Below, piece by piece: positions 1 to 64,000 of a stretch of 64,000 nucleotides of DNA. The notes under the pieces were generated by a model. It saw only the letters and a list, made by a program, of their open reading frames with translations. It was not told the DNA's origin and did not search any database. The DNA comes from Agrococcus lahaulensis DSM 17612 (GTDB lineage: Bacteria > Actinomycetota > Actinomycetes > Actinomycetales > Microbacteriaceae). Location: the NCBI RefSeq assembly GCF_000425105.1, contig NZ_AULD01000005.1, positions 62,001 through 126,000 of the forward strand, given 5' to 3'. Position 1 is the first letter of the stretch. Each line of letters opens with the position of its first letter. A program made the translations under genes and the position numbers.

Positions 1-77
1 CGTCGTAGCCCATGCCGACATCCCACCACGGCGGCGCGCTGGTCGGTCGGCGGGGCGCGAGGTGGGAGGATGGAGGG

Positions 78-674
78 GTGGACCTGCAGCTCGACATCTT
101 CGGCGACGAGGCCCGCCTCGCGTCGCACACGAGCCGCATCCTCGCCTACTCGAGCGACCGCATCGCGTGGCTCCGAGCACGATCGGGCGGCGTGACCGCG
201 ACCGATGCCGCGCGGCTCAGCACGCAGCGCTCGATCACGGCCGTCGCGCGCGAGAAGACGAGCCTGCGCGGCTTCAGCGGCAACGCGTTCACCGACCACG
301 GCCGCGCGCGCGAGCCGCACATCGCGCGCTGGGTGCACGACCACTTCTCGCTCGTGCCCTCGGACGCGCTCTTCCACGCCGCGCCGGACCGCCGCCACCT
401 CGCGACCCCCGACTGCGTGAGCGACGACGGCGCGGTGCTCGCCGAGATCAAGACGACGTCGCGGCCGTTCGAGAAGATCCCGAAGAGCTACTTGCGGCAG
501 ATCTGGTGGCAGCAGTACGTGCTGGGCGCCGACCGCACCCTGTTCGTGTGGGAGCAGCACGTCGACTTCGTGCCCGTGGGGCCGCCCCGCCACCAGTGGG
601 TCGAGCGCGACGAGGACGAGATCGCGATGCTCGTCGACCGCGCCGACCAGCTGCTGCAGCTGCTGGCGCGCTGA
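78..674 (+). CDS. YqaJ-like nuclease domain protein
   Basis: A 198-residue protein with the pattern of YqaJ/lambda-exonuclease-type PD-(D/E)xK nucleases: a glutamate in REPHIARW (about residue 79), Asp112 in ATPDC, then Glu123 and Lys125 in AEIKTT, and a following QQY (146-147). PDC replaces the more usual PDG. I chose the GTG at 78 because a GGGAGGATGGAG purine stretch precedes it directly; an in-frame ATG at 12 would add 22 residues unlike the family. It overlaps the next gene by one base (TGATG), so the two are probably co-transcribed. The fold assignment is by motif; the substrate is unknown. No phage genes lie nearby, so it looks like a resident chromosomal nuclease. Confidence 0.75.
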   Translation: MDLQLDIFGDEARLASHTSRILAYSSDRIAWLRARSGGVTATDAARLSTQRSITAVAREKTSLRGFSGNAFTDHGRAREPHIARWVHDHFSLVPSDALFHAAPDRRHLATPDCVSDDGAVLAEIKTTSRPFEKIPKSYLRQIWWQQYVLGADRTLFVWEQHVDFVPVGPPRHQWVERDEDEIAMLVDRADQLLQLLAR

Positions 675-1417
675 TGCTGCTCGCGCTCCACGGGCTCGGG
701 TCGGACTCGAGCGCGATGCGCGACTACCTCGCGGGCGCCGTGCCGCCCGGCGTGCGGGTGCTCGCGCCCGACCTGCGGGCGCACGGCGCGAACCCGCGCA
801 TCGGCGAGCCAGGCGACTTCGCGCTCGAGGCGCTCGCCGCGGAGGCCGGCGACGAGCTCGTGCGGGTCGGCGACGGCTCGCCCGTGACGATCGTCGGCGT
901 CTCGCTCGGCGCGGCGCTCGCCGCCATCATCGCCCGCTCCGGCCGCTTCCCGCTCGACCGGGTCGCGCTCGTGCGACCGGCGTTCACGTACGAGCCGCTG
1001 CCCGCCAACCTCGCGGTCTTCCCCGTCATCGGCCGACTGCTCGAGTCGCACCGGCCCAGGCGGGCGCTCGCCGAGCTCCACCGCTCCGGCGCCTGGCGGG
1101 CGATCGCGCACGAGTCGCTCGCGCACGCGCGCGGCCTCGAGGCGCAGCTCACCCAGCCGCTCGCGGCCGAGCGGCGCATCCGCCTGCTCGAGATCCCGCG
1201 GAACGCCGCCTACCGCCCGGGTGAGCTGCGCATCCCGGCCCCGACGGTCGTGCTCGCGAGCGAGCGCGACCCCGTGCATCCCCTCCACGTCGCCGAGGCG
1301 TGGCGCGACGAGCTCGGCGCCCGCATGCTCGTCTCGCCCGCGCGAGACGACGGCGAGGCCGCCATGTTCGCGTGGTTCCGCGAGCAGCTCGGGAGCTTCC
1401 TCGTCGGCATCCGCTGA
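674..1417 (+). CDS. alpha/beta-fold hydrolase
   Basis: 247 residues. The N-terminus reads ALHGLGSDSS (oxyanion-hole HG motif) and the nucleophile elbow GVSLG places the serine at residue 77. A late acidic residue sits in ASERDPVHP. The position where these enzymes usually carry the catalytic histidine (after RMLVSPARDDGEA) shows no histidine, so activity is uncertain or the His is elsewhere. The ATG overlaps the stop of the upstream nuclease gene (TGATG), suggesting translational coupling. It converges on the DUF998 gene with only two bases between the stop codons. Substrate unknown. Confidence 0.75.
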   Translation: MLLALHGLGSDSSAMRDYLAGAVPPGVRVLAPDLRAHGANPRIGEPGDFALEALAAEAGDELVRVGDGSPVTIVGVSLGAALAAIIARSGRFPLDRVALVRPAFTYEPLPANLAVFPVIGRLLESHRPRRALAELHRSGAWRAIAHESLAHARGLEAQLTQPLAAERRIRLLEIPRNAAYRPGELRIPAPTVVLASERDPVHPLHVAEAWRDELGARMLVSPARDDGEAAMFAWFREQLGSFLVGIR

Positions 1418-1419
1418 CG

Positions 1420-2136
1420 TCAGTCGCGCGCGAGCTCGCCGCCGAGCCGCATGGCCCCGGCCGGCACGGCACCGCCGGCCGTCCGCGCGGACGGCGCCGA
1501 CGCATCCGCCCCTCGGACGGGCACGGAGTGCACCACCGCCACCGCGACAAGCCACAGCACGCCGATGCCGGCCGCGACGAACTCGAGCGTCGAGCCGACG
1601 TCGGTGTTGCCGCCCGCGAGCGAGATGAGGCCGCCCGTGGCGGCGATGATGCCGACCGCGAGCCCGCCGGCGATCGAGAGCCGCGCGACCCAGCGGTCGT
1701 CGGCGGTCGCGAACTGCAGCATCGCGGTGCAGCCGGCCGCGAAGGCGAGCACGGCTGCGACGATGTGCGCCCAGTCGCGCAGCTCGGCCTCCGGCCCGAG
1801 GAGCGTCGGGCAGCCGGGCGAGCACGGCACGGCCGCCGCGAAGGCGAAGAGCGCGCCTGCGACGACGAGAGAGGCGGCGGGCGCCCAGCGGCGCAGCACC
1901 GGCAGCCGGGTGCGCACGTCGCGCACGACGACGGCGACGAGCAGGATCCCGGCGACGACGAGCCCGAAGCCGATCTGGAACTGCCCGGCCGAGTGCATGT
2001 ACTGCGCGCCGAGCTCGGAGATGTAGAGGAACCGCTCGTACATCGCGCGCGCGTCGCCGATCACGACGGCGCCCGCGAGGAGGCCCGCGACGGCGAGCGT
2101 CGCGACGGCGGCGTCCAGGCGGCGATGCGGCGGCAC
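1420..2136 (-). CDS. DUF998 family membrane protein
   Basis: About 238 residues with roughly six hydrophobic segments, fitting the DUF998 family of small integral membrane proteins. A PCSPGCPTLLG segment sits in a loop in mid-protein, and the C-terminal 40 residues are hydrophilic. An ATG at 2169 is in frame, but a -10 box TACAGT lies at 2144-2149, seven bases before the GTG at 2136, so I favour the GTG as a leaderless start. The gene is divergent from the MDR oxidoreductase. Function unknown. Confidence 0.7.
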   Translation of the reverse strand: MPPHRRLDAAVATLAVAGLLAGAVVIGDARAMYERFLYISELGAQYMHSAGQFQIGFGLVVAGILLVAVVVRDVRTRLPVLRRWAPAASLVVAGALFAFAAAVPCSPGCPTLLGPEAELRDWAHIVAAVLAFAAGCTAMLQFATADDRWVARLSIAGGLAVGIIAATGGLISLAGGNTDVGSTLEFVAAGIGVLWLVAVAVVHSVPVRGADASAPSARTAGGAVPAGAMRLGGELARD

Positions 2137-2143
2137 GATCCCG

Positions 2144-2149
2144 ACTGTA
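2144..2149 (-). promoter_or_regulatory. -10 box for leaderless DUF998 gene
   Basis: TACAGT on the minus strand ends seven bases before the GTG at 2136, matching the TANNNT-N6/7-start layout seen throughout this window. Confidence 0.45.
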
Positions 2150-2227
2150 GCGCCGTCACCCGACGTCATCCGGACATCCGCTCGTCACACGGGTGGAGTA
2201 CCGTCGAGGCGACCGGAGGGGGCAGTC

Positions 2228-3181
2228 ATGCGAGCAGTGCTGGTGCGGGAGTTCGGCCCGACCGACGGCGTGGAGATCGGCGAGGTGGACGCGCCGCGGG
2301 GGCTCGGCACCGAGGTGATCGTCGACGTGCACGCCGCGGGCATGAACCCGATCGACTTCAAGACCGTGCTCGGCAAGGGCGCGGCGAAGGCGGTCGAGCC
2401 GCTGCTGCCGTGGGTGCCGGGCGGCGATGTCGCCGGCACGGTCGCGCAGGCGCCCTACGAGGCGCACGACCTCCAGCCCGGCGACGCCGTCTACGGCATC
2501 GCCAACCACTGGCGCACGCGCGGCACCTACGCCGAGCAGGTCGTGGTGCCGAGCCTCGCGCTCGCGCCGAAGCCCGAGTCGCTCAGCTTCGAGGAGGCCG
2601 CGGCGGTGCCGTGCGCGGCGCTCACCGCGTGGGATGCGGTCGTGCGCATCGCGAAGGCGCGCGCCGGCCAGCGCATCCTCATCCACGCCGGCGCGGGCGG
2701 CGTCGGACACTTCGCGGTGCAGTTCGCGAAGTACTTCGGCGCGACCGTCGCGACGACCGTCTCGACGCGCAATGTCGACTTCGCGCGCTCGCTCGGCGCC
2801 GACGAGGTCGTCGACTACACGCAGGCCCGATTCGAGGAAGCGCTGCAGAAGGTCGACGTCGTCGTCGACCTCATCGGCAACGTCGCCGACGACACGGGCA
2901 CGCGCTCGCTCGACGTGCTCAAGCACGGCGGCCTCTACCTCAATGTGCCGACGGGCTCGTGGCCCGAGTACGCCGCGGCCGCGGCGGAGCGGGGGCTGCG
3001 CGCCTCGTCGGTCAAGGTCGAGTCGGACGGCTCGAACCTCGGCATCATCGGCCGCCTCATCGACGCGGGCGACGTGCGCGTCGAGGTGCAGCGTGCCTAT
3101 CCGCTCGAGCGCGTGCACGAGGCGTTCGCCGAGCTGCAGGGCGGGCACGTGCGCGGCAAGCTCGTCCTCAAGGTGCGCTGA
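2228..3181 (+). CDS. NADP-dependent oxidoreductase, MDR superfamily
   Basis: 317 residues of the zinc-independent quinone-reductase branch of medium-chain dehydrogenases. The N-terminal GroES-like half contains MNPIDFKTVLG and VPGGDVAG; the Rossmann half begins near residue 150 with IHAGAGGVGHFAVQ, the nucleotide-binding AxxGGVG loop. The C-terminus GGHVRGKLVLKV is typical. A strong GGAGGGGG ribosome site precedes the ATG. It would reduce quinones or activated alkenes with NAD(P)H; the natural substrate cannot be told. The next gene starts 37 bp downstream with its own -10 box. Confidence 0.85.
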   Translation: MRAVLVREFGPTDGVEIGEVDAPRGLGTEVIVDVHAAGMNPIDFKTVLGKGAAKAVEPLLPWVPGGDVAGTVAQAPYEAHDLQPGDAVYGIANHWRTRGTYAEQVVVPSLALAPKPESLSFEEAAAVPCAALTAWDAVVRIAKARAGQRILIHAGAGGVGHFAVQFAKYFGATVATTVSTRNVDFARSLGADEVVDYTQARFEEALQKVDVVVDLIGNVADDTGTRSLDVLKHGGLYLNVPTGSWPEYAAAAAERGLRASSVKVESDGSNLGIIGRLIDAGDVRVEVQRAYPLERVHEAFAELQGGHVRGKLVLKVR

Positions 3182-3206
3182 TCCGCCGAACCGGCCTGCG
3201 ACGGTG

Positions 3207-3212
3207 CAAGAT
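3207..3212 (+). promoter_or_regulatory. -10 box for leaderless peptide ABC ATPase gene
   Basis: CAAGAT followed by six bases and the ATG at 3219; no Shine-Dalgarno sequence is present. Fits the leaderless pattern of this genome, with a C instead of T at the first position. Confidence 0.4.
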
Positions 3213-3218
3213 GGTCGG

Positions 3219-4865
3219 ATGAGCGACGCGAAGAAGCCGCTGCTGGAGGTCTCGGGCCTCAAGGTGGAGTTCACGACCCAGGACGGCCAGGTCACGGCCG
3301 TGCACGAGGCGAGCCTGTCGCTCGCGGCGGGCGAGACCCTCGCGATCGTCGGCGAGTCGGGCTCGGGCAAGTCGACGACCGCGATGGCGATCATCGGCCT
3401 GCTGCAGGGCAACGGCCGCGTGAGCGCCGGCAGCATCAAGCTCGACGGCGAGGAGCTCGTCGGCGCGAGCGAGGCGATGATGCGCAGCATCCGCGGCCGC
3501 CGCATCGGCCTCGTGCCGCAGGATCCGATGTCGAACCTCAACCCCGTCGCCCGCATCGGGTCGCAGATCGCCGAGACGCTGCTCGCGCACGGCCTCGCCG
3601 ATCGCAAGGACGTCGACCGGAAGGTCGTCGAGACGCTCGAGGCCGCGGGGCTCCCCGACGCCGCCGAGCGCGCGAAGTCCTACCCGCACGAGTTCTCGGG
3701 CGGCATGCGCCAGCGCGCGCTCATCGCGATCGGCCTCGCGTGCCGACCCGCGCTGCTCATCGCCGACGAGCCCACGAGCGCCCTCGACGTCACGGTGCAG
3801 CGCACGATCCTCGACCAGATCGGCCAGATGACGCAGGAGCTCGGCACCGCCGTGCTGCTGATCACGCACGACCTCGGCCTCGCCGCCGAGCGCGCGCAGC
3901 GGGTCGTCGTCATGCACCGCGGCCGCGTCGTCGAGCAGGGCCCCGCTCGGCAGATCCTCGAGTCGCCCCAGCACCCCTACACGCAGTCGCTCGTCAAGGC
4001 GGCGCCGTCGGTCGCGATGGCGCGACTGCGACCCGAGGACCTCATCGCGCACGGCACGGCGGATGCGTCCGGCACGCCCGACGTGATCGTCGAGTTCGAG
4101 AACGTCACGAAGGAGTTCCACGTGCGCGGGCGGCGCGAGCCGTTCAAGGCCGTCGACGACGTCTCGCTCTCGGTGCCGCGCGGCAAGACCGTCTCGATCG
4201 TCGGCGAGTCGGGCTCGGGCAAGACGACGACCGCGCGCATGCTGCTGAAGGCGTTCGAGCCGACGAGCGGCACGATCCGCTTCGAGGGCAAGGACGTCTT
4301 CTCGCTCTCGCGCGAGGAGCAGAAGCAGTTCCGCCAGCGCGTGCAGCCGGTCTTCCAGGACCCGTACTCATCGCTCAACCCCATGTTCACGATCGAGCGG
4401 ATCATCGAGGAGCCGCTGTCGTTCTACGGCAAGGGCTCGAAGCGCGAGCGCGAGCAGCGCGTGCGCGAGCTGCTCGACCAGGTCGCGCTGCCGACCGACA
4501 TGGCGCGCCGCTACCCCTCGGAGCTCTCGGGCGGCCAGCGGCAGCGCGTCGCGATCGCCCGCGCGCTCGCCCTCTCCCCCGACGTGATCGTCTGCGACGA
4601 GCCGGTCTCGGCGCTCGACGTGCTCGTGCAGGACCAGATCCTGCGGCTGCTCGGCGACCTGCAGCGGGAGCTCGGGCTCAGCTACCTCTTCATCTCGCAC
4701 GACCTCGCCGTCGTGCGGCTCATCAGCGACTACGTCGCGGTCATGCAGCACGGCCGGCTCGTCGAGGCCGCGACGAGCGAGGAGATCTTCACGAACCCGC
4801 GCGACCCGTACACGCGGAAGCTCCTCGCCTCGATCCCCGGCAACGAGCTGAAGATCGCGAGCTGA
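3219..4865 (+). CDS. dipeptide/oligopeptide ABC transporter ATPase, fused DppD-DppF type
   Basis: 548 residues holding two complete ABC ATPase domains in one chain. Walker A GESGSGKST lies near residues 45-53 and again as GESGSGKTT near 329-337; signatures FSGGMRQRA (about 160) and LSGGQRQRVAIA (about 436); Walker B ADEPTSALD and CDEPVSALD. Each domain ends in the oligopeptide-type tail (SPQHPYTQSL, NPRDPYTRKLL). It should energise the DppB/DppC permease encoded just across the repeat array. Unusually it is on the opposite strand and convergent with that operon instead of last in it. Start: the ATG at 3219, placed six bases after a CAAGAT -10 box. Confidence 0.92.
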   Translation: MSDAKKPLLEVSGLKVEFTTQDGQVTAVHEASLSLAAGETLAIVGESGSGKSTTAMAIIGLLQGNGRVSAGSIKLDGEELVGASEAMMRSIRGRRIGLVPQDPMSNLNPVARIGSQIAETLLAHGLADRKDVDRKVVETLEAAGLPDAAERAKSYPHEFSGGMRQRALIAIGLACRPALLIADEPTSALDVTVQRTILDQIGQMTQELGTAVLLITHDLGLAAERAQRVVVMHRGRVVEQGPARQILESPQHPYTQSLVKAAPSVAMARLRPEDLIAHGTADASGTPDVIVEFENVTKEFHVRGRREPFKAVDDVSLSVPRGKTVSIVGESGSGKTTTARMLLKAFEPTSGTIRFEGKDVFSLSREEQKQFRQRVQPVFQDPYSSLNPMFTIERIIEEPLSFYGKGSKREREQRVRELLDQVALPTDMARRYPSELSGGQRQRVAIARALALSPDVIVCDEPVSALDVLVQDQILRLLGDLQRELGLSYLFISHDLAVVRLISDYVAVMQHGRLVEAATSEEIFTNPRDPYTRKLLASIPGNELKIAS

Positions 4866-4874
4866 CGACGCCGT

Positions 4875-5584
4875 CCCACCCGCTCGTCGAGGAGCCCAAC
4901 CTCCGCTCGTCGAGTAGGCCCGACCTCCGCTCGTCGAGTAGGCCCGCAGGGCCGTATCGAGACGCACCCGCTCGGTCTCGATATGCCGGCTCCGCCGGCT
5001 ACTCGACCAACGGGTGAGCGCCCCGTTCGTCGAACAGGTCCCGACCCCCGCTCGTCGAGTAGGCCCGCAGGGCCGTATCGAGACGCACCCGCTCGGTCTC
5101 GATATGCCGGCTCCGCCGGCTACTCGACCAACGGGTGAGCGCCCCGTTCGTCGAACAGGTCCCGACCCCCGCTCGTCGAGTAGGCCCGCAGGGCCGTATC
5201 GAGACGCACCCGCTCGGTCTCGATACGCCGGCTCCGCCGGCTCCTCGACCAACGGGTGAGCGCCCCGCTCGTCGAACAGGTCCCGACCCCCGCTCGTCGA
5301 GTAGGCCCGCAGGGCCGTATCGAGACGCATCCGCGCCGCTCGGTCTCGATACGCCGGCTCCGCCGGCTACTCGACCAACGGGTGAGCGCCCCGCTCGTCG
5401 AACAGGTCCCGACCCCCCGGCTCGTCGAGCAGGCCCGCAGGGCCGTATCGAGACGCAACCGCTCGGTCTCGATACGCCAGCTGCGCCGGCTACTCGACCA
5501 ACGGGCGTCGAGTAGGCCCGCAGGGCCGTATCGAGACGCACCCGCTCGGTCTCGATGCGCCGGCTCCGCCGGCTGCTCGACCAC
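4875..5584. repeat. 121-bp palindrome-containing tandem repeat array
   Basis: Two short partial units (CTCGTCGAG...) lead into about six near-identical units starting near 4931, 5052, 5173, 5294, 5422 and 5505. The first three steps are exactly 121 bp, the fourth is 128 bp (7-bp insertion), and the last unit lacks its linker. Each unit holds a GTCGAGTAG...CGTATCGAGAC arm and an inverted GTCTCGATACG...CTACTCGAC arm about 20 bp away, and each arm carries its own mini-hairpin (GGCCCGCAGGGCC; GCCGGCTCCGCCGGC). The array fills the 732-bp gap between the convergent peptide-ABC ATPase and permease genes; open frames through it are repeat artefacts. Likely REP-like elements that may also stop transcription. 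Confidence 0.95.
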
Positions 5585-5597
5585 CGCGTGAAGGGCG

Positions 5598-6536
5598 TCA
5601 GCGCTTGCGGGTGCGGGGGTCCATCGCCTCGCGCAGCGCCTCGCCGAGCAGCGTGAAGCCGAGCGCCGTGATCATGATGCAGATGCCGGGCAGGAAGGCG
5701 AGCTGCGGCGCGATCGCGAGCTCCGCTTGCGCGTAGGTGAGCATGCGGCCCCACTCCGCCGTCTCGGGCCGGCCGCCGCCGAGCCCGAGGAACGACAGCG
5801 CGGCGGCGTCGATGACGGCCGTCGCGAGCGTGAGCGTCGCCTGCACGATGACGGGCCCCACCGAGTTCGGCAGCAGGTGCGACATCGTGATGCGACCCGT
5901 GCCCAGCCCGAGCGTGCGCGCGGCGAGCACGTAGTCCGACTCGCGCTGCTGCAGCATCGACGAGCGCAGCAGGCGGGCGAAGATCGGGATCTGCGCGACG
6001 CCGATGGCGATCATCACCGCGAGCGGCGTGCGGCCGAGGATCGCGGCGATCGAGACCGCCAGCAGGAGGTGCGGGACCGAGAGCAGGATGTCGACGATCC
6101 GCATGATCACGGTGTCGACCCATCCGCCGAACGCGCCGGCGATCGCGCCGAGCACCATGCCGCCCACGAGCCCGAAGAGCGTCGAGACCACGCCGATGAT
6201 GAGCGACGCCTGCGCACCCCAGATGAGCTTCGAGACGACGTCGCCGCCGAATCGGTCGATGCCGAGCGGGAACTCCGGGATCTCGCCGATGCCGGGCAGC
6301 GACGTCGGGCGCAGGTACTCGCGGCCGGGGGTCGCGAGCTCGGGGTAGGGCGCGAGCAGCGGCGCGAGGATCGCGACGAGGATGAACGCGAGCACGACGA
6401 CGGCACCGACCCACGCGGCAGGGTTCTTGCGCACCCGGCGGAAGACGTCGCCCCAGAAGCTGCCGCTGCGGCGCGCGTGCGTCTGGTCGCCGCCCTCGGG
6501 CGTCGGGAGGGTCGGGATGGCTTCTGCGGCGCTCAC
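5598..6536 (-). CDS. dipeptide/oligopeptide ABC transporter permease, DppC type
   Basis: 312 residues: a hydrophilic N-terminal tail, a first membrane helix near residues 40-62, a periplasmic stretch containing FPLGIDRFGGDV (the DppC LGTDxxGRD-like motif), then five helices and the ATPase-contacting EAA-like loop AARTLGLGTGRI. The C-terminus LGEALREAMDP is typical. GTG start at 6536 overlaps the stop of the upstream DppB gene (GTGA), so translation is coupled. It forms the membrane channel with DppB. Confidence 0.9.
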   Translation of the reverse strand: MSAAEAIPTLPTPEGGDQTHARRSGSFWGDVFRRVRKNPAAWVGAVVVLAFILVAILAPLLAPYPELATPGREYLRPTSLPGIGEIPEFPLGIDRFGGDVVSKLIWGAQASLIIGVVSTLFGLVGGMVLGAIAGAFGGWVDTVIMRIVDILLSVPHLLLAVSIAAILGRTPLAVMIAIGVAQIPIFARLLRSSMLQQRESDYVLAARTLGLGTGRITMSHLLPNSVGPVIVQATLTLATAVIDAAALSFLGLGGGRPETAEWGRMLTYAQAELAIAPQLAFLPGICIMITALGFTLLGEALREAMDPRTRKR

Positions 6537-7537
6537 TGGATCCTCACCCTCGGGTCGATGAACGAGTAGGAGATGTCGACGAGCAGGTTGATGAGCGCGT
6601 ACGAGAGGGCGATGAAGAGCACGAAGCCCTGCAGCACCGGGAAGTCGCGCGCGAAGATCGCGCCGGCGAGGAACGCGCCGATGCCGGGGAAGGCGAACAC
6701 CGTCTCGGTGAGCACCGCGCCCGAGATGAGCAGGCCCGCCTGCAGGCCGATCGTCGTGACGACGGGCAGCATCGCGTTCCGCAGCACGAAGCGGTTGCGG
6801 ATCGTCGACTGCGCGATGCCCTTCGCCCGGCCCGTGCGCACGTAGTCGGCGTTGACGACCTCGAGCACCGATGCGCGCGTGATGCGCACGATGATCGCGA
6901 GCGGGATCGTCGCGAGCGCGATCGCCGGCAGCAGCAGGTGGACGATGGCGTTGAGGGATGCGTCGAGCTCGCCCGTGAGGAGCCCGTCCAGGACGTAGAA
7001 GCCCGTCACGTGCGTCGCATCCACTCCCCTGTCCTGGCGGCCGGTCGAGGGCAGCCAGCCGAGCTGGACGGCGAAGATCCACTTGAGGATGAACGCGAGG
7101 AAGAACACCGGGATGGTGATGCCGACGAGGCTGCCCGCGACCGAGATGTGGTCGATGAGGCGGCCGTGGTGGCGGGCGGCCCAGTAGCCGAGCGGGATGC
7201 CGATGCCGACCGCGATGATGAGCGCCATGACCGCCAGCTCGACCGTCGCGGGGAACCGGTTCGCGAACTCCTCGAGCACCGGGCGGCGGGTCTCGATCGA
7301 GTTGCCGAAGTCGCCCTGCAGCAGGCGCCCGAGCCAGGTGATGTACTGCTCGGGCAGCGGCCGGTTGAAGCCGTAGGCCTCGTTGATGCGCTCGATCGCC
7401 TCGGGCGTCGCGCGCTCGCCGAGCAGGGCGGCCGCGGGCCCGCCGGGCAGCGCCCGCACCCAGAAGAACAGCAGCACGGTCAGGCCGAACAGGGTCGGGA
7501 TCAGCAGCAGCAGGCGCTTGCCGATGGTTCTCAGCAC
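6533..7537 (-). CDS. dipeptide/oligopeptide ABC transporter permease, DppB type
   Basis: 334 residues with six predicted helices. The N-terminal helix LLLLIPTLFGLTVLLFF, the ALPGGPA motif, and VNADYVRTGRAKGI (EAA loop for ATPase contact) mark the DppB/OppB family; the C-terminus DPRVRIQ is also characteristic. GTG start with AGGAG upstream. It lies 109 bp downstream of the binding-protein gene, with a strong hairpin (7593-7630) in the gap that probably reduces permease expression relative to the binding protein. Confidence 0.9.
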   Translation of the reverse strand: MLRTIGKRLLLLIPTLFGLTVLLFFWVRALPGGPAAALLGERATPEAIERINEAYGFNRPLPEQYITWLGRLLQGDFGNSIETRRPVLEEFANRFPATVELAVMALIIAVGIGIPLGYWAARHHGRLIDHISVAGSLVGITIPVFFLAFILKWIFAVQLGWLPSTGRQDRGVDATHVTGFYVLDGLLTGELDASLNAIVHLLLPAIALATIPLAIIVRITRASVLEVVNADYVRTGRAKGIAQSTIRNRFVLRNAMLPVVTTIGLQAGLLISGAVLTETVFAFPGIGAFLAGAIFARDFPVLQGFVLFIALSYALINLLVDISYSFIDPRVRIQ

Positions 7538-7592
7538 GTGGAGGTCTCCTGGTCGTCCGTCGTGGCGGGGCGGCGCGGGTGGGCCGTTCGTG

Positions 7593-7630
7593 CCGGATGC
7601 CGCGGGCCGGTGAGGGCCCGCGGCATCCGG
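7593..7630 (-). terminator. 16-bp perfect hairpin between binding-protein and permease genes
   Basis: A perfect 16-bp inverted repeat (CCGGATGCCGCGGGCC and its complement) with a 6-nt loop, starting 16 bp after the substrate-binding protein stop. No T-run follows, as is common in high-GC actinobacteria. It probably acts as a partial terminator or 3'-end stabiliser for the binding-protein mRNA. Confidence 0.7.
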
Positions 7631-7646
7631 GGTGGACCGATCGAGG

Positions 7647-9317
7647 CTACTCGCTCAGCTCGATCATGTTGAACACCTCGTCGTTGACGGGGCTCGCCGG
7701 GTAGGAGGTCACGCGCTCGGAGAACGCGAGCGACGGCGCCGGGTGCGCGAGCGGGACGCCCGGCACGAACTGCGCGATCTGCTCGTTGATCTCCTGGTAC
7801 GCCTCGGTCGCGTCCTCCGGCTGCGGGATCTGCCGCGCCTCGGTCAGCGCGCCGAACAGCTCGGCGTTCTCGAAGCCCCACTCGTTGGAGTAGCCGTTGA
7901 AGAAGACGCCGACGAAGTTGTCGGTGTCGTTGTAGTCACCGGTCCAGCCGAGCAGGTGGATGCCGTGGTCGGCGGTGCCGCGCATGCGGTCGAGGTAGTC
8001 CGTCCACTCGTCGGCGACGGGCTCGACCGTGATGCCGACCGCCTCGAGCTGCGACGACAGCGCCGTGAAGATCTGCTCGGGGTTGGGCATGTACGGGCGC
8101 GAGACGTTGACCGGGTAGTTGAACTGCAGCGACAGGCCGTCGGCGAAGCCCGCCTCGGCGAGCAGCTCCTGCGCGCGCGCCGGGTCGTACTCGTAGTCCG
8201 TGACGTCCTCGTTGTAGCCGTTGACCACCGGCGGGATGAACTGCGACGCGACCTCGGTGCCCTCGGGGAGCACCTGCGTCACGAGCGCCTCGCGGTCGAT
8301 CGCGTGCGCGATCGCCTGGCGGACGCGCACGTCCTGCAGCTCGGGCACCTGCTGGTTCATGCCGAGGTAGAGGATCGTGAACGGGTCGCGCTGCATGACG
8401 TTGAAGCCGGCCTCCTCGAGCGCGGCCGTGTCGGCGGGCGCGACGAGGTCGTAGCCGTCGATGTCGCCCGACTCGAGCGCCTGGCGGCGGGCGGTCGGGT
8501 CGTCGATCACGCGGAAGACGATCTCCTGCACCTGGCCCTGCTCGCCCCAGTAGTCGGGGTTCGCCTGCAGGACGACCTCGCTGCCGGGCGACCAGGAGTC
8601 GAAGACGAACGGGCCGGTGCCGGTGGGGTGCGCCTCGCCGTACTCGCTGTACTCGGGGGCCTCCTCCGAGCCGCCGACCTCGTCGGCGCCGTACTCCTCC
8701 ATGGCCGTCGGGCTCTGCATCGCGAATGCGGGCAGCGACAGCGAGGCGATGAAGCCCGAGAACGGGCGCGTGAGGTTGACGGTCGCCGTGAGCTCGTCGT
8801 CGGCCGAGCACGACTCGTAGAGCGCGTTCTCGTCGCCGGCGAACCCGCCGTAGAGCGAGCCGTAGTAGTAGGAGAGGCTCTCGGTCGCCGTGAGGCCGGT
8901 CCAGTTGTACCAGCGGTCGAAGTTCGCGCAGACGGCCTCGGCGTTGAACTCGGTGCCGTCGTGGAAGGTGACGCCCTCCTGCAGCTGGAACGTGTAGGAG
9001 GTGCCCGACTCGTCGGACTCCCACTCGGTCGCGAGCAGCGGAGCGGGGTCGGCGGTGCCGGGCTCGACGCCGACGAGGCCCTCGAAGATCTGGCGGGAGA
9101 TGCGGAACGTCTCGCCGTCGGAGGCGAAGGCCGGGTCGAGGCCCGAGGGGTCGGCCGAGGCGCCGAAGATGAACGTCGAGTTGACGTCGCTCTCGGGGGC
9201 AGCGCTGCCGTCGGTGTCGGAGTCGCGCTGGGACTGCACGCAGCCGGTGAGCGCGAGCGTCATCGCCGCGCCGCCCGCGAGGCCTGCGAGGAGGCGCCGC
9301 TTTGCGGATCGATTCAC
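7647..9317 (-). CDS. peptide ABC transporter substrate-binding lipoprotein, SBP family 5
   Basis: 556 residues. A lipoprotein signal peptide (NRSAKRR, hydrophobic core, LTGC) puts the lipidated cysteine at residue 26. The mature part has family-5 landmarks: GLDPAF near the start, VTFHDGTEFNAE, TGPFVFDSW, ESGDIDGYD, VRQAIAHAIDRE and DPARAQELLAEAGF. It would capture peptides outside the membrane and deliver them to DppB/DppC. First gene of the operon and expected to be the most abundant product. ATG start with AAAGG upstream. Confidence 0.92.
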   Translation of the reverse strand: MNRSAKRRLLAGLAGGAAMTLALTGCVQSQRDSDTDGSAAPESDVNSTFIFGASADPSGLDPAFASDGETFRISRQIFEGLVGVEPGTADPAPLLATEWESDESGTSYTFQLQEGVTFHDGTEFNAEAVCANFDRWYNWTGLTATESLSYYYGSLYGGFAGDENALYESCSADDELTATVNLTRPFSGFIASLSLPAFAMQSPTAMEEYGADEVGGSEEAPEYSEYGEAHPTGTGPFVFDSWSPGSEVVLQANPDYWGEQGQVQEIVFRVIDDPTARRQALESGDIDGYDLVAPADTAALEEAGFNVMQRDPFTILYLGMNQQVPELQDVRVRQAIAHAIDREALVTQVLPEGTEVASQFIPPVVNGYNEDVTDYEYDPARAQELLAEAGFADGLSLQFNYPVNVSRPYMPNPEQIFTALSSQLEAVGITVEPVADEWTDYLDRMRGTADHGIHLLGWTGDYNDTDNFVGVFFNGYSNEWGFENAELFGALTEARQIPQPEDATEAYQEINEQIAQFVPGVPLAHPAPSLAFSERVTSYPASPVNDEVFNMIELSE

Positions 9318-9480
9318 GATCTTGGACCTTTCGTGGAAGGGACTGATCGCGCGCTCGCGGCTCCGCCGTGAGCATGCGTAGGGCCAACCTAGCCGCTGGA
9401 CGGCGCGAGCATTGTCACGGCGCGGTCACGATTGCGTGACGACGCCTCGCCCCTGACCTACGCCAGCCTCCGGAGACGAC

Positions 9481-9514
9481 GAGAGCCCCGCCGAATCAAC
9501 GAAGCGGGGCTCTC
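9481..9514 (-). terminator. terminator hairpin after rplA
   Basis: GAGAGCCCCGC and its complement, 11-bp stem with a 12-nt loop, 14 bp beyond the rplA stop codon on the transcribed strand; ends the secE-nusG-rplK-rplA transcription unit. Confidence 0.75.
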
Positions 9515-9528
9515 GAGCGAGACGGATC

Positions 9529-10218
9529 TCAGATGGACGTGACGTCCACCGGGATGCCGGGGCCGAAGGTCGTGGAGACCGTGGCCTTCTGGATGTAGCG
9601 GCCCTTGGAGGACGACGGCTTGAGGCGGACGACCTCCTCGAGCGCGGCGGTGATGTTGTCGTGCAGCTGCTCCTCCGAGAACGAGGCCTTGCCGACGATG
9701 AAGTGCACGTTGGCGTGCTTGTCGACGCGGAACTCGATGCGGCCGCCCTTGATGTCCGTCACGGCCTGCGCGACGTTCGGGGTGACCGTGCCGGTCTTCG
9801 GGTTCGGCATGAGGCCGCGGGGGCCGAGCACCTTGCCGAGTCGGCCGACCTTGCCCATGAGCTCGGGGCTCGCGACGGCGGCGTCGAACTGCGTCCAGCC
9901 GCCGGCCACCTTCTCGATGAGCTCGTCCGAGCCGACCTCGTCGGCGCCCGCGGCGATCGCGGCCTCGGCGGCCGGGCCCTGCGCGAAGACGATGACGCGA
10001 GCGGTCTTGCCGGTGCCGTGAGGAAGAGAAACGGTACCGCGGACCATCTGGTCAGCCTTGCGGGGGTCGACGCCGAGCTTGAGCGCGACCTCGACGGTCG
10101 AGTCGGTCTTGGCCGAGCCGGTCTCGCGAGCGAGCGCGACGGCTTCGGCGGGGGTGTACTGCTTGCCAGCCTCGATCTTCTCGGCTGCGGCCCGGTAGGC
10201 CTTGGACTTCTGTGCCAT
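9529..10218 (-). CDS. rplA: 50S ribosomal protein L1
   Basis: 229 residues, the usual bacterial L1 length. Conserved segments visible: [48 protein letters not shown] and the C-terminal [13 protein letters not shown]1 forms the mobile L1 stalk of the large subunit that helps release E-site tRNA, and in bacteria it can repress its own L11-L1 mRNA. Preceded by an AGGAG site; lies 80 bp after rplK and is followed directly by a hairpin terminator. Confidence 0.98.
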
Positions 10219-10298
10219 GTGGATCTCCTAGTTCAGAGTTCGCGGTGCGCGCCTGGCCGGCGCTCCCACTGATGAGCCGAGCGGCTCGGATGCCGAGG

Positions 10299-10730
10299 TC
10301 AGCCCTCGACGGTGATGCCCATGGAGCGGGCGGTGCCGGCGACGATCTTCTTCGCGCCCTCGATGTCGTTCGCGTTGAGGTCGACGAGCTTCTGCTGCGC
10401 GATCTCCTCGACCTGCGCCATCGTCAGCTTGCCCACCTTCGTGGTGTGCGGGACGCCGGAGCCCTTCTTGACGCCGGCGGCCTTCTTGATGAGCTCCGCG
10501 GCGGGCGGGGTCTTGAGCACGAAGTCGAACGAGCGGTCCTCGTAGACGGTGATCTCGACCGGGATGACGTTGCCGCGCTGGTTCTCCGTCGCGGCGTTGT
10601 ACGCCTTGCAGAACTCCATGATGTTGACGCCGTGCTGACCGAGCGCCGGACCGACCGGCGGGGCGGGGTTGGCGGCGCCGGCCTGGATCTGCAGCTTGAT
10701 CAGACCCGTGACCTTCTTCTTGGGTGCCAT
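10299..10730 (-). CDS. rplK: 50S ribosomal protein L11
   Basis: 143 residues with the L11 signature regions: [43 protein letters not shown] and the C-terminal AGTARSMGI. It forms the stalk base with 23S rRNA where elongation factors and RelA act. AAGGAAG ribosome site before the ATG. It lies 78 bp downstream of nusG in the conserved secE-nusG-rplK-rplA order. Confidence 0.98.
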
Positions 10731-10808
10731 GTCTCTTCCTTCTTGGTGTGTCGCGGTCGTGCGGGCACGCTCGGAGCCCGGGACCGCATCCAGCCCTCTT
10801 GAGAGGGA

Positions 10809-11501
10809 CTAGAGCTTGCTGACCTGGCCGAAGCCGAGCTCGACCGGAGTCTCGCGCTCGAACAGGCTGACGAGCACGGTGAGCTTGCGGCTCGCCGGCT
10901 GGATCTCGCTGATGGTGCCGGGGAAGCCCGCGAACGAGCCCTCGGTGATCGTGATGGTCTCGCCGACCTCGAAGTCGACCTCGACCGTGACCTGGTTCGG
11001 CTGCTGCGAGGGCGCCGCCTTCTGCTGCTCGGCGAGCTGCTCGTCGGCGATCGGCTTGAGCATCGTGAACGCCTCGTCGAAGCGCAGCGGGGCCGGGTTG
11101 TGGGCGTTGCCCACGAAGCCCGTGACGCCGGGCGTGTGGCGCACGACCGACCAGGTGTCCTCGTTCAGGTCCATGCGGACGAGCACGTAGCCGGGCACGC
11201 GCACGCGGTTGACGCGCTTGGCCTGGCCGTTCTTCGTCTCGAGCACGTCCTCGGTCGGCACCTGGATCTCGTAGATGCCGTCGACCTGCATGTTCTCGGC
11301 GCGCGAGGCGATGTTGGCCTTGACCTTCTTCTCGTAGCCGGCGTACGAGTGGATGACGTACCACTTGCCGGGCTTGAGGCGCATCTCGCGCTTGAAGTCC
11401 TCGTAGGGGTCGGTCGCGGGCTCCTCGGGCTTCGCCTCGTCCGGCACGAGGTCGTCGAGCGCCTTGTTCAGCTCGATGTCGAGGTCGTTGACGTCAGACA
11501 C
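10809..11501 (-). CDS. nusG: transcription termination/antitermination factor NusG
   Basis: 230 residues. A roughly 45-residue acidic N-terminal extension, common in actinobacteria, precedes the NGN domain ([19 protein letters not shown]) with GYVLVRMDL and [12 protein letters not shown]; the C-terminal KOW motif is [19 protein letters not shown]. NusG binds RNA polymerase and couples it to Rho or the ribosome. Good GAAGGAGAAGG ribosome site. Follows secE by 33 bp. Confidence 0.97.
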
Positions 11502-11534
11502 AGTCCACCTTCTCCTTCACGTTCCGCGTCGGGC

Positions 11535-11801
11535 TCAAGCGAGGCCGAACAGCGGGATGTCGCCGAAGACCCAGCCCACGAGCGAGCCGAACAGCAGGTC
11601 GAGGCCCGACACCAGGAGCATCATGAACACCACGAACACCAGCACGACGAGCGTGTAGCGGATCAGCTCCTTGCGCGTCGGCGTGACGACCTTGCGGAGC
11701 TCGACCAGGACTTCCTTGAGGAAGGTCCACAGGCGCAGGAACGGGTTGCGAGAGCCGCCCGCGCGCGTGCGGGGTGCCTCCTCGATCGCGTTCTCAGCCA
11801 C
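11535..11801 (-). CDS. secE: preprotein translocase subunit SecE
   Basis: 88 residues: a charged N-terminal region ([30 protein letters not shown]), holding the conserved amphipathic SecE helix, followed by one transmembrane segment near residues 49-71. SecE clamps SecY in the translocon. The start is the GTG at 11801 (GTGGCTGAGAACGCG), with GAAGGG just upstream; longer reading upstream would run into tRNA-Trp. Its place between tRNA-Trp and nusG is the conserved actinobacterial arrangement. Confidence 0.95.
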
Positions 11802-11869
11802 GGTGACCCTTCGGTTCGTTCGACCCGGCTGCTGCCGAGGCCAGTCAAGCGCCGTTCCGGCGCCTTCTG

Positions 11870-11942
11870 CAGGGCGGACAGGACTCGAACCTGCAACCTG
11901 CGGTTTTGGAGACCGCTGCGCTACCAATTGCGCCACCGCCCT
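11870..11942 (-). tRNA. tRNA-Trp (CCA)
   Basis: Full cloverleaf on the minus strand: acceptor AGGGCGG/CCGCCCT, anticodon loop with CCA between GCGGT and ACCGC, T-arm GCAGGTTCGAATCCTGT. Discriminator G; the 3' CCA is not encoded. Lies directly upstream of secE. Confidence 0.97.
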
Positions 11943-12110
11943 GGGCGGGTGGAGGGCCATGCTGTCAGCACCGGCCGGGGCGTGCGACATCATGGCGGTT
12001 GTCAACCACCAAGGGAACAGCATACTTCGGCGCGGCACCCGCTGTCCACTTCCCCGAGTGTCGCGCGGCCGCGGCCGGTCGCGCGCGCCCCTCGCGCACC
12101 CGCGTCCTCG

Positions 12111-12116
12111 TAGGCT
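12111..12116 (+). promoter_or_regulatory. -10 box for leaderless aminotransferase gene
   Basis: TAGGCT seven bases before the GTG at 12124, with no Shine-Dalgarno sequence. A second candidate promoter further upstream (TTGTCA at 11999-12004, 16-bp spacer, CATACT) would give a leadered transcript. Confidence 0.5.
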
Positions 12117-12123
12117 GGGGGCC

Positions 12124-13317
12124 GTGAACCGCATCGCCGCGCGCATCGCCGCCATCAACGAGTCCGCGACCCTCAAGGTCGACGCGAAGGCCAAGGCGCT
12201 CAAGGCCGCCGGCCGCGACGTCATCAGCTACGCCGCGGGCGAGCCCGACTTCGCCACGCCGCCGAACATCGTCGAGGCGGCGCAGCGCGCGCTCGCCGAC
12301 CCGAAGAACTACCGCTACACGCCGGCGCCCGGCCTGCCCGAGCTGCGGGAGGCGATCGCGGCGAAGACGAAGCGCGACTCGGGCCTCGAGGTCGAGCCGA
12401 GCCAGACGCTCGTCACGAACGGCGGCAAGCAGTCGGTCTACCAGGCGTTCCAGACGATCCTGGACCCGGGCGACGAGGTGCTCGTGCCGACGCCCTACTG
12501 GACCACCTACCCCGAGGCGATCGGCCTCACGGGCGCGCGCCAGGTCGACGTGTTCGCGGGCGCCGAGCAGGGCTACCTCGTCACGGTCGACCAGCTCGAG
12601 GCCGCGCGCACCGAGCGCACCAAGGCGCTGCTCATGGTGAGCCCCTCGAACCCGACGGGTGCCGTCTACCCGGCCGAGCACATCCGCGAGATCGCCGAGT
12701 GGGCCGACGCGCACGGCCTCTGGGTCGTGAGCGACGAGATCTACCAGAACCTCGTCTACGACGGCGAGCGCGCCGTCTCGGTCGTCGAGGCGGTGCCGGC
12801 GCTCGCCGACCGCACGATCCTCGTGAACGGCGTCGCGAAGACCTACGCGATGACCGGGTGGCGCGTGGGGTGGATGGTCGGGCCCGCCGACGTCATCAAG
12901 GCGGCCGGCAACCTGCAGTCGCACCTGACGAGCAACGTCAACAACGTCGCGCAGCGCGGCGCGCTCGAGGCGCTCACCGGCCCGCAGGACGCGGTCGCCG
13001 ACATGCTCACCGCCTTCGACCGCCGCCGCCGCACGATCGTCGAGGAGCTCTCGCGGATCCCCGGCTTCTCGGTGCCGACGCCGAAGGGCGCGTTCTACGT
13101 CTACGCGGATGTCTCGGCGCTCCTGGGCAGGGAATGGGGCGGCGTGCGCGCCGAGACCTCCCTCGAGCTCGCCGATCTCATGCTCGAGCAGGCCGAGGTC
13201 GCCGCGGTGCCGGGCGAGGCGTTCGGCCCCTCGGGCTACTTGCGCTTCTCGTACGCGCTCGGCGACGAGGCGCTGCTCGAGGGCGTCCAGCGGCTGCAGC
13301 GCCTCTTCGCCGCGTAG
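12124..13317 (+). CDS. aspC: class I pyridoxal phosphate aminotransferase (aspartate aminotransferase type)
   Basis: 397 residues of fold-type I aminotransferase class I. Landmarks: [45 protein letters not shown], the PLP-lysine region [16 protein letters not shown], and GYLRFSYAL with the carboxylate-binding arginine. It moves amino groups between aspartate and 2-oxoglutarate or related pairs. GTG start chosen for the TAGGCT -10 box seven bases upstream. The symbol is by family; broader substrate range (e.g. aromatic or prephenate) cannot be excluded. Confidence 0.9.
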
Positions 13318-13336
13318 CCCAGGCGGAGCAGTCCCG

Positions 13337-14236
13337 GTGGAGCTCGAGCGCGTCGACCCCGAGCTGCGCGAGGCGGTCGCGGCGCTGCGCGGCGTCGACC
13401 TGCGCCGTCCGATCGGCCGCTGGCTCGGCCGGGTGGCTCCGCGCCTCATCCGCTGGCCGCGCGAGGCGGGAGTGCGCATCCGCGGCGAGCGCCTCGGCGG
13501 GGTGCGCGTGCGCACCTACGCGCCGCCGAGCATCCGCTCGGACGCCGTGCTCCTGTGGGTGCACGGCGGCGGCATGATCATCGGCGCGCCGCACATGGAC
13601 GACCGCGTGTGCTCCGAGATCGCCGTGCGCGTCGGGATCTCGGTCGTGAGCGTCGACTACCGGCTCGTCCCCGAGCATCCCTTCCCCGCACCGCTCGACG
13701 ACTGCGAGCGCGTGTTCGCGGTGCTCGTCGCGCAGGGCCGCGAGCGCATCGCCGTCGGCGGGCAGAGCGCCGGCGCCGGCCTCGCCGCCTCGCTCGCGCA
13801 GCGCCTGCTCGACGCCGGCGGCGCGCAGCCGATCGCGCAGCTGCTCTTCTGCCCCATGCTCGACGACCGCACCTCCGCGCGCACCGAGCTCGACGCCGAG
13901 CGGCACTTCGTGTGGGACAACCGCGCCAACCGGCTCGGCTGGCGCGCGCTGCTCGGCCGCGAGCCGGGCGCGGAGGCCGTGCCCGAGCACGCCGTGCCCG
14001 CGCGCCGCGCCGACCTGCGGGGGCTGCCGCCCGCGTGGATCGGTGTCGGCGACATCGACCTCTTCCACGATGAGGACGTCGCCTACGCCGAGCGGCTCCG
14101 CGCCGCGGGCGTCGACGTGCAGCTCGACGTCGTGCCCGGCGCGCCGCACGGCCTCGACGCGATCGCCGGCGGCTCGCGACTCGCGGCCCTGCACCGGGCC
14201 TCCGCGATCGACTGGCTCGCGTGCGCGATCGCCTGA
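13337..14236 (+). CDS. alpha/beta hydrolase, HSL-type esterase
   Basis: 299 residues. Oxyanion-hole motif WVHGGGMIIG, then SVDYRLVPEHPFPAPLDD, nucleophile elbow GGQSAGAG, a C-terminal aspartate in IGVGDIDLFHDE and the catalytic histidine in GAPHGLD: the full hormone-sensitive-lipase-like triad of bacterial carboxylesterases. The GTG start at 13337 lies 20 bp after the aminotransferase stop and follows GGCGGAG. Likely co-transcribed with the aminotransferase. Natural ester unknown. Confidence 0.85.
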   Translation: MELERVDPELREAVAALRGVDLRRPIGRWLGRVAPRLIRWPREAGVRIRGERLGGVRVRTYAPPSIRSDAVLLWVHGGGMIIGAPHMDDRVCSEIAVRVGISVVSVDYRLVPEHPFPAPLDDCERVFAVLVAQGRERIAVGGQSAGAGLAASLAQRLLDAGGAQPIAQLLFCPMLDDRTSARTELDAERHFVWDNRANRLGWRALLGREPGAEAVPEHAVPARRADLRGLPPAWIGVGDIDLFHDEDVAYAERLRAAGVDVQLDVVPGAPHGLDAIAGGSRLAALHRASAIDWLACAIA

Positions 14237-14296
14237 CGCGCGCAGACCCACCGATCGGTGGATGCCGGCGGCCGCCGCTCGCGCGAGCCTGTTGCC

Positions 14297-15156
<860 letters not shown>

Positions 15157-15160
<4 letters not shown>

Positions 15161-16020
15161 CTGCCATCACCCCGCTCGCGCGCGCCGTCGCGCCCGTGCG
15201 CCCCGGGCTCCGCCCCGGCCACACCCTGCGCTGCGCCGCCGACCGCGTGCGCATCGAGCTGCTGCAGTACTTCCGCCGCAGCGACGCGCTCGTGTTCACG
15301 TTCCTGTTCCCCGTGCTGCTGTTCGCGATCTTCGCGAGCGCGTTCGGGTCGCTGCCGGCGATGCTCGAGCTCGACGGGCAGCGGGTGACGCAGGCGCAGT
15401 ACTACCTGCCGGCGATGCTCGCCGCCGGCGTGTTCCTCTCGGGCGTGCAGAACCTCGGGATCGAGATCGCGGTGGAGCGCAACGACGGCACGCTGCAGCG
15501 GCTCGCCGCGACGCCGCTGCCCGTGCTCTCCTACTTCCTCGGCAAGCTCGGCCAGCTGCTCGTCACGTCGCTCGCCCAAGCGGCGCTCCTGCTCGCCGTC
15601 GCGGTCGGCGTCTTCGGCATCGAGCTCCCGACCGAGCCGGAGCGCTGGCTCGCGCTCGCGTGGGTGTTCTTCGGCGCGCTCGTGTGCTTCGCGGTGCTGG
15701 GCGTCGCGGTCGCCCAGATCCCCCGCACCGTGAGCAGCGCATCCGCCGTCGTCATCCCGCTCGCGCTCATCCTGCAGTTCATCTCGGGCATCTACCTCGC
15801 CTTCCCCATGCTGCCGGAGTGGCTGCAGACGATCGCGAACCTCTTCCCGCTCGCGTGGGTCGGGCACGGGATGCGCTTCGCCCTGCTCCCCGAGATCGCC
15901 CATCACCTCGAGGTCGGCGAGGCGTGGAACCTGCAGGGCGTCGCGACGGCCCTCGGCATCTGGGCGGTCGTCGGTACCGTGGTGGCTGCGCTGACGTTCC
16001 GCTGGATCAAGCGGGGCTGA
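15157..16020 (+). CDS. ABC-2 type exporter, permease protein
   Basis: 287 residues with six predicted helices and the ABC2_membrane pattern: a long first helix (FLFPVLLFAIFASAFG), an extracytoplasmic loop, GIEIAVERNDGTLQRLAATPL, and the IPLALILQFISGIYLAF segment after IPRTVSSASAVV. The ATG overlaps the ATPase stop by four bases. With that ATPase it exports an unknown compound, possibly a drug or lipid. Confidence 0.88.
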
Positions 16021-16031
16021 CCGGAGGAGAC

Positions 16032-17165
16032 ATGGCGGCGAGCGAGCCCGAGCGCGCGACGGCGATCGAGGACCCGCGGATGTGGGACGCGTTCGTCGGC
16101 ATCGGCGTCGCCGTGCTGCTCGTCGTCGCGGGCTTCGCGGGCGACCTGCCCTCGATCGCGCTCGGCGCCGCGGGCGTGCTGACGATCGGCCTCGCGTATC
16201 CCCTCGCGCGCAGGGCGATGCTCGAGGAGCGGCCGAGCACGGCCTTCCAGGTCGCGGCCGTCGTCGGCGCTGCGGTCGCCGCCTTCGCCTACCCGCCGCT
16301 CGCCGGCGCGCAGGCGCTCGCCGCGCCGCTCCTGTGGGTCTCGTCGTGCGACAGCATCCGCCGTGCCGTGATCGCGAACGTCGGGCTCTTCGGCGCCGTG
16401 CTCGCAGCGTTCTGGCTCGACGGGGGCGACACATGGCTGCTCGCGACGACGCAGTCGCTCAGCTTCGCGTTCAGCATGGTCATCGGGCTCTGGATCTCGG
16501 GGCTCGCCCGCGCGACCGAGGAGCGCGACCGGCTCATCGCCGAGCTCGAGGCCGCGCAGGCCTCGATCGCGCGGCTGAGCGGCGAGCACGCGACGGCCGC
16601 CGAGCGCGCTCGCATCGCGCGCGACCTGCACGACACGATCGCGCAGGACCTCGCCGCGATCGCGATGCTCGCGCAGCGCCGCGGCGCCGACGCCGCGACG
16701 CTCGCGGCGGTCGAGGAGCTCGCCCAGGGCGCGCTCGCCGAGGTGCGCGGGCTCGTCGCGGCGAACGCGCCCGTCGGCCTCGACGACGGGCTGCCGGTCG
16801 CGCTCGAGCGGCTCGGCGAGCGCTTCGCCGCCGAGACGGGCATCGCGGTGCGCGTCGAGGCGGTCGCGGTCGAGCTGCCGGTCGACGCGCAGGCCGCGCT
16901 GCTGCGCACCGCGCAGGAGTCGCTCGCGAACGTGCGCAAGCACGCGCGCGCGGCGAGCGTCGGCGTGACCCTGACTGCGGATGCGTCGGGCGTGCGGCTC
17001 GAGGTCGCCGACGACGGGCGCGGGTTCGACCGCACCGCCGTGCGGCGAGGCCTCGGGCTGCAGGGGCTCGACGAGCGGATGTCGCTCGCGGGCGGGAGCC
17101 TCGAGATCGACTCCTCCCCCGCGGGCACGCGCGTCGTCGCCCGGCTCGGGGCGGGCGCGCCGTGA
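16032..17165 (+). CDS. NarL/DesK-type sensor histidine kinase
   Basis: 377 residues: about six membrane helices in the first 150 residues with little extracellular domain, a short coiled linker, a HisKA_3 domain with the phosphoacceptor in RDLHDTIAQDLAAI (His200), and a HATPase with VADDGRGFD and RGLGLQGLDERM. Intramembrane-sensing kinases of this layout often respond to membrane stress. GGAGGAG ribosome site; 11 bp after the permease stop; overlaps the response regulator by four bases (GTGA). Confidence 0.9.
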   Translation: MAASEPERATAIEDPRMWDAFVGIGVAVLLVVAGFAGDLPSIALGAAGVLTIGLAYPLARRAMLEERPSTAFQVAAVVGAAVAAFAYPPLAGAQALAAPLLWVSSCDSIRRAVIANVGLFGAVLAAFWLDGGDTWLLATTQSLSFAFSMVIGLWISGLARATEERDRLIAELEAAQASIARLSGEHATAAERARIARDLHDTIAQDLAAIAMLAQRRGADAATLAAVEELAQGALAEVRGLVAANAPVGLDDGLPVALERLGERFAAETGIAVRVEAVAVELPVDAQAALLRTAQESLANVRKHARAASVGVTLTADASGVRLEVADDGRGFDRTAVRRGLGLQGLDERMSLAGGSLEIDSSPAGTRVVARLGAGAP

Positions 17166-17776
17166 TTCGCGTCGCGGTCGCCGACGACCACCCCGTCGTG
17201 CGCGGCGGCCTCGCGGCGCTGCTCGCGGAGGCGGCCGACATCGAGGTCGTCGGGCAAGCGGCGGACGGCGAGGCGCTCGTCGCGCTCGCGCGCGCGGAGC
17301 GCCCCGACGTCGTGCTCACCGACCTGCGCATGCCGGGGGTCGGCGGCGCGGAGGCGACCCGGCGGATCCTCGCGGAGCTGCCGGAGACGCGCGTGCTCGT
17401 GCTCACGACCTACGACTCGGACGCCGACATCCTGGCGGCGACCGAGGCGGGCGCGACCGGCTACCTGCTGAAGGCGGCGCCGCCGCTCGAGATCTTCGCG
17501 GCCGTGCGCGCCGTCGCGCGCGGTGAGCGGGCGATGGCCCCGACGGTCGCGCGAGCGCTCGCCGACCGCCAGCGCGGACCGGCGATCGCGCTCTCCGCCC
17601 GCGAGCGGGAGGTGCTCGAGCGCATGAAGGCGGGCGCGACGAACGCGGCGATCGGTCGGGCCCTCTTCATCGGCGAGGCGACCGTCAAGACGCACGTGCA
17701 GTCGATCTTCGCGAAGCTCGGGGTGCGCGACCGCACCTCGGCGGTGGCGGTCGCGCTCGAGCGCGGGCTGCTCTGA
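17162..17776 (+). CDS. NarL/LuxR-type response regulator
   Basis: 204 residues: receiver domain with the acidic DDH pair (8-10), phosphoacceptor Asp54 in VVLTDLRMPG, the T/S in LTTYDS and the K in LLKAAPP; C-terminal LuxR helix-turn-helix with LSAREREVLERMKAGATNAAIGRALFIGEATVKTH. It is the partner of the upstream kinase and probably regulates the ABC-2 exporter operon that encodes it. GTG start overlapping the kinase stop. Ends three bases from the convergent VOC gene. Confidence 0.93.
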   Translation: MIRVAVADDHPVVRGGLAALLAEAADIEVVGQAADGEALVALARAERPDVVLTDLRMPGVGGAEATRRILAELPETRVLVLTTYDSDADILAATEAGATGYLLKAAPPLEIFAAVRAVARGERAMAPTVARALADRQRGPAIALSAREREVLERMKAGATNAAIGRALFIGEATVKTHVQSIFAKLGVRDRTSAVAVALERGLL

Positions 17777-17779
17777 GCC

Positions 17780-18202
17780 CTATCCCACCGGGACGAAGTG
17801 CTCCTCGCCGTCCTGCTCCTCGAAGAGCGTGAGCGTGAGGTCGGTGGGGCCCTCGAGGCGCGAGTTCCGCGAGCGCCACGGCGTCTCGACGGGCTCGGCG
17901 ATCACCGTCGCGCCGGCCGTCTCGAGCCGGCGCGTGACGCCCTCGGCGTCGTCGACCTCGAACGCGACGCGGATGCGCGGGCTCTCGCGCCCGCCGGCCT
18001 CGATGCGATCGATCATGCGCTTCTGCGCCGGGTTCGCGAGCTCGAGCGTCGCGCGGCCGGCGTCGAGGATCGCGACGCGCGCCTCGCCGTCGCCCTCGAA
18101 CGCCGCGATCTCGGGCAGGCCGAGCGCGTCGCGGTAGAACGCGAGCGCGGCCTCGAAGTCCTCCGCCTCGACGACGAGGCGCAGCTGCTTGGGAGCGGTC
18201 AT
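17780..18202 (-). CDS. VOC superfamily (glyoxalase/bleomycin resistance-like) protein
   Basis: 140 residues with two beta-alpha-beta-beta-beta modules: LRLVVEAEDFEAALAFYRDALGLPE, then RIRVAFEVDDAEGVTRRLETAGATVIAEPVETPW. The family uses this fold for glyoxalases, dioxygenases and resistance proteins; the metal ligands are not obvious enough to choose. No promoter motif is clear. Substrate unknown. Confidence 0.75.
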   Translation of the reverse strand: MTAPKQLRLVVEAEDFEAALAFYRDALGLPEIAAFEGDGEARVAILDAGRATLELANPAQKRMIDRIEAGGRESPRIRVAFEVDDAEGVTRRLETAGATVIAEPVETPWRSRNSRLEGPTDLTLTLFEEQDGEEHFVPVG

Positions 18203-18254
18203 GCGAGCGGCAACCGCGGCCGCGGCGCCCGCATTCCCGCGCAGGCGACGGCGC

Positions 18255-19439
18255 CTACAGCTGCAGGCCGACGAGCACGGGCTCGGGCACGAGGTGCACG
18301 CCCCACTGGTTCTCGACCCGCGCCTGCACGAAGCGCGCGAGCTCGGCGATCTCCTCGCCCGTCGCGCCGCCGCGGTTCGTGAGCGCGAGCGTGTGCTTCG
18401 ACGAGATCGCGGCGCGCGAGCCCGGCAGCGAGAAGCCGCGGCCGATGCCCGAGTGCTCGATGAGCCACGCGGCCGAGAGCTTCACGCGCGGCACGGGCCG
18501 CTCGAGCGGCGGCACCGCGTCGTCGGCGCCGAGCGGCAGCACGACCGGCTGCGGCTCGGGCGCGACCGACCAGCGCGGCGCGTCGTCCGGGAGGCCGGCG
18601 GCGAAGCGGGCCGACACGATCGGGTTCGTGAAGAACGACCCGGCGCTCACCGAGTCGGGGTCGTCCGAGAGCACCATGCCCTTCGACGAGCGCAGCTCGA
18701 GCACCGACGCGCGCACGTCGGCGAGCGGCACGCGCGTGCCCAGGTCGACGCCAAGGGCCGACGCGAGCTGCTGGTAGGCGATCGGCTGGCTGCGCCCGTC
18801 GGCCGAGCGCCGCAGGCGCAGGTCGACCGAGAGCACGACGCCTCGCAGCACGCCCTGCTTGATCGCCGAGTCGCGGTACCCGAGCCGCAGCTCCGCCGCC
18901 GGCACGAAGCGGGTCTCGAGCGTCTCGAGCTCGAGCAGCTCGAGACCGACGAGGGTCGACGAGAGCTCCTGGCCGTAGGCGCCGATGTTCTGGATCGGCG
19001 CGGCGCCGGTCGAGCCCGGCACGCCGCTGAGCGCCTCGATGCCCGCGAGCCCCTCCTCCACGGTGCGCGCGACGAGCGCGTCCCACGGCTCGCCCGCCTC
19101 GACGCGCAGCACGACCGAGTCGTCGGACGGCGGCTCCTCCCCCGCCGGGCGGTGCGGCGGCGGCGCGACGGGCAGGGTGCGGATGCCTCGGGTCGAGACC
19201 TGCAGCACGGTGCCGTCGAAGGCCTGGGACGACGCGACCGTGTTGGAGCCGCCGCCGAGCAGCAGCAGCGGCTCGTGGTCGTCGGCGATCGCCTCGGCGT
19301 AGGCGGCCGCGACCTCCTCGCGCGTCGTCGCCTCGATCCAGCGGGCGGCCTCGCCGCCGACCCGCATGGTCGTCGCGTCCGCGAGCGAGCGGGGGGCGTG
19401 CGCGGCCGCGCCGTCCGCGCCCGGCGTCGGCCGACTCAT
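18255..19439 (-). CDS. murB: UDP-N-acetylmuramate dehydrogenase
   Basis: 394 residues, the longer actinobacterial type. FAD-binding segments LLLLGGGSNTV and GVPGSTGAAPIQNIGAYGQE, the serine of SAGSFFTNP that protonates the substrate, and the late glutamate region VHLVPEPVLVG are all present. It reduces UDP-GlcNAc-enolpyruvate to UDP-MurNAc for peptidoglycan. The ATG overlaps the HadB stop by four bases, so murB is translated from the hadAB mRNA, a linkage common in actinobacteria. Confidence 0.95.
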   Translation of the reverse strand: MSRPTPGADGAAAHAPRSLADATTMRVGGEAARWIEATTREEVAAAYAEAIADDHEPLLLLGGGSNTVASSQAFDGTVLQVSTRGIRTLPVAPPPHRPAGEEPPSDDSVVLRVEAGEPWDALVARTVEEGLAGIEALSGVPGSTGAAPIQNIGAYGQELSSTLVGLELLELETLETRFVPAAELRLGYRDSAIKQGVLRGVVLSVDLRLRRSADGRSQPIAYQQLASALGVDLGTRVPLADVRASVLELRSSKGMVLSDDPDSVSAGSFFTNPIVSARFAAGLPDDAPRWSVAPEPQPVVLPLGADDAVPPLERPVPRVKLSAAWLIEHSGIGRGFSLPGSRAAISSKHTLALTNRGGATGEEIAELARFVQARVENQWGVHLVPEPVLVGLQL

Positions 19440-19849
19440 CCGTCGGTCTTCACGACGACCTGCGCCTTGCCGAGCATGGTCTGCTCGGCCGACGTCACGG
19501 TGAGGTCGATGCGCGCCGTGCCCTCGCCGAGCTGGCCGACCTTCGCGGCCACGTGGAGCGCCGCGCCCGTCTCGGGGTCGACCACGACCGGACGGGTGAA
19601 CCGCACCTGGTAGTCGAGGATGCGGTCGGGCCCGGCCCAGTCGACGACCGGCTGCACCGCGATGCCCATCGTGAGCATGCCGTGCGCGAGCACGCCCGGC
19701 AGCCCGACGGCGGCTGCGACGTCGTCGCGGTAGTGGATGGGGTTGAAGTCGCCGGACGCGCCGGCGTAGCGCACGAGCGACTCGCGCGAGAGCACGACGT
19801 CGCGCTCGGCGACCACGTGCCCCACCTCGAGGCCGGAGAGCGCGCTCAT
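19436..19849 (-). CDS. MaoC-type (3R)-hydroxyacyl dehydratase, HadB-like subunit
   Basis: 137 residues with the hydratase-2 motif YAGASGDFNPIHYRDDVAAAVGLPGVLAHGMLTMG, carrying the catalytic Asp and His. HadB is the catalytic partner of the following HadA-like subunit in the mycobacterial fatty-acid dehydratase. ATG at 19849 overlaps the HadA stop (ATGA), and its own stop overlaps murB. Probably acts in fatty acid synthesis or a related acyl pathway; the exact chain length is unknown. Confidence 0.85.
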   Translation of the reverse strand: MSALSGLEVGHVVAERDVVLSRESLVRYAGASGDFNPIHYRDDVAAAVGLPGVLAHGMLTMGIAVQPVVDWAGPDRILDYQVRFTRPVVVDPETGAALHVAAKVGQLGEGTARIDLTVTSAEQTMLGKAQVVVKTDG

Positions 19850-20295
19850 GCCGCCTCCCCCGCGACCACGAGCGACGACGTGGCCGTCACCACGTGCTCG
19901 CCCGACGCATCCGTCACGCGCGTCTCGCACGTGACCATGTCGTTGCCGCCGAGCGAGCGCACGCGCGTGACCGTCAGCTGGCCGGTGAGCTCGTCGCCCG
20001 CGACGATCGCGCGCGTGGCCGTGAAGCGCTGGTCGCCGTGCACGATGCGCTCGAGCACGATGCCCGCGGCGGGGTCGTCGAGCAGCTGGTTCCAGGTGAG
20101 CTGCTGGATGACGATCGGGAACGTCGGCGGCGCGATGACGTCGGCGTGGCCCGCGGCGCGCGCTGCGTCGACGTCGTGGTGGAGCGGGTGCTCGGCCTGC
20201 ACCGCGCGCGCGAACTCGCGCACCTTCTCGCGGCCGACGAGGTAGGGCGGCGTGGGCGGGTACTGCCTGCCCTGGATCTCGGGGTTGACTGGCAC
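19846..20295 (-). CDS. FAS1-like/MaoC N-terminal dehydratase, HadA-like subunit
   Basis: 149 residues resembling the non-catalytic hot-dog subunit HadA: YLVGREKVREFARAVQAEHPLHHD, IAPPTFPIVIQQ and VHGDQRFTATRAIVAGDEL. It lacks the catalytic Asp/His pair seen in the HadB-like partner. GTG start six bases after a TAGACT -10 box (20302-20307). First gene of a hadA-hadB-murB operon with four-base overlaps at both junctions. Confidence 0.85.
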   Translation of the reverse strand: MPVNPEIQGRQYPPTPPYLVGREKVREFARAVQAEHPLHHDVDAARAAGHADVIAPPTFPIVIQQLTWNQLLDDPAAGIVLERIVHGDQRFTATRAIVAGDELTGQLTVTRVRSLGGNDMVTCETRVTDASGEHVVTATSSLVVAGEAA

Positions 20296-20301
20296 CCAGC
20301 C

Positions 20302-20307
20302 AGTCTA
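20302..20307 (-). promoter_or_regulatory. -10 box for leaderless hadA operon
   Basis: TAGACT ends six bases before the hadA GTG at 20295. Its TAG is also the stop codon of the homocysteine methyltransferase reading frame upstream. Confidence 0.5.
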
Positions 20308-21323
20308 CGGAGCGGGCGGTTCAGGCGGGGTGCGGTCCTTCCAGAGGGCCGCGATGTGGCGGGCGTCGGTGCCGCAGCAGCCGCCGACGATCGCGAGGTT
20401 CGGCAGCTGCGCGCGCAGCTCGTCGTGCCCGCGGCGCAGCTCGCCGATGTCGCCGGCGTCGATCGTCGTCGCGCGGTCGAGCTCGGCGTGCGTGCGGGTC
20501 GAGGCGTCGTAGCGCACGCTCACGATCCGCCGCTGCCACGTGCCCCCGTCGAGGCCCCGGAGGATGTGCTGCGGATGCGCGCAGTTGAGCATGTAGTGGA
20601 CGGTGTCGGTCTCGGCGTCCACGACCTCGATCGCCTCGCGCAGCGGCATGCCGCCGCGGAGCCGCCCGTCCGCCTCGACCGTGAACCCGATGACGACGGG
20701 GAGCCCGTGGTAGAACGCGGCGCGGGCGAGGCCGACCGCTTCGCCGGGGTCGGAGAGGGTGAACGCGGTGACGAGGTCGACGCCGCCCTCGGCGAAGGCG
20801 TCGATCTGCGGCTCGTGGTACATCTGCGCGTCGTCGGGGTCGATCGGCGGGATGTCGGCGTAGGCGTCGGCGCGCGGCCCCATCGCGCCGCTGATGAGCA
20901 CGTCGGCGATGTCGGCGTAGCGCTCCTCACGCAGCTGCAGGAGGTGCCGCACGGCCTGCACGTTCACGTCGTAGAGCTCGCGGCGCGAGTCGCCGAGCCG
21001 CGCTCCCCAGTCGGCGCTCGCGCGCCACGTGGGCGTCTCGAGCACGAGCCGGTGCCGTGCTCGCGCGCGATCGCCGCATAGCCGTCGAAGTACTCCTCGA
21101 GCAGCGCGCGGCCGCGCTCGGTGCGCACGAGCGGATAGGCGGCGAACTCGCGCAGCTCCTCGCCGCGGTTGTAGATGAGGTCCGTCTCGAGGCCTCCGTC
21201 GGTCACGAAGGGCCGCGCCGCCGACGGCCACGAGACCTGCGTGCGGACGGGCGCGTCGTGGCGGTGCTTCGACGGCTTGGACGTGAGCGACGACGACATC
21301 GTCCGTCGCGCGATCGTGGACAT
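20305..21323 (-). pseudogene. homocysteine S-methyltransferase family gene, frameshifted
   Basis: The 5' part (from ATG 21323, behind GAGGAGG) encodes VTDGGLETDLIYNRGEELREF and continues to AREHGTG; after that the frame must shift near 21049-21052 to read LVLETPTWRASADWG and on to the zinc-binding LNCAHP and VGGCCGTD motifs and the stop at 20305. One base seems missing in the ACCGG-CTC stretch. All catalytic cysteines are intact in the 3' part. With the base restored the product would be about 339 residues, transferring a methyl group to homocysteine. Either a real inactivating mutation or a sequencing error in a GC-rich spot. Confidence 0.8.
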
Positions 21324-21431
21324 GACGTCCTCCTCGGTGTCGAGGCAGGCTGCGCGGCCTGTCGTGGCACGCACGCTACTCCCGGCATGGACGCGCGTCC
21401 ATGCCCCGATTCACCGTCGCGCGAGGACGGA

Positions 21432-21463
21432 GAAGGGGATCGGGCGTCGGCCCGATCCCCTTC
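21432..21463 (-). terminator. terminator hairpin after tRNA-Met
   Basis: Perfect 14-bp stem (GAAGGGGATCGGGC and its complement) with a GTCG/CGAC tetraloop, 11 bp beyond the 3' end of tRNA-Met on the transcribed strand. Confidence 0.8.
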
Positions 21464-21474
21464 ATCTCCGGCGG

Positions 21475-21548
21475 TAGCGAGGGCGGGGCTCGAACCCGCG
21501 ACCTCACGATTATGAGTCGTGCGCTCTCACCAACTGAGCTACCCCGCC
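21475..21548 (-). tRNA. tRNA-Met (CAT), elongator type
   Basis: Minus-strand cloverleaf: acceptor GGCGGGG/CCTCGCT (two G-U pairs), D-arm AGCTCAGTTGGTGAGAGC, anticodon CAT between ACGACT and AATCGT, T-arm GCGGGTTCGAGCCCCGC, discriminator A. It lacks initiator features such as three G-C pairs at the anticodon stem end. CCA not encoded. Confidence 0.93.
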
Positions 21549-21586
21549 AGGACGCCCACCCGAGCTCGAAGCGTCGAGCGAACGCG

Positions 21587-21658
<72 letters not shown>

Positions 21659-21755
21659 GAAGCCTGTGCAGGCAACCGGAACATCGTAGCACCGCTCGCG
21701 GGCTCCGCGCGCGCACCGAGGCCCCCGGCGGCGCGCGCCGAGGGCCTCTCGCGCC

Positions 21756-23333
21756 TCAGTGGTCGGACGCCTTCTCCGCGCCCGCCCCGGTGAAGGAGCG
21801 CACCTCCATCTCCGCCTGCTTGACGGCGTGGTCGGCCGACGGCTTCGAGAGGAGCGTGCCGACGACGCCGAGCACGAACGCGAGCGGGATCGACACGATG
21901 CCGGGGTTCGCGAGCGGGAAGATCGCGAAGTCAGCATCCGGGAAGATCGACGTCTCGCGGCCCGAGACGACGGGCGAGAGCACGATGAGCAGCACGCACG
22001 CGATGAGCCCGCCGTACATCGACCACAGCGCCCCGCCGGTGTTGAACCGGCGCCAGAACAGCGAGTAGATGATGGTCGGCAGGTTCGCGCTCGCCGCGAC
22101 CGCGAACGCGAGGGCGACGAGGAACGCGACGTTCTGGTTCTGCGCCAGGATGCCGCCGAGGATCGCGATGACGCCGATCACGACCACGGTGATGCGCGCG
22201 ACCTTGACCTCCGCGCCCGGCTGCACGTCGCCGCGCTTGATGATGGATGCGTAGATGTCGTGCGCGAATGACGTCGCGGCCGTGATCGCGAGGCCCGCGA
22301 CGACCGCGAGGATCGTCGCGAACGCGATGGCGGAGATGACCGCCATGAGCACCGGTCCGCCGAGCGCGAGCGCGAGCAGCGGAGCCGCCGCGTTCTCGCC
22401 GCCGGGCGCGTCGCGGATCGTCTCCGGCCCCACGAGCGCGCCGGCGCCGAAGCCGAGCACGAGCGTGAAGAGGTAGAAGATGCCGATGAGCCAGATCGCC
22501 CAGACGACGCTCCGGCGCGCCTCCTTCGCCGACGGCACCGTGTAGAAGCGCATGAGCACGTGCGGGAGCCCCGCGGTGCCGAGCACGAGCGCGAGGCCGA
22601 GCGAGAGGAAGTCCACGGGGTTCGTGTACTTGAGGCCCGGCGCGAGGATCGCCTCGCCGTCAGGCGATGCCTCGACCGCGCGAGCGAGCAGCTCGTTGAA
22701 GTCGAACTGCACCATGAACAGCACGATGAGCGTCATGATGCCGGCGCCCGCGATGAGCAGCACGGCCTTGATGATCTGCACCCAGGTCGTGCCCTTCATG
22801 CCGCCGACGATCACGTAGACGATCATGAGGATGCCGACGACCGCGATGGTGATCGACGTCGCGAGCGTGCCCTCGAACCCCATCAGGAGCGCGACGAGCC
22901 CGCCGGCGCCCGCCATCTGCGCGACGAGGTAGAAGAAGCACACCGCGAGGGTCGCGAGTGCCGCCGCCATGCGCACGGGGCGCTGCTTGAGCCGGAAGCT
23001 CAGCACGTCGGCCATCGTGAAGCGGCCGGTGTTGCGCAGCAGCTCGGCGACGAGCAGCAGCGCGACGAGCCACGCGACGAGGAAGCCGATCGAGTAGAGG
23101 AAGCCGTCGTAGCCGGCGACCGCGATCGCGCCGCAGATGCCGAGGAAGCTCGCGGCCGAGAGGTAGTCGCCCGCGATCGCGACGCCGTTCTGCCTGCCCG
23201 AGAAGGAGCGGCCAGCCGCGTAGAACTCGTTCTCGCTCGCCTTGCGGCGCGAGACGCGGAAGACGATGAAGAGCGTGACGGCGACGAAGGCGCCGAACAC
23301 GATCATGTTGATGAGCGGGTTGATCTCCTCCAT
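21756..23333 (-). CDS. sodium:solute symporter, acetate/monocarboxylate type (ActP/MctC-like)
   Basis: 525 residues with about thirteen helices. SSS landmarks: NEFYAAGRSFSGRQNGVAIAGDYLSAASFLGICGAIAV near the N-terminus (sodium/substrate site region), GGMKGTTWVQIIKAVLL, and ATSFAHDIYA. It imports acetate or other short carboxylates with sodium or protons. ATG overlaps the DUF485 stop (TGATG), the usual yjcH-actP order. Confidence 0.9.
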   Translation of the reverse strand: MEEINPLINMIVFGAFVAVTLFIVFRVSRRKASENEFYAAGRSFSGRQNGVAIAGDYLSAASFLGICGAIAVAGYDGFLYSIGFLVAWLVALLLVAELLRNTGRFTMADVLSFRLKQRPVRMAAALATLAVCFFYLVAQMAGAGGLVALLMGFEGTLATSITIAVVGILMIVYVIVGGMKGTTWVQIIKAVLLIAGAGIMTLIVLFMVQFDFNELLARAVEASPDGEAILAPGLKYTNPVDFLSLGLALVLGTAGLPHVLMRFYTVPSAKEARRSVVWAIWLIGIFYLFTLVLGFGAGALVGPETIRDAPGGENAAAPLLALALGGPVLMAVISAIAFATILAVVAGLAITAATSFAHDIYASIIKRGDVQPGAEVKVARITVVVIGVIAILGGILAQNQNVAFLVALAFAVAASANLPTIIYSLFWRRFNTGGALWSMYGGLIACVLLIVLSPVVSGRETSIFPDADFAIFPLANPGIVSIPLAFVLGVVGTLLSKPSADHAVKQAEMEVRSFTGAGAEKASDH

Positions 23334-23677
23334 CAGCGGCCTCCCGCCATCGCCGCGTGCTCCATCTGCTCGCGCAGCGGCTCGGCGTCGCGGTCGTAGA
23401 CCCGGTTCGCCCAGCGGCTGTAGAGCATCGTGATCGCGAAGGTGCTGACGAACTGCGCGAGGCCGAACAGCAGCCCGATCGTGATGTAGCTGTCGCCGAG
23501 GCGCGTGGCGAAGAAGTCGGGCGCGAAGCCCGCGATCAGCACATAGGCGAGGTACCAGACGAGGAAGAGCACCGTGAGCGGCACGATGAACCGCATGAAC
23601 GCGCTGCGGAGGCGCTGGAACTCCGGCGAAGCCTGCATCTGCAGGCTCCGCTCGGCGATCGGGTCGGATTCGGGCAT
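23333..23677 (-). CDS. DUF485 membrane protein (YjcH-like), partner of the symporter
   Basis: 114 residues: a soluble N-terminus (SPEFQRLRSAFMRFIVPLTVLFLVWY) entering two helices, with FFATRLGDSYITIGLLFGLAQFVSTF as the second. DUF485 proteins are encoded immediately before ActP-type symporters and are thought to assist them. I prefer the ATG at 23677, with GGGAG eight bases upstream, over the ATG at 23692, which has no ribosome site. Confidence 0.85.
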   Translation of the reverse strand: MPESDPIAERSLQMQASPEFQRLRSAFMRFIVPLTVLFLVWYLAYVLIAGFAPDFFATRLGDSYITIGLLFGLAQFVSTFAITMLYSRWANRVYDRDAEPLREQMEHAAMAGGR

Positions 23678-23794
23678 GCGCGGATCTCCCATCCCGGGCG
23701 CGACGCTGCCCCCGCTTCTTCGTCGAAGTGGGGTGAGCCTATACGCATCCTCAGGTCTGGCTCAACGCGCGCTCAAGCGCGTCGGGCGGTCGCG

Positions 23795-23923
23795 TCAGAG
23801 GTCGCGCATGGATGCGTCGGGCTCGGGGCCCTTGAACCGCACGATGTTCACGATCGCGGCGCCGAGCCCGCCCCACAGCACGAGCATCGAGACCGCCATC
23901 AGCAGGATCGCGTCGATCGTCAT
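23795..23923 (-). CDS. metS: methionine/alanine importer small subunit, MetS-like
   Basis: A 42-residue protein with one hydrophobic helix (AILLMAVSMLVLWGGLGAAI) and a short charged tail (NIVRFKGPEPDASMRDL). This matches the small subunit that follows MetP-type NSS transporters in corynebacteria and relatives and is needed for their function. Its ATG overlaps the transporter stop (ATGA). Easily missed because of its size. Confidence 0.85.
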   Translation of the reverse strand: MTIDAILLMAVSMLVLWGGLGAAIVNIVRFKGPEPDASMRDL

Positions 23924-25452
23924 CGGATGACCTCCTCGTCGTGCGGCGGCGCCTCGAGCGGCGTCGTCTGCTTCCACTTCGGGATCGCGAGCAGCACCCC
24001 CGCGATGAGTGCCGCACCGGCCGCGCCCCACCCGAACACCCCGAGCATCCACGCCGGGTATCCCTCGTACGGCACCGTGATCGCGGTGACCGCCTCCTGC
24101 ACGAGGATGAGCGCGATGAGCACGGGCGTGATGTACGTCACGAGCACGACCCACCAGCGGCCGAGCCGGATCGAGCCGAAGCGGCTCATGTGGTCGGCGA
24201 ACCACGGCACGCGCCGGAGGCCCCAGCCGACGGCGACCATCGCGACGAGCGCGACGAGCAGGATGCCGAAGCGGTTGATGAAGTAGTCGGCGATGTCGAG
24301 CACCACCACGCCGCTCCTGGTGGAGAAGAGCAAGATGCTCACGATCGCCATCGGCACGGTCACGGCGAGGCTCGCGGCGACGCGCCCCAGCTCGAGTTTG
24401 TCGCGCACGGCCGAGATCACGACCTCGAGGATGCTCACGAGCGACGTGAAGCCGGCGAGCACGAGCGATGCGAAGAACAGCACGCCGAGCAGCGCGCCGA
24501 ACGGCGCTTGCGAGATGATCGCCGGGAACGCGACGAACGCGAGTCCGATGCCGGCGCTCACGACGTCGGCGACCGCAGCTCCCGAGGCTTGCGCGAGGAA
24601 GCCGAGCGCCGAGAAGACGCCGATGCCCGCGAGCAGCTCGAACCCCGAGTTCGCGAAGCCGACGACGAAGGCCGAGCCGGTCATGTCGATCTTCCGCCCC
24701 ACGTAGGAGGCGTAGGTGATCATGATGCCGAAGCCCACCGAGAGCGAGAAGAAGATCTGGCCGAAGGCGCTCGCCCAGACCGCCGGGTCGAGCAGCGCCG
24801 CCCAGTTGGGGGCGAAGAGCGACTGCAGGCCGTCCAGCGCGCCCGGGAGCATGAGCGCCTGCACGACGAGCGCGCAGAACGCGATGAGCAGCACGGGGAT
24901 GAAGATGACCGAGGTCGCCCCGACGCCCTTCTGCACGCCGAGCGCCATGATGACGATCGTGACGAGCCAGATGATCGCCATCGGGATGAGCACGGCCGGC
25001 ACGAACTCGAGCGAGACGACGCCCGCCTCCGTCTGCAGGAACTCGCCGAAGAGGAACGCCTCCGGGTCGTCGCCCCACGCCTGCGTGAACGAGAAGCCGA
25101 TGTACTGCGTCGACCACGCGAGGATCGCCGCGTAGTAGAGCGCGATGACCACGCAGATCGACACCTGCCACCAGCCGATGAACTCGAGCCGGCGGTGCAG
25201 GCGGGCGAACGAGAGCGGTGCCGAGCCGCGCTGCGAGTGGCCGATGGCGTAGTCGAGCAGCAGGAGCGGGATGCCCGCGACGAGCAGCGCGACGAGGTAC
25301 GGCAGGATGAACGCCCCGCCGCCGCCCTCGTAGGCGACGTAGGGGAAGCGCCAGATGTTGCCGAGCCCGACCGCGGAGCCGATCGCGGCCATGATGAAGA
25401 CGGTCTTGTTCGAGAACCGACCGCGATCGATCGGCGCCTTCACCTGCGTCAT
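23920..25452 (-). CDS. metP: neurotransmitter:sodium symporter family methionine/alanine importer, MetP-like
   Basis: 510 residues, twelve predicted helices. Helix 1 carries the NSS motif AAIGSAVGLGNIWRFPYVAYEGGGGAF, unwound at the sodium site. Further motifs: SLSVGFGIMITYASYVG and PWFADHMSRFG. With the adjacent 42-residue MetS it forms a two-component importer first described for methionine and alanine in Corynebacterium glutamicum; the substrate here is inferred from that pairing. GGAGG ribosome site upstream. Confidence 0.9.
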   Translation of the reverse strand: MTQVKAPIDRGRFSNKTVFIMAAIGSAVGLGNIWRFPYVAYEGGGGAFILPYLVALLVAGIPLLLLDYAIGHSQRGSAPLSFARLHRRLEFIGWWQVSICVVIALYYAAILAWSTQYIGFSFTQAWGDDPEAFLFGEFLQTEAGVVSLEFVPAVLIPMAIIWLVTIVIMALGVQKGVGATSVIFIPVLLIAFCALVVQALMLPGALDGLQSLFAPNWAALLDPAVWASAFGQIFFSLSVGFGIMITYASYVGRKIDMTGSAFVVGFANSGFELLAGIGVFSALGFLAQASGAAVADVVSAGIGLAFVAFPAIISQAPFGALLGVLFFASLVLAGFTSLVSILEVVISAVRDKLELGRVAASLAVTVPMAIVSILLFSTRSGVVVLDIADYFINRFGILLVALVAMVAVGWGLRRVPWFADHMSRFGSIRLGRWWVVLVTYITPVLIALILVQEAVTAITVPYEGYPAWMLGVFGWGAAGAALIAGVLLAIPKWKQTTPLEAPPHDEEVIR

Positions 25453-25523
25453 GGCCAGACCTCCACCGCTCCGTCGAGATGCATGCCCCTACCGTGCCAC
25501 AGCTGCCGCGGGCGCGGCGCGCC

Positions 25524-26459
25524 CTACTTGACAGCGCCCGCGGTGAGCCCGCCCACGATGTACTTCTGCAGCCACAGGAACAGCGCCATGACGGGGATGG
25601 CCGCGAGCACCGCGCCTGCCGCGAAGACGGGGTAGTTCGTGTTCGTCTCCTCGGAGACGTAGCGGAAGAGCCCGACGGCGAGCGTGAGCCGATCTGGGCT
25701 CGTCAGGATGACCGACGAGACGACGAACTCGCTCATCGTGCTGATGAACGACAGCAGCCCGACGACGGCGAGGATCGGCGCGACGAGCCGCAGGATGATG
25801 GTGAAGAAGATGCGCGCGTGACCCGCGCCGTCGATCTTCGCCGCCTCGTCGATCGACGACGGCACGGTGTTGAAGAAGCCGTACATCAGGTAGGTGTTCA
25901 CGCCGAGCGCGCCGCCCAGGTAGATCATGATGAGGCCGACGAGCGAGTCGAGGCCGATCGCCGGGAAGAAGTCGCTGATGCCGCGCATGAGCAGGTAGAT
26001 CGCCACGACCGCGAGCAGCTGCGGGAACATCTGCACGAGGATGAGGCTCAGCAGCCCGAAGCGGCGGCCCGTGAAGCGCATGCGGCTGAACGAGTAGGCG
26101 GCGAGCGCGCCGAGGAAGACGGTGCCCGCGGCGGTGACGAGACCGACGATCAGCGAGTTGGCGAACCACGCGGCGTAGGGGCGCCGGGGATCGCTCAGCA
26201 GGGCGACGTAGTTCTCGGCCGACACCTCCCGGAAGAGCGCGTTCGAGCCGGTGAGGGTGCCACTCGGGTTGAGCGACGCGCTCAGCACGTAGACGAGCGG
26301 GAAGGCGGCGAACAGCACGACCGCGATGCCGACGAGGTGCCGCCAGCCGAGCTCGCGGAGCCACTTCTGGAACGACATCCTCGACTGCGGCGCGGGTCGC
26401 CGCTCGGGCTCGCGGTCCCCCGTCGGGTCGACGGCGATGGGATCGATCTCGATGCTCAT
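25524..26459 (-). CDS. maltose/maltodextrin-type ABC transporter permease, MalG-like
   Basis: 311 residues, six helices, with the EAA loop SIDEAAKIDGAGHARIFFTIILRL that docks the ATPase. ASLNPSGTL and ANSLIVGLVTA are typical MalG segments. ATG overlaps the MalF stop by one base (TGATG). No MalK-type ATPase is encoded in this operon; a shared MsiK-like ATPase encoded elsewhere, usual in actinobacteria, probably powers it. Confidence 0.9.
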   Translation of the reverse strand: MSIEIDPIAVDPTGDREPERRPAPQSRMSFQKWLRELGWRHLVGIAVVLFAAFPLVYVLSASLNPSGTLTGSNALFREVSAENYVALLSDPRRPYAAWFANSLIVGLVTAAGTVFLGALAAYSFSRMRFTGRRFGLLSLILVQMFPQLLAVVAIYLLMRGISDFFPAIGLDSLVGLIMIYLGGALGVNTYLMYGFFNTVPSSIDEAAKIDGAGHARIFFTIILRLVAPILAVVGLLSFISTMSEFVVSSVILTSPDRLTLAVGLFRYVSEETNTNYPVFAAGAVLAAIPVMALFLWLQKYIVGGLTAGAVK

Positions 26460-28057
26460 CAGTTGAGCTCCTCCAGCGCCTTGGTGCGGCGGAACGCGAT
26501 CGTCGACACGGTCGCCACGATGATGAAGATGAGGATCGACAGCGCCGAGGCGAGGCCGTAGTCGCGGCCGACCCCCTCGAACGCGGTCTTGTAGACGAGC
26601 GTGATGAGCAGGTCGGTGTGCCCGACGTTCTCCTCGACGCCCGCCATGCGGGGACCGCCGCGCGTCAGCATGTAGATGATGTTGAAGTTGTTGAAGTTGA
26701 ACGCGAACGACGAGATGAGCAGCGGCGCGGTCGAGACGAACAGCAGCGGCAGCTTGATGCCGCTGAAGACCTGCCAGCCGGTCGCGCCGTCGACCGACGC
26801 CGCCTCCGTGAGCTCCTCGGGGATCGACTGCAGCGCGCCGAGGCAGATGAGGAACATGTAGGGGAAGCCCAGCCACACGTTCACGATGATCGTCGACACC
26901 TTCGCGAGCCACGGATCCGTGAGCCACGGGATGTCGGCGCCGCCGAGGAGCACGTTGTTGATGAAGCCGAACTCGGTGTTCATGAGGCCGAGCCAGACGA
27001 GCGCGCCGAGGAACGACGGGAACGCGTACGGGAGGATCGACAGCACGCGATAGGCGAACTTCGACTTCATGCGCGGGTCGTTGAGCGCGATGGCCAGGAA
27101 GAGGCCGAGGAAGAACGAGAGCCCGACCGAGATGATCGCGAACGCGAACGTCCAGAGCAGGACCGACACGAGCGCCCCGCCGTAGCGCGGGTTCTCGAAG
27201 GGGTAGAGGAAGTTCTCGAACCCGACGACGATCTGCCAACCGGTGCCGAGCACCTGCCCGTCGTCGCTCTCGAACTGGCCGTTGCCGAGGTCGCGGTAGA
27301 CGATGCCGGTCGCGCTGTCGGTCATGGTGTCGGTCGCCTCGTCGTAGACGAAGGTCGACTCGAAGACGAAGGCCTGGGATGCGTTCGTCGTGCGGAGGAA
27401 GCCGTCGGCGAGGTCGTCGCTCAGCGGCACCTGCAGCGCCGCGATCTCCTGCTGGCGCTGCAGGATGTCCTGCATGCCGAGGCTCGTCCAGCCGGCCGCC
27501 GCGGTCGCACGGGGCCCGTCCATCGTGACGTCGCCGTCGGCGACCTCCTCGAGCGGTTCCTCGGCCGTGCCGACGAGCACGTCGCCGTCTGGGCTCGTCG
27601 CGAGCAGTCCGAGCCCCGCGAGGCTCTCGACGACCTGCACCTGGTAGACGGGCGAGCCCTCGACGCGCTGCGTGTTCTGCCCCACGATCGCCGAGATCGC
27701 GTCGTCCTTCGTCGAGTTGTGCCCGTCGCCGTAGTTCGTGAAGGCGATGTAGAGCGTGTAGACGATGACGAAGACCTGGAAGACCGCGAGGAAGATGAGC
27801 CCGGGCGTGAGGTACTTCGCCGGCAGCAGTCCGGGGCTCAGGTAGACCCAGTTGACGAGCAGCGTCACGACGAGCACGACGCCCGCGAGCACGTAGTCGT
27901 CGCGCAGCAGCATCACCGACATCGCGAAGACCGCGACCGCGTCGACGAGCGCGAGCAGCAGCAGCTTGAGCGCGAGCACCTTGAAGCTCGAGGGCTGGTG
28001 GCGGATGCCTCGCTTCGGCGCCCGGGCGGGCCTCGGCGGTGCGGCGGTAGTGGTCAA
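26459..28057 (-). CDS. maltose/maltodextrin-type ABC transporter permease, MalF-like
   Basis: 532 residues. Two N-terminal helices, then a helix pair around a large extracytoplasmic insert (about residues 135-300, the MalF-type P2 region), then the transport domain with EAA loop TEAASVDGATGWQVFSGIKLPLL. The insert includes NASQAFVFESTFVYD. Start: the TTG at 28057, six bases after AGGAG; the longer in-frame extension upstream is arginine/proline-rich noise overlapping the intergenic hairpin. Confidence 0.88.
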   Translation of the reverse strand: MTTTAAPPRPARAPKRGIRHQPSSFKVLALKLLLLALVDAVAVFAMSVMLLRDDYVLAGVVLVVTLLVNWVYLSPGLLPAKYLTPGLIFLAVFQVFVIVYTLYIAFTNYGDGHNSTKDDAISAIVGQNTQRVEGSPVYQVQVVESLAGLGLLATSPDGDVLVGTAEEPLEEVADGDVTMDGPRATAAAGWTSLGMQDILQRQQEIAALQVPLSDDLADGFLRTTNASQAFVFESTFVYDEATDTMTDSATGIVYRDLGNGQFESDDGQVLGTGWQIVVGFENFLYPFENPRYGGALVSVLLWTFAFAIISVGLSFFLGLFLAIALNDPRMKSKFAYRVLSILPYAFPSFLGALVWLGLMNTEFGFINNVLLGGADIPWLTDPWLAKVSTIIVNVWLGFPYMFLICLGALQSIPEELTEAASVDGATGWQVFSGIKLPLLFVSTAPLLISSFAFNFNNFNIIYMLTRGGPRMAGVEENVGHTDLLITLVYKTAFEGVGRDYGLASALSILIFIIVATVSTIAFRRTKALEELN

Positions 28058-28100
28058 GACGGGCTCCTGTCGCCTCGGCAGTCGCGGGGGATGGGACGGC

Positions 28101-28121
28101 GGCCGGCCCGATGGGCCGGCC
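28101..28121 (-). terminator. hairpin between maltose-binding protein and MalF genes
   Basis: GGCCGGCCC, 3-nt loop, GGGCCGGCC: a perfect 9-bp all-GC stem 19 bp beyond the binding-protein stop. Like the one at 7593-7630 it probably limits read-through into the permease genes. Confidence 0.6.
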
Positions 28122-28139
28122 ACCGCTTGCACCGGGGGC

Positions 28140-29396
28140 TCAGCCGCCCAGCGTGCCCTGGATCTTGGCAGCCATCTCGGTCCAGGCCGCGGCCGGGTCG
28201 GCCGCCTGGCCGCCGATGATCTGCGCCTCGGTGGTGCCCCAGTCGGTCCACAGCGCATCCATCTCGGGGATGTTCGGCATCGGCACACCCGCGGCGCCGA
28301 CGGCGCCGAAGCCCGCGACGTCCTCGTTCGACTGCGCGGCCTCGAACGCCGCCGTCAGCGCGGGAGCGCGCTGGCCGCTCTCGAAGATCGCCGCCTGCGC
28401 CTCCTCGCCCGCGATGTACTCGGTGAGGAACTGCGAGGCGACGATGGGGTTGTTCGCGTACTGCGAGATGAAGAAGCCCTGCACGCCCACGAACGGGGTC
28501 GCCGGCTGGCCGCCCGCCGAGGGGATCGGGTCGATCGCGTACTCGATGCCCGCCTCCTGGAAGTCGGCGAGGTTCCACGGACCCGTGATCGTGTACGGGC
28601 TCGTGCCGGAGGCGAACTGCTCCTTCGCGATGTCCTGCGAGATGTTCAGGTTGATGATGCCCTCGGCACCCCACTGCGCGAGCGCCTGGGCGAACTGCAC
28701 GTTGCCCTCGTTGCCGAGCTGCAGGTCGTCGGGGTTGTAGGAGCCGTCCTCGTTGATGCCGAAGACCGGGCCGCCGAACGAGGCCTGCAGCGGGTACAGG
28801 TGGTACGGGTCGGCGTTGTTCGGGTCGATGCCGACCAGCAGCGGGTGCTCGGCTTGGCCCGACGCGACGGCCGCCTGGCCGGTCGCGACGAGGTCGTCCC
28901 ACGTCGCGGGCGCCTCGGGGGCGAGCGCCGTGTTGCGCACGAGCGCGATGTTCTCGATCGAGACGGGCACGCCGTAGACGGAGCCGTCGTAGGTCATGGC
29001 CGAGACCGCGACCTCCTCGAAGTCGCTCGCGAGGTCGCCGAGCTCGACCTGCTGGATGACGCCGTTCTGGACGAGCTTGCCGATCCAGTCGTGCGCGCCG
29101 ACGACGACGTCGGGGCCGTCGCCCGAGGGCGCCTGGGTCGTGAGGTCGTCGCGGATGGTGTTGAAGTCCTTGATGATGACCTCGACCGTCGTGCCGGTCT
29201 CCTCCTCGAACGTGGCGACGACGCCCTCGAGGGCCGACGCGCGGTTCTCGTCCATCCAGACGATGAGCTCGCCGCCGCCCTGCGGCGCTGCCGACTCCGT
29301 GCCCTCGGGCGCGGGGGTGCCGCCGCCCGAGCAGGCCGCGAGCGTGAGCGCGAGGGCGCCGACGCCGGCCGCCTTCACGAGGCTGCTGTGCTTCAT
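28140..29396 (-). CDS. extracellular maltose/maltodextrin-binding lipoprotein, MalE-like
   Basis: 418 residues. Lipoprotein signal with lipobox LAAC (Cys22), a Gly/Pro/Glu-rich linker, then the SBP family-1 fold: GELIVWMDENRASALEGVVATFEEETGTTVEV, DWIGKLVQNGVI, YGVPVSIENIALVRN, TITGPWNLADF and GVQGFFIS. It binds maltose/maltodextrins or related glucosides outside the membrane. AAGGAAGG ribosome site before the ATG. An open frame runs on antisense through the GH13 gene but is a codon-bias shadow. Confidence 0.9.
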   Translation of the reverse strand: MKHSSLVKAAGVGALALTLAACSGGGTPAPEGTESAAPQGGGELIVWMDENRASALEGVVATFEEETGTTVEVIIKDFNTIRDDLTTQAPSGDGPDVVVGAHDWIGKLVQNGVIQQVELGDLASDFEEVAVSAMTYDGSVYGVPVSIENIALVRNTALAPEAPATWDDLVATGQAAVASGQAEHPLLVGIDPNNADPYHLYPLQASFGGPVFGINEDGSYNPDDLQLGNEGNVQFAQALAQWGAEGIINLNISQDIAKEQFASGTSPYTITGPWNLADFQEAGIEYAIDPIPSAGGQPATPFVGVQGFFISQYANNPIVASQFLTEYIAGEEAQAAIFESGQRAPALTAAFEAAQSNEDVAGFGAVGAAGVPMPNIPEMDALWTDWGTTEAQIIGGQAADPAAAWTEMAAKIQGTLGG

Positions 29397-29576
29397 GGTG
29401 CCTTCCTTCAGGTCAGATGGGCTCCGCTGACGACGGCGTCGTCGCGTGCCTGGCTCATCGTGGCCGCAACCTGCTCCCTCTGCAACCCGGCGTGACCGAT
29501 AATCGCCGATCGTTGGCATTTCGTGACCTTGGGCACCGCGTCGGCGCGACCCAGGGCATCCGCCTACCCTGGAGCC
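29397..29576. promoter_or_regulatory. divergent control region between maltose operon and alpha-glucosidase
   Basis: 180 bp serving both divergent units. The central part (about 29493-29525) is unusually AT-rich and contains an imperfect inverted repeat CCGATAATCG-CCGATCGTTGG that could be an operator for a LacI-family maltose regulator, though the symmetry is poor. A -10 box TACCCT (29565-29570) lies six bases before the GH13 ATG. Confidence 0.4.
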
Positions 29577-31217
29577 ATGACCGAAGTCTCGACACAGCAA
29601 CCGCAGTCCGCGCACGGCCACGAGTGGTGGCGCTCCGCCGTGATCTACCAGATCTACCCGCGCAGCTTCGCCGACGCCTCGGGCGACGGCATCGGCGACC
29701 TCGCGGGCATCACTGCGCGGCTGCCGCACGTCGCCGAGCTGGGCGTCGACGCGATCTGGCTGAGCCCCTTCTACCGCTCGCCGCAGAAGGACGCCGGCTA
29801 CGACGTGAGCGACTACATGGACGTCGACCCGCTCTTCGGCACGCTCGACGACTTCGACCGCATGCTCGCCGAGGCGCACACCCAGGGCCTCCGCGTGATC
29901 GTCGACCTCGTGCCGAACCACTCCTCCGACCAGCACGAGTGGTTCCAGGCGGCGCTCGCCGCGGGCCCTGGCAGCCCGGAGCGCACGCGCTACATCTTCC
30001 GCGAGGGCAAGGGCCCGGGCGGCGACGAGCCGCCGAACAACTGGCAGAGCGTCTTCGGCGGGCCCGCGTGGACGCGCGTCGCCGACGGCGAGTGGTACCT
30101 CCACCTGTTCGACTCCTCGCAGCCCGACTTCGACTGGAACAACCCCGAGGTCGGCGACATGTTCGTCGAGGTGCTGCGCTTCTGGCTCGACCGGGGCGTG
30201 GACGGCTTCCGCGTCGACGTCGCGCACGGCAACGCGAAGGCGGAGGGGCTGCCCGACGTCGACGAGGAGCTCATCGCCGCCGGCTCGATGGACTCGCCGT
30301 TCTTCGGCCAGGAGCACGTGCACGAGATCTACCGCCGCTGGCGCACGGTGCTCGACGAGTACGAGGGCGACCGAGTGCTGTGCGCCGAGGCGTGGGTGAG
30401 CCCGCTCGAGAAGATGGCGCGCTTCGTGCGCCCCGACGAGATGCACCAGGCGTTCAACTTCGTCTACCTCGAGACGCCGTGGGACGCGGCGCAGCTGCGC
30501 TCCGTGATCGACGAGTCGATCCGCGCGTTCGGCGAGGTCGGCGCCCCGCCGACCTGGGTGCTCTCGAACCACGACACGATCCGGCACCGCACGCGCCTCG
30601 CGCTCGTGCCGCCGCCGCCCCACGGCGCAGGCATCGGCCCGACCTCCAAGTCGAAGGCCGACCCGACCGTCTCGCTGCGCCGTGGGCGTGCCGCGACGGC
30701 GCTCATGCTCGCGCTCCCCGGGAGCGCCTACGTCTACCAGGGCGAGGAGCTCGGTCTTCCCGAGGTCACCGCGATCGCGCCCGAGCAGCGCGAGGACCCG
30801 ACCTTCCACCGCACGAAGGGCGAGCTGTGGGGCCGCGACGGCTGCCGCGTGCCGATCCCGTGGGAGTCGGAGTCGCCGGCGTACGGCTTCTCCCCCACGG
30901 GCGAGACCTGGCTGCCGCAGCCGCCGGAGTGGGCGACGCTCGCGCGCGACGCGCAGGCCGGCGTCGAGGGCTCGACGCTCGAGCTCTACCGCCGCGCGCT
31001 CGCGCTCCGCGAGGCGCACGGCCTCGGCACGGGTGAGCTCGAGTGGATCGACGTGGGCCCGACCGCGATCGGCTTCCGCAACGGCGGCATCACCGTGATC
31101 GCCAACATCGGTCACGACGCCGTCGACGTGCCGCGCGGCGAGATCCTGCTGTCGTCGTCGCCGCTCGACGCGGCGTCGCTCGCGGCCGACGAGACCGTGT
31201 GGGTGCGCACCGCCTGA
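29577..31217 (+). CDS. alpha-glucosidase, glycoside hydrolase family 13
   Basis: 546 residues. GH13 regions in order: region I DLVPNHSSD, region II GFRVDVAHG (nucleophile Asp), region III glutamate in VLCAEAW, region IV LSNHDTIRH; AVIYQIYPRSFAD marks the oligo-1,6-glucosidase/alpha-glucosidase subfamily. Cytosolic (no signal peptide), so it would cleave imported malto- or isomalto-oligosaccharides supplied by the divergent ABC transporter. Leaderless start at ATG 29577. Confidence 0.92.
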   Translation: MTEVSTQQPQSAHGHEWWRSAVIYQIYPRSFADASGDGIGDLAGITARLPHVAELGVDAIWLSPFYRSPQKDAGYDVSDYMDVDPLFGTLDDFDRMLAEAHTQGLRVIVDLVPNHSSDQHEWFQAALAAGPGSPERTRYIFREGKGPGGDEPPNNWQSVFGGPAWTRVADGEWYLHLFDSSQPDFDWNNPEVGDMFVEVLRFWLDRGVDGFRVDVAHGNAKAEGLPDVDEELIAAGSMDSPFFGQEHVHEIYRRWRTVLDEYEGDRVLCAEAWVSPLEKMARFVRPDEMHQAFNFVYLETPWDAAQLRSVIDESIRAFGEVGAPPTWVLSNHDTIRHRTRLALVPPPPHGAGIGPTSKSKADPTVSLRRGRAATALMLALPGSAYVYQGEELGLPEVTAIAPEQREDPTFHRTKGELWGRDGCRVPIPWESESPAYGFSPTGETWLPQPPEWATLARDAQAGVEGSTLELYRRALALREAHGLGTGELEWIDVGPTAIGFRNGGITVIANIGHDAVDVPRGEILLSSSPLDAASLAADETVWVRTA

Positions 31218-31233
31218 TCAGGCGCCGATGCAC

Positions 31234-31267
31234 GAAGGACGCCCTGCCGATCGGCAGGGCGTCCTTC
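31234..31267. terminator. bidirectional terminator between convergent genes
   Basis: A perfect 34-bp palindrome: 15-bp stem (GAAGGACGCCCTGCC) with a GATC loop, in the 71-bp gap between the convergent alpha-glucosidase and M23 peptidase genes. With A-rich and T-rich flanks of the stem it can act in both directions. Confidence 0.85.
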
Positions 31268-31288
31268 TGCGATTCGCGGGTGTCGCGC

Positions 31289-32473
31289 TCAGCGGTGCTC
31301 GAGGTTCATCTCGCGCGTCTGGAGCCACAGCACCGGGTCGAACGAGACGTAGTCGCTGTTCTTCAGCTCGAGGTGCAGGTGCGGGCCGGTCGAGCGGCCG
31401 GAGTTGCCGACCTGGCCGATGATCGTCGTGATGTCGACGACCTGGCCGACGCGCACGTCGATCGAGCCGGGCAGCATGTGGCCGTACCAGGACTGCACGA
31501 ACTGGCCGTCGATGTTGTGGTCGATGAAGACGGAGTAGCCGCCGCCGCCCGGGTTGTTGCCCTGGAAGACGGCCGACACGACGCCGTTCGCGATCGGGCG
31601 GATGTCGGTGCCGAGGCCGGGCGTGAAGTCGCTGCCGCCGTGGAAGCCGCCAGGACGGTAGCCGAAGCCGCTCGACATCGACACCTGGTCCATGTCGGGG
31701 AACGGCGTCTGCACGAAGCTCGTCTCGAGCATCGACCACACCTGCGGGAAGGCGGGGTCGCCCGTGTAGGAGGGGCCGGCGGGCTCGCCGTCGGCGACCG
31801 CCTGGAAGGCGGCGCGCTCGCCGTCGGACATCCGCGCGGCCGCGACCTGGTCGTTGACGATGATGTCGTCGCGGGCGAAGTAGCTCGTCACTTCGGCCGA
31901 GACGCCCTCGAGCGTCTGCTCCCCCTCCTCGTGCATCGCCGCGACCTGCGGGTCGATGCCGCCGGGCTGCTGGACGGCCTGGGCGGGGAGGCTCGTGACG
32001 ACGACGAGCGAGCCGATGAACAGCAGCGCGCCGCCGGCCGTGATCTTCTGCGCGATGCCGCGGACGCTCGTCGGGCGCCGGGTCGGCGGTCCGACGGGGG
32101 CCGTCTGGCGGACGACGCGCGGCGCGAGGGGGCGCGGCGCCGGCGGGCGGACGGCGGGCACGCTGTCGCCGCCGGTGCCGAGCGAGGGCGCGTCGACGGT
32201 GATGACCGGCGTGGTGAAGGCCTCTGCCGCCATCGTCACGGGCAGCTCGCGCGCGGCTTGCGTCGCGGCCTCGCGCATCGCGCGGCGGGTCGTGTAGAGC
32301 GGCGCCGAGCCCTCGACGACCGTGACGCGCGCGGCCGTGCGGGCCTCGGCCGCGGTGAGCGCGATCGCCTCGGCGGCGCGCTCGCGCTCTCGCAGCTCGC
32401 GGCGCGTGGGCGGCGCAGGCGCGACGACAGCCTCAGCCGACGAGCGCAGTGCTCGTCGTGTGGGGGATGTCAC
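31289..32473 (-). CDS. M23 family peptidoglycan metallopeptidase
   Basis: 394 residues: a basic, alanine-rich cytoplasmic N-terminus (ELRERERAAEAI), one membrane helix near 180-200 (ITAGGALLFIGSLVVVTSLPAQA), a linker, and a C-terminal LytM/M23 domain with zinc motif HGGSDF and GPHLHLEL, plus SSGFGYRPGG. It probably cuts peptidoglycan cross-links during growth. I chose the GTG at 32473: in-frame sequence upstream to an ATG at 32621 has AT-rich third codon positions and lies behind a good sigma-70 promoter, so it is likely 5' leader. Confidence 0.82.
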   Translation of the reverse strand: MTSPTRRALRSSAEAVVAPAPPTRRELRERERAAEAIALTAAEARTAARVTVVEGSAPLYTTRRAMREAATQAARELPVTMAAEAFTTPVITVDAPSLGTGGDSVPAVRPPAPRPLAPRVVRQTAPVGPPTRRPTSVRGIAQKITAGGALLFIGSLVVVTSLPAQAVQQPGGIDPQVAAMHEEGEQTLEGVSAEVTSYFARDDIIVNDQVAAARMSDGERAAFQAVADGEPAGPSYTGDPAFPQVWSMLETSFVQTPFPDMDQVSMSSGFGYRPGGFHGGSDFTPGLGTDIRPIANGVVSAVFQGNNPGGGGYSVFIDHNIDGQFVQSWYGHMLPGSIDVRVGQVVDITTIIGQVGNSGRSTGPHLHLELKNSDYVSFDPVLWLQTREMNLEHR

Positions 32474-32625
32474 GCGGGGGCCGTCCTGGAGGTCGAAGTC
32501 TGGGGTTCGTTGGCGCGCGTCGATCCTGGGGGCGATCGTGACCAGCGCCGGTTCCGATGAAAGCACGGACCGGGCGTCAGGAGCAACGACGCGCGGAGCG
32601 GCCCTGTCGCGCGCTCCAGCCATCA

Positions 32626-32654
32626 AAGATAACGGAATGGTAACGACCTGGCAA
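32626..32654 (-). promoter_or_regulatory. sigma-70-type promoter for the M23 peptidase
   Basis: TTGCCA (32649-32654), exactly 17 bp, TATCTT (32626-32631) on the minus strand. Transcription would start near 32618 and leave a leader of about 145 nt before the GTG at 32473, one of the few long leaders in the window. Confidence 0.55.
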
Positions 32655-32658
32655 GAGG

Positions 32659-33462
32659 TCAGACACCCCCGACGGGCAGCGGCGCCAGCAGCTCGAGGAT
32701 CTCGGCCGCCAGCTGCGGGTGCGCCGCGAGCAGGAACCGCGAGCCCGGCGCCTCGCCCTCCCAGCCGTGCAGGGAGCCGCCGGCCTCCTCGACGATGAGG
32801 GCGCCGGCCGCGAAGTCCCACGGCTGCAGGCCGATCTCGTAGTACGCGTTGAGCCGGCCGGAGGCGACGTTCGCGAGGTCGAGCGCGGCCGCGCCGATGC
32901 GACGGATGTCGCGCACCGAGCCGATGAGCTCCTGCACGATCGCGGCTTGCCGCTGCCGGCGGGCCGCGTCGTACCCGAATCCCGTGCCGACGAGCGCGGT
33001 CGCCGCCGGGACGGCATCCGCCACCCTGATGGGGCGGCCGTCGAGCGTCGCTCCCCCGCCCCGGGTCGCCTCGAAGCGCTCGCCCGACGCGGCGTTGACG
33101 ACGACGCCCGAGAGCGGCTGCCACGTCGCGGGGTCGGGGTCGCCCTCGACGAGGCCGATGGAGACCGCGTACGCGGGGATGTCGTAGAGGTAGTTGACGG
33201 TGCCGTCGATCGGATCGATCACCCAGGTGAGCCCGGAGGTGCCTGGGATGCTCGTGCCCTCCTCCCCCAGGATGCCGTCGTCGGGGCGCGCGGCGCGCAG
33301 GCGCTCGACGACGAGCCGCTCGACCTCGCGATCGGCCTCGGTGACGATGTCGACGAGGCTCGACTTGCTCGCAGCGACCGCGACGCCGACGCGTCGGCGG
33401 GCCCGCGCGAGCTCAGCCGCCTCGACGGCGATGCTGACGTTGAGGTCGTGGAGCTCGCGCAT
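32659..33462 (-). CDS. inositol monophosphatase family protein
   Basis: 267 residues with the family's metal sites: GEEG (Glu), the signature WVIDPIDGTVNYLY, and the C-terminal LQPWDFAAGALIVEEAGG. Lithium-sensitive phosphatases of this fold act on myo-inositol phosphate, histidinol phosphate or fructose-1,6-bisphosphate; the sequence does not decide which. ATG at 33462 follows a TACCGT -10 box (33469-33474) by six bases. Confidence 0.85.
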   Translation of the reverse strand: MRELHDLNVSIAVEAAELARARRRVGVAVAASKSSLVDIVTEADREVERLVVERLRAARPDDGILGEEGTSIPGTSGLTWVIDPIDGTVNYLYDIPAYAVSIGLVEGDPDPATWQPLSGVVVNAASGERFEATRGGGATLDGRPIRVADAVPAATALVGTGFGYDAARRQRQAAIVQELIGSVRDIRRIGAAALDLANVASGRLNAYYEIGLQPWDFAAGALIVEEAGGSLHGWEGEAPGSRFLLAAHPQLAAEILELLAPLPVGGV

Positions 33463-33552
33463 GCCTCCACGGTAGCGATCCCGCCCCGGCGCCGAGCAGG
33501 GCGGGGCGGCGCCTGTGGGTGTTGTAAGGTGGACGACGGCCCGCGCGGCCTC

Positions 33553-33637
33553 GGCGAGTTACCCAAGCGGCCAAAGGGATCTGACTGTAAATCAGCTGGC
33601 AATGCCTTCGGGGGTTCGAATCCCTCACTCGCCACCA
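33553..33637 (+). tRNA. tRNA-Tyr (GTA)
   Basis: Class II tRNA with a long variable arm (GCTGGCAATGCCTTCGG): acceptor GGCGAGT/ACTCGCC, anticodon GTA between ATCTGACT and AAATCAG, T-arm GGGGGTTCGAATCCCTC. It is the only tRNA here with an encoded 3' CCA. Sits 128 bp upstream of the yajQ insertion site, but no copy of its 3' end is found on the far side of the island. Confidence 0.97.
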
Positions 33638-33640
33638 TCC

Positions 33641-33668
33641 GGAAGCCCCGCCTCGAAGCGGGGCTTCC
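33641..33668 (+). terminator. terminator hairpin after tRNA-Tyr
   Basis: GGAAGCCCCGC, 6-nt loop, GCGGGGCTTCC: an 11-bp perfect stem starting three bases after the tRNA CCA. Confidence 0.85.
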
Positions 33669-33752
33669 GCCGTCTCGGCCGCGCCCGCCGGCCCGCAGAG
33701 TTCCGGCACCGTGCGGCGCGCGACGCTCGACGCGCGGCTGGGTCGACCGGCC

Positions 33753-33758
33753 TAGGAT
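33753..33758 (+). promoter_or_regulatory. original yajQ -10 box, now separated from yajQ
   Basis: TAGGAT, six bases, then ATG at 33765. The codons that follow spell the usual beginning of YajQ proteins, so this is the ancestral leaderless yajQ promoter cut off by the insertion. Confidence 0.7.
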
Positions 33759-33764
33759 CGGGGC

Positions 33765-33800
33765 ATGGCAGATTCCTCGTTCGATGTAGTCGACTACTAA
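33765..33800 (+). pseudogene. yajQ 5' fragment left by insertion
   Basis: An 11-codon frame MADSSFDVVDY then TAA. MADSSFDVV is the common start of YajQ proteins and parallels [13 protein letters not shown] of the intact gene at 36348. Homology ends in the 12-bp direct repeat 33776-33787, after which the sequence belongs to the island. Confidence 0.8.
33776..33787 (+). repeat. left direct repeat (att-like) of the yajQ island
   Basis: CTCGTTCGATGT, identical to 36362-36373; followed by A-GTC here and G-GTC at the right copy. Next to it is a perfect 12-bp palindrome GTAGTCGACTAC (33786-33797), a plausible recombinase-binding feature. Confidence 0.7.
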
Positions 33801-33846
33801 CGGTCGACTTTCAGAGCGCCCCGAGTCCCGCCGTTCGCGAGGCCGC

Positions 33847-33996
33847 TTACCTCAACCAGCCGAACCACTCGGCGACAAGCCACGCCAGGGACACCATCGT
33901 GACAAACACCAAAGTCGCTGTGGTCCAGCTATCCCGCCGTCGCATTGATGAAAGCTGTTCCGGCGTCGGTTCTTCGTCGTCAGCGTCGTCGACCAT
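33847..33996 (-). CDS. small single-pass membrane protein, island cargo
   Basis: 49 residues, not recognised. The N-terminal half is acidic then basic (MVDDADDEEPTPEQLSSMRR) and the C-terminal half is one helix rich in Trp (TATLVFVTMVSLAWLVAEWF). This acidic-tail-plus-helix plan is sensible for a real protein and differs from out-of-frame noise. A longer reading in another frame over the same DNA (33852-34106) looks like noise. It might be a membrane anchor, toxin or antitoxin of the island system; that is inference. Confidence 0.5.
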   Translation of the reverse strand: MVDDADDEEPTPEQLSSMRRRDSWTTATLVFVTMVSLAWLVAEWFGWLR

Positions 33997-34426
33997 GTGC
34001 TGTCCGTCCGGGCCCACTTAGCGCCATTCAGACGCGAGCGCGACTCGTTGCCATCGCCGCAGCCGACGCGCTGCGACGCGAGATGCGTCAGCGTGTCGCG
34101 CTGCACGGGTCATGACGATCCCCCATCGCGTTTCCGCACAGTGTTGCACGATGTGCTGCCATCGAGCGGCTCCGGGTTAAGGAAGGCCTCCCGGATCGCG
34201 CGGAAGCCGATCGGCCTGCTCCTGGTCGAGAAGGTCAGCAGCCCGCTGCAATCCTGGGTTGACGCGACTGAGTTCGAGGTGGGCGGCGTCCGCGCCCAGC
34301 AGCCGGAGGCGAGTCGCAACCTCGCGGCGGCGCTCAGCGCCGTCGCTTGTACGCGCTGAAGTCAACGACGAGGCGAGAGAGGTCAAGTCTCTGCTCGACC
34401 ATGCTGAGCTTGAGCACAGCACGGCG
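33997..34426. other. unresolved 430-bp stretch inside the island
   Basis: Several frames stay open but none is convincing. On the plus strand 34180-34359 reads RKPIGLLLVEKVSSPLQSW... with G/C in most third positions and ends at a stop just before the next gene's frame; on the minus strand 34177-34422 reads REVATRLRLLGADAAHLEL. No start with a ribosome site or -10 box is clear for either. It may hold a decayed gene or the N-terminal part of the following gene displaced by a frameshift. Confidence 0.4.
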
Positions 34427-34711
34427 ATGGAGTTCAGCGCCGGTGCCGAGCTGTGGCTCGAAGCCGTGACCGCGGTTGGTGCGGCAGGCGGTCTAGCCGG
34501 ACTTGCCGCGGTGATTCACTCGATCACACATCGCCATTCCGCGAAGCGGTTCGAACTGAAGCTGGGCGGACTTACGGTGCAAGCCGACGGCTACTCGGCT
34601 AGCAAGGTACAAGAGCTACTCAACGGTGCGCTATCTGATCAAGCCAGGGTCGATTCCGAGTGGTCGAAGATGATCGACGACTCCCGCGATCCGGAAGAGC
34701 CAACCGAGTAG
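34427..34711 (+). CDS. small protein resembling conflict-system component EACC1, island cargo
   Basis: 94 residues from ATG 34427: an acidic start, a glycine-rich hydrophobic helix (AVTAVGAAGGLAGLAAVI, about 14-31), a basic turn HSITHRHSAKRF, a beta-like ELKLGGLTVQADGYS segment, a helix and an acidic tail. The order (G-rich helix, basic turn, strand with G.TVQ) recalls EACC1, a small domain found with NTPase-driven conflict systems of actinobacteria; this is pattern memory, not a database result. The frame stays protein-like for about 26 codons upstream without a clear start, so the true N-terminus may be longer. Converges on the NTPase gene. Confidence 0.5.
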   Translation: MEFSAGAELWLEAVTAVGAAGGLAGLAAVIHSITHRHSAKRFELKLGGLTVQADGYSASKVQELLNGALSDQARVDSEWSKMIDDSRDPEEPTE

Positions 34712-34724
34712 CGCCTGCCTGGGA

Positions 34725-36212
34725 CTACTCGCCTGCGCCAACCCAACCCATCGCTCGGGCGTAGTTCTTTAGCTTGTTCAAGCAGTACTGCGCCACAGTC
34801 GAGCGATTTGCGGTACCGAGGAAGTCGCCCTTGCGATACGTGAACTCCAGGCAGTGGACGCGCGAGGAGTCGTCCACGCCAACATCCGGGATCAAAGTGG
34901 GCAAGAAGGAGAGCGCGGTCTCTGTCGTAATGTCCACGTCGTTGCCCACGACGCCGCTCTCCCGGATGGCGTCACCGAATGCTCGATTGAGATCCTTGTC
35001 GCGTCCCCCCTGGAATCCAATGTTCTCGCCGACGGCGGCGAACGTGACGCGAGCTTCCTCTGCCGGATTACCGCGGCCCTCGCCGACGGCCCGCACCTCC
35101 CCCGCCAGTCGTCGACCAAGGTCGCTGCGAAGCATGTAGGAGGTGACGTCTGCCCGGCTTCTTGTCGCGTAACCGAGATCGCCAAGCGCTGTCTTGTACG
35201 CCGGAAGGGTGCTGTAGCGCGACATCGTTGCTAGGGCGAGAGGCGGCGCAACTGCGACCACGTGCGCGTCCAAGGCCACGATCGTCTGGACCAAAAGCCC
35301 CCGGTGCGCCGCCCACCACTGACCGATGACGCTGTCCGCGCAGGCTTGCACGAGCGCTACCCCGTCAAGCATTCCAAACCGGCGACTGGACGAGAGAGTG
35401 CTGAGGACTCCGTGACCCTGAGATTCAGTGACCCACACGATGCTGAGCCGCACATCTCTCACGGTTGCGCGTGCGAGTTGCAGCTTGCGCGCATTGAAAT
35501 CGATCGCGATCTGCTTCAGGAAATCACCAAGCGAGGCGAACTGACCTGGTTCGTACTGATCAAGGTCGACCAAGTGCTCGAGCGAGTCCACACCGTTCGC
35601 GAGCACGAGCGTCTGCGCTGCGAGATCCGCCCAAGAGTCGACGCCGGGCCCAGAGACTTCAACGGGGATAGCCAAAGGCAGCACCCCGGCGACCTCGCGA
35701 TACGAGTCAGCCATGGACTGCGCAATCGCTCGAGAGGTCTCGGGCCAGATCAGTAGTACGCGGGACCCTTCGTCCTGTCTGAGGAAGCGCTTGATCTGGG
35801 CCAGCTCGACCTCGGAAGGAGGAGCGCCCTCGCGATGGTCAACGTTCATCGGGATGACGCGCGCGTCGTCAGCAGGCAGCACATCGCGCTCATGGGTCTT
35901 CAGTGCCGCGATCAAACTAGCCGAGTCCACGGAGCCCGAATAAGACAGAGTCGGCGCGAATGTGCGGGACGCGAAGAGCGTGAGATTCTCGGCAAGCGTC
36001 GTCTTGCCGGTCCCAGACTTCGCGAAGATGGGGAGAAAAACTCCCTCGCCGAGTGAACCGACCGCCTCAGCAGCCTCTTCCAACACTTCCATCGTCGATG
36101 AGGCGGGGTTGACGAGAAGCCTCAGGACCTCGGGGCCCACCTTCCTCACCAGCGCCTCATAGCGCGACGGCAGTGTCAGTCCGGTGAGGAGGCGATCATC
36201 TTCTTGAGCCAC
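34725..36212 (-). CDS. P-loop NTPase of unknown family, island cargo
   Basis: 495 residues. Walker A is PIFAKSGTGKTTLAENL (Lys70, Thr71); RVLLIWPET (151-159) is the probable Walker B strand, ending in a Glu after Trp-Pro; an SIVWVTESQ strand near 280 could be sensor 1. The last 45 residues form a separate-looking block: HCLEFTYRKGD (453-463) then RSTVAQYCLNKLKNYARAMGW. I do not recognise the family. Codons have far more A/T in third positions than neighbours. GTG 36212 is chosen because TACTGT lies six bases upstream; an in-frame ATG at 36227 is the alternative. Adjacent to yajQ and divergent from it. A defence or STAND-like role is inference. Confidence 0.75.
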   Translation of the reverse strand: MAQEDDRLLTGLTLPSRYEALVRKVGPEVLRLLVNPASSTMEVLEEAAEAVGSLGEGVFLPIFAKSGTGKTTLAENLTLFASRTFAPTLSYSGSVDSASLIAALKTHERDVLPADDARVIPMNVDHREGAPPSEVELAQIKRFLRQDEGSRVLLIWPETSRAIAQSMADSYREVAGVLPLAIPVEVSGPGVDSWADLAAQTLVLANGVDSLEHLVDLDQYEPGQFASLGDFLKQIAIDFNARKLQLARATVRDVRLSIVWVTESQGHGVLSTLSSSRRFGMLDGVALVQACADSVIGQWWAAHRGLLVQTIVALDAHVVAVAPPLALATMSRYSTLPAYKTALGDLGYATRSRADVTSYMLRSDLGRRLAGEVRAVGEGRGNPAEEARVTFAAVGENIGFQGGRDKDLNRAFGDAIRESGVVGNDVDITTETALSFLPTLIPDVGVDDSSRVHCLEFTYRKGDFLGTANRSTVAQYCLNKLKNYARAMGWVGAGE

Positions 36213-36218
36213 ACCCAG

Positions 36219-36224
36219 ACAGTA
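36219..36224 (-). promoter_or_regulatory. -10 box for leaderless island NTPase gene
   Basis: TACTGT six bases before the GTG at 36212 on the minus strand; same geometry as host leaderless genes, suggesting the island is adapted to this type of host. Confidence 0.5.
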
Positions 36225-36335
36225 CATCCGCGATCCGGGCCATCCGCGCACGCCTCCGCGGGCTCTTGACTCCGCCGCGCCGACGCGCGCTCGTCCTCGT
36301 CGAAGGCGAAGAGCAGGATCGGAGCGACGGCCGCG

Positions 36336-36341
36336 TAACCT
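36336..36341 (+). promoter_or_regulatory. replacement yajQ -10 box supplied by the island
   Basis: TAACCT, six bases, ATG at 36348. It has the same spacing as the stranded native box at 33753 (TAGGAT-N6-ATG) but unrelated surrounding sequence. Confidence 0.65.
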
Positions 36342-36347
36342 GTTGTC

Positions 36348-36839
36348 ATGCCCAGTGACAGCTCGTTCGATGTGGTCAGCAAGGTCGACAAGATGGAGGC
36401 CGAGAACGCCGTCAACCAGGCGCGCAAGGAGGTCGAGCAGCGCTACGACTTCAAGGGCGTCGGCGCCGACGTCGCGTGGAGCGGCGAGAAGCTGCTGCTC
36501 AAGGCGTCGAGCGAGGAGCGCGTGAAGGCCGTGCTCGACGTCGTGCAGTCGAAGTTCATCAAGCGCGGCATCGACCTCAAGATGCTCGACCAGGGCGAGC
36601 CGTACGCCTCGGGCAAGGAGTACCGGATCGAGATCTCGCTCAAGGACGGCATCTCGAGCGAGAACGCGAAGAAGGTGACGAAGCTCATCCGCGACGAGGG
36701 CCCCAAGAGCGTCAAGGCGCAGATCCAGGGCGACGAGGTGCGCGTGACCTCGAAGAGCCGCGACGACCTGCAGGAGACGATCCGGCTGCTCAAGGCCGGC
36801 GACTTCGACATTGACCTGCAGTTCGTCAACTTCCGCTGA
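36348..36839 (+). CDS. yajQ: YajQ family nucleotide-binding protein (DUF520)
   Basis: 163 residues, full family length: [32 protein letters not shown] at the N-terminus, [24 protein letters not shown], and the C-terminal [17 protein letters not shown]. YajQ folds as two RRM-like domains and binds nucleotides; a Xanthomonas homologue binds cyclic di-GMP. The first residues MPSD come from the inserted island; the native start MAD is stranded at 33765. Despite this the protein is intact. Confidence 0.95.
36362..36373 (+). repeat. right direct repeat (att-like) of the yajQ island
   Basis: CTCGTTCGATGT inside codons 5-9 of intact yajQ; matches 33776-33787 exactly, 2586 bp away. Confidence 0.7.
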
Positions 36840-36861
36840 GACCGGCCACTCCCCCGTCCCC

Positions 36862-38313
36862 GTGGAGCTGACGCTCGCGCAGGCGTTCGCCACGCTCTAC
36901 CTCGTCGTCGACATCCTGCTGCGAGTCGTCGCCCTCTTCGTCGTGCCCTACAACCGGCGACCCTCGTCGGCGATCGCGTGGCTGCTCGTCATCCAGCTGC
37001 AGCCGATCGTCGGCTGGATCGTCTTCGGCATCCTCGGCAACACGCGCTTGCCTCGCGCGCGGCGCGAGAAGATGTCGGCGATCCAGGAGCTCATCCGCGA
37101 GAGCACCCTCTCGATCGACGACGCTCCCGCCGCGCGCGACCGGCCATCGTGGCTCGGCGGGGTGCTCGAGCTCAACCGCGCCCTCTCGTCGATGCCGCAC
37201 GTCGGCCCGACGCAAGCCGTCGTGTGGGGCGAGTTCGACGCGCAGCTCGAGGCGATGGCCCGCCGCATCGACGAGGCCGAGCGCTGGGTGCACGTCGAGT
37301 TCTACCTCATCGTCGCGAGCGAACGCACCGAGGTGTTCTTCGCCGCGCTCGAGCGGGCCGCCGCTCGCGGCGTCACCGTGCGCGTGCTCGTCGACCACCT
37401 CACGAGCGCGCGCTACCCGCGCCGCAAGGAGACGATCGCCCGGCTCGAGGCGATGGGCGCCGAGTGGCGCGACATGCTGCCGCTCAAGCCGTGGCGCGCG
37501 CAGTGGCAGCGACCCGACCTGCGCAACCACCGCAAGCTCGTCGTGATCGACGGCTCGGTCGGCTTCACCGGCTCCCTCAACCTCGTCGACCCCTCCTACC
37601 TGTGGAAGAAGAACATCCGCCGCGGCCTGCAGTGGCGCGACTCGTGGATCGAGCTCACGGGCCAGCCCGTGCGCGCGCTCGACGTGCTCTTCTGGTCGGA
37701 CTGGTGGGCGGAGTCGAACGAGCTCGTGGAGCTCGCGACGCACGGCTCCGAGCACCAGGGCGACCTCAACGCATCCGTCGTCCCCTCGGGTCCCGGCTTC
37801 GAGGGCGAGATCAACCTGCGCATCTTCCTCGAGCTCGTGCACGCGGCCGAGCACCGGATCACGATCGTGAGCCCCTACTTCGTGCCCGACGAGGCGATGC
37901 GCTACGCGATCACGTCGGCGGCGGTCCGCGGTGTCGAGGTCGAGCTGTTCGCGAGCGAGATCGGCGACCAGTTCTGGACCCACCACGCGCAGCGCTCGTA
38001 CTACGAGGAGCTGCTGCGGGCCGGCGTGCGCATCACGCTCTTCGCGAAGCCGACCGTACTGCACTCGAAGTTCATGACCTTCGACGACAAGGTCTCGATC
38101 GTCGGCTCGTCGAACATCGACATGCGCTCGTTCGGCCTCAACTTCGAGGTGTCGATGCTCATCGAGGGCGAGTCGATGGTCAAGCAGCTGCAGGGCACGG
38201 CGGAGGGCTACCGGCTGCAGTCGTCGGAGCTCACGCTCGAGACGTGGCTCGCCCGACCGCGCGTGACGCAGCTGTTCGACAACGTCGCGCGGCTGACGTC
38301 GGCGCTGCAGTAG
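36862..38313 (+). CDS. cls: cardiolipin synthase (phospholipase D superfamily)
   Basis: 483 residues: two N-terminal helices (LVVDILLRVVALFVV; AWLLVIQLQPIVGWIVFGILG), then two HKD domains, NHRKLVVIDGSVGFTGSLN and HSKFMTFDDKVSIVGSSN, each with H-x-K-x4-D. It joins two phosphatidylglycerol molecules, or PG and CDP-diacylglycerol, at the membrane. GTG 36862 is the likely start, matching family N-termini; it lies 22 bp after yajQ. Convergent with the TauE gene six bases on. Confidence 0.9.
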   Translation: MELTLAQAFATLYLVVDILLRVVALFVVPYNRRPSSAIAWLLVIQLQPIVGWIVFGILGNTRLPRARREKMSAIQELIRESTLSIDDAPAARDRPSWLGGVLELNRALSSMPHVGPTQAVVWGEFDAQLEAMARRIDEAERWVHVEFYLIVASERTEVFFAALERAAARGVTVRVLVDHLTSARYPRRKETIARLEAMGAEWRDMLPLKPWRAQWQRPDLRNHRKLVVIDGSVGFTGSLNLVDPSYLWKKNIRRGLQWRDSWIELTGQPVRALDVLFWSDWWAESNELVELATHGSEHQGDLNASVVPSGPGFEGEINLRIFLELVHAAEHRITIVSPYFVPDEAMRYAITSAAVRGVEVELFASEIGDQFWTHHAQRSYYEELLRAGVRITLFAKPTVLHSKFMTFDDKVSIVGSSNIDMRSFGLNFEVSMLIEGESMVKQLQGTAEGYRLQSSELTLETWLARPRVTQLFDNVARLTSALQ

Positions 38314-38319
38314 GGCGGT

Positions 38320-39084
38320 TCACGCGAGCAGCATCGTGAGCGCGACGCCGATCGCGAAGGCGATCACGACGACCCGCAGCGCCCACGACGGCACCCGGCG
38401 CGAGAGCCAGCCGCCCGCGATGCCGCCCGCGAGCGAGCCGGCGAGCATGACGAGCACGACGCCCCAGTGGATGAGCGGCGAGAAGGCGAGGATGATCGCG
38501 CCGGTGCCGTTCACGACCGCGGCGAGCACGTTCTTGAGCGCGTTGTGGTGCTGAAGCGAGTCGTGGATGAGCAGGCCGAGCATCGCGAGCATCATGACGC
38601 CGACGCCCGCGCCGAAGTAGGAGCCATAGATGCCCACGAGCACGAACGAGACCTTCGTCGCCCAACCGCCGGTGGAGACGGTGTCGAAGCCGCTGTCGGG
38701 CGCGCGGCCCAGCCGCTTGGCGATGAGCGGCTGCGCGGCGAAGAGCGCCGCCGCGCCGAGCACGAGCCACGGCACGATCGCGGTGAACGAGTCGGAGGGT
38801 GTGAGCAGCAGCAGCACCGCGCCGAGCGCGCCGCCGATCACCCCGAACGGGGCGTTCGCGAGGAAGCGCCGGCGCTGGTGCCGCAGCTCGGAGCGGTAGC
38901 TCCACGCGCCGCCGAGCGTGCCCATGAGCATGCCGATCGACGACGTCATATTGGCCGCGAGCGGGCTCATGCCGGCGGCGAGCATCGCCGGGAAGGTGAT
39001 GAGCGTGCCGCCGCCCGCCGCCGCGTTGATCGCGCCGCCGCCGACCGACGCGAGCGCGATCAGCGCCCAGCCGATCGGCTCCAA
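38320..39084 (-). CDS. TauE/SafE family sulfite/anion exporter
   Basis: 254 residues, about eight helices, with the family's paired segments SVGGGAINAAAGGGTLITFPAML and SYFGAGVGVMMLAMLGLL. Members export sulfite, sulfoacetate or organic anions. The TTG at 39084 is the apparent start, one base after the ferredoxin reductase stop codon, so translation would depend on re-initiation; sequence upstream in this frame is not protein-like. Substrate unknown. Confidence 0.8.
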   Translation of the reverse strand: MEPIGWALIALASVGGGAINAAAGGGTLITFPAMLAAGMSPLAANMTSSIGMLMGTLGGAWSYRSELRHQRRRFLANAPFGVIGGALGAVLLLLTPSDSFTAIVPWLVLGAAALFAAQPLIAKRLGRAPDSGFDTVSTGGWATKVSFVLVGIYGSYFGAGVGVMMLAMLGLLIHDSLQHHNALKNVLAAVVNGTGAIILAFSPLIHWGVVLVMLAGSLAGGIAGGWLSRRVPSWALRVVVIAFAIGVALTMLLA

Positions 39085-39085
39085 G

Positions 39086-40438
39086 TCAGCGCTCGTCGCG
39101 CGAGATCTGCACCATCTTGTCGCGCGGCACGACCTTGACGCGCGCGCGCCCGTGCGGCTCGCCGAGCGCCATCTCGTGCTCGTCGAGCCGGATCCAGCCG
39201 TCGATGTCGGTCCACTCGACGCCGCGCTCCGAGAGCAGCCGCGGCACCGCATCCTGGTCGAAGGGCTCGGGCGACCACCACGAGTTGGAGTCGCCGAGCA
39301 GCTGCTCGATCGTCTCCTTCGCGTCGGACTTCGTGTGGCCGATGAGGCCGACGGGGCCGCGCTTGATCCAGCCGGTCGCGTACATCCCGGGCAGGGGGCG
39401 GATGCCGTCCATCACGCGCCCGGCCTCGTTCGGGATGACGCCGCGGCGCTCGTCGAAGGGCACGCCCGGCAGCGGCGAGGAGAAGTAGCCGACCGCGCGG
39501 TAGACGGCCTGCACCGGGAACTCGCGGTACTCGCCCGTGCCCTCGAGCCCCTCCGGCGTCGGGCGTGTGCGCTCGACGCGGAGCGCCTCCACGCGCTCGT
39601 CGCCGAGCACCGCATCCGGCCTCGACCAGAAGTGCAGGTGCAGGCGACGCGACGCCGTGCCGACCTCGCGCTGCCGCCACTGGTCGAGCACGCGCGAGAT
39701 CACCAGGATCTGCTTGTTCTGCTTCGCGGTCTCCTCGTCGGGGTCGACGCCGAAGTCCTCGTCGTGGACGATCATGTCGACGTCGCGCAGCTCGCCGAGC
39801 TCGCGCAGCTCGAGCGGCGTGAACTTCACCCCGAGCGGGCCGCGGCGGCCGAAGACATGCACGTCGGTGACGGGGGATGCCTCGAGGCCGGCCACGACGT
39901 TGTCGGGCACCTCGGTCGGCAGGAGATCCTCGGGGTGCTTCACGAGCATCCGGGCGACGTCGAGGGCGACGTTGCCGTTGCCGATGACCGCGATCTCCTT
40001 CGCCTCGAGCGGCCACTCGCGCGGCACGTCGGGGTGGCCGTCGTACCAGGAGACGAAGTCGGCGGCACCGTAGGAGCCGGGCAGCTCGACGCCGGGGATG
40101 TCGAGCGGGGCGTCCTTCGTGGCGCCGGTCGCGAAGATCACGCCGTGGTAGAGCCGCTCGAGGTCGGCGACCGTGATGTCGTCGCCGAAGCGCACGTTGC
40201 CGAACAGCCGCACGACGCCCGCCTCGAGCACCTCGCGGAGCGCCGAGATGATGCCCTTGATGCGCGGGTGGTCGGGCGCGACGCCGTAGCGCACGAGACC
40301 GTAGGGGGCGGGAAGCTGCTCGAACAGGTCGATGTAGACGTCGCCGCCGGCCTCGCGGACGGCCTTCTTCAGGATGTCGGCGGCGTAGATGCCTGCGGGG
40401 CCTGCGCCGATCACGGCGATGCGGAGCGGTTCGCTCAC
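39086..40438 (-). CDS. ferredoxin/adrenodoxin-type NADP reductase (FprA-like)
   Basis: 450 residues. FAD site IAVIGAGPAGIYAADILKK at the N-terminus, YGLVRYGVAPDHPRIKG, NADP site IAVIGNGNVALDVARML, and the C-terminal YATGWIKRGPVGLIGHTKSDAKET. This is the mycobacterial FprA/adrenodoxin-reductase class, moving electrons between NADPH and ferredoxins. GTG start with AAGGAGAG upstream. Overlaps nothing but is followed after one base by the TauE start. Confidence 0.93.
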   Translation of the reverse strand: MSEPLRIAVIGAGPAGIYAADILKKAVREAGGDVYIDLFEQLPAPYGLVRYGVAPDHPRIKGIISALREVLEAGVVRLFGNVRFGDDITVADLERLYHGVIFATGATKDAPLDIPGVELPGSYGAADFVSWYDGHPDVPREWPLEAKEIAVIGNGNVALDVARMLVKHPEDLLPTEVPDNVVAGLEASPVTDVHVFGRRGPLGVKFTPLELRELGELRDVDMIVHDEDFGVDPDEETAKQNKQILVISRVLDQWRQREVGTASRRLHLHFWSRPDAVLGDERVEALRVERTRPTPEGLEGTGEYREFPVQAVYRAVGYFSSPLPGVPFDERRGVIPNEAGRVMDGIRPLPGMYATGWIKRGPVGLIGHTKSDAKETIEQLLGDSNSWWSPEPFDQDAVPRLLSERGVEWTDIDGWIRLDEHEMALGEPHGRARVKVVPRDKMVQISRDER

Positions 40439-40485
40439 TTCTCTCCTTGGGGTGAGGGCGGGCGCGCCGCCCGGACTTCGGGTGC

Positions 40486-41496
40486 TCAGCGGGTGCGCGA
40501 GACGACCTTCTCGGCGAACGCCTCGAGGCCGCGCCGCACCGTGCCGGCCGGCAGCGGCTCGAGCGCGACGAGCGCCTCGCGCTGCCATCGCTCGGCCTCG
40601 GCCATCGTCTCGTCGACGACGTCGTGGGCGGCGAGCTCGGCGACCGCGGCAGCGAGGTCGGCGTCGTCGACGGGATCCTGCAGGCGGGCGAGCAGCGCCG
40701 CCGCGGCCTCGTCGTCGCGGCGCGCGAGCAGCAGCACGGGCAGCGTCTCGACGCCCGCGCGCACGTCGTTGCCCTGGTCCTTGCCCGTGCCGGGGTCGGC
40801 CGAGAGGTCGATGACGTCGTCGACGAGCTGGAAGGCGACGCCGATGCGCTCGCCGAACTCGCGGAGCGCCTCACGGTGCGCGGCGTCGGCGCCGCTCACG
40901 AGCGCGCCGCACTCGGCCGCCGCGGCGATGAGCGAGCCGGTCTTGTCGGCGAGCACCTGCAGGTAGTGGGCGACCGGATCCTCGTCGCCCGGGCCGAGCG
41001 TCTCGTGCAGCTGGCCGAGGCACAGCCGCTCGAAGGTGCGGGCCTGCAGCTCGGCGACCTCGCGGCCGAGCGGCGCGGCGAGCATGCCGGCGCGCGCGAA
41101 GAGCAGGTCGCCGGCGAGGATCGCGACGGAGTTGCTCCACGCGACGTGCGCGGAGGGCACGCCTCGACGGGTCTCCGCCTCGTCCATGACGTCGTCGTGG
41201 TACAGGCTCGCGACGTGCGTGATCTCGATGAGCTCGGCCGCCGTGAGCACCTGGTCGTCGATGCCCTGCCCGAGGTGCGCCGTGAGCAGCAGCAGCAGCG
41301 GCCGGGCGCGCTTGCCGCCGGCCTCCAGGAGGTAGCGCGTCACCGCATCCGCCACGGGATCGGCGACGTGCAGGTGGGCGACGAGCCGCTCCTCGACCGT
41401 CGCGAGGCTCTCCTCGATGCGGTCGACGACGCGGCGGTCGGCGGGCGCGGTGAAGCGCGGCCCGCGGAGACCGAAGGTCTCGGGGATCGTCGGCAT
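40486..41496 (-). CDS. polyprenyl diphosphate synthase
   Basis: 336 residues of trans-isoprenyl synthase. First aspartate-rich motif SLYHDDVMDEAETRRG, second FQLVDDVIDLSAD; GGKRARPLLLLL and the QLHETLG segment are conserved. Its place directly after the MenG methyltransferase gene (one-base overlap TGATG) and between fprA and menF suggests it makes the menaquinone side chain. Chain length cannot be read off directly. Confidence 0.9.
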   Translation of the reverse strand: MPTIPETFGLRGPRFTAPADRRVVDRIEESLATVEERLVAHLHVADPVADAVTRYLLEAGGKRARPLLLLLTAHLGQGIDDQVLTAAELIEITHVASLYHDDVMDEAETRRGVPSAHVAWSNSVAILAGDLLFARAGMLAAPLGREVAELQARTFERLCLGQLHETLGPGDEDPVAHYLQVLADKTGSLIAAAAECGALVSGADAAHREALREFGERIGVAFQLVDDVIDLSADPGTGKDQGNDVRAGVETLPVLLLARRDDEAAAALLARLQDPVDDADLAAAVAELAAHDVVDETMAEAERWQREALVALEPLPAGTVRRGLEAFAEKVVSRTR

Positions 41497-42248
41497 CAGT
41501 CGGCCTGCTCCTCCGGGCTCGCGTGGCGCGCGAGGCGCAGCGCGGCGGTCTGCTCGGTGGGCTTGCGGCCGCGGTGCAGGGCGACGACGCCGAGCGTGAG
41601 GTTGCGGTGGGCGACGCGCGTGAAGCCCGCGGTGCGGATCCACTGCGAGAGCGAGTGCTGGTCGGGCCAGCTCGAGATCGACTCGACGAGGTAGCGGTAG
41701 GCCTCGGGATTGCTGCTCGCGAGCCGCGCCATGCCCGGCAGCGCGGTGCCCAGGTAGAGCTCGTAGCCCTTGCGCACGACATCGACCGGCGGGTGCGAGA
41801 ACTCGCACACGACGAGGCGCCCGCCGGGCTTCAGCACGCGGTAGAACTCGCTGAGCGCCGCGCGCGGCTCCTGCACGTTGCGCAGGCCGAACGAGATGGT
41901 GACGGCGTCGAAGGTGTCGTCGTCGAACGGCAGCTCGGTCGCGCTGCCGTGCACGAACTCGATGTCGGGGTGGCGGCGACGCCCCTCCTCGAGCATGCCG
42001 TGGCTGATGTCGAGGGCGGTGACGAGCGCACCCGCCTTCGCCATCGGCGCGGCCGAGGCGCCCGTGCCCGCGGCGACGTCGAGGATCCGCTCCCCCGCCT
42101 GCGGGCGGACGGCGCGCTGCATGTGGATGCGCCACAGCTTGTCGTTGCCGGCCGAGAGCAGCGAGTTGAGCAGGTCATAGCGCTTGGCCGTCGCGTCGAA
42201 CATGCCCGCCACCTCGCTGGGGTCCTTCTGCATGTCGGCTCGGCTCAC
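41496..42248 (-). CDS. menG: demethylmenaquinone methyltransferase
   Basis: 250 residues of the UbiE/MenG family: DPSEVAGMFDATAKRYDLLNSLLSAGNDKLWR, SAM-binding ILDVAAGTGASA, SFGLRNVQEPRAALSEFYRVLKPGG and YRYLVESISSWPDQHSL. It methylates demethylmenaquinone in the last step of menaquinone synthesis. GTG start six bases after TAGGAT (42255-42260). Divergent from menF with about 83 bp between. Confidence 0.95.
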   Translation of the reverse strand: MSRADMQKDPSEVAGMFDATAKRYDLLNSLLSAGNDKLWRIHMQRAVRPQAGERILDVAAGTGASAAPMAKAGALVTALDISHGMLEEGRRRHPDIEFVHGSATELPFDDDTFDAVTISFGLRNVQEPRAALSEFYRVLKPGGRLVVCEFSHPPVDVVRKGYELYLGTALPGMARLASSNPEAYRYLVESISSWPDQHSLSQWIRTAGFTRVAHRNLTLGVVALHRGRKPTEQTAALRLARHASPEEQAD

Positions 42249-42254
42249 ACCACC

Positions 42255-42260
42255 ATCCTA
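42255..42260 (-). promoter_or_regulatory. -10 box for leaderless menG
   Basis: TAGGAT, six bases, GTG at 42248 on the minus strand. Confidence 0.55.
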
Positions 42261-42318
42261 GGCGGCGCGGGCTGGGGCCGGGTCGGGCGTCCGGGTCGGG
42301 CGCCCCGGGGCGGCCGTC

Positions 42319-42324
42319 TAGGCT
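42319..42324 (+). promoter_or_regulatory. -10 box for leaderless menF
   Basis: TAGGCT, seven bases, ATG at 42332 on the plus strand; divergent to the menG box 60 bp away, so one short region controls both menaquinone genes. Confidence 0.55.
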
Positions 42325-42331
42325 GGCGTGC

Positions 42332-43540
42332 ATGCCCAGCCTGCACGTGCGCACCGAGCGCGCGGAGCCCGGCCGGCTGCTCGAGCACGCCGAGCCGCGC
42401 TGGCCGCTCGCGATCCGCCGCGGCGCCGACGGCATCGTCGGCCGGGGCGTCGCGATGCGGCTCGAGTTCCGGGGCCCTTCGCGCTTCACGGACGCGGCGG
42501 ATGCGTGGCGCGACGTCGCGCGGGACGCGGTCGTCGACGACGCGGTCGCCGTCCCCGGCACGGGCCTCGTCGCCTTCGGCGCGTTCGCCTTCGACGACGC
42601 GTCGGCCGCGACGAGCGTGCTCATCGTGCCGCAGCTCGTCGTGGGCCGTCGCGGCGATGACGAGTGGGTGACGTGGATCGGCGACGAGGGACGCCTGCAC
42701 CCCACCGCGGTGGAGGAGGTGCGGGTCGAACTGGCCGACGGCGAGATCGACGCCGAGCGCTACCGCGCCGTCGTGGCCGAGGCGACCGAGCGCATCCGGG
42801 CCGGTGAGGCCGAGAAGATCGTCGTCGCGCGGGATCGCGTGGGCCAGCTGCCGCCCGACGGCGACGTGCGCTCGGTCGCCGTCGGCCTCGTGCAGCGCTA
42901 CCCGGACGCGGTGACCTACGCGGTCGACGGGCTCGTCGGCGCGAGCCCCGAGACGCTCATCGCCGCGCACCGCGGCCACTTCTTCTCGCGCGTGCTCGCG
43001 GGGACCGCCTCGCGCGGCGCGACGCCGTCGCGCGACGCCGAGATCGCGGAGGCGCTCGCGTCGGGCGACAAGGACCTGCGCGAGCACCGCTTCGCGGCCG
43101 ACTCCGCGATGGCGGTGCTGCGCGAGCTCGCGCCGGATGCGCGCGCGTCGGAGCCGTTCCCGCTGCGGCTGCCGAACCTCTGGCACCTCGCGACCGACAT
43201 CACCGGCACGCTCGGCGACCGCTCGACGCTCGACGTGCTCGCGCTGCTGCACCCGACCGCTGCGGTCGGCGGCACGCCGCGCGAGGCCTCGCTCGCGCTC
43301 ATCCGCGAGCTCGAGGGCGTCGACCGCGGCCGCTACGCGGGGCCGGTCGGGTGGATCGACGGCGACGGCGGCGGCGAGTGGGTGATCGCGCTGCGCGGCG
43401 CCGAGATCGCGGCCGACGGCGGCATCCGCGCGTTCGCTGGCGCGGGCATCGTGGCGGGCTCCGACCCGGCCGCCGAACTCGCCGAGACGGCCGTGAAGCT
43501 GCGCCCCATCACCGACGCGCTCGCCGACCCCCTCCCCTGA
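42332..43540 (+). CDS. menF: isochorismate synthase
   Basis: 402 residues, chorismate-binding enzyme. Conserved blocks: RAGEAEKIVVARDRV, GASPETLIAAHRGHFFSRVLAGTASRG, KDLREHRFAADSAM, ATDITGTLGDRSTLDVLALLHPTAAVGGTPR, GPVGWIDGDGGGEWVIALRGAEI and FAGAGIVAGSDPAAEL. It converts chorismate to isochorismate, the first menaquinone step; MenF rather than a siderophore enzyme is inferred from the men neighbours. Leaderless start. Confidence 0.92.
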   Translation: MPSLHVRTERAEPGRLLEHAEPRWPLAIRRGADGIVGRGVAMRLEFRGPSRFTDAADAWRDVARDAVVDDAVAVPGTGLVAFGAFAFDDASAATSVLIVPQLVVGRRGDDEWVTWIGDEGRLHPTAVEEVRVELADGEIDAERYRAVVAEATERIRAGEAEKIVVARDRVGQLPPDGDVRSVAVGLVQRYPDAVTYAVDGLVGASPETLIAAHRGHFFSRVLAGTASRGATPSRDAEIAEALASGDKDLREHRFAADSAMAVLRELAPDARASEPFPLRLPNLWHLATDITGTLGDRSTLDVLALLHPTAAVGGTPREASLALIRELEGVDRGRYAGPVGWIDGDGGGEWVIALRGAEIAADGGIRAFAGAGIVAGSDPAAELAETAVKLRPITDALADPLP

Positions 43541-43564
43541 CCGGCCCGCGCTGATCCGGCCGTC

Positions 43565-43820
43565 GAGTGGCGCCTCCCGTGCCTGAGTGGCGCCTCCCGT
43601 GCCTGAGTGGCGCCTCCCGTGCCTGAGTGGCGCCTCCCGTGCCTGAGTGGCGCCTCCCGTGCCTGAGTGGCGCCTCCCGTGCCTGAGTGGCGCCTCCCGT
43701 GCCTGAGTGGCGCCTCCCGTGCCTGAGTGGCGCCTCCCGTGCCTGAGTGGCGCCTCCCGTGCCTGAGTGGCGCCTCCCGTGCCTGAGTGGCGTTTCCCGC
43801 GCGTGAGTGGCGACTTCCGC
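43565..43820 (+). repeat. 20-bp tandem array, forward half
   Basis: Eleven perfect copies of GAGTGGCGCCTCCCGTGCCT from 43565 to 43784, then two degenerate copies at 43785 (GAGTGGCGTTTCCCGCGCGT) and 43805. Occupies the convergent gap between menF and the PPK2 gene; open frames across it are repeat artefacts. No spacers, so not a CRISPR array. Confidence 0.95.
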
Positions 43821-43847
43821 AAACCACGAGTCGCTCTCGACGCATCC

Positions 43848-43957
43848 GCCACTCACATCCCGCAGGCGCCACTCACCTGCCGGGCTCGCCACTCACCTGC
43901 CGGGGGCGCCACTCACCTGCCGGGGACGCCACTCACCGGCCGCAGGCGCCACTCGAG
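43848..43957 (-). repeat. 20-bp array, inverted half
   Basis: Six units with the complementary core CGCCACTC at 43848, 43868, 43888, 43908, 43928 and 43948, exactly 20 bp apart, with variable tails such as ACCTGCCGGG. The two halves face each other across about 27 bp, so the transcript from either side could fold into a long hairpin or many alternative ones. Confidence 0.92.
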
Positions 43958-43964
43958 CGCGCGG

Positions 43965-44816
43965 TCAGCTCGCGGGGGTGCCGCCCGCGCCGACGAGCCG
44001 GGCGCGCTCGGCGGCCACGTCGAAGTCGGCCGTCGGCCACTGCGGGTCGATGCGCTCGAGCGCCTCGAGCAGCAGCTCGCGCACCGCGAGCCGCGAGTAC
44101 CACTTGCGATCGGCGGGCACGACGTGCCACGGCGCCTGCTCGGTGGCCGTGCGGGCGATCGCGATCTCGTACGCCTCCATGTAGGCATCCCAGTGCTCGC
44201 GCTCGTCGATGTCGCCCGGGTTGTACTTCCAGTGCTTGTCGGGCCGGTCGAGGCGCTCGAGCAGCCGCGTGCCCTGCTCCTCGAACGAGACGTGCAGCAT
44301 CACCTTGATGAGCGAGATGCCGCGCTCGGCGATCCCCCGCTCGAACTCGACGATGCGGCCGTAGCGCTCCTCGATCACATCGGGCGCCGAGAGGCCGCGC
44401 ACGCGGTGGATGAGCACGTCCTCGTAGTGGGAGCGATCGAAGACGCCGATGATGCCCGGCGCCGGCAGCTCGCGCTCGATGCGCCACAGGAAGTCGTGGC
44501 TGCGCTCCTCCTCGGTGGGCGCCTTGAACGCCTTGATGCGCACGCCCTGCGGGTCGACCTGCCCGACCACGTGCCGCATGATGCCGCCCTTGCCGGAGGT
44601 GTCCATCCCCTGCACCATGAGCAGCACCGAGCGCTCGCCGCCCGCGGTGCTCTCGGCGAAGAGCCGCTCCTGCAGCTCGGCGAGGCGCTCGGCGCCCGCC
44701 TCGAGCGCCCGCTGCCCGTCGGCCTTGCGGCCGTCGAACCCGGGGGTGGATGCGGGGCTCACGCTCGCCAGGTCGACGGGACCGGTGATGCGCAGCGCGT
44801 CGGTGATCGCAGTCAT
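43965..44816 (-). CDS. polyphosphate kinase 2 family protein
   Basis: 283 residues of the PPK2 family: Walker A-like VQGMDTSGKGGIMRHV, FDRSHYEDVLIHRVR (Walker B/lid region), and HWKYNPGDIDEREHWDAYMEAYE. PPK2 enzymes use polyphosphate to phosphorylate nucleotides or the reverse; subclass (NDP- or NMP-type) not determined. Leaderless: TAGTCT (44823-44828), six bases, ATG at 44816. Confidence 0.92.
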   Translation of the reverse strand: MTAITDALRITGPVDLASVSPASTPGFDGRKADGQRALEAGAERLAELQERLFAESTAGGERSVLLMVQGMDTSGKGGIMRHVVGQVDPQGVRIKAFKAPTEEERSHDFLWRIERELPAPGIIGVFDRSHYEDVLIHRVRGLSAPDVIEERYGRIVEFERGIAERGISLIKVMLHVSFEEQGTRLLERLDRPDKHWKYNPGDIDEREHWDAYMEAYEIAIARTATEQAPWHVVPADRKWYSRLAVRELLLEALERIDPQWPTADFDVAAERARLVGAGGTPAS

Positions 44817-44825
44817 GGCGGGAGA

Positions 44826-46034
44826 CTAGCCCCGCGACGCTGGCGGCTCCTGGATGGGGACCGCCGCGGTGGGCGGCCGCTGATCGCGCGGCCGCACCCC
44901 GGGCGACACGGCGCGGCCGAGCCTGCCCGGCGGCACCGCGTCGACCTTGTTCGAGATGAGCTTGCTCATCCACCCGAGCCGCGGGTCGGGGTCGACGAGC
45001 ATCGTCTTGACGGCGAGCGTCGCCGGCAGCGCGAGCAGCGCGCCGACCGGTCCGAGCGCGAACGCCCACACGAGCAGCGACAGGAACGAGGTCGCGGGCG
45101 TCACGCCGACCGCGTCGCCCGCGACCTTCGGCTGCACGAGCGACTGCATGACGAAGTTGATGACGCTGAAGAGGATCGCGGTCAGCAGCGCGTTGAGCGG
45201 GCCGTTCGCGAGCAGCGCCATGAGCGTCGGCGGCACCGTGCCGATCACGAAGCCGATGTTCGGGATGTAGTTGGTCACGAACGCGAAGACGGCCCAGACG
45301 AGCGCGAGCGGCACCCCGAGCGCCGTGAGAGCGACGAGGTCGAGCGCCGAGACGACGAGGCCGAACAGCGTCGTGACGACCCAGTAGCGCTGCACGCCGG
45401 CCGCGAAGCGGTCGACGCCGCGCACGAGGTCGGGGTTCGTGATCGCGATGCGCTGCATGCGGTCGGGCAGCCGCATCGAGTCCCACGCGAGGAAGAAGAT
45501 GACGACGAAGAGGGTCGCGACGAAGCCGAGCACGACGCCCGCGTCCGAGGCGAGCGCGCCCACGGTGCTCGCGATCGCGCCGGGGCTGAAGGCGTTCCGC
45601 AGCTGCTGGAGCGCCTCGTCCTCCGAGACGCCGAGCGTCTCGAGCCACGCGAGCGTCTCGCGGTAGAGCCGGTTGAACTCGCTCGAGTAGCCGGGCAGCT
45701 CGGTCACGAGCGACTGCACCGACCAGTAGATCGACCACAGCAGCGCGACGAGGAAGCCGTAGACCGTCAGCATCGACGCGAGCGCCGCGACGACCCTTGG
45801 CGCCCCGATGCGCAGCAGCCACTGCTGCAGGGGCATGACGGCGATCACGAGGTTGAGGCCGAGGAAGACGGGCGCGACGAAGGATGCGACCTGGTTGAGG
45901 GCGATGAGCACGGCGATGACGGCGATCACCGAGATCAGCACGATGAGCGTGCGCGGGAGCGCCCACCGCTCCCGCGGCGGCTCGGCCTGGACGACGGGCG
46001 CCGGCTGCTGCCGCCGCTGCCGCGGCCAACGCAT
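44826..46034 (-). CDS. AI-2E family transporter
   Basis: 402 residues with about eight helices arranged as pairs, the AI-2E_transport pattern: LIALNQVASFVAPVFLGLNLVIAVMPLQQWLL near the N-terminus, FAFVTNYIPNIGFVIGTVPPTLMALLANGP in the middle, and FLSLLVWAFALGPVGALLALPATLAVK late. Members move autoinducer-2, sodium/protons or other solutes; role here unknown. The C-terminal tail is proline-rich. Overlaps the SDR gene stop by one base (TGATG). Confidence 0.88.
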   Translation of the reverse strand: MRWPRQRRQQPAPVVQAEPPRERWALPRTLIVLISVIAVIAVLIALNQVASFVAPVFLGLNLVIAVMPLQQWLLRIGAPRVVAALASMLTVYGFLVALLWSIYWSVQSLVTELPGYSSEFNRLYRETLAWLETLGVSEDEALQQLRNAFSPGAIASTVGALASDAGVVLGFVATLFVVIFFLAWDSMRLPDRMQRIAITNPDLVRGVDRFAAGVQRYWVVTTLFGLVVSALDLVALTALGVPLALVWAVFAFVTNYIPNIGFVIGTVPPTLMALLANGPLNALLTAILFSVINFVMQSLVQPKVAGDAVGVTPATSFLSLLVWAFALGPVGALLALPATLAVKTMLVDPDPRLGWMSKLISNKVDAVPPGRLGRAVSPGVRPRDQRPPTAAVPIQEPPASRG

Positions 46035-46891
46035 CAGCGGAGCGCCCGCTCGCCGTCGCGGGGCGCGGCCTGCCGGCCCCGGAACGCGTCCATCCCCTCG
46101 TTGACGCCCAGCGCATCCGCCACGAGGTCGCCGAGCGCGGTCGGCAGCGCCTTGATCGCCGGCACGATGCGCACGAGCGGCGGCAGCGCGAGGAGCGTGC
46201 GGCGCGACTCGATCGCGGCGAGGATCTGCGTCGCGACGCGCGCTTGCGACAGGATCGGCAGCAGCGCCGGCACCCTCGTCGTGACGCCGTCGAACATGCC
46301 CGTGTCGATGTAGAACGGGGCGACGGTCAGGGTCGTGATGGGCGAGCGCTCCTTGCGCAGCTCGGCCCGCAGCGACTCCATGAAGCCGACCGCGGCGAAC
46401 TTGCTCGCCGCGTAGTCGGTCTGGCCAGCGACGCCGATGAAGCCCGCGGCGCTCGCGACCGTGACGATGCGGCCGCGGCCGGCGTCGCGCATCGCTGGCA
46501 GGAAGGCGCGCGTGACGAGGATGGGCGCGATCGCGTTGACGCGCATCGTCAGCTCGATCTGCGCGACGCTGAGCGACGCGAGCGGCTTGCCGGAGATGAC
46601 GCCCGCGTTGTTGACGACGACGCCGACGGGGCCGAGCATGAGCGTCTCGGCGGCCGCGAGCTCGATCGCGTCGGCGTCGGTGAGGTCGACGACGACGGCG
46701 GTCGCGCGGCCGTGCTCCGCGTCGATCTCGGCGACCACGGCGCGCGCCGCTCGCTCGTCGCGGTCCCAGAGCACGACGTGGGCGCCCTTCCGCGCCGCGG
46801 CGAGCGCGACGAGCCGGCCGATGCCGCTGCCGCCGCCGGTGATGACGATCCGCGTCGAGCCGTCGATGACGGTGTCAGAGCCCTTGCGCAT
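46034..46891 (-). CDS. short-chain dehydrogenase/reductase
   Basis: 285 residues, classical SDR: cofactor loop ITGGGSGIGRLVALAA, NNAG in VVVNNAGVISG, catalytic Ser in VASAAGFIG and YxxxK in TDYAASKFAAVG. An acidic residue at the end of strand 2 (LWDRDE) suggests NAD preference. Substrate not clear; similar to retinol/steroid-type SDRs. GGAAGGGGG ribosome site; overlaps the 3' end of menD by 17 bp. Confidence 0.88.
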   Translation of the reverse strand: MRKGSDTVIDGSTRIVITGGGSGIGRLVALAAARKGAHVVLWDRDERAARAVVAEIDAEHGRATAVVVDLTDADAIELAAAETLMLGPVGVVVNNAGVISGKPLASLSVAQIELTMRVNAIAPILVTRAFLPAMRDAGRGRIVTVASAAGFIGVAGQTDYAASKFAAVGFMESLRAELRKERSPITTLTVAPFYIDTGMFDGVTTRVPALLPILSQARVATQILAAIESRRTLLALPPLVRIVPAIKALPTALGDLVADALGVNEGMDAFRGRQAAPRDGERALR

Positions 46892-48557
46892 CCGCGCCCC
46901 CTTCCAGCACTGCCTCGATGATGCCCGGTCTCGGCTGCGACAGGGCCCTCCGGAGGCCGGCGCGGTCGACGACGCGCTCGAACGGCCAGCCGTAGGCGGC
47001 CGCGAGGTGCTCGAGGTCGACGTCGTGCGGGGTGCGCTGCACGCGCGCGAAGTCGCCGGGGTCGGCGCTGCCGGCGACCTCGAGCAGCTCGAAGAGGCTG
47101 CCGCCGTTGTCGTTGCCGACGACGATCTGCAGCCGCGGCCGCTCCTCCCCCGGCGGCACGTGCAGGCCGCCGGCCTCGTGCAGCAGCGCGAGGTCTCCGA
47201 TGAGCAGCCGCGTGATGCCGCCAGCGCTCTCGCGCTCGTGCGCGAGAGCGATGCCGGATGCGGTGCTGACGGTGCCGTCGATGCCGGCGAGCCCGCGGTT
47301 GGCGTGGGCGCGCACCGCCTTCGGTCCGGCGACGAGGTCGAGCTCGCGGATGAGTCGCGACGCCGCGACGACGAGCCGGTCGTGCGGCCACGTGCGGTCC
47401 CACACCTGGCTCACGAGCTCGCGGCGGGTGATGGGCGTGCGCCCCTCCGCGAGCTCCGCCCGCGCATAGTCGGCGCGCGTGAGCTCCGAGTCGGGCGCCG
47501 CCTCGGCGTCGCGTGCGTCGGCGAGCGCGCGGCCCGCGTGCAGCCAGCGCTCGACCCACGCGCGGTCGGCGTCGTCGGGCTCGGCGGGCTCGACCTCGAT
47601 GCGCCCGGCGAGCACGCGCGTGACGCCCGTGCCGCGCACGTTGTCCTGCCCGGCGCGGCCGAGCACGACGACCTCGACGTCGGTCCGGCGGATGAGGCCG
47701 GTCACCGAGCGCGAGAGGGTCGGGTGGCCGAGCACGACGACGCGCCGCACCTCGTCGGCGAGCTGCGGCACGACGTCGCGCCCGTGCGGCACGAGCAGCC
47801 GGCCGAAGCGAGCGCCGGAGGTCGGCTCGGCGAGCAGCGGCGCCGCGAGCGCCTCGGCGACGTCGACCGCTGCGGCGCCCGCGTCGGCGCCCGCGATCAC
47901 GACCGTGCGGGGCGCGGGCAGGAGCGTCGCGCTCGGCGTCGGCGGCCGCTCGACCCGCTCGACACGGCGGTGCTGCGTCGGCGCCCCGCCCGAGAGCGGC
48001 TCGCGGAAGGCGATGTTGAGCTGCACGGGGCCCGGCTCGGTGTGCTTGCGGTCGCGCCAGCCCAGCGCGGCACGGACGGCACTGACCGCGTCGTCCTCGG
48101 GCTCGCGCAGCGCATCCGCCCCCACGTCGAGCACGACGCGAGCCGCGTCGCCGAAGATGCCGGCCTGGCGGGTCGTCTGGTTGGCGCGGATGCCGTGCAG
48201 CTCGGTCGGCCGGTCGGCGGTGATCGCGATGAGCGGCACGTCGCTGTGGTGCGCCTCGAGCATCGCGGGGTGGAGGTTCGCGAGCGCCGTGCCGCTCGTC
48301 ACGACGATCGCGACGGGGCGGCGCGTCTCGCGCGCGAGGCCGAGCGCGAGGAAGGCGCCGGAGCGCTCGTCGATCCGCACGTGGAGGTGCAGCGTGCCCT
48401 CCCTGGCGAGGCGGGCAGCGGCGAGCGCGATCGACTGCGAGCGCGAGCCGGGGCAGACGACGATGTCGCCGACGCCCGCGTCTGCGAGCGCGGCGACGAG
48501 CCGGTCGGCGTAGGCGGCGGCGGGAAGGGCGTCAGGCACGCGCCGCGTCGCCGTCAT
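46875..48557 (-). CDS. menD: 2-succinyl-5-enolpyruvyl-6-hydroxy-3-cyclohexene-1-carboxylate synthase
   Basis: 560 residues, thiamine diphosphate enzyme. N-terminal VVCPGSRSQSIALAAARLAREG with HVRIDERSGAFLALGLARET (ThDP Glu), TSGTALANLHPAMLEAHHSDVPLIAITADRP, and C-terminal cofactor-binding GDLALLHEAGGLHVP and VGNDNGG. It joins isochorismate with the succinyl-semialdehyde-ThDP adduct from 2-oxoglutarate. ATG at 48557 overlaps the PLDc_N gene stop, so the two are coupled. Confidence 0.96.
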   Translation of the reverse strand: MTATRRVPDALPAAAYADRLVAALADAGVGDIVVCPGSRSQSIALAAARLAREGTLHLHVRIDERSGAFLALGLARETRRPVAIVVTSGTALANLHPAMLEAHHSDVPLIAITADRPTELHGIRANQTTRQAGIFGDAARVVLDVGADALREPEDDAVSAVRAALGWRDRKHTEPGPVQLNIAFREPLSGGAPTQHRRVERVERPPTPSATLLPAPRTVVIAGADAGAAAVDVAEALAAPLLAEPTSGARFGRLLVPHGRDVVPQLADEVRRVVVLGHPTLSRSVTGLIRRTDVEVVVLGRAGQDNVRGTGVTRVLAGRIEVEPAEPDDADRAWVERWLHAGRALADARDAEAAPDSELTRADYARAELAEGRTPITRRELVSQVWDRTWPHDRLVVAASRLIRELDLVAGPKAVRAHANRGLAGIDGTVSTASGIALAHERESAGGITRLLIGDLALLHEAGGLHVPPGEERPRLQIVVGNDNGGSLFELLEVAGSADPGDFARVQRTPHDVDLEHLAAAYGWPFERVVDRAGLRRALSQPRPGIIEAVLEGGADAQGL

Positions 48558-48975
48558 CGGGCGAGCGACGGCCAGACCCGTCGGGGTCGTCGGGGTCGTC
48601 CCCGGCGTCGGGGCCCACGACCGGTCGGTCGGGGCGAGGGTCGGTGCGGGGCGGGGTGCGCGGGTCCTCGTCGTCGAGCGCCGCGAGCTGCGCCTCGAGC
48701 TCGGCGATGCGGCGGTCGGCCTCCTCGTCGGAGACGAGGGTCGAGCGCGAGAACGAGGGGTCGTCGTCGGGGGCCATCGGGCGCGCCGCCGAGCGGGGTC
48801 CCTTGCCCCACGCGAGCCAGCCGATCGCGCCGAGGACAGGCACGACGACGATGAGCACGACCCACAGCACGCGGTTGAGACGGCGGATGCGACGGTCATC
48901 CGTGACGGTGAGGTCGACGAGCGCATAGACCGTCACCACGAGGGCGAGGATCCCGCCGAGGATGAGCCATCTCAT
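48532..48975 (-). CDS. PLDc_N domain membrane protein
   Basis: 147 residues: two helices (LILGGILALVVTVYALVDL; NRVLWVVLIVVVPVLGAIGWLAWGKGP) typical of the short PLDc_N module that normally precedes cardiolipin synthases, then a long acidic, proline-rich cytoplasmic tail without HKD motifs. Commonly found beside menD in actinobacteria; function unknown. Leaderless: TAGGGT (48983-48988), seven bases, ATG 48975. Confidence 0.85.
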   Translation of the reverse strand: MRWLILGGILALVVTVYALVDLTVTDDRRIRRLNRVLWVVLIVVVPVLGAIGWLAWGKGPRSAARPMAPDDDPSFSRSTLVSDEEADRRIAELEAQLAALDDEDPRTPPRTDPRPDRPVVGPDAGDDPDDPDGSGRRSPDDGDAARA

Positions 48976-49013
48976 GTCACCCACCCTAGGCCTCTTCCCT
49001 ATGGCGCGGCTCT

Positions 49014-49019
49014 TAGACT
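49014..49019 (+). promoter_or_regulatory. -10 box for leaderless DUF4229 gene
   Basis: TAGACT, seven bases, ATG at 49027; divergent to the TAGGGT box of the PLDc_N gene at 48983-48988. Confidence 0.5.
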
Positions 49020-49026
49020 TGAGGGC

Positions 49027-49449
49027 ATGGGCCCCTCGATGCGCTACCTCGTCGTGCGCGCTGCGCTGTTCCTCGTGCCGTTCGCGCTGCTGATGATCGC
49101 GGACGTGCCGTGGCCGATCTCGCTGCTCGTCGCGCTCGCGTTCGCGTTCGCCGCGTCGATCGTGTTCTTCGGCAAGCTGCGCGACGAGGCGGCGCGCGAC
49201 CTGCAGCGGATTCGTCAGGGCCGCAAGCGCGAGGGCGCCGGTCCCGACGACGCCGACATCGAGGACGAGGCGCTCGACGCGGGCGCTGCGGGCGCCGCAC
49301 CGGCGGCAGGCGTCGCGCGCGACGCGGACGCGGGCGCGGTCGACGCGAGCGCCGCTCGAGCGGACCTCGCCGACGCGGCACCCGAGGCGCCGCCCGCCCG
49401 CCAGACCGACGCGGCCGACGGGCACGACGCATCCGAGCCGCGCCCCTGA
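49027..49449 (+). CDS. DUF4229 domain membrane protein
   Basis: 140 residues: two closely spaced helices (VVRAALFLVPFALLMIADVP; ISLLVALAFAFAASIVFF), the motif LRDEAARDLQRIRQGR, then a low-complexity Ala/Asp/Glu tail. Usual neighbour of men genes in Microbacteriaceae. Leaderless start. Function unknown. Confidence 0.8.
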   Translation: MGPSMRYLVVRAALFLVPFALLMIADVPWPISLLVALAFAFAASIVFFGKLRDEAARDLQRIRQGRKREGAGPDDADIEDEALDAGAAGAAPAAGVARDADAGAVDASAARADLADAAPEAPPARQTDAADGHDASEPRP

Positions 49450-49471
49450 CGGGTCGCGCTGCGCCGCGTCG

Positions 49472-50566
49472 TCAGGCGCACGCGCCCCAGTCGCGCTCGA
49501 CGGGCACGCCTCCCGAGTTGTCGAGCCCGACCGGATCGCTGCACTGCCAGTCGATGGCGCCAGCGGCGCCGGCGGAGGCGCGCACACCGACCCAGAGCTG
49601 GGAAGGCCCGTCGGCAGGGCCGGAGAGCACCTGGAGCGGCACGTCGAACTCGACGGCACCCCCGTCCGCGAGCGCGAACCCTCGGCTGTCACCGGGCACC
49701 AGCAGCGCGCCGGCGGGCACCGCGCACGAGTCGGCCGCCTGGCAGCCGACGGCATGCGACAGCGCGCGCTCCGGAGCACCGTCGAGCACGGCGGTCGGCA
49801 CGCTCCACGGCGCGCCCCACGAGCCCGACCCGGGCCCGGGAGTGATGCCCGTGCGGGGGTCGCCGTCGATCACGAGCATCATCGGCTCGATGCTCACGAG
49901 CCCGTGCTCGTACGGCTCGCTGCGATACCTGCCGGGGTAGAGCAGCGTGCCGCGGTCTCGGCCGATCTCGATCGCCCGCAGCCGCGGGAGCGGACCGAAG
50001 ACGGCCTCGTCGAGCACGACGTGCTCCGCGAGCGTGGTCGTGAGGCGCCACGTGCCGCCTTCGCGCACCGCGTCGAGCTCGTGCTCGACCGGGCCCTGCC
50101 CGCTGCGGAAGGCGACCGTGACCGTGGCCGCATCGCCATCGAGCTCGACGCCTTCGACGCGGAAGGCCTGGATGCGCCCGGCGTCCGCGAGCGCCGCGTC
50201 GGTCAGCAGCGGCGCCTCGCCCTCGACCGGCACGAGCGCGCTCGCGTCGTCGCCGCGGCCCTCGGCGATCGCCGTCAGGTAGTCGAGGGCCGCCGCTGTG
50301 ATCGCGTCGGTGGCAACGGTGTGCGCGTGGCGCTGCACCGCCTGAGCGACGCCGATGGCGAACGCCACGACGACGAGAGCCGCCGCCAGCACGGCGCCGA
50401 CCACGAGCCGGCGGCGTCGCGCGGCCTCGACCGACGGGTCGTCGCCGCGCGAGTCGCTGTCGAGCGCTGCCTGCTCGGGCAGCGGCTCGTCGGTCTCGAC
50501 CGTCGGGCTCGCCGCCGCGTTCGGGCGCGCGGGCGGCATCTCGAACTCCGGCATCGGTGACGGCAC
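49472..50566 (-). CDS. MPxFxMP-family membrane protein, paralogue 1 of 4
   Basis: 364 residues, family not named. Starts PSPMPEFEMPP, a Pro/Glu-rich segment, one membrane helix (54-76), then an extracytoplasmic domain with YLTAIAEGRGDDASALVP, GTWRLTTTLAE, TLLYPGRY, VIDGDPRTGI and two late cysteine pairs (CQAADSC; WQC...GAC). Same plan as the proteins at 53824, 54932 and 56563. GTG 50566 is chosen because, in all four paralogues, the start sits three to four residues before the MPxFxMP motif and six or seven bases after an A/T-containing -10-like box. The domain resembles secreted DUF proteins of unknown role. Confidence 0.75.
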   Translation of the reverse strand: MPSPMPEFEMPPARPNAAASPTVETDEPLPEQAALDSDSRGDDPSVEAARRRRLVVGAVLAAALVVVAFAIGVAQAVQRHAHTVATDAITAAALDYLTAIAEGRGDDASALVPVEGEAPLLTDAALADAGRIQAFRVEGVELDGDAATVTVAFRSGQGPVEHELDAVREGGTWRLTTTLAEHVVLDEAVFGPLPRLRAIEIGRDRGTLLYPGRYRSEPYEHGLVSIEPMMLVIDGDPRTGITPGPGSGSWGAPWSVPTAVLDGAPERALSHAVGCQAADSCAVPAGALLVPGDSRGFALADGGAVEFDVPLQVLSGPADGPSQLWVGVRASAGAAGAIDWQCSDPVGLDNSGGVPVERDWGACA

Positions 50567-50610
50567 GCATCCATCATCACCCACGGGCGGCGATGCCGGC
50601 CGCAAGCGGC

Positions 50611-51567
50611 TCAGGCGCCGACGAAGCCTGCCGGGCCGCCCCAGATCGCGACCGCGAGGCCGACGCCGTAGAGCAGCGCCGTCATGCCGGTGAGGCCGAG
50701 CGCGGTGATGAGGTCGCGCGGCGTGCGCGAGGTGATGACGATGACCATCGCCGGGCCCGCGAGCAGCAGCACCGCGAAGACGACGAAGCCGTAGGCGAGC
50801 GCGTACGAGAAGACCCACAGGATGCCGAACGGCACGAGCATGAGCAGCACGTAGAGCGCCTTCGACGGGCCGCGGCCGAGCAGCGTCGCGAGCGTGCGCT
50901 TGCCGGCGGCGCGGTCGGTGTCGATGTCGCGCAGGTTGTTGCACAGCATGAGCGCCGCCGAGATCGCGCCGATGGCGATGCCGAGCGCGATCGAGTCGTC
51001 GGTGATGCGACCGAGCATCGCGTACACGGTGCCGCACACCGCGACGGGGCCGAAGAAGAGGAAGGCCATGAGCTCGCCGAGCGCGAAGTAGCCGTAGGGG
51101 CGCTTGCCGCCCGTGTAGCCCCACGCGGCGACGATGCAGACGGCGCCGACCGCGAGCAGCCACCACCGGCCGCTCAGCACCACGACGGCGATGCCGGCGA
51201 GCGCGCCCGCGGCGAGGAAGCCGATCGCGACGTTGCGCACCGCCTCGGGCGCTGCCTTGCCGGCGCCGACGAGCCGGCCGGGGCCGACGCGCACGGCGTC
51301 GGTGCCCTTCACGCCGTCGGAGTAGTCGTTCGCGAAGTTGACGCCGATCTGCATGCAGATGGCGAGCAGCAGGCACGCGATCGCGATGCCGAGGTGGTAG
51401 CCCTCGGCGTTGAACGCGGCCGCGGTGCCGAGCGCGACGGGGGCGACCGCCATGCCGAGCGTGCGGGGGCGGGATGCGGCGATCCAGTCGCGCGCGGTCG
51501 CGGGCGAAGGAGCGGTGCCAGCGTGCTGCGCGCGCCTGGCGGGGTTGCCGGAGCGGGGGTTGGCCAT
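50611..51567 (-). CDS. menA: 1,4-dihydroxy-2-naphthoate polyprenyltransferase
   Basis: 318 residues, UbiA superfamily with eight to nine helices. Aspartate-rich motifs NFANDYSDGVKGTD and NNLRDIDTDRAAGKRTLA bind the prenyl diphosphate with magnesium; RPRTLGMAVAPVALGTA opens the protein. It attaches the polyprenyl chain to DHNA in the membrane. ATG 51567 has TACGAT (51576-51581) eight bases upstream. Confidence 0.95.
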   Translation of the reverse strand: MANPRSGNPARRAQHAGTAPSPATARDWIAASRPRTLGMAVAPVALGTAAAFNAEGYHLGIAIACLLLAICMQIGVNFANDYSDGVKGTDAVRVGPGRLVGAGKAAPEAVRNVAIGFLAAGALAGIAVVVLSGRWWLLAVGAVCIVAAWGYTGGKRPYGYFALGELMAFLFFGPVAVCGTVYAMLGRITDDSIALGIAIGAISAALMLCNNLRDIDTDRAAGKRTLATLLGRGPSKALYVLLMLVPFGILWVFSYALAYGFVVFAVLLLAGPAMVIVITSRTPRDLITALGLTGMTALLYGVGLAVAIWGGPAGFVGA

Positions 51568-51632
51568 CGCCTTCGATCGTAGTCGCCGTGCGCGCCGCTC
51601 GACCGGGCCGCCGCCCACCGGCTCGACCCCTG

Positions 51633-51742
51633 CTCGCCGACTCGACCCGTTGCAGCGGGTCCACTGGGTGCGAGCGGGTCGGCTCGGCGGAGGGACCCGC
51701 TGAGAGCGGGTCGGCTCGGCGAGAAGCGGTCGAGTCGGCGAG
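51633..51742. repeat. cluster of short direct and inverted repeats upstream of menA
   Basis: Within the 282-bp gap between menE (ending 51850) and menA (starting 51567): CTCGCCGACTCGACC at 51633 is inverted near 51729 (GGTCGAGTCGGCGAG); AGCGGGTCGGCTCGGCG occurs at 51673 and 51705; ACCCGC-TGAGA-GCGGGT forms a hairpin near 51695-51711. Further GGGTCCGCGG repeats follow to about 51840. Probably degenerate REP-like elements. Confidence 0.7.
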
Positions 51743-51849
51743 CGCGGGTTCAGTCGGCCCGCCGACGCGCTTCGCGGACCCCGTCTCGGTGCCCGGACCC
51801 GAGATCCCGGGTCCGCGGCAGCGGGATCGGGTCCGCGGAGACGCGCGCG

Positions 51850-52851
51850 TCAGCCGAAGAGCCCCCGGCGGCGCCGCTCCTGCGTGCGGCTCGCGACGAG
51901 CCGCGTGAGGCGCTTGCGGTCGGGCTTGCCGGATGCCGTGGTCGGCATCACCGAGACCGTCACGAGGTGGTTCGGTCGCGCGGGCTTCCCGAGCGCATTG
52001 CCGACCGCCGCGCGGATCTCGGCGAGCGAGGGCTTGAGCGTCGTGACGACCGCCGGCACCTCGCCCCACTCCGGGTGCGGCGCCGCCACGACCACCGCGT
52101 CGGGCGCGAAGGTCTGCACGACGTGCTCGACCGCCGCGAGCGACACCTTGATGCCGCCGGAGTTGATGACGTCGTCGATGCGGCCTGAGACCTGCAGCAG
52201 GCCGCTGATGAGGCTGCCCGCGTCGCCCGTCTTGTACCAGCGCGTGCCGGAGCCGTCGACGACGAAGCGCTGCGCCGTGAGCTCCGGGTCGTCGTAGCCG
52301 TCGGCGAGCTGCGGCCCGGCGATCTCGATCTGGTCGGTGAGGCGCAGCTTCACGTCGCGCAGCGGCCGGCCGTCCCACACGCATCCGCCGACCGTCTCTG
52401 TCGCGCCGTAGGTGCGGGTCACGCGCCAGCCGAGCCGCGCGGCGCGCTCGATGAGCCCGAAGGGCGCGCGCTGGCCGCCGAGCAGGATGCGGTCGAGCCG
52501 CGCGATCGGCCCGATGAACGAGCGGTCGAGCGCGGCCGCGTCGACGAGCCGCGCGAGCTGCGTCGGCACGAGCGACGTGTACTTCCGCTCGTGCTCGAGG
52601 CTCTGCACAGCCTCGACGAACGCCTCCGCCGTGAACGCGCCCTCGGTGCGCACGAGCGGCGCGCCCGAGACGGCGTTGCGCCAGATGACGTTCTTGCCGG
52701 CGATGTACTGCTCGGGCAGCGCGAGCACCCACTGGCCCGGGCCGCCGAGCCGCTCGATCGCGGCCTCGGTCGACGCCTGCACGGCCTCATCGGAGATGAT
52801 GACGCGCTTGGGCTTGCCGCTCGACCCGCTGGTCTCCACGACGATCGTCAT
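51850..52851 (-). CDS. menE: o-succinylbenzoate--CoA ligase
   Basis: 333 residues, shorter than most MenE proteins but complete in motif: adenylation P-loop VETSGSSGKPKRV, LGGQRAPFGLIE, RTYGATETVGGCVWDG, and the C-terminal hinge/lysine region ASGKPDRKRLTRLV. The N-terminal ANL domain is reduced. It activates OSB to OSB-CoA. GGGAGGAGAG ribosome site; 43 bp after menB. Confidence 0.92.
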   Translation of the reverse strand: MTIVVETSGSSGKPKRVIISDEAVQASTEAAIERLGGPGQWVLALPEQYIAGKNVIWRNAVSGAPLVRTEGAFTAEAFVEAVQSLEHERKYTSLVPTQLARLVDAAALDRSFIGPIARLDRILLGGQRAPFGLIERAARLGWRVTRTYGATETVGGCVWDGRPLRDVKLRLTDQIEIAGPQLADGYDDPELTAQRFVVDGSGTRWYKTGDAGSLISGLLQVSGRIDDVINSGGIKVSLAAVEHVVQTFAPDAVVVAAPHPEWGEVPAVVTTLKPSLAEIRAAVGNALGKPARPNHLVTVSVMPTTASGKPDRKRLTRLVASRTQERRRRGLFG

Positions 52852-52894
52852 CGCTCTCCTCCCCTGCTCGCGCGGTCCGTCCGGTCTCGGTGCT

Positions 52895-53791
52895 TCAGTA
52901 GTGCCACGGGTAGCCCGACCAGTCGGGCTCCCGCTTCTCGAGGAACGAGTCGCGACCCTCGACCGCCTCGTCGGTGCCGTACGCGAGCCGCGTCGCCTCG
53001 CCGGCGAAGATCTGCTGCCCGACGAGCCCGTCGTCGACGGCGTTGAACGCGAACTTCAGCATCCGGATCGCCGTCGGGCTCTTCGTCAGGATCTCGCGCG
53101 CCCACTCGATCGCGGTCGACTCGAGCTCGGCGTGCGGCACGGATGCGTTGATCGCGCCGGCCGCGAGGGCTCGGTCCGCGCTGTACTCCCGGGCGAGGAA
53201 GAACACCTCGCGGGCGAACTTCTGCCCCGTCTGCCGAGCCATGTAGGCCGACCCGTAACCGGCGTCGAACGAGCCGACATCCGCATCCGTCTGCTTGAAG
53301 CGCGCGTGCTCGGCGCTCGCGATCGTGAGGTCGCACACGACGTGGAGCGAGTGCCCGCCGCCCGCCGCCCAGCCGGGCACGACCGCGATGACGACCTTGG
53401 GCATGAAGCGGATGAGCCGCTGCACCTCGAGGATGTGCAGGCGGCCGCTCCGCGCGGGGTCAATCGAGCCGGCGTCGGTGCCCTCGTAGCGGTAGCCGTC
53501 GCGACCGCGGATGCGCTGGTCGCCGCCCGAGCAGAACGCCCAGCCGCCGTCCTTGGGGCTCGGGCCGTTGCCGGTGAGGAGCACGACGCCCACCCGGCTG
53601 TCCTGCCGCAGGTCGTCGAGCGCGCGGTGCAGCTCGTCGACCGTGTGCGGGCGGAAGGCGTTGCGCACCTCGGGGCGGTCGAAGGCGACGCGGCCGATGC
53701 GACCGTCGCGCGAGCGGTGCACCGTGATGTCGTCGTAGCGGGGCTCCGCGTCGCCCCACTCGGCGGGATCGAACAGGGGCGAGATGGTCAC
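52895..53791 (-). CDS. menB: 1,4-dihydroxy-2-naphthoyl-CoA synthase
   Basis: 298 residues of crotonase fold: RVAFDRPEVRNAFRPHTVDEL, oxyanion-hole FCSGGDQRIRG, VPGWAAGGGHSLHVVCDLTIAS, the MenB-type DVGSFDAGYGSAYMARQTGQKFARE, and C-terminal DSFLEKREPDWSGYPWHY. It closes the naphthoate ring. Leaderless: TAGGCT (53798-53803), six bases, GTG 53791. Confidence 0.97.
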   Translation of the reverse strand: MTISPLFDPAEWGDAEPRYDDITVHRSRDGRIGRVAFDRPEVRNAFRPHTVDELHRALDDLRQDSRVGVVLLTGNGPSPKDGGWAFCSGGDQRIRGRDGYRYEGTDAGSIDPARSGRLHILEVQRLIRFMPKVVIAVVPGWAAGGGHSLHVVCDLTIASAEHARFKQTDADVGSFDAGYGSAYMARQTGQKFAREVFFLAREYSADRALAAGAINASVPHAELESTAIEWAREILTKSPTAIRMLKFAFNAVDDGLVGQQIFAGEATRLAYGTDEAVEGRDSFLEKREPDWSGYPWHY

Positions 53792-53797
53792 CGGGCC

Positions 53798-53803
53798 AGC
53801 CTA
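53798..53803 (-). promoter_or_regulatory. -10 box for leaderless menB-menE
   Basis: TAGGCT, six bases, GTG at 53791 on the minus strand. Confidence 0.55.
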
Positions 53804-53823
53804 CCCAGCGCCGCCTGCGCGGG

Positions 53824-54879
53824 TCAGCCGCACGCCTCGAGCGCGGTGCCGAACCAGCCCGGCTCGCCGCACTCCCAGCGCAGCGGCCGGTCGTGCTCGT
53901 CGAGCGTGACGCGCACCTGCACGTCGAACGACTCGCGGCCCGGCTCGTCGAGCGTCATGAACCCGACCGAGAGGTCGACGGTGCGCGCGATCGGGTCGAC
54001 GCCCGCGACGTGCACGCGGTCGTCGAAGCCGATGCGCGAGGCGTGCGGCACGAGGCAGCCGTTGCGCTGCCAGCACGCGTCGACCTGGGCGGCGGCGAGC
54101 TCCGTCGCGCGATCGCCGACGGCGCGCACGACCGTGACGGTCAGCTCCGGCTCGCTCGGCGTGCGCGGGTCGCCGTCGACCGTGAACACGTTGCCGCCGA
54201 CGACGAGCACGGGGCCGGCGACCTCGTCGAGCTCGTAGACGCCCGGGTAGAGCAGCACGGGCAGGAACCCCGTCAGCTCGACGCCGACGATCGAGGCGCG
54301 CGTGCCGGGATCGAGGTCGCCGAGGTCGAGCGCCTCGGCGAGCGAGGTGCGCAGCTGCCACTCGCCGTCGATCCGCTCGGCCTGCAGCGTGCGGAAGACG
54401 TCGACGGCCCGCACCCGGTAGTGCACCTCGGCGGTGCCGCGGTCGCCCTCGATGTGCACGACCTCCACCTCGGGCACCTCGATCGGGCGGGCCGAGCGCA
54501 GCACCTCCGGCGGCGCGGCGTACGCGAGCCCGCGGATGGGCACCATCTCGCTCGCCCGGCGCGAGTCGCCGTCGGCGATCGCGTCGACGTAGTCGAGCGC
54601 CGTCGCGCGGAGGCTCTCGAGCGCGGCGCCGGCGGCGGCCCGCTCGGCAGCCTCGAGCGTCGCTGGCACCCCGGCGCCGATCGCGAGCCCGACGAGCGCC
54701 GCGGCGGCGACGTGCTTGAGGAGGAACGCTCTGCTCGCGCACACGGGGTCGGATGCGTCGGGCAGGGCCGCGCTCTCGCGCACCTCGGGCGCGGGTGGCG
54801 AGGGCGCCGCGGGCGGCACGTCCTCGATCCTCGGAGCCACCGGCGGCGGCATCTCGAACTGCGGCATCTCGCCCGCCAT
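53824..54879 (-). CDS. MPxFxMP-family membrane protein, paralogue 2 of 4
   Basis: 351 residues: AGEMPQFEMPP, a Pro/Ala-rich segment, one helix (about 52-75), then YVDAIADGDSRRASEMVP, GEWQLRTSLAE, LLYPGVYEL, TVDGDPRTPS and cysteines CWQRNGC and WECGEPGWFGTALEAC. Aligned by eye with paralogues 1 and 3 over the whole length. ATG 54879 lies six bases after CATCAT. Unknown function; the C-terminal pairs suggest disulfides outside the membrane. Confidence 0.75.
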   Translation of the reverse strand: MAGEMPQFEMPPPVAPRIEDVPPAAPSPPAPEVRESAALPDASDPVCASRAFLLKHVAAAALVGLAIGAGVPATLEAAERAAAGAALESLRATALDYVDAIADGDSRRASEMVPIRGLAYAAPPEVLRSARPIEVPEVEVVHIEGDRGTAEVHYRVRAVDVFRTLQAERIDGEWQLRTSLAEALDLGDLDPGTRASIVGVELTGFLPVLLYPGVYELDEVAGPVLVVGGNVFTVDGDPRTPSEPELTVTVVRAVGDRATELAAAQVDACWQRNGCLVPHASRIGFDDRVHVAGVDPIARTVDLSVGFMTLDEPGRESFDVQVRVTLDEHDRPLRWECGEPGWFGTALEACG

Positions 54880-54931
54880 GCGCTCATGATGCACCCGCCG
54901 AGGGCGCGCGGGAAGCGGTCGGTTCCGCGGC

Positions 54932-56041
54932 TCAGCCGAGCGCCGGGCAAGGCACGAGCGCCGCGTCGAACGTGCCCGGCCGGCCGCACTCCCACAGCAC
55001 CGGCGTGCCCTCGGCGTCGACCGTCAGCTGCACCTGCATCTCGAGCCACTCGGAGGTCGCACCGGTCGTCGCCATGAGGGGCACCCCGAGCACGATCGGT
55101 CCGCTCGCCATCCGCCACTGCACGTGCACGCCGTCCTGCGCACCGAGGAGCGCGCCCTCCGGGATCGCGCACGAGCGATCGAGCTGGCACGCGGCCGCCG
55201 CGGCGATCGCGTAGTCGGACGCCAGCGCGGCGAGGTCGGGGACGAGCTCGTGCTGCACCCAGATCTCCGTGGGGCTCTGAGGGTCGCCGTCGACGACGAA
55301 GCGCTCGCCGCCCGTCGCGAGCACCGGTCCCTCGACCCGGTCGAGCGCGTAGGTGCCGGGGTAGAGCCGCAGGTCGCGGCCGTCGAGGTCGATGCCCCCG
55401 ATCGAGGCCGACGCCTCGTCGTAGGGCTGCACGCTCGCGCGCTCCGCGAGCGATGTGAGCAGCTGCCATCGACCGTCGACGCGCTCGGCCTCGAGGCTCC
55501 GCTCCACGTCTTGACCGGCGACGCGGTAGCGCACCTCGACCGAGCCGACGTCGCCGTCGATGTGCACCATCCGCACCTCCTGCCGCTCGATCGGGCGCGC
55601 GCTCGCGAGCAGCGCCGCCGGTGCGGCGACCGCGCGATCGGCCTGGCGGACGAGGGGCACGAGGCTCGTCGCGTCGTCGGCACGGCGTTCCGCGATCGCG
55701 GTGAGGTAGTCCTCTGCGAGCGAGCGGAGGCCGTCGACCTCTGCGGCGGCGGCCGCGCGGTCGAGCGCCTGCACCGCGGCGGGCACGGCCGCGCCGACGA
55801 GCGCGCCGACGATCCCCGCCGCGAGCACGTGCCGCCAGACGACCCGCGGCCGCGGCGCGGGCGCGGACGCGACCGGCGCCGACTCGACGGTCAGCTCGGT
55901 GGCGCCCAGCACGGTCGACACATCCGCGGCAGTCGAGGCGGGGCCGATCGAGGCGCCCGCGAGACCGGGAGACGCGTCCGCGGGAGGGCCGGCCGGCGGC
56001 GGCACCTCCGGCATCTCGAACTCGGGCATCGTCGTCGACAC
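54932..56041 (-). CDS. MPxFxMP-family membrane protein, paralogue 3 of 4
   Basis: 369 residues: STTMPEFEMPE, the longest cytoplasmic segment of the four, a helix near 72-92, then YLTAIAERRADDATSLVP, GRWQLLTSLAE, RLYPGTYAL, VVDGDPQSPT, CQLDRSC and WECGRPGTFDAALVPC. GTG 56041 lies six bases after CAGGAT. Tandem with paralogue 2, suggesting local duplication. Confidence 0.75.
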   Translation of the reverse strand: MSTTMPEFEMPEVPPPAGPPADASPGLAGASIGPASTAADVSTVLGATELTVESAPVASAPAPRPRVVWRHVLAAGIVGALVGAAVPAAVQALDRAAAAAEVDGLRSLAEDYLTAIAERRADDATSLVPLVRQADRAVAAPAALLASARPIERQEVRMVHIDGDVGSVEVRYRVAGQDVERSLEAERVDGRWQLLTSLAERASVQPYDEASASIGGIDLDGRDLRLYPGTYALDRVEGPVLATGGERFVVDGDPQSPTEIWVQHELVPDLAALASDYAIAAAAACQLDRSCAIPEGALLGAQDGVHVQWRMASGPIVLGVPLMATTGATSEWLEMQVQLTVDAEGTPVLWECGRPGTFDAALVPCPALG

Positions 56042-56106
56042 GCGACCATCCTGGCGGTCGGATGCGCGGTTCGCGCCCGCGCGGCGCGAATCGTTACGAA
56101 GGCGGC

Positions 56107-56493
56107 TCAGATCGGCGCGGAGAGCGCGCCGAGGAAGCCCCAGCCGAACCAGCTCGCAGCGCCGAAGAGCACGAGGAAGGCGAGCGCGAGGGCGGCGCCG
56201 AAGACGCCCGACCGTCGCCCATCCGCGCTCCTGGCCGCGAGGCAGCCGACGACGACCGCCGCGAGGCCCGCTGCGACCGCGAGCACGAGCAGGACGACGA
56301 GCACGGGCAGCTCGCCCGGCCGCGGCGCGAAGAGGTAGCTCAGCTGCTGCACGAGCGAGACGCCCTGCAGCACGAGCGCGCCGAGCATGAGCCACAGCGA
56401 CATCGCGCCGAGGCGGGCGGCGCGCCGGTCGCGCACGGCGCGCGGCGCGCGAGGCGCGCGGTGGTCGGCCTCTGCGAGGAGTTCTTCGAGCAT
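56107..56493 (-). CDS. small four-helix-type membrane protein, unknown
   Basis: 128 residues with three hydrophobic segments (SLWLMLGALVLQGVSLVQQL; VLVVLLVLAVAAGLAAVVVGCLA; FGAALALAFLVLFGAASWFGW). Not recognised. Leaderless: TAGCAT, six bases, ATG 56493. Lies between paralogues 3 and 4 of the MPxFxMP family and might share their pathway. Confidence 0.65.
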   Translation of the reverse strand: MLEELLAEADHRAPRAPRAVRDRRAARLGAMSLWLMLGALVLQGVSLVQQLSYLFAPRPGELPVLVVLLVLAVAAGLAAVVVGCLAARSADGRRSGVFGAALALAFLVLFGAASWFGWGFLGALSAPI

Positions 56494-56562
56494 CGCCCGA
56501 TGCTACGAGCGGCGCGGCAGCCGGCCGGGCAGGCGCGCGGAGGCATCCGCACACGCCCGCCG

Positions 56563-57507
56563 TCAGCCGCAGCTGCGCGGCTCGGCTCCCGCGAGGGCGC
56601 AGCGCATGCCCTCGAAGGCGCTGAGCGTAGGATCCATGAAGCCGACGACCTCGAGCGACGTCCCCACCTCGCCCGACGCGATCGGCACCTGCACGGCGAC
56701 CTCCCCCGCTTGCCCGGCGCGCGGCACGACGATGGGTCGCGGCAGCTGCGAGGCGTCGAAGTCGGGCGGAAGCGCGCACGAGCGGTCGGCGACGCACTCG
56801 GTGACGAAGCCGCGGCCGGCGGCCTCGAGCGCGTCGATCGCGGCGTCGGTGAGGGTCGGCGCGAGGTCGACCGCGACGCCCGAGCGCGGGTCGCCGTCGG
56901 TCTCGAACGAGGCGGCCGGCATGGTGACGAGCGGCGCGTCGATCGCGGCGATCGTGTGCCTGCCGGGCAGCAGCAGGAGGCTGCCGGTCGCGGGCACGAC
57001 GCCGATGCCGTCGACCTGCACGGGCACCGAGAGCGCGGTCGTGATCGCGACGGGCTCGCCGAGCGTGCGCTGCATGCGCCACGCGCCGTCGGCGTAGACG
57101 GCGTCGATCTCGCGCAGCACGGTGCGCTCGGCGATGAGGTAGGTGACGTCGACGCGCGCCGTGCCGTCGCCGAGCTCGATCGCGGCGACGCGGGGTGAGC
57201 GGAGCCGGCCCTCCTCGGCGATGGTGCTCGGGAGCGCCGCGGCCCGCTCGGCCGAGGGGAGCAGCGCCTCCTCGGCGACCTCGTCGTCCCCCGTCGCGAT
57301 CGCCTCGAGGTAGGCCAGCACCGCCTCGCGCGCCGCCTGCTCGGAGCGGGGGCCGCTGCGCTCGAGCAGCGCCTGCACGCCGAGCGTGCCTGCGATGCCG
57401 ACGAGGAGCGCGACGAGCGCGATCGCGATCATCGCCCGGCGCGAGGCTGCGCGCTCCGGCAGCACCGGATCCGCCTCGGGCATGTGGAACTGCGGCGCCG
57501 TCGCCAT
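56563..57507 (-). CDS. MPxFxMP-family membrane protein, paralogue 4 of 4
   Basis: 314 residues, the most diverged copy: ATAPQFHMPEA, a short cytoplasmic segment, helix near 25-46, then YLEAIATGDDEVAEEALLP, GAWRMQRTLGE, LLLPGRHTI, ETDGDPRSGV, CVADRSC and a final SCG. ATG 57507 lies seven bases after CATCCT. The cysteine-bearing C-terminus is shorter than in the others. Confidence 0.72.
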   Translation of the reverse strand: MATAPQFHMPEADPVLPERAASRRAMIAIALVALLVGIAGTLGVQALLERSGPRSEQAAREAVLAYLEAIATGDDEVAEEALLPSAERAAALPSTIAEEGRLRSPRVAAIELGDGTARVDVTYLIAERTVLREIDAVYADGAWRMQRTLGEPVAITTALSVPVQVDGIGVVPATGSLLLLPGRHTIAAIDAPLVTMPAASFETDGDPRSGVAVDLAPTLTDAAIDALEAAGRGFVTECVADRSCALPPDFDASQLPRPIVVPRAGQAGEVAVQVPIASGEVGTSLEVVGFMDPTLSAFEGMRCALAGAEPRSCG

Positions 57508-57539
57508 GCGACCAAGGATGCCACCGCATCCGCCCCGGT

Positions 57540-57872
57540 CTACTGCAGGAGGCCGAGCGCGAAGCCGATGATGAGGAAGACGACCGGGTTGGAGATGACG
57601 AGCAGGCCGCCGGCGATCGCGGCCATCGTGATGTTCGCGGTGCCGCGCTTCGCGAGCGCCGCGATCGCGAACCAGAGGCCGAGCAGCGTGAAGATGCCCC
57701 ACACCGGCAGCAGCCACACGACGAGGCCGTCGAGGTCGACGACGGCGATGCCGAAGCACAGCAGCAGCATCGCGCCGCACAGCACCGCGGCCACGAGCGC
57801 GAGGATGCCCCAGACGGGATTGCGGCGACGGGTGCGCGCGGCGCGCGTCTCGATGACCCAGGGCAGCTCCAC
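57540..57872 (-). CDS. DUF4190-like small membrane protein
   Basis: 110 residues: basic N-terminus (TRAARTRRRNPVWG) and three helices, GILALVAAVLCGAMLLLCFGIAVV, WLLPVWGIFTLLGLWFAIAAL and MAAIAGGLLVISNPVVFLIIGFALGL. Looks like the short DUF4190-type proteins of actinobacteria, but this is tentative. GTG 57872 lies six bases after CATGAT. Divergent from menC. Confidence 0.6.
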   Translation of the reverse strand: MELPWVIETRAARTRRRNPVWGILALVAAVLCGAMLLLCFGIAVVDLDGLVVWLLPVWGIFTLLGLWFAIAALAKRGTANITMAAIAGGLLVISNPVVFLIIGFALGLLQ

Positions 57873-57906
57873 GGGACGATCATGGCAGGCGTGCGAGCAT
57901 GGGCGC

Positions 57907-58875
57907 GTGGACCTCGCCCTCGAGCGGCTCGCCGACCGCATGCATGTCGTCTCGCTGCCGCTCGCGACGCGCTTCCGCGGCGTCGAGGTGCGGGAGGCTG
58001 CGCTCTTCTCGGGGCCCGCGGGCTGGGGCGAGTGGAGCCCGTTCCTCGAGTACGAGCCCGAGGAGGCCGCGCGGTGGCTGCGCGCCGCGCTCGAGGACGC
58101 AGGTAGCGAGCGGCCCGCCCCCGTGCGCGAGAAGGTCCCGGTGAACGCGACGCTGCCGGCGGTCGCGCCCGACGCGGTCGCGGGCGTGCTCGCGCGCTAC
58201 GACCGCTGCCGCACGGTGAAGGTCAAGGTCGCCGAGCGCGGCCAGGTGCTCGCCGACGACGTCGCCCGCGTCGCCGAGGTGCGGGCGCTGCTGCCCGACG
58301 TGCGCATCCGGCTCGACGCGAACGGCGGCTGGAACCTCGACGAGGCGGAGTCGGCGATCCGGGCGCTCGAGCGCTTCGACCTCGAGTACGTCGAGCAGCC
58401 GTGCGCGACGGTGTCCGAGCTCGCCGAGCTGCGCTCGCGCGTGCGGAAGCTCGACATCCCGATCGCGGCCGACGAGTCGGTGCGGAAGGCGGAGGACCCG
58501 CTGCTCGTCGCGCGGGCCGGCGCCGCCGACGTCGTCGTCGTGAAGGCGCAGCCGCTCGGCGGCATCCGCGCGGCGCTCGAGATCGTCGCCGAGGCGGGGC
58601 TGCCGGCCGTCGTCTCCTCGGCCCTCGACACCTCCGTGGGCCTCTCGATGGGCGCGGGACTCGCGGGCGCGCTGCCCGAGCTGCCCTTCGACTGCGGGCT
58701 CGGCACCGGCGCGCTGCTCGCGGCCGACGTCGCGGTGCCGCTCGTGCCGGCGGCCGGCGCGATCCCGGTCGGCCGAGTCTCGCCCGACCCGGCGCTGCTC
58801 GAGGCGCACGCCGCGCCGCCCGAGCGAGTCGAGCACTGGCGGGCGCGGCTCGCGGCGGCGCTCCCCCACCTCTGA
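57907..58875 (+). CDS. menC: o-succinylbenzoate synthase
   Basis: 322 residues, enolase superfamily. Catalytic lysine in TVKVKV, metal ligands in RLDANGGWN, VEQP and AADESV, and the second lysine in VVVKAQPLGG. It dehydrates SHCHC to OSB. Start: GTG 57907, six bases after GAGCAT; the ATG eight bases earlier is out of frame. The only men gene of this half on the plus strand. Confidence 0.94.
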   Translation: MDLALERLADRMHVVSLPLATRFRGVEVREAALFSGPAGWGEWSPFLEYEPEEAARWLRAALEDAGSERPAPVREKVPVNATLPAVAPDAVAGVLARYDRCRTVKVKVAERGQVLADDVARVAEVRALLPDVRIRLDANGGWNLDEAESAIRALERFDLEYVEQPCATVSELAELRSRVRKLDIPIAADESVRKAEDPLLVARAGAADVVVVKAQPLGGIRAALEIVAEAGLPAVVSSALDTSVGLSMGAGLAGALPELPFDCGLGTGALLAADVAVPLVPAAGAIPVGRVSPDPALLEAHAAPPERVEHWRARLAAALPHL

Positions 58876-59003
58876 GGGGCGGGGCCCGGCCCTCCATGCC
58901 GCGAGCAGCGGCGATCCGGCGGATCGGTCGCGAGGAGCGGTCGCATCGCGCTGCCGTCGCGCGGATCACCGCCGCTCGCGACGGCGCCGCCCCGAGCGGA
59001 GGC

Positions 59004-59963
59004 CTAGAGGCCGCTGTAGGCGTGCAGCCCCTTGAAGAACAGGTTCACGACCGAGTAGTTGAAGATGATCGCCGCGAAGCCGACGAGCTGCAGCCACGCC
59101 GAGCGCGAGCCGCGCCAGCCGCGCGTCGCCCGCGCGTGGATGTAGCCGGCGTAGATCACCCAGATCACGAAGGTCCAGACCTCCTTCGTGTCCCAGCCCC
59201 AGTAGCGACCCCACGCGTGCTCAGCCCAGATGGCGCCGGCGATGAGCGTGAAGGTCCAGAAGATGAAGCCGATGACGCCGACGCGGTAGGCGAGATCCTC
59301 GAGCTGCACCGTCGAGGGCAGGGCGCGGAGGAAGCCGCTCGAGCGCCGCTCCTTGATGAGCTGCAGGACGCTGAGCCCCGAGCCGAGCGCGAAGAAGCCG
59401 GTCGCGAGCGTCGCGACGAAGACGTGGATGACGAGCCAGTACGACTGCAGGGCCGGCGGCAGCGGCGTCGGCGTGACGTAGAAGTTGACGGTCGCGACGC
59501 CGAGGAAGACGGTCGCGAGGCCAGAGATGAACACGCCGAGGAAGTTCAAGTCGCGCCATAGCCGCGAGAGCACGAAGACGCCGACGATGACAGCGACGCC
59601 CGTGAGCGCGAACTCGTACATGTTCGCCCACGGCACACGGCCCGCGGCGAGGCCGCGCATGACGGCGCCGCCGAGGTGCAGCGCCCACGCGATCACGATG
59701 AGCGCGAAGCCGATGCGCGCGCCGCGGCCCGGGCGGCCGGCCGGGGCAGTGGCGGGGGCGGATGCGGTGGGTCGCGCGGGTGCACCGGTCGCGGGCGCAC
59801 CGGAAGCACCCGCGCCGACGAGCTCGCGCGCCTCCTCCGGCACCGCGGTCGCAGCCGAGCGGCGCGCGACGTCGACCGCGTAGGCGACGAATGCGAGCGT
59901 GTAGACGGCCATGGCCGAGTACACGAGCAGCAGCGACCAGGCGTCGAGTTCAGCGGGAGGCAC
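59004..59963 (-). CDS. ccsB: cytochrome c maturation protein CcsB (ResC-like)
   Basis: 319 residues with about eight helices and the haem-handling signature WAEHAWGRYWGWDTKEVWTFVIW (tryptophan-rich WWD-type domain); conserved histidines in AWALHLGG and WLVIHVFVA. With ResB it exports and attaches haem to apocytochromes (system II). It has its own leaderless promoter, TAGGAT (59970-59975), whose TAG is the resB stop codon. GTG start. Confidence 0.93.
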   Translation of the reverse strand: MPPAELDAWSLLLVYSAMAVYTLAFVAYAVDVARRSAATAVPEEARELVGAGASGAPATGAPARPTASAPATAPAGRPGRGARIGFALIVIAWALHLGGAVMRGLAAGRVPWANMYEFALTGVAVIVGVFVLSRLWRDLNFLGVFISGLATVFLGVATVNFYVTPTPLPPALQSYWLVIHVFVATLATGFFALGSGLSVLQLIKERRSSGFLRALPSTVQLEDLAYRVGVIGFIFWTFTLIAGAIWAEHAWGRYWGWDTKEVWTFVIWVIYAGYIHARATRGWRGSRSAWLQLVGFAAIIFNYSVVNLFFKGLHAYSGL

Positions 59964-59969
59964 GGCGGG

Positions 59970-59975
59970 ATCCTA
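59970..59975 (-). promoter_or_regulatory. -10 box for leaderless ccsB, overlapping the resB stop
   Basis: TAGGAT, six bases, GTG at 59963; the TAG at 59973-59975 also terminates resB. Confidence 0.55.
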
Positions 59976-61628
59976 CTCTCGCGGCCTATCAGTGGGCCCT
60001 GCCGGCCGGGCCTCGCCCGCGGTCGCACCGACCGCATCCGTCGCCGCCGGCGCATCGTCGCCGCGCGCCGCCGAGCCCTCGTCGACGAGCCGCCGCGCGA
60101 GGTCGTCGACCGCGCGCTCGAGCGTCGGGTCCTCGCCGCGCGCGAGCCCCGCGAGCTCGAGCCGGCCGTCGCCCACGGCCTTCACCCACATGCGGCGGCG
60201 CGGCACGAGGAGCGAGGCGAGGAGCGAGGCGAACAGCAGCACCGTGATCCAGAACACCGGCGTCTGCGTGTGGTCGACGTGCACCTCGATGACGCCGTAG
60301 CGCCGCACGTCCTCGAACGTGATCGTGCCGAGTCCGCCGGGGATGTCGATCGTCTGCCCGGGCGCGAGCGTCAGCGCATCCGTGCCCGAGTCGCCGCCCG
60401 CGATCTGCGTCATCTCGTCGGTCTCGAGCGCGTACACCGAGCGCGGGATGCCGGCGTCGAGGCCGAGGTCGCCCGCGAACGCCTGCAGCGAGAGCACGGG
60501 GTTCGCGAGGTCGGGGTAGGCGGAGGCGAGCGCACCGGTGTCGAGCGGCACCGCGGTCGGGTAGAAGAAGCCGCGCAGGCCCAGCTGCTCCTCGAGCCCG
60601 TCCGGCAGCTTGATGACGCCGAGGCTCGTCATCGCGTCGTCCTGCGCGAGGAACGGCGTGTACTGGTCGTAGACGACCTCGCCCGACGCATCCCGCACCG
60701 AGACGCGCGGCGCGTAGCCGTTCGAGATGAGGTAGAGGTCGGCGCCCGCGACGCCCAGCGGCTCGTTGACCTTGATCTGCGCGTCGCGCTCGGCGCCGTC
60801 CTCGGTGACCGACACGAGCGCGGTGAAGTCGAGCGGGGCGCCGATCGCGTCGCGGTTCTCGGTCTCGTACTCGACCTCGAGGTCGTCGAGCACGACCGCG
60901 AAGGGCTCGAGCGAGCCCTCGTCGAACCACTGCCCCGACGAGAACGAGTCGTAGCTCGAGAGCGTGTTCGCGAAGCCGCGGCCCTCGACGAGCAGGCGCT
61001 GCCCGTCGTAGCCGAAGCCCGAGCCGAGCCCGATGACGAGCAGCAGGCCGAGCATCGAGATGTGGAACAGCAGGTTGCCCGTCTCGCGCAGGTAGCCGCG
61101 CTCGGCCGAGACCGACTCGCCGTAGCGCGCGGTGCGGTAGCCGAGCCGGCGCAGCACGCGCTCGGCGCGGTCGAGGTCGGATGCGTCCCCCGGCACGGTC
61201 TGGAAGCCCACGAGCCGCGACAGGCGCGCGGGCGTGCGCGGCGGCTTGGCGCGCATCGCCTTCCAGTGGTGGGCGAGGCGCGGCACGACGCAGCCGACGA
61301 GCGACGTGAACAGCAGGATGTAGATCGCCGAGAACCACGGGCTCGAGTAGACGTCGTGGAGCGAGAGCGCGTCGTAGAGCCAGACGAGCTCGGGGTTGTC
61401 GGCGCGCACCTGGATGACGCCGTTCGGGTCGCTCGACTCCTGCGGCACGAGGCTGCCGGGGATCGCGGCGACCGCGAGCAGGAGCAGCAGCACGATGGCG
61501 GTGCGCATCGAGGTGAGCTGGCGCCAGAGGAAGCGCGCCCAGCCGCGCACGCCGAGCGGCGGCTGCGAGGGCGCGGCGGCGGAGTCGACGTGGTCGCCGG
61601 GCCGCAGCGGATCAGATGACGGTGACAA
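59973..61628 (-). CDS. resB: cytochrome c biogenesis protein ResB
   Basis: 551 residues. Three N-terminal helices (SMRTAIVLLLLLAVAAIPGSLVPQ; PWFSAIYILLFTSLVGCVVPRL; LLFHISMLGLLLVIGLGSGFGY), a large extracytoplasmic domain, a fourth helix (VFWITVLLFASLLASLLVP) and a long acidic tail. It works with CcsB in haem delivery. The apparent start is a TTG at 61628 overlapping the ccdA 3' end by 17 bp; no clear ribosome site, so the true start could be slightly downstream. Confidence 0.9.
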   Translation of the reverse strand: MSPSSDPLRPGDHVDSAAAPSQPPLGVRGWARFLWRQLTSMRTAIVLLLLLAVAAIPGSLVPQESSDPNGVIQVRADNPELVWLYDALSLHDVYSSPWFSAIYILLFTSLVGCVVPRLAHHWKAMRAKPPRTPARLSRLVGFQTVPGDASDLDRAERVLRRLGYRTARYGESVSAERGYLRETGNLLFHISMLGLLLVIGLGSGFGYDGQRLLVEGRGFANTLSSYDSFSSGQWFDEGSLEPFAVVLDDLEVEYETENRDAIGAPLDFTALVSVTEDGAERDAQIKVNEPLGVAGADLYLISNGYAPRVSVRDASGEVVYDQYTPFLAQDDAMTSLGVIKLPDGLEEQLGLRGFFYPTAVPLDTGALASAYPDLANPVLSLQAFAGDLGLDAGIPRSVYALETDEMTQIAGGDSGTDALTLAPGQTIDIPGGLGTITFEDVRRYGVIEVHVDHTQTPVFWITVLLFASLLASLLVPRRRMWVKAVGDGRLELAGLARGEDPTLERAVDDLARRLVDEGSAARGDDAPAATDAVGATAGEARPAGPTDRPRE

Positions 61629-62358
61629 CGCTCGCGATCCAACCCTGGAGGGACTGCATGATGGCGTTCCACGCGCCCGTGACCATCAGCGCGCCGATCC
61701 CGATGAGCATCGCGCCGCCGGCGACGTTGATGGCCCGGATGTGCCGACGCATCCACGCGACGGCGCCGCCGGCCCAGCCGAGGCCGAGCGCGAGCAGCAG
61801 GAACGGGATGCCGAGGCCGAGCGCGTAGGCGAGGCCGAGCAGCGCGCCCTGCCACGCCGAGCCGGTCGTGACGGTGAGCGCGCTGATGGCCGCGAGCGTC
61901 GGGCCCGAGCACGGCGTCCAGCCGAGGGCGAAGACGACGCCCACGAGCGGGGCGGCCCACAGGCCGCCGGCCTTGACCTGCTGCGGCTTCCAGATGCGCT
62001 GGAGGAACGAGAACTGGCCGACGAAGACGAGGCCGAGCACGATGAGCACGCCGCCGAGGATGCGCACGAGCGTGTCGCCGTGCTGCAGCAGGAACGAGCT
62101 GACGGCGCCGACGATCGCGTTGCCGAGCACGAACACGAGCGTGAAGCCCGCGATGAAGAGGCCGACGCCGCCGACGAGGCGACCGCGGCCGCGGCCCTGC
62201 TCGCCGACGAGCGAGCCGACGAGCCCGAGGTAGCCGGGCACGAGCGGCAGGATGCACGGGCTCGCGAACGAGACGATGCCGGCGAGCAGCGCGATCGGGA
62301 CGGAGACGAGCAGCTGGCCGCTCAGCACGGAGCCCGCGGGGTCGAAGGCGGCGATCAC
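61612..62358 (-). CDS. ccdA: cytochrome c biogenesis thiol transporter CcdA
   Basis: 248 residues, six helices. The two redox cysteines lie in SFASPCILPLVPGY and GWTPCSGPTLAAI, as in CcdA/DsbD. It carries electrons from cytoplasmic thioredoxin to the TlpA-like protein outside, keeping apocytochrome CxxCH cysteines reduced. GTG start overlaps the tlpA stop (GTGA). Confidence 0.94.
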   Translation of the reverse strand: MIAAFDPAGSVLSGQLLVSVPIALLAGIVSFASPCILPLVPGYLGLVGSLVGEQGRGRGRLVGGVGLFIAGFTLVFVLGNAIVGAVSSFLLQHGDTLVRILGGVLIVLGLVFVGQFSFLQRIWKPQQVKAGGLWAAPLVGVVFALGWTPCSGPTLAAISALTVTTGSAWQGALLGLAYALGLGIPFLLLALGLGWAGGAVAWMRRHIRAINVAGGAMLIGIGALMVTGAWNAIMQSLQGWIASVVTVI

Positions 62359-62951
62359 CGCTCGAGCTCCTCCCGCAGCAGCGTCGCGAGGATGCTCGTG
62401 TCGGAGACGGCGCCCGAGACGCGCGCCGCGACGCGGCCCTCCTTGTCGAGCACGAGCGTCGAGGGCACGGCGTTGGGCGCGACGATGCCGGTGAACGCGA
62501 GCTGCGCCTCGGCGCTCTCGTCGTCGAGGATCGACGGGTAGTCGATGCCGAACTGCTCCTCGAACGCGATCGCCTGCGCCGCGCCGTCGCGCGTGTTGAC
62601 GCCGAGGAAATCGACCTCGTCGCCGAACTCGGCGTGCAGCTCGGCGAGCACGGGCGCCTCGACGCGGCACGGCGGGCACGCGGCGTACCAGAAGTTCACG
62701 AGCGCGACGCCGTCGAGCTCGCTCGAGTGCAGCTCGCCGCCGTCCGCGAGCGGTCCCCCGAACTCGCCCGGCGCCTGCCGCTCCTCGAGCGGCACCTCGG
62801 TCACGAAGCCGTCGCCGGCGATGTAGCCGGCGTCGCCGACCTGGCCGGCCACGCCGTCGGCGCTCGAGCAGCCCGCGAGCGCGAGCGCAGCGAGCGCGAA
62901 CGCGCCCACGCGCATCCGCCGCCCGCGACCCCTCGCCGCCGCGCCGCTCAC
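62355..62951 (-). CDS. TlpA/ResA-like thioredoxin-fold lipoprotein
   Basis: 198 residues: basic start, hydrophobic core and lipobox LALAGC for membrane anchoring, then a thioredoxin fold with active site CPPC (NFWYAACPPCRVEAPV) and the cis-Pro in NAVPSTLVLD. It reduces apocytochrome c before haem attachment, using electrons from CcdA. GTG 62951 overlaps the phosphatase stop; an internal ATG at 62915 is also possible and would still leave the signal peptide. Confidence 0.92.
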   Translation of the reverse strand: MSGAAARGRGRRMRVGAFALAALALAGCSSADGVAGQVGDAGYIAGDGFVTEVPLEERQAPGEFGGPLADGGELHSSELDGVALVNFWYAACPPCRVEAPVLAELHAEFGDEVDFLGVNTRDGAAQAIAFEEQFGIDYPSILDDESAEAQLAFTGIVAPNAVPSTLVLDKEGRVAARVSGAVSDTSILATLLREELER

Positions 62952-63589
62952 ACCGCTCCCGCGTCGACCGCGTCGACGCCCGCGGCCGGCTCGGCGTAGT
63001 CGACCTCGACCATGCGTCCGTCGCGGCGGACGTAGCTCGTGATCGACGAGAGCTGGCAGCGGCGCTTGCGAGGGTCGTGCCAGAGCGGCTTGCCCGCGAG
63101 CGCGAGGTGCGAGATCCAGATGGGCGACTGGTGGCTCACCATCACGATGTCGCCGTCGTCGGCGGACTCGTCGAGCTCGTCCCACGCGTCCTCCATCGCG
63201 GCGATGACGCGCTGCGCGATGGCGGTGTAGGGCTCGCCCCACGAGGGGCGGAAGGGGTTGCGCAGCAGCGGCCACGCGGACGGGTGGCGCAGCGCGCCGC
63301 TCGCCTCGAAGGTCTTCCCCTCGAACTGATTGGTCGGTTCGATGATGCGGTGCTCGGTGCGGATCTCGAGGCTGAAGCGCTCCGCCCACGGCTGCGCCGA
63401 CTGCTGGGCGCGCTCGAGCGGGCTCGCGGCGAGGCGCACGACCGGCCGGTCCGCGAGGTGCTCGGCCGCGAGCTCGGCCATCCGCTCGCCGCGCTCGGAG
63501 AGGCGGTAGCCGGGCAGCCGCCCGTAGAGGATGCGCTCCGGGTTGTGCACCTCGCCATGGCGCACGAGATGGAGGCGACGGGCGGGCAT
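62948..63589 (-). CDS. histidine phosphatase family protein (phosphoglycerate mutase-like)
   Basis: 213 residues with RHGEVHNPE at the N-terminus (catalytic His), SPLERAQQSAQPWAE, and the second His in MVSHQSPIWIS. The RHGE form is usual for phosphatases of unknown substrate in this cluster, not true mutases. First gene of the tlpA-ccdA-resB run. Leaderless: TACGAT (63597-63602), seven bases, ATG 63589. Confidence 0.88.
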   Translation of the reverse strand: MPARRLHLVRHGEVHNPERILYGRLPGYRLSERGERMAELAAEHLADRPVVRLAASPLERAQQSAQPWAERFSLEIRTEHRIIEPTNQFEGKTFEASGALRHPSAWPLLRNPFRPSWGEPYTAIAQRVIAAMEDAWDELDESADDGDIVMVSHQSPIWISHLALAGKPLWHDPRKRRCQLSSITSYVRRDGRMVEVDYAEPAAGVDAVDAGAV

Positions 63590-63647
63590 GACCTCAATCG
63601 TACTTGCGGAGTCTATGCGCGGCGGAGGTGAGGGCGAGCAGCCGCCG

Positions 63648-63653
63648 TAGGCT
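63648..63653 (+). promoter_or_regulatory. -10 box for leaderless BKACE-like gene
   Basis: TAGGCT, six bases, ATG at 63660; divergent to the TACGAT box at 63597-63602. Confidence 0.55.
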
Positions 63654-63659
63654 CCCGGC

Positions 63660-64000
63660 ATGCGGGTGAAGGCGTGCGTGAACGGCCCGCGGCTGCCGCT
63701 CGAGCACCCGCGGCTCGCGGCCGATCCGGCGGTCGTCGCGGCGGAGGCGCGCGAGGCGGTCGACGCGGGCGCGTTCGCGGTGCACGTGCACCCGAAGGAT
63801 CCGACGGGGCGCGACAGCCTCGCGCCGGCCGACGTCGCGCGCTTCCTGCGCGCCGTGCGGGGCGCGGTCGACGTGCCGGTGGGCGTCACGACCGGTGCGT
63901 GGACGGGCGATGCGGCGGCTCGGCTCGCCGCGATCGAGGGCTGGAGGGACCTGCCCGACTTCGCCTCGGTCAACGCGCACGAGGGCGGCGCGGAAGCGGT
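63660..64000 (+). CDS. BKACE family (beta-keto acid cleavage) enzyme, N-terminal part
   Basis: The first 113 residues, cut by the window end. KACVNGPRLPLEHPRLA, the metal-site FAVHVHPKD (two histidines), PVGVTTGAW and FASVNAHEGG match the DUF849/BKACE family, which splits beta-keto acids with acetyl-CoA. GC-rich like its neighbours. Which keto acid is used cannot be told from this fragment. Confidence 0.8.
   Translation, partial: MRVKACVNGPRLPLEHPRLAADPAVVAAEAREAVDAGAFAVHVHPKDPTGRDSLAPADVARFLRAVRGAVDVPVGVTTGAWTGDAAARLAAIEGWRDLPDFASVNAHEGGAEA

Follow-up and report, generated by a model that had tools for sequence, protein, structure and literature searches.

The yajQ gene in the window, a 64,000-nucleotide stretch of the Agrococcus lahaulensis genome, is split after a 7-bp core, TTCGATG, by a 2,586-bp insert, and the most probable explanation, in our judgment, is that this insert is one of a group of small non-autonomous cassettes which a trans-acting recombinase inserts site-specifically at the yajQ core and which stack in tandem. 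The initial annotation of this locus had proposed a site-specific insertion at the 5′ end of yajQ with replacement of its promoter and start, and this is supported by an uninterrupted gene in 21 of 24 Agrococcus genomes, two further carriers and a tandem array. Beyond that proposal, the inserts are small, mostly single-gene cassettes without a recognised recombinase. The features of the window genome (G000) are as follows, with the basis for each in parentheses.

33553–33637, + strand: tRNA-Tyr, a chromosomal gene upstream of the site (ARAGORN, Rfam)
33753–33767, + strand: leaderless start signal of native yajQ, TAGGAT-N6-ATG, left behind at the left border (sequence)
33765–33800, + strand: orphan yajQ 5′ fragment, MADSSFDVVDY and a stop (sequence)
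33780–33786, + strand: core TTCGATG, left copy, attL (sequence comparison)
33787–36372, no strand assigned: inserted cassette, 2586 bp (uninterrupted yajQ in 21/24 Agrococcus; GC 63.4%)
33799–33808, + strand: left-end motif AACGGTCGAC, 12 nt past the core (in 4/5 cassettes)
33847–34017, − strand: possible small ORF, 56 aa, without a confident family (ORF call, family scans)
34177–34422, − strand: 81-aa ORF (ORF call; similarity to A. baldri cassette 1)
34259–34711, + strand, as yajQ: 150-aa ORF without a confident family (ORF call, family scans)
34725–36212, − strand: main cargo, a P-loop protein of 495 aa from GTG with Walker A SGTGKTT (sequence)
36336–36350, + strand: replacement start signal, TAACCT-N6-ATG, from the cassette right end (sequence)
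36348–36839, + strand: yajQ (DUF520), intact, first codons cassette-derived (PF04461, E=3.5e-61)
36366–36372, + strand: core TTCGATG, right copy, attR (sequence comparison)

At the left edge of the insert TAGGAT (33753–33758) is followed by 6 nt, an ATG (33765), the codons for MADSSFDVVDY and TAA (33798–33800), and the first 22 nt of this orphan fragment are the same as in yajQ of many genomes with an empty site. At the right edge TAACCT (36336–36341) is followed by 6 nt, an ATG (36348) and MPSDSSFD, which reads on into intact yajQ. The 12-bp repeat reported earlier, CTCGTTCGATGT, was found at both edges, its copies 2,586 bp apart. The 2,586-bp segment is real, although its borders, counted from the end of the core, had to be corrected to 33787–36372. 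It is also less GC-rich than its surroundings, as had been noticed (63.4%, the 5-kb flanks having 72.4% and 70.9%), and a scan of the insert for sigma-70 promoters and terminators gave no matches. The spacing TANNNT-N6-ATG does occur at both junctions as described, but it is not a special trait of the insert: it was present at 22 of 25 yajQ loci (24 Agrococcus and one other genus; the misses were G021, G023 and G009), and TAGGAT-N6-ATG itself lies upstream of yajQ in 14 of the 21 empty Agrococcus genomes. As this arrangement is the norm of the lineage, we regard it as the start signal of the host; the yajQ-proximal start keeps it in all three carriers. We infer that the replacement promoters would be functional.

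Comparison of the 24 Agrococcus genomes confirmed the empty-site reading that had been predicted for relatives. MADSSFDVV ran directly into SKVD in 18 genomes, and the corresponding junctions were MAVSSFDIV-SKVD in two and MESSFDIE-SKVD in one. The remaining three, G000, G016 and A. baldri (G019), represent three species and carry inserts at the same base. Other cargos between a yajQ 5′ fragment and yajQ, which the initial annotation had suggested looking for, were thus present in the last two: G016 holds a single 758-bp unit different from the insert of G000, and A. baldri holds a tandem array of units of 999, 913 and 768 bp. Since G000 and G016 are sister genomes, the inserts are found in only two well-separated lineages. 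Of the 21 empty loci, 15 had a tRNA-Tyr within the fetched flank, at a distance of 96–1165 bp upstream of yajQ, and the interval contains other DNA in G012 and G004. No members outside Agrococcus were found among 80 named loci, 14 of which had less than 10 kb upstream. In a sequence survey of 398 genomes, a sample from which A. baldri was absent, 25 had a match, and on the basis of their sequence all matches except those in G000 and G016 were attributed to chance. Several single candidates were also rejected. A near-match in G004 was 4.4 kb away, in the opposite orientation and with no start signal seen; extra matches in G235 and G267 were on other contigs; and yajQ of M. paraoxydans (L136) begins with MANDSSFD, resembling the cassettes, but lacks a displaced upstream copy. 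We found no report of yajQ as an attachment site in the open-licence literature.

The five units (758, 999, 913, 768 and 2586 bp) share one orientation. Each ends in a yajQ promoter and start, and this yajQ-type signal is found at each of the four A. baldri boundaries. The core TTCGATG is present at both boundaries in G016 and at three of the four in A. baldri, the fourth reading TTCGACG. The 10-mer AACGGTCGAC, which occurs 8 times in 3,097,434 base-strands, follows the core at a distance of exactly 12 nt in four of the five units and is possibly a recombinase-binding arm; the left end of A. baldri unit 3 is without it, with 6 of 10 positions agreeing by eye. Three units have right ends that are 85–89% identical over 54–69 bp, a type matched neither by the G000 unit nor by A. 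baldri unit 2; the latter finishes in sequence that is almost the same as the native start of yajQ. The G016 unit and the third A. baldri unit have a homologous gene in common (51–54% identity at the amino acid level), and thus represent the same cassette type in separate lineages. The G000 unit is longer and includes an additional ORF on the opposite strand, and could therefore have arisen by fusion or alteration.

The G000 insert is also related to the array through a 132-bp stretch (76% nucleotide identity) at the 81-aa ORF, which is shared with cassette 1 of A. baldri, where a 105-aa ORF resembles the 81-aa ORF; the two ORFs matched DUF2732 below the cut-off (E 0.04 and 0.14). The 495-aa P-loop protein matched AAA_22 below the cut-off and had one relative (62%) in another genus of the same family. 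Alignment of this protein against PDB sequences gave no match up to E=1, and its predicted fold was poor (pLDDT 34); a search of the PDB with the model of a 191-aa cargo protein (pLDDT 58) gave nothing at E≤0.001. Profile searches recognised no recombinase family in the scanned ORFs of the cassettes, and packaging or replication genes were likewise not recognised in the units, the best PHROG match having E=0.022.

Empty and occupied alleles, exact junctions and a tandem array are thus directly observed, and we infer that a site-specific recombinase made the insertions and suppose that the cassettes are still mobile. We propose that the integration site would be the core TTCGATG over codons 6–8 of yajQ. 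A cassette would consist of a left end, usually with AACGGTCGAC 12 nt inside, cargo whose main gene would run antiparallel to yajQ, and a right end comprising a yajQ-type promoter, ATG and first codons. Integration would leave the native yajQ start stranded on the left side and give yajQ the start of the cassette; as it would regenerate the site, more cassettes could then stack in tandem. The recombinase would be encoded outside the cassettes and act in trans.

We searched for such a recombinase and for a source element. G000 encodes two PF00589 proteins, XerD (342 bits, cut-off 330) and an XerC-type protein (312 bits, cut-off 335); integron-integrase models scored 139 and 103 bits against them (cut-off 265), and its genome gave no match to PF00239. 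One dif-like site per genome, and none at yajQ, was found in all 24 genomes. XerCD/dif was rejected as the insertion system because the dif-like site of G000, CCGATAATGCACATTATGTCGG, does not resemble the core. No integrase shared by G016 and A. baldri was found, the one pair of non-Xer tyrosine recombinases compared being 27% identical. The A. baldri non-Xer recombinase gave a 30% match to an integrase of G012 that lies about 1.5 kb upstream of yajQ. This G012 integrase was rejected as the source: the tRNA-Tyr is 168 kb away there, only one match to the yajQ start was found within 3 mismatches, and a copy of the tRNA-Tyr 3′ end and flank, matching at 19 of 20 nt, lies about 195 bp upstream of yajQ, making a separate tRNA-Tyr element more likely. 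Searches of phage, plasmid and viral sequences with the unit ends found no attP-bearing phage or plasmid; short weak matches to phages and plasmids had E from 0.004 to 0.6, and one IMG/VR match (L169), in which the yajQ start was not seen, was probably due to chance. Separately, YajQ-like stretches were noted in 6 phage records (33–64% identity, beginning at residue 16–17).

The units might be remnants left by deletion from larger phages, ICEs or IMEs at yajQ that had lost their integrase. Integrase-bearing elements do use 5′-end sites, as in dusA and prfC, the lack of a non-Xer PF00589 protein in G000 is what integrase loss would predict, and the shared small ORF has its weak, below-cut-off resemblance to DUF2732; even so, we consider this origin unlikely. 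Deletion would have had to keep the core and the yajQ start at both borders of five units, three of them adjacent and cleanly joined, and to arrive repeatedly at sizes of 758–999 bp; moreover, the 24 Agrococcus genomes yielded no larger element alongside a displaced start of yajQ, and the ends had no convincing match in the phage, plasmid and viral searches.

Exchange of alleles at a hotspot by homologous or illegitimate recombination, with no site-specific recombinase, is less probable still. It would draw on the yajQ 5′ homology in every unit, on the near-native start at the end of A. baldri cassette 2, and on the variable length of the tRNA-Tyr/yajQ interval (96 to 1165 bp), which contains other DNA in two genomes, but it leaves the tandem units, the common junction of unrelated inserts and the constant distance of the left-end motif unexplained; such recombination could nevertheless spread existing inserts between strains. 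Least probable, by a small step, are minimal satellites dependent on a helper phage for their integrase: the units are small, non-autonomous and site-specific, with uncharacterised cargo, yet packaging and replication genes were not recognised in them, and their ends gave only short weak matches to IMG/VR and INPHARED.

SCC elements at rlmH also form cassette arrays at one gene, some without a recombinase of their own, as the yajQ cassettes do; they are much larger, however, lie at the 3′ end of the gene and use ccr-encoded serine recombinases. The attC sites of integron cassettes have a GTTRRRY core; no core of this type was apparent by eye at the yajQ junctions, which read TTCGATG. Integron cassettes are described as small, recombinase-less, mostly single-gene units in arrays at one site (PMC1382264). 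The tandem array of small gene units, three in A. baldri, is similar, but a profile search of G000 found no integron integrase (intI), and each yajQ unit, unlike an integron cassette, carries the promoter of the target gene. Xer/pdif gene modules of Acinetobacter are described as presumably mobilised by a trans-acting recombinase (PMC7399989, PMC12907356); in contrast, yajQ has no dif-like flanking sites and a protein gene serves as the target. Integrase-bearing elements are reported at the 5′ end of dusA, for example IMEVchUSA3 (PMC4482086); those described are larger and encode an integrase, the Vibrio ones also a directionality factor, whereas the yajQ units are 0.76–2.6 kb, have no recognised integrase and stack in tandem. 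The SXT/R391 ICEs, which according to PMC2791158 insert site-specifically in the 5′ end of the protein gene prfC through a tyrosine recombinase, are alike in this, but they are large conjugative elements with int and a different target. With the dusA and prfC kind the yajQ units share 5′ coding-end insertion, empty sites in relatives and, as read from the sequence, what appear to be an in-frame new promoter, start and first codons; no integrase of their own was recognised in their scanned ORFs. Replacement of promoter and N-terminus is already known from dusA islands, and the new part is the arrays of small integrase-less cassettes on a protein gene.

We tentatively suggest, as a possibility rather than an expectation, that this is a form of gene capture which is integron-like yet unrelated, in which the start of yajQ docks start-carrying cassettes, a trans-acting recombinase stacks them and yajQ is kept. 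If true, it would be an extra route, beside integrons and Xer modules, for stacking tiny genes at a fixed site, and the spare start would let an element use a conserved protein gene safely. The defined core provides a handle for hunting the missing recombinase, and an orphan 5′ fragment, cargo and a new start together provide a search rule for hidden cassette arrays at other genes.

The insert in the window is 2,586 bp long and lies between tRNA-Tyr and yajQ, in the following arrangement.

33553-33637: tRNA-Tyr (ARAGORN)
33780-33786 and 36366-36372: copies of TTCGATG, the 7-bp core, marking the crossover zone
36348-36839: intact yajQ (DUF520 match)

At the left edge of the insert stands the native yajQ start, with TAGGAT, 6 bases and ATG leading into MADSSFDVVDY and a stop; at the right edge a second start has TAACCT and 6 bases, followed by in-frame codons into intact yajQ. 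This confirmed what the initial annotation had seen, an insert at the yajQ start with a second start. Its remark that the segment is lower in GC than its flanks also held, the insert having 63.4% GC and the 5 kb on either side 72.4% and 70.9%.

yajQ was inspected in all 24 searched Agrococcus genomes, and the start was displaced in three: the window genome (G000), G016 and A. baldri NBRC 103055 (G019). As the start ran straight into the gene in the other 21, the empty allele that had been predicted is real; 18 gave one common form, two gave MAVSSFDIVSKV and one gave MESSFDIESKV. The empty site was present in the close relatives G020 and G022 (YajQ identity 98 and 97%). In a 25-row tree of yajQ and downstream DNA, G000 and G016 were sisters (99/94) within a supported group whose remaining members, G022 and G020, are empty, and G019 was placed apart from them. 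The G000 and G016 inserts are unrelated except for a left-end motif and G019 lies elsewhere in the tree; we therefore conclude that cassettes, five units in total, were acquired by at least two lineages. One further genome, G001, has an empty site, yet its promoter is like a cassette right end (L033:19240-19331; 86%, query positions 3-80), and from this resemblance it is perhaps the remnant of a lost cassette.

A search for other cargos at the yajQ start, as the initial annotation had proposed, found one unit in G016 (758 bp, at the identical base to the window insert) and three consecutive units in G019 (999, 913, and 768 bp). The interpretation offered there was supported in part, namely for insertion at the yajQ start, by the empty alleles and by other inserts at the identical base. 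Beyond the native left start, G019 has three further boundaries. At each of them a promoter of the yajQ type precedes an ATG and opening codons that finish with TTCGATG (one has TTCGACG), and the next unit's left end or yajQ itself follows directly, the layout expected if insertion had recurred at a single, regenerated site. AACGGTCGAC was found exactly 12 nt past the core in four of the five left ends and was absent from that position in the fifth (G019 unit 3); the left-end 10-mer occurred 8 times in a comparison set of 3,097,434 base-strands that contains the window and A. baldri copies. Over 54-69 bp, G016 and units 1 and 3 of G019 have right ends that are 85-89% identical; the right end of G019 unit 2 resembled the native yajQ start, and G000 had one unlike both types. 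The start adjacent to yajQ was TANNNT-N6-ATG in all three carriers, and the native starts left stranded at the left borders were likewise intact; the start that closes G019 unit 1 has ceased to drive yajQ, and its spacing was shorter by one base.

The main cassette ORFs are antiparallel to yajQ. That of G000 encodes a P-loop protein (495 aa from GTG, motif SGTGKTT) that gave no family match above cut-off and had matches in 4 of 299 genomes of the bacterial family: G000 itself, G304 (62%) and two weak partial ones. The G304 gene (L182:7606-9096) was the sole close relative to turn up; it stands by itself at a different locus, flanked on both sides, by eye, by LLM-class oxidoreductase-like genes. 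G016 and G019 unit 3 share a 191-aa protein (51-54% alike), with matches, many of them weak, in 15 of the 299 genomes, a count that includes G016's own copy and a relative on another contig of G000. Because relatives of this gene adjoin, by eye, an apparent uppS (G000:C2:59081-59608; G016:C1:283206-283637), the host chromosome may be where cassettes picked up cargo. Family and profile scans gave no identity for the proteins of G019 units 1 and 2. A 132-bp stretch is common to the G000 insert and G019 unit 1 (76% identity), and small ORFs in it (window 34177-34422; L032:2417-2734) matched DUF2732 below cut-off (E 0.04 and 0.14). A further ORF of the G000 insert, 150 aa long, lies on the same strand as yajQ. 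None of nine cassette ORFs tested with PADLOC matched, and a defence role for the cargo is a guess.

Among 80 named yajQ loci (14 with <10 kb upstream), no displaced start was found except in A. baldri. One of them, L136 of Microbacterium paraoxydans, has the yajQ start MANDSSFD, as in cassette right ends, with an extra residue absent from most of the 80, and no insert was visible at its yajQ. Cassette ends and cargo gave no convincing match to IMG/VR, phage and plasmid sequences; YajQ itself as query returned six phage records (33-64% identity). In G012 the distance from tRNA-Tyr to yajQ is 168 kb, and 19 of 20 nt of the tRNA 3' end and flank recur ~195 bp ahead of yajQ, with an integrase gene close by (L037:8989-9008, L181:2490-2572); tRNA-Tyr probably houses one large element there, or several stacked ones. 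In G004 (L195) the distance is ~1.8 kb, with no displaced yajQ start in between. ARAGORN also placed a selenocysteine tRNA at window 58813-58909.

No recombinase-family match was found among the scanned cassette cargo ORFs. In G000 the PF00589 proteins were only XerD (342 bits, cut-off 330) and an XerC-type protein (312, cut-off 335), and the PF00239 search gave no match; G016 and G019 have further PF00589 proteins, each genome also giving a single PF00239 match, and the one recombinase pair compared between them was 27% identical. A dif-like site, unlike the core, occurred once per genome in the 24 genomes. The recombinase must act in trans, have been lost, or belong to a family outside those searched. 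The small units known as integron cassettes and pdif modules are mobilised in trans, but their integrase or site differs from what was seen here. Among the literature matches listed, open-licence sources gave no report of yajQ as an attachment site and, by title or abstract start, no description of cassettes of this kind. SXT/R391 elements insert into the prfC 5' end (PMC2791158), and dusA-specific elements resemble the yajQ insert (PMC4482086). Both kinds encode integrases; the yajQ cassettes, in contrast, lack a recognised recombinase. The missing recombinase and the few carriers are the chief weaknesses of the account we consider best, and likely to be correct: that these inserts form a family of non-autonomous cassettes docking at the yajQ start.
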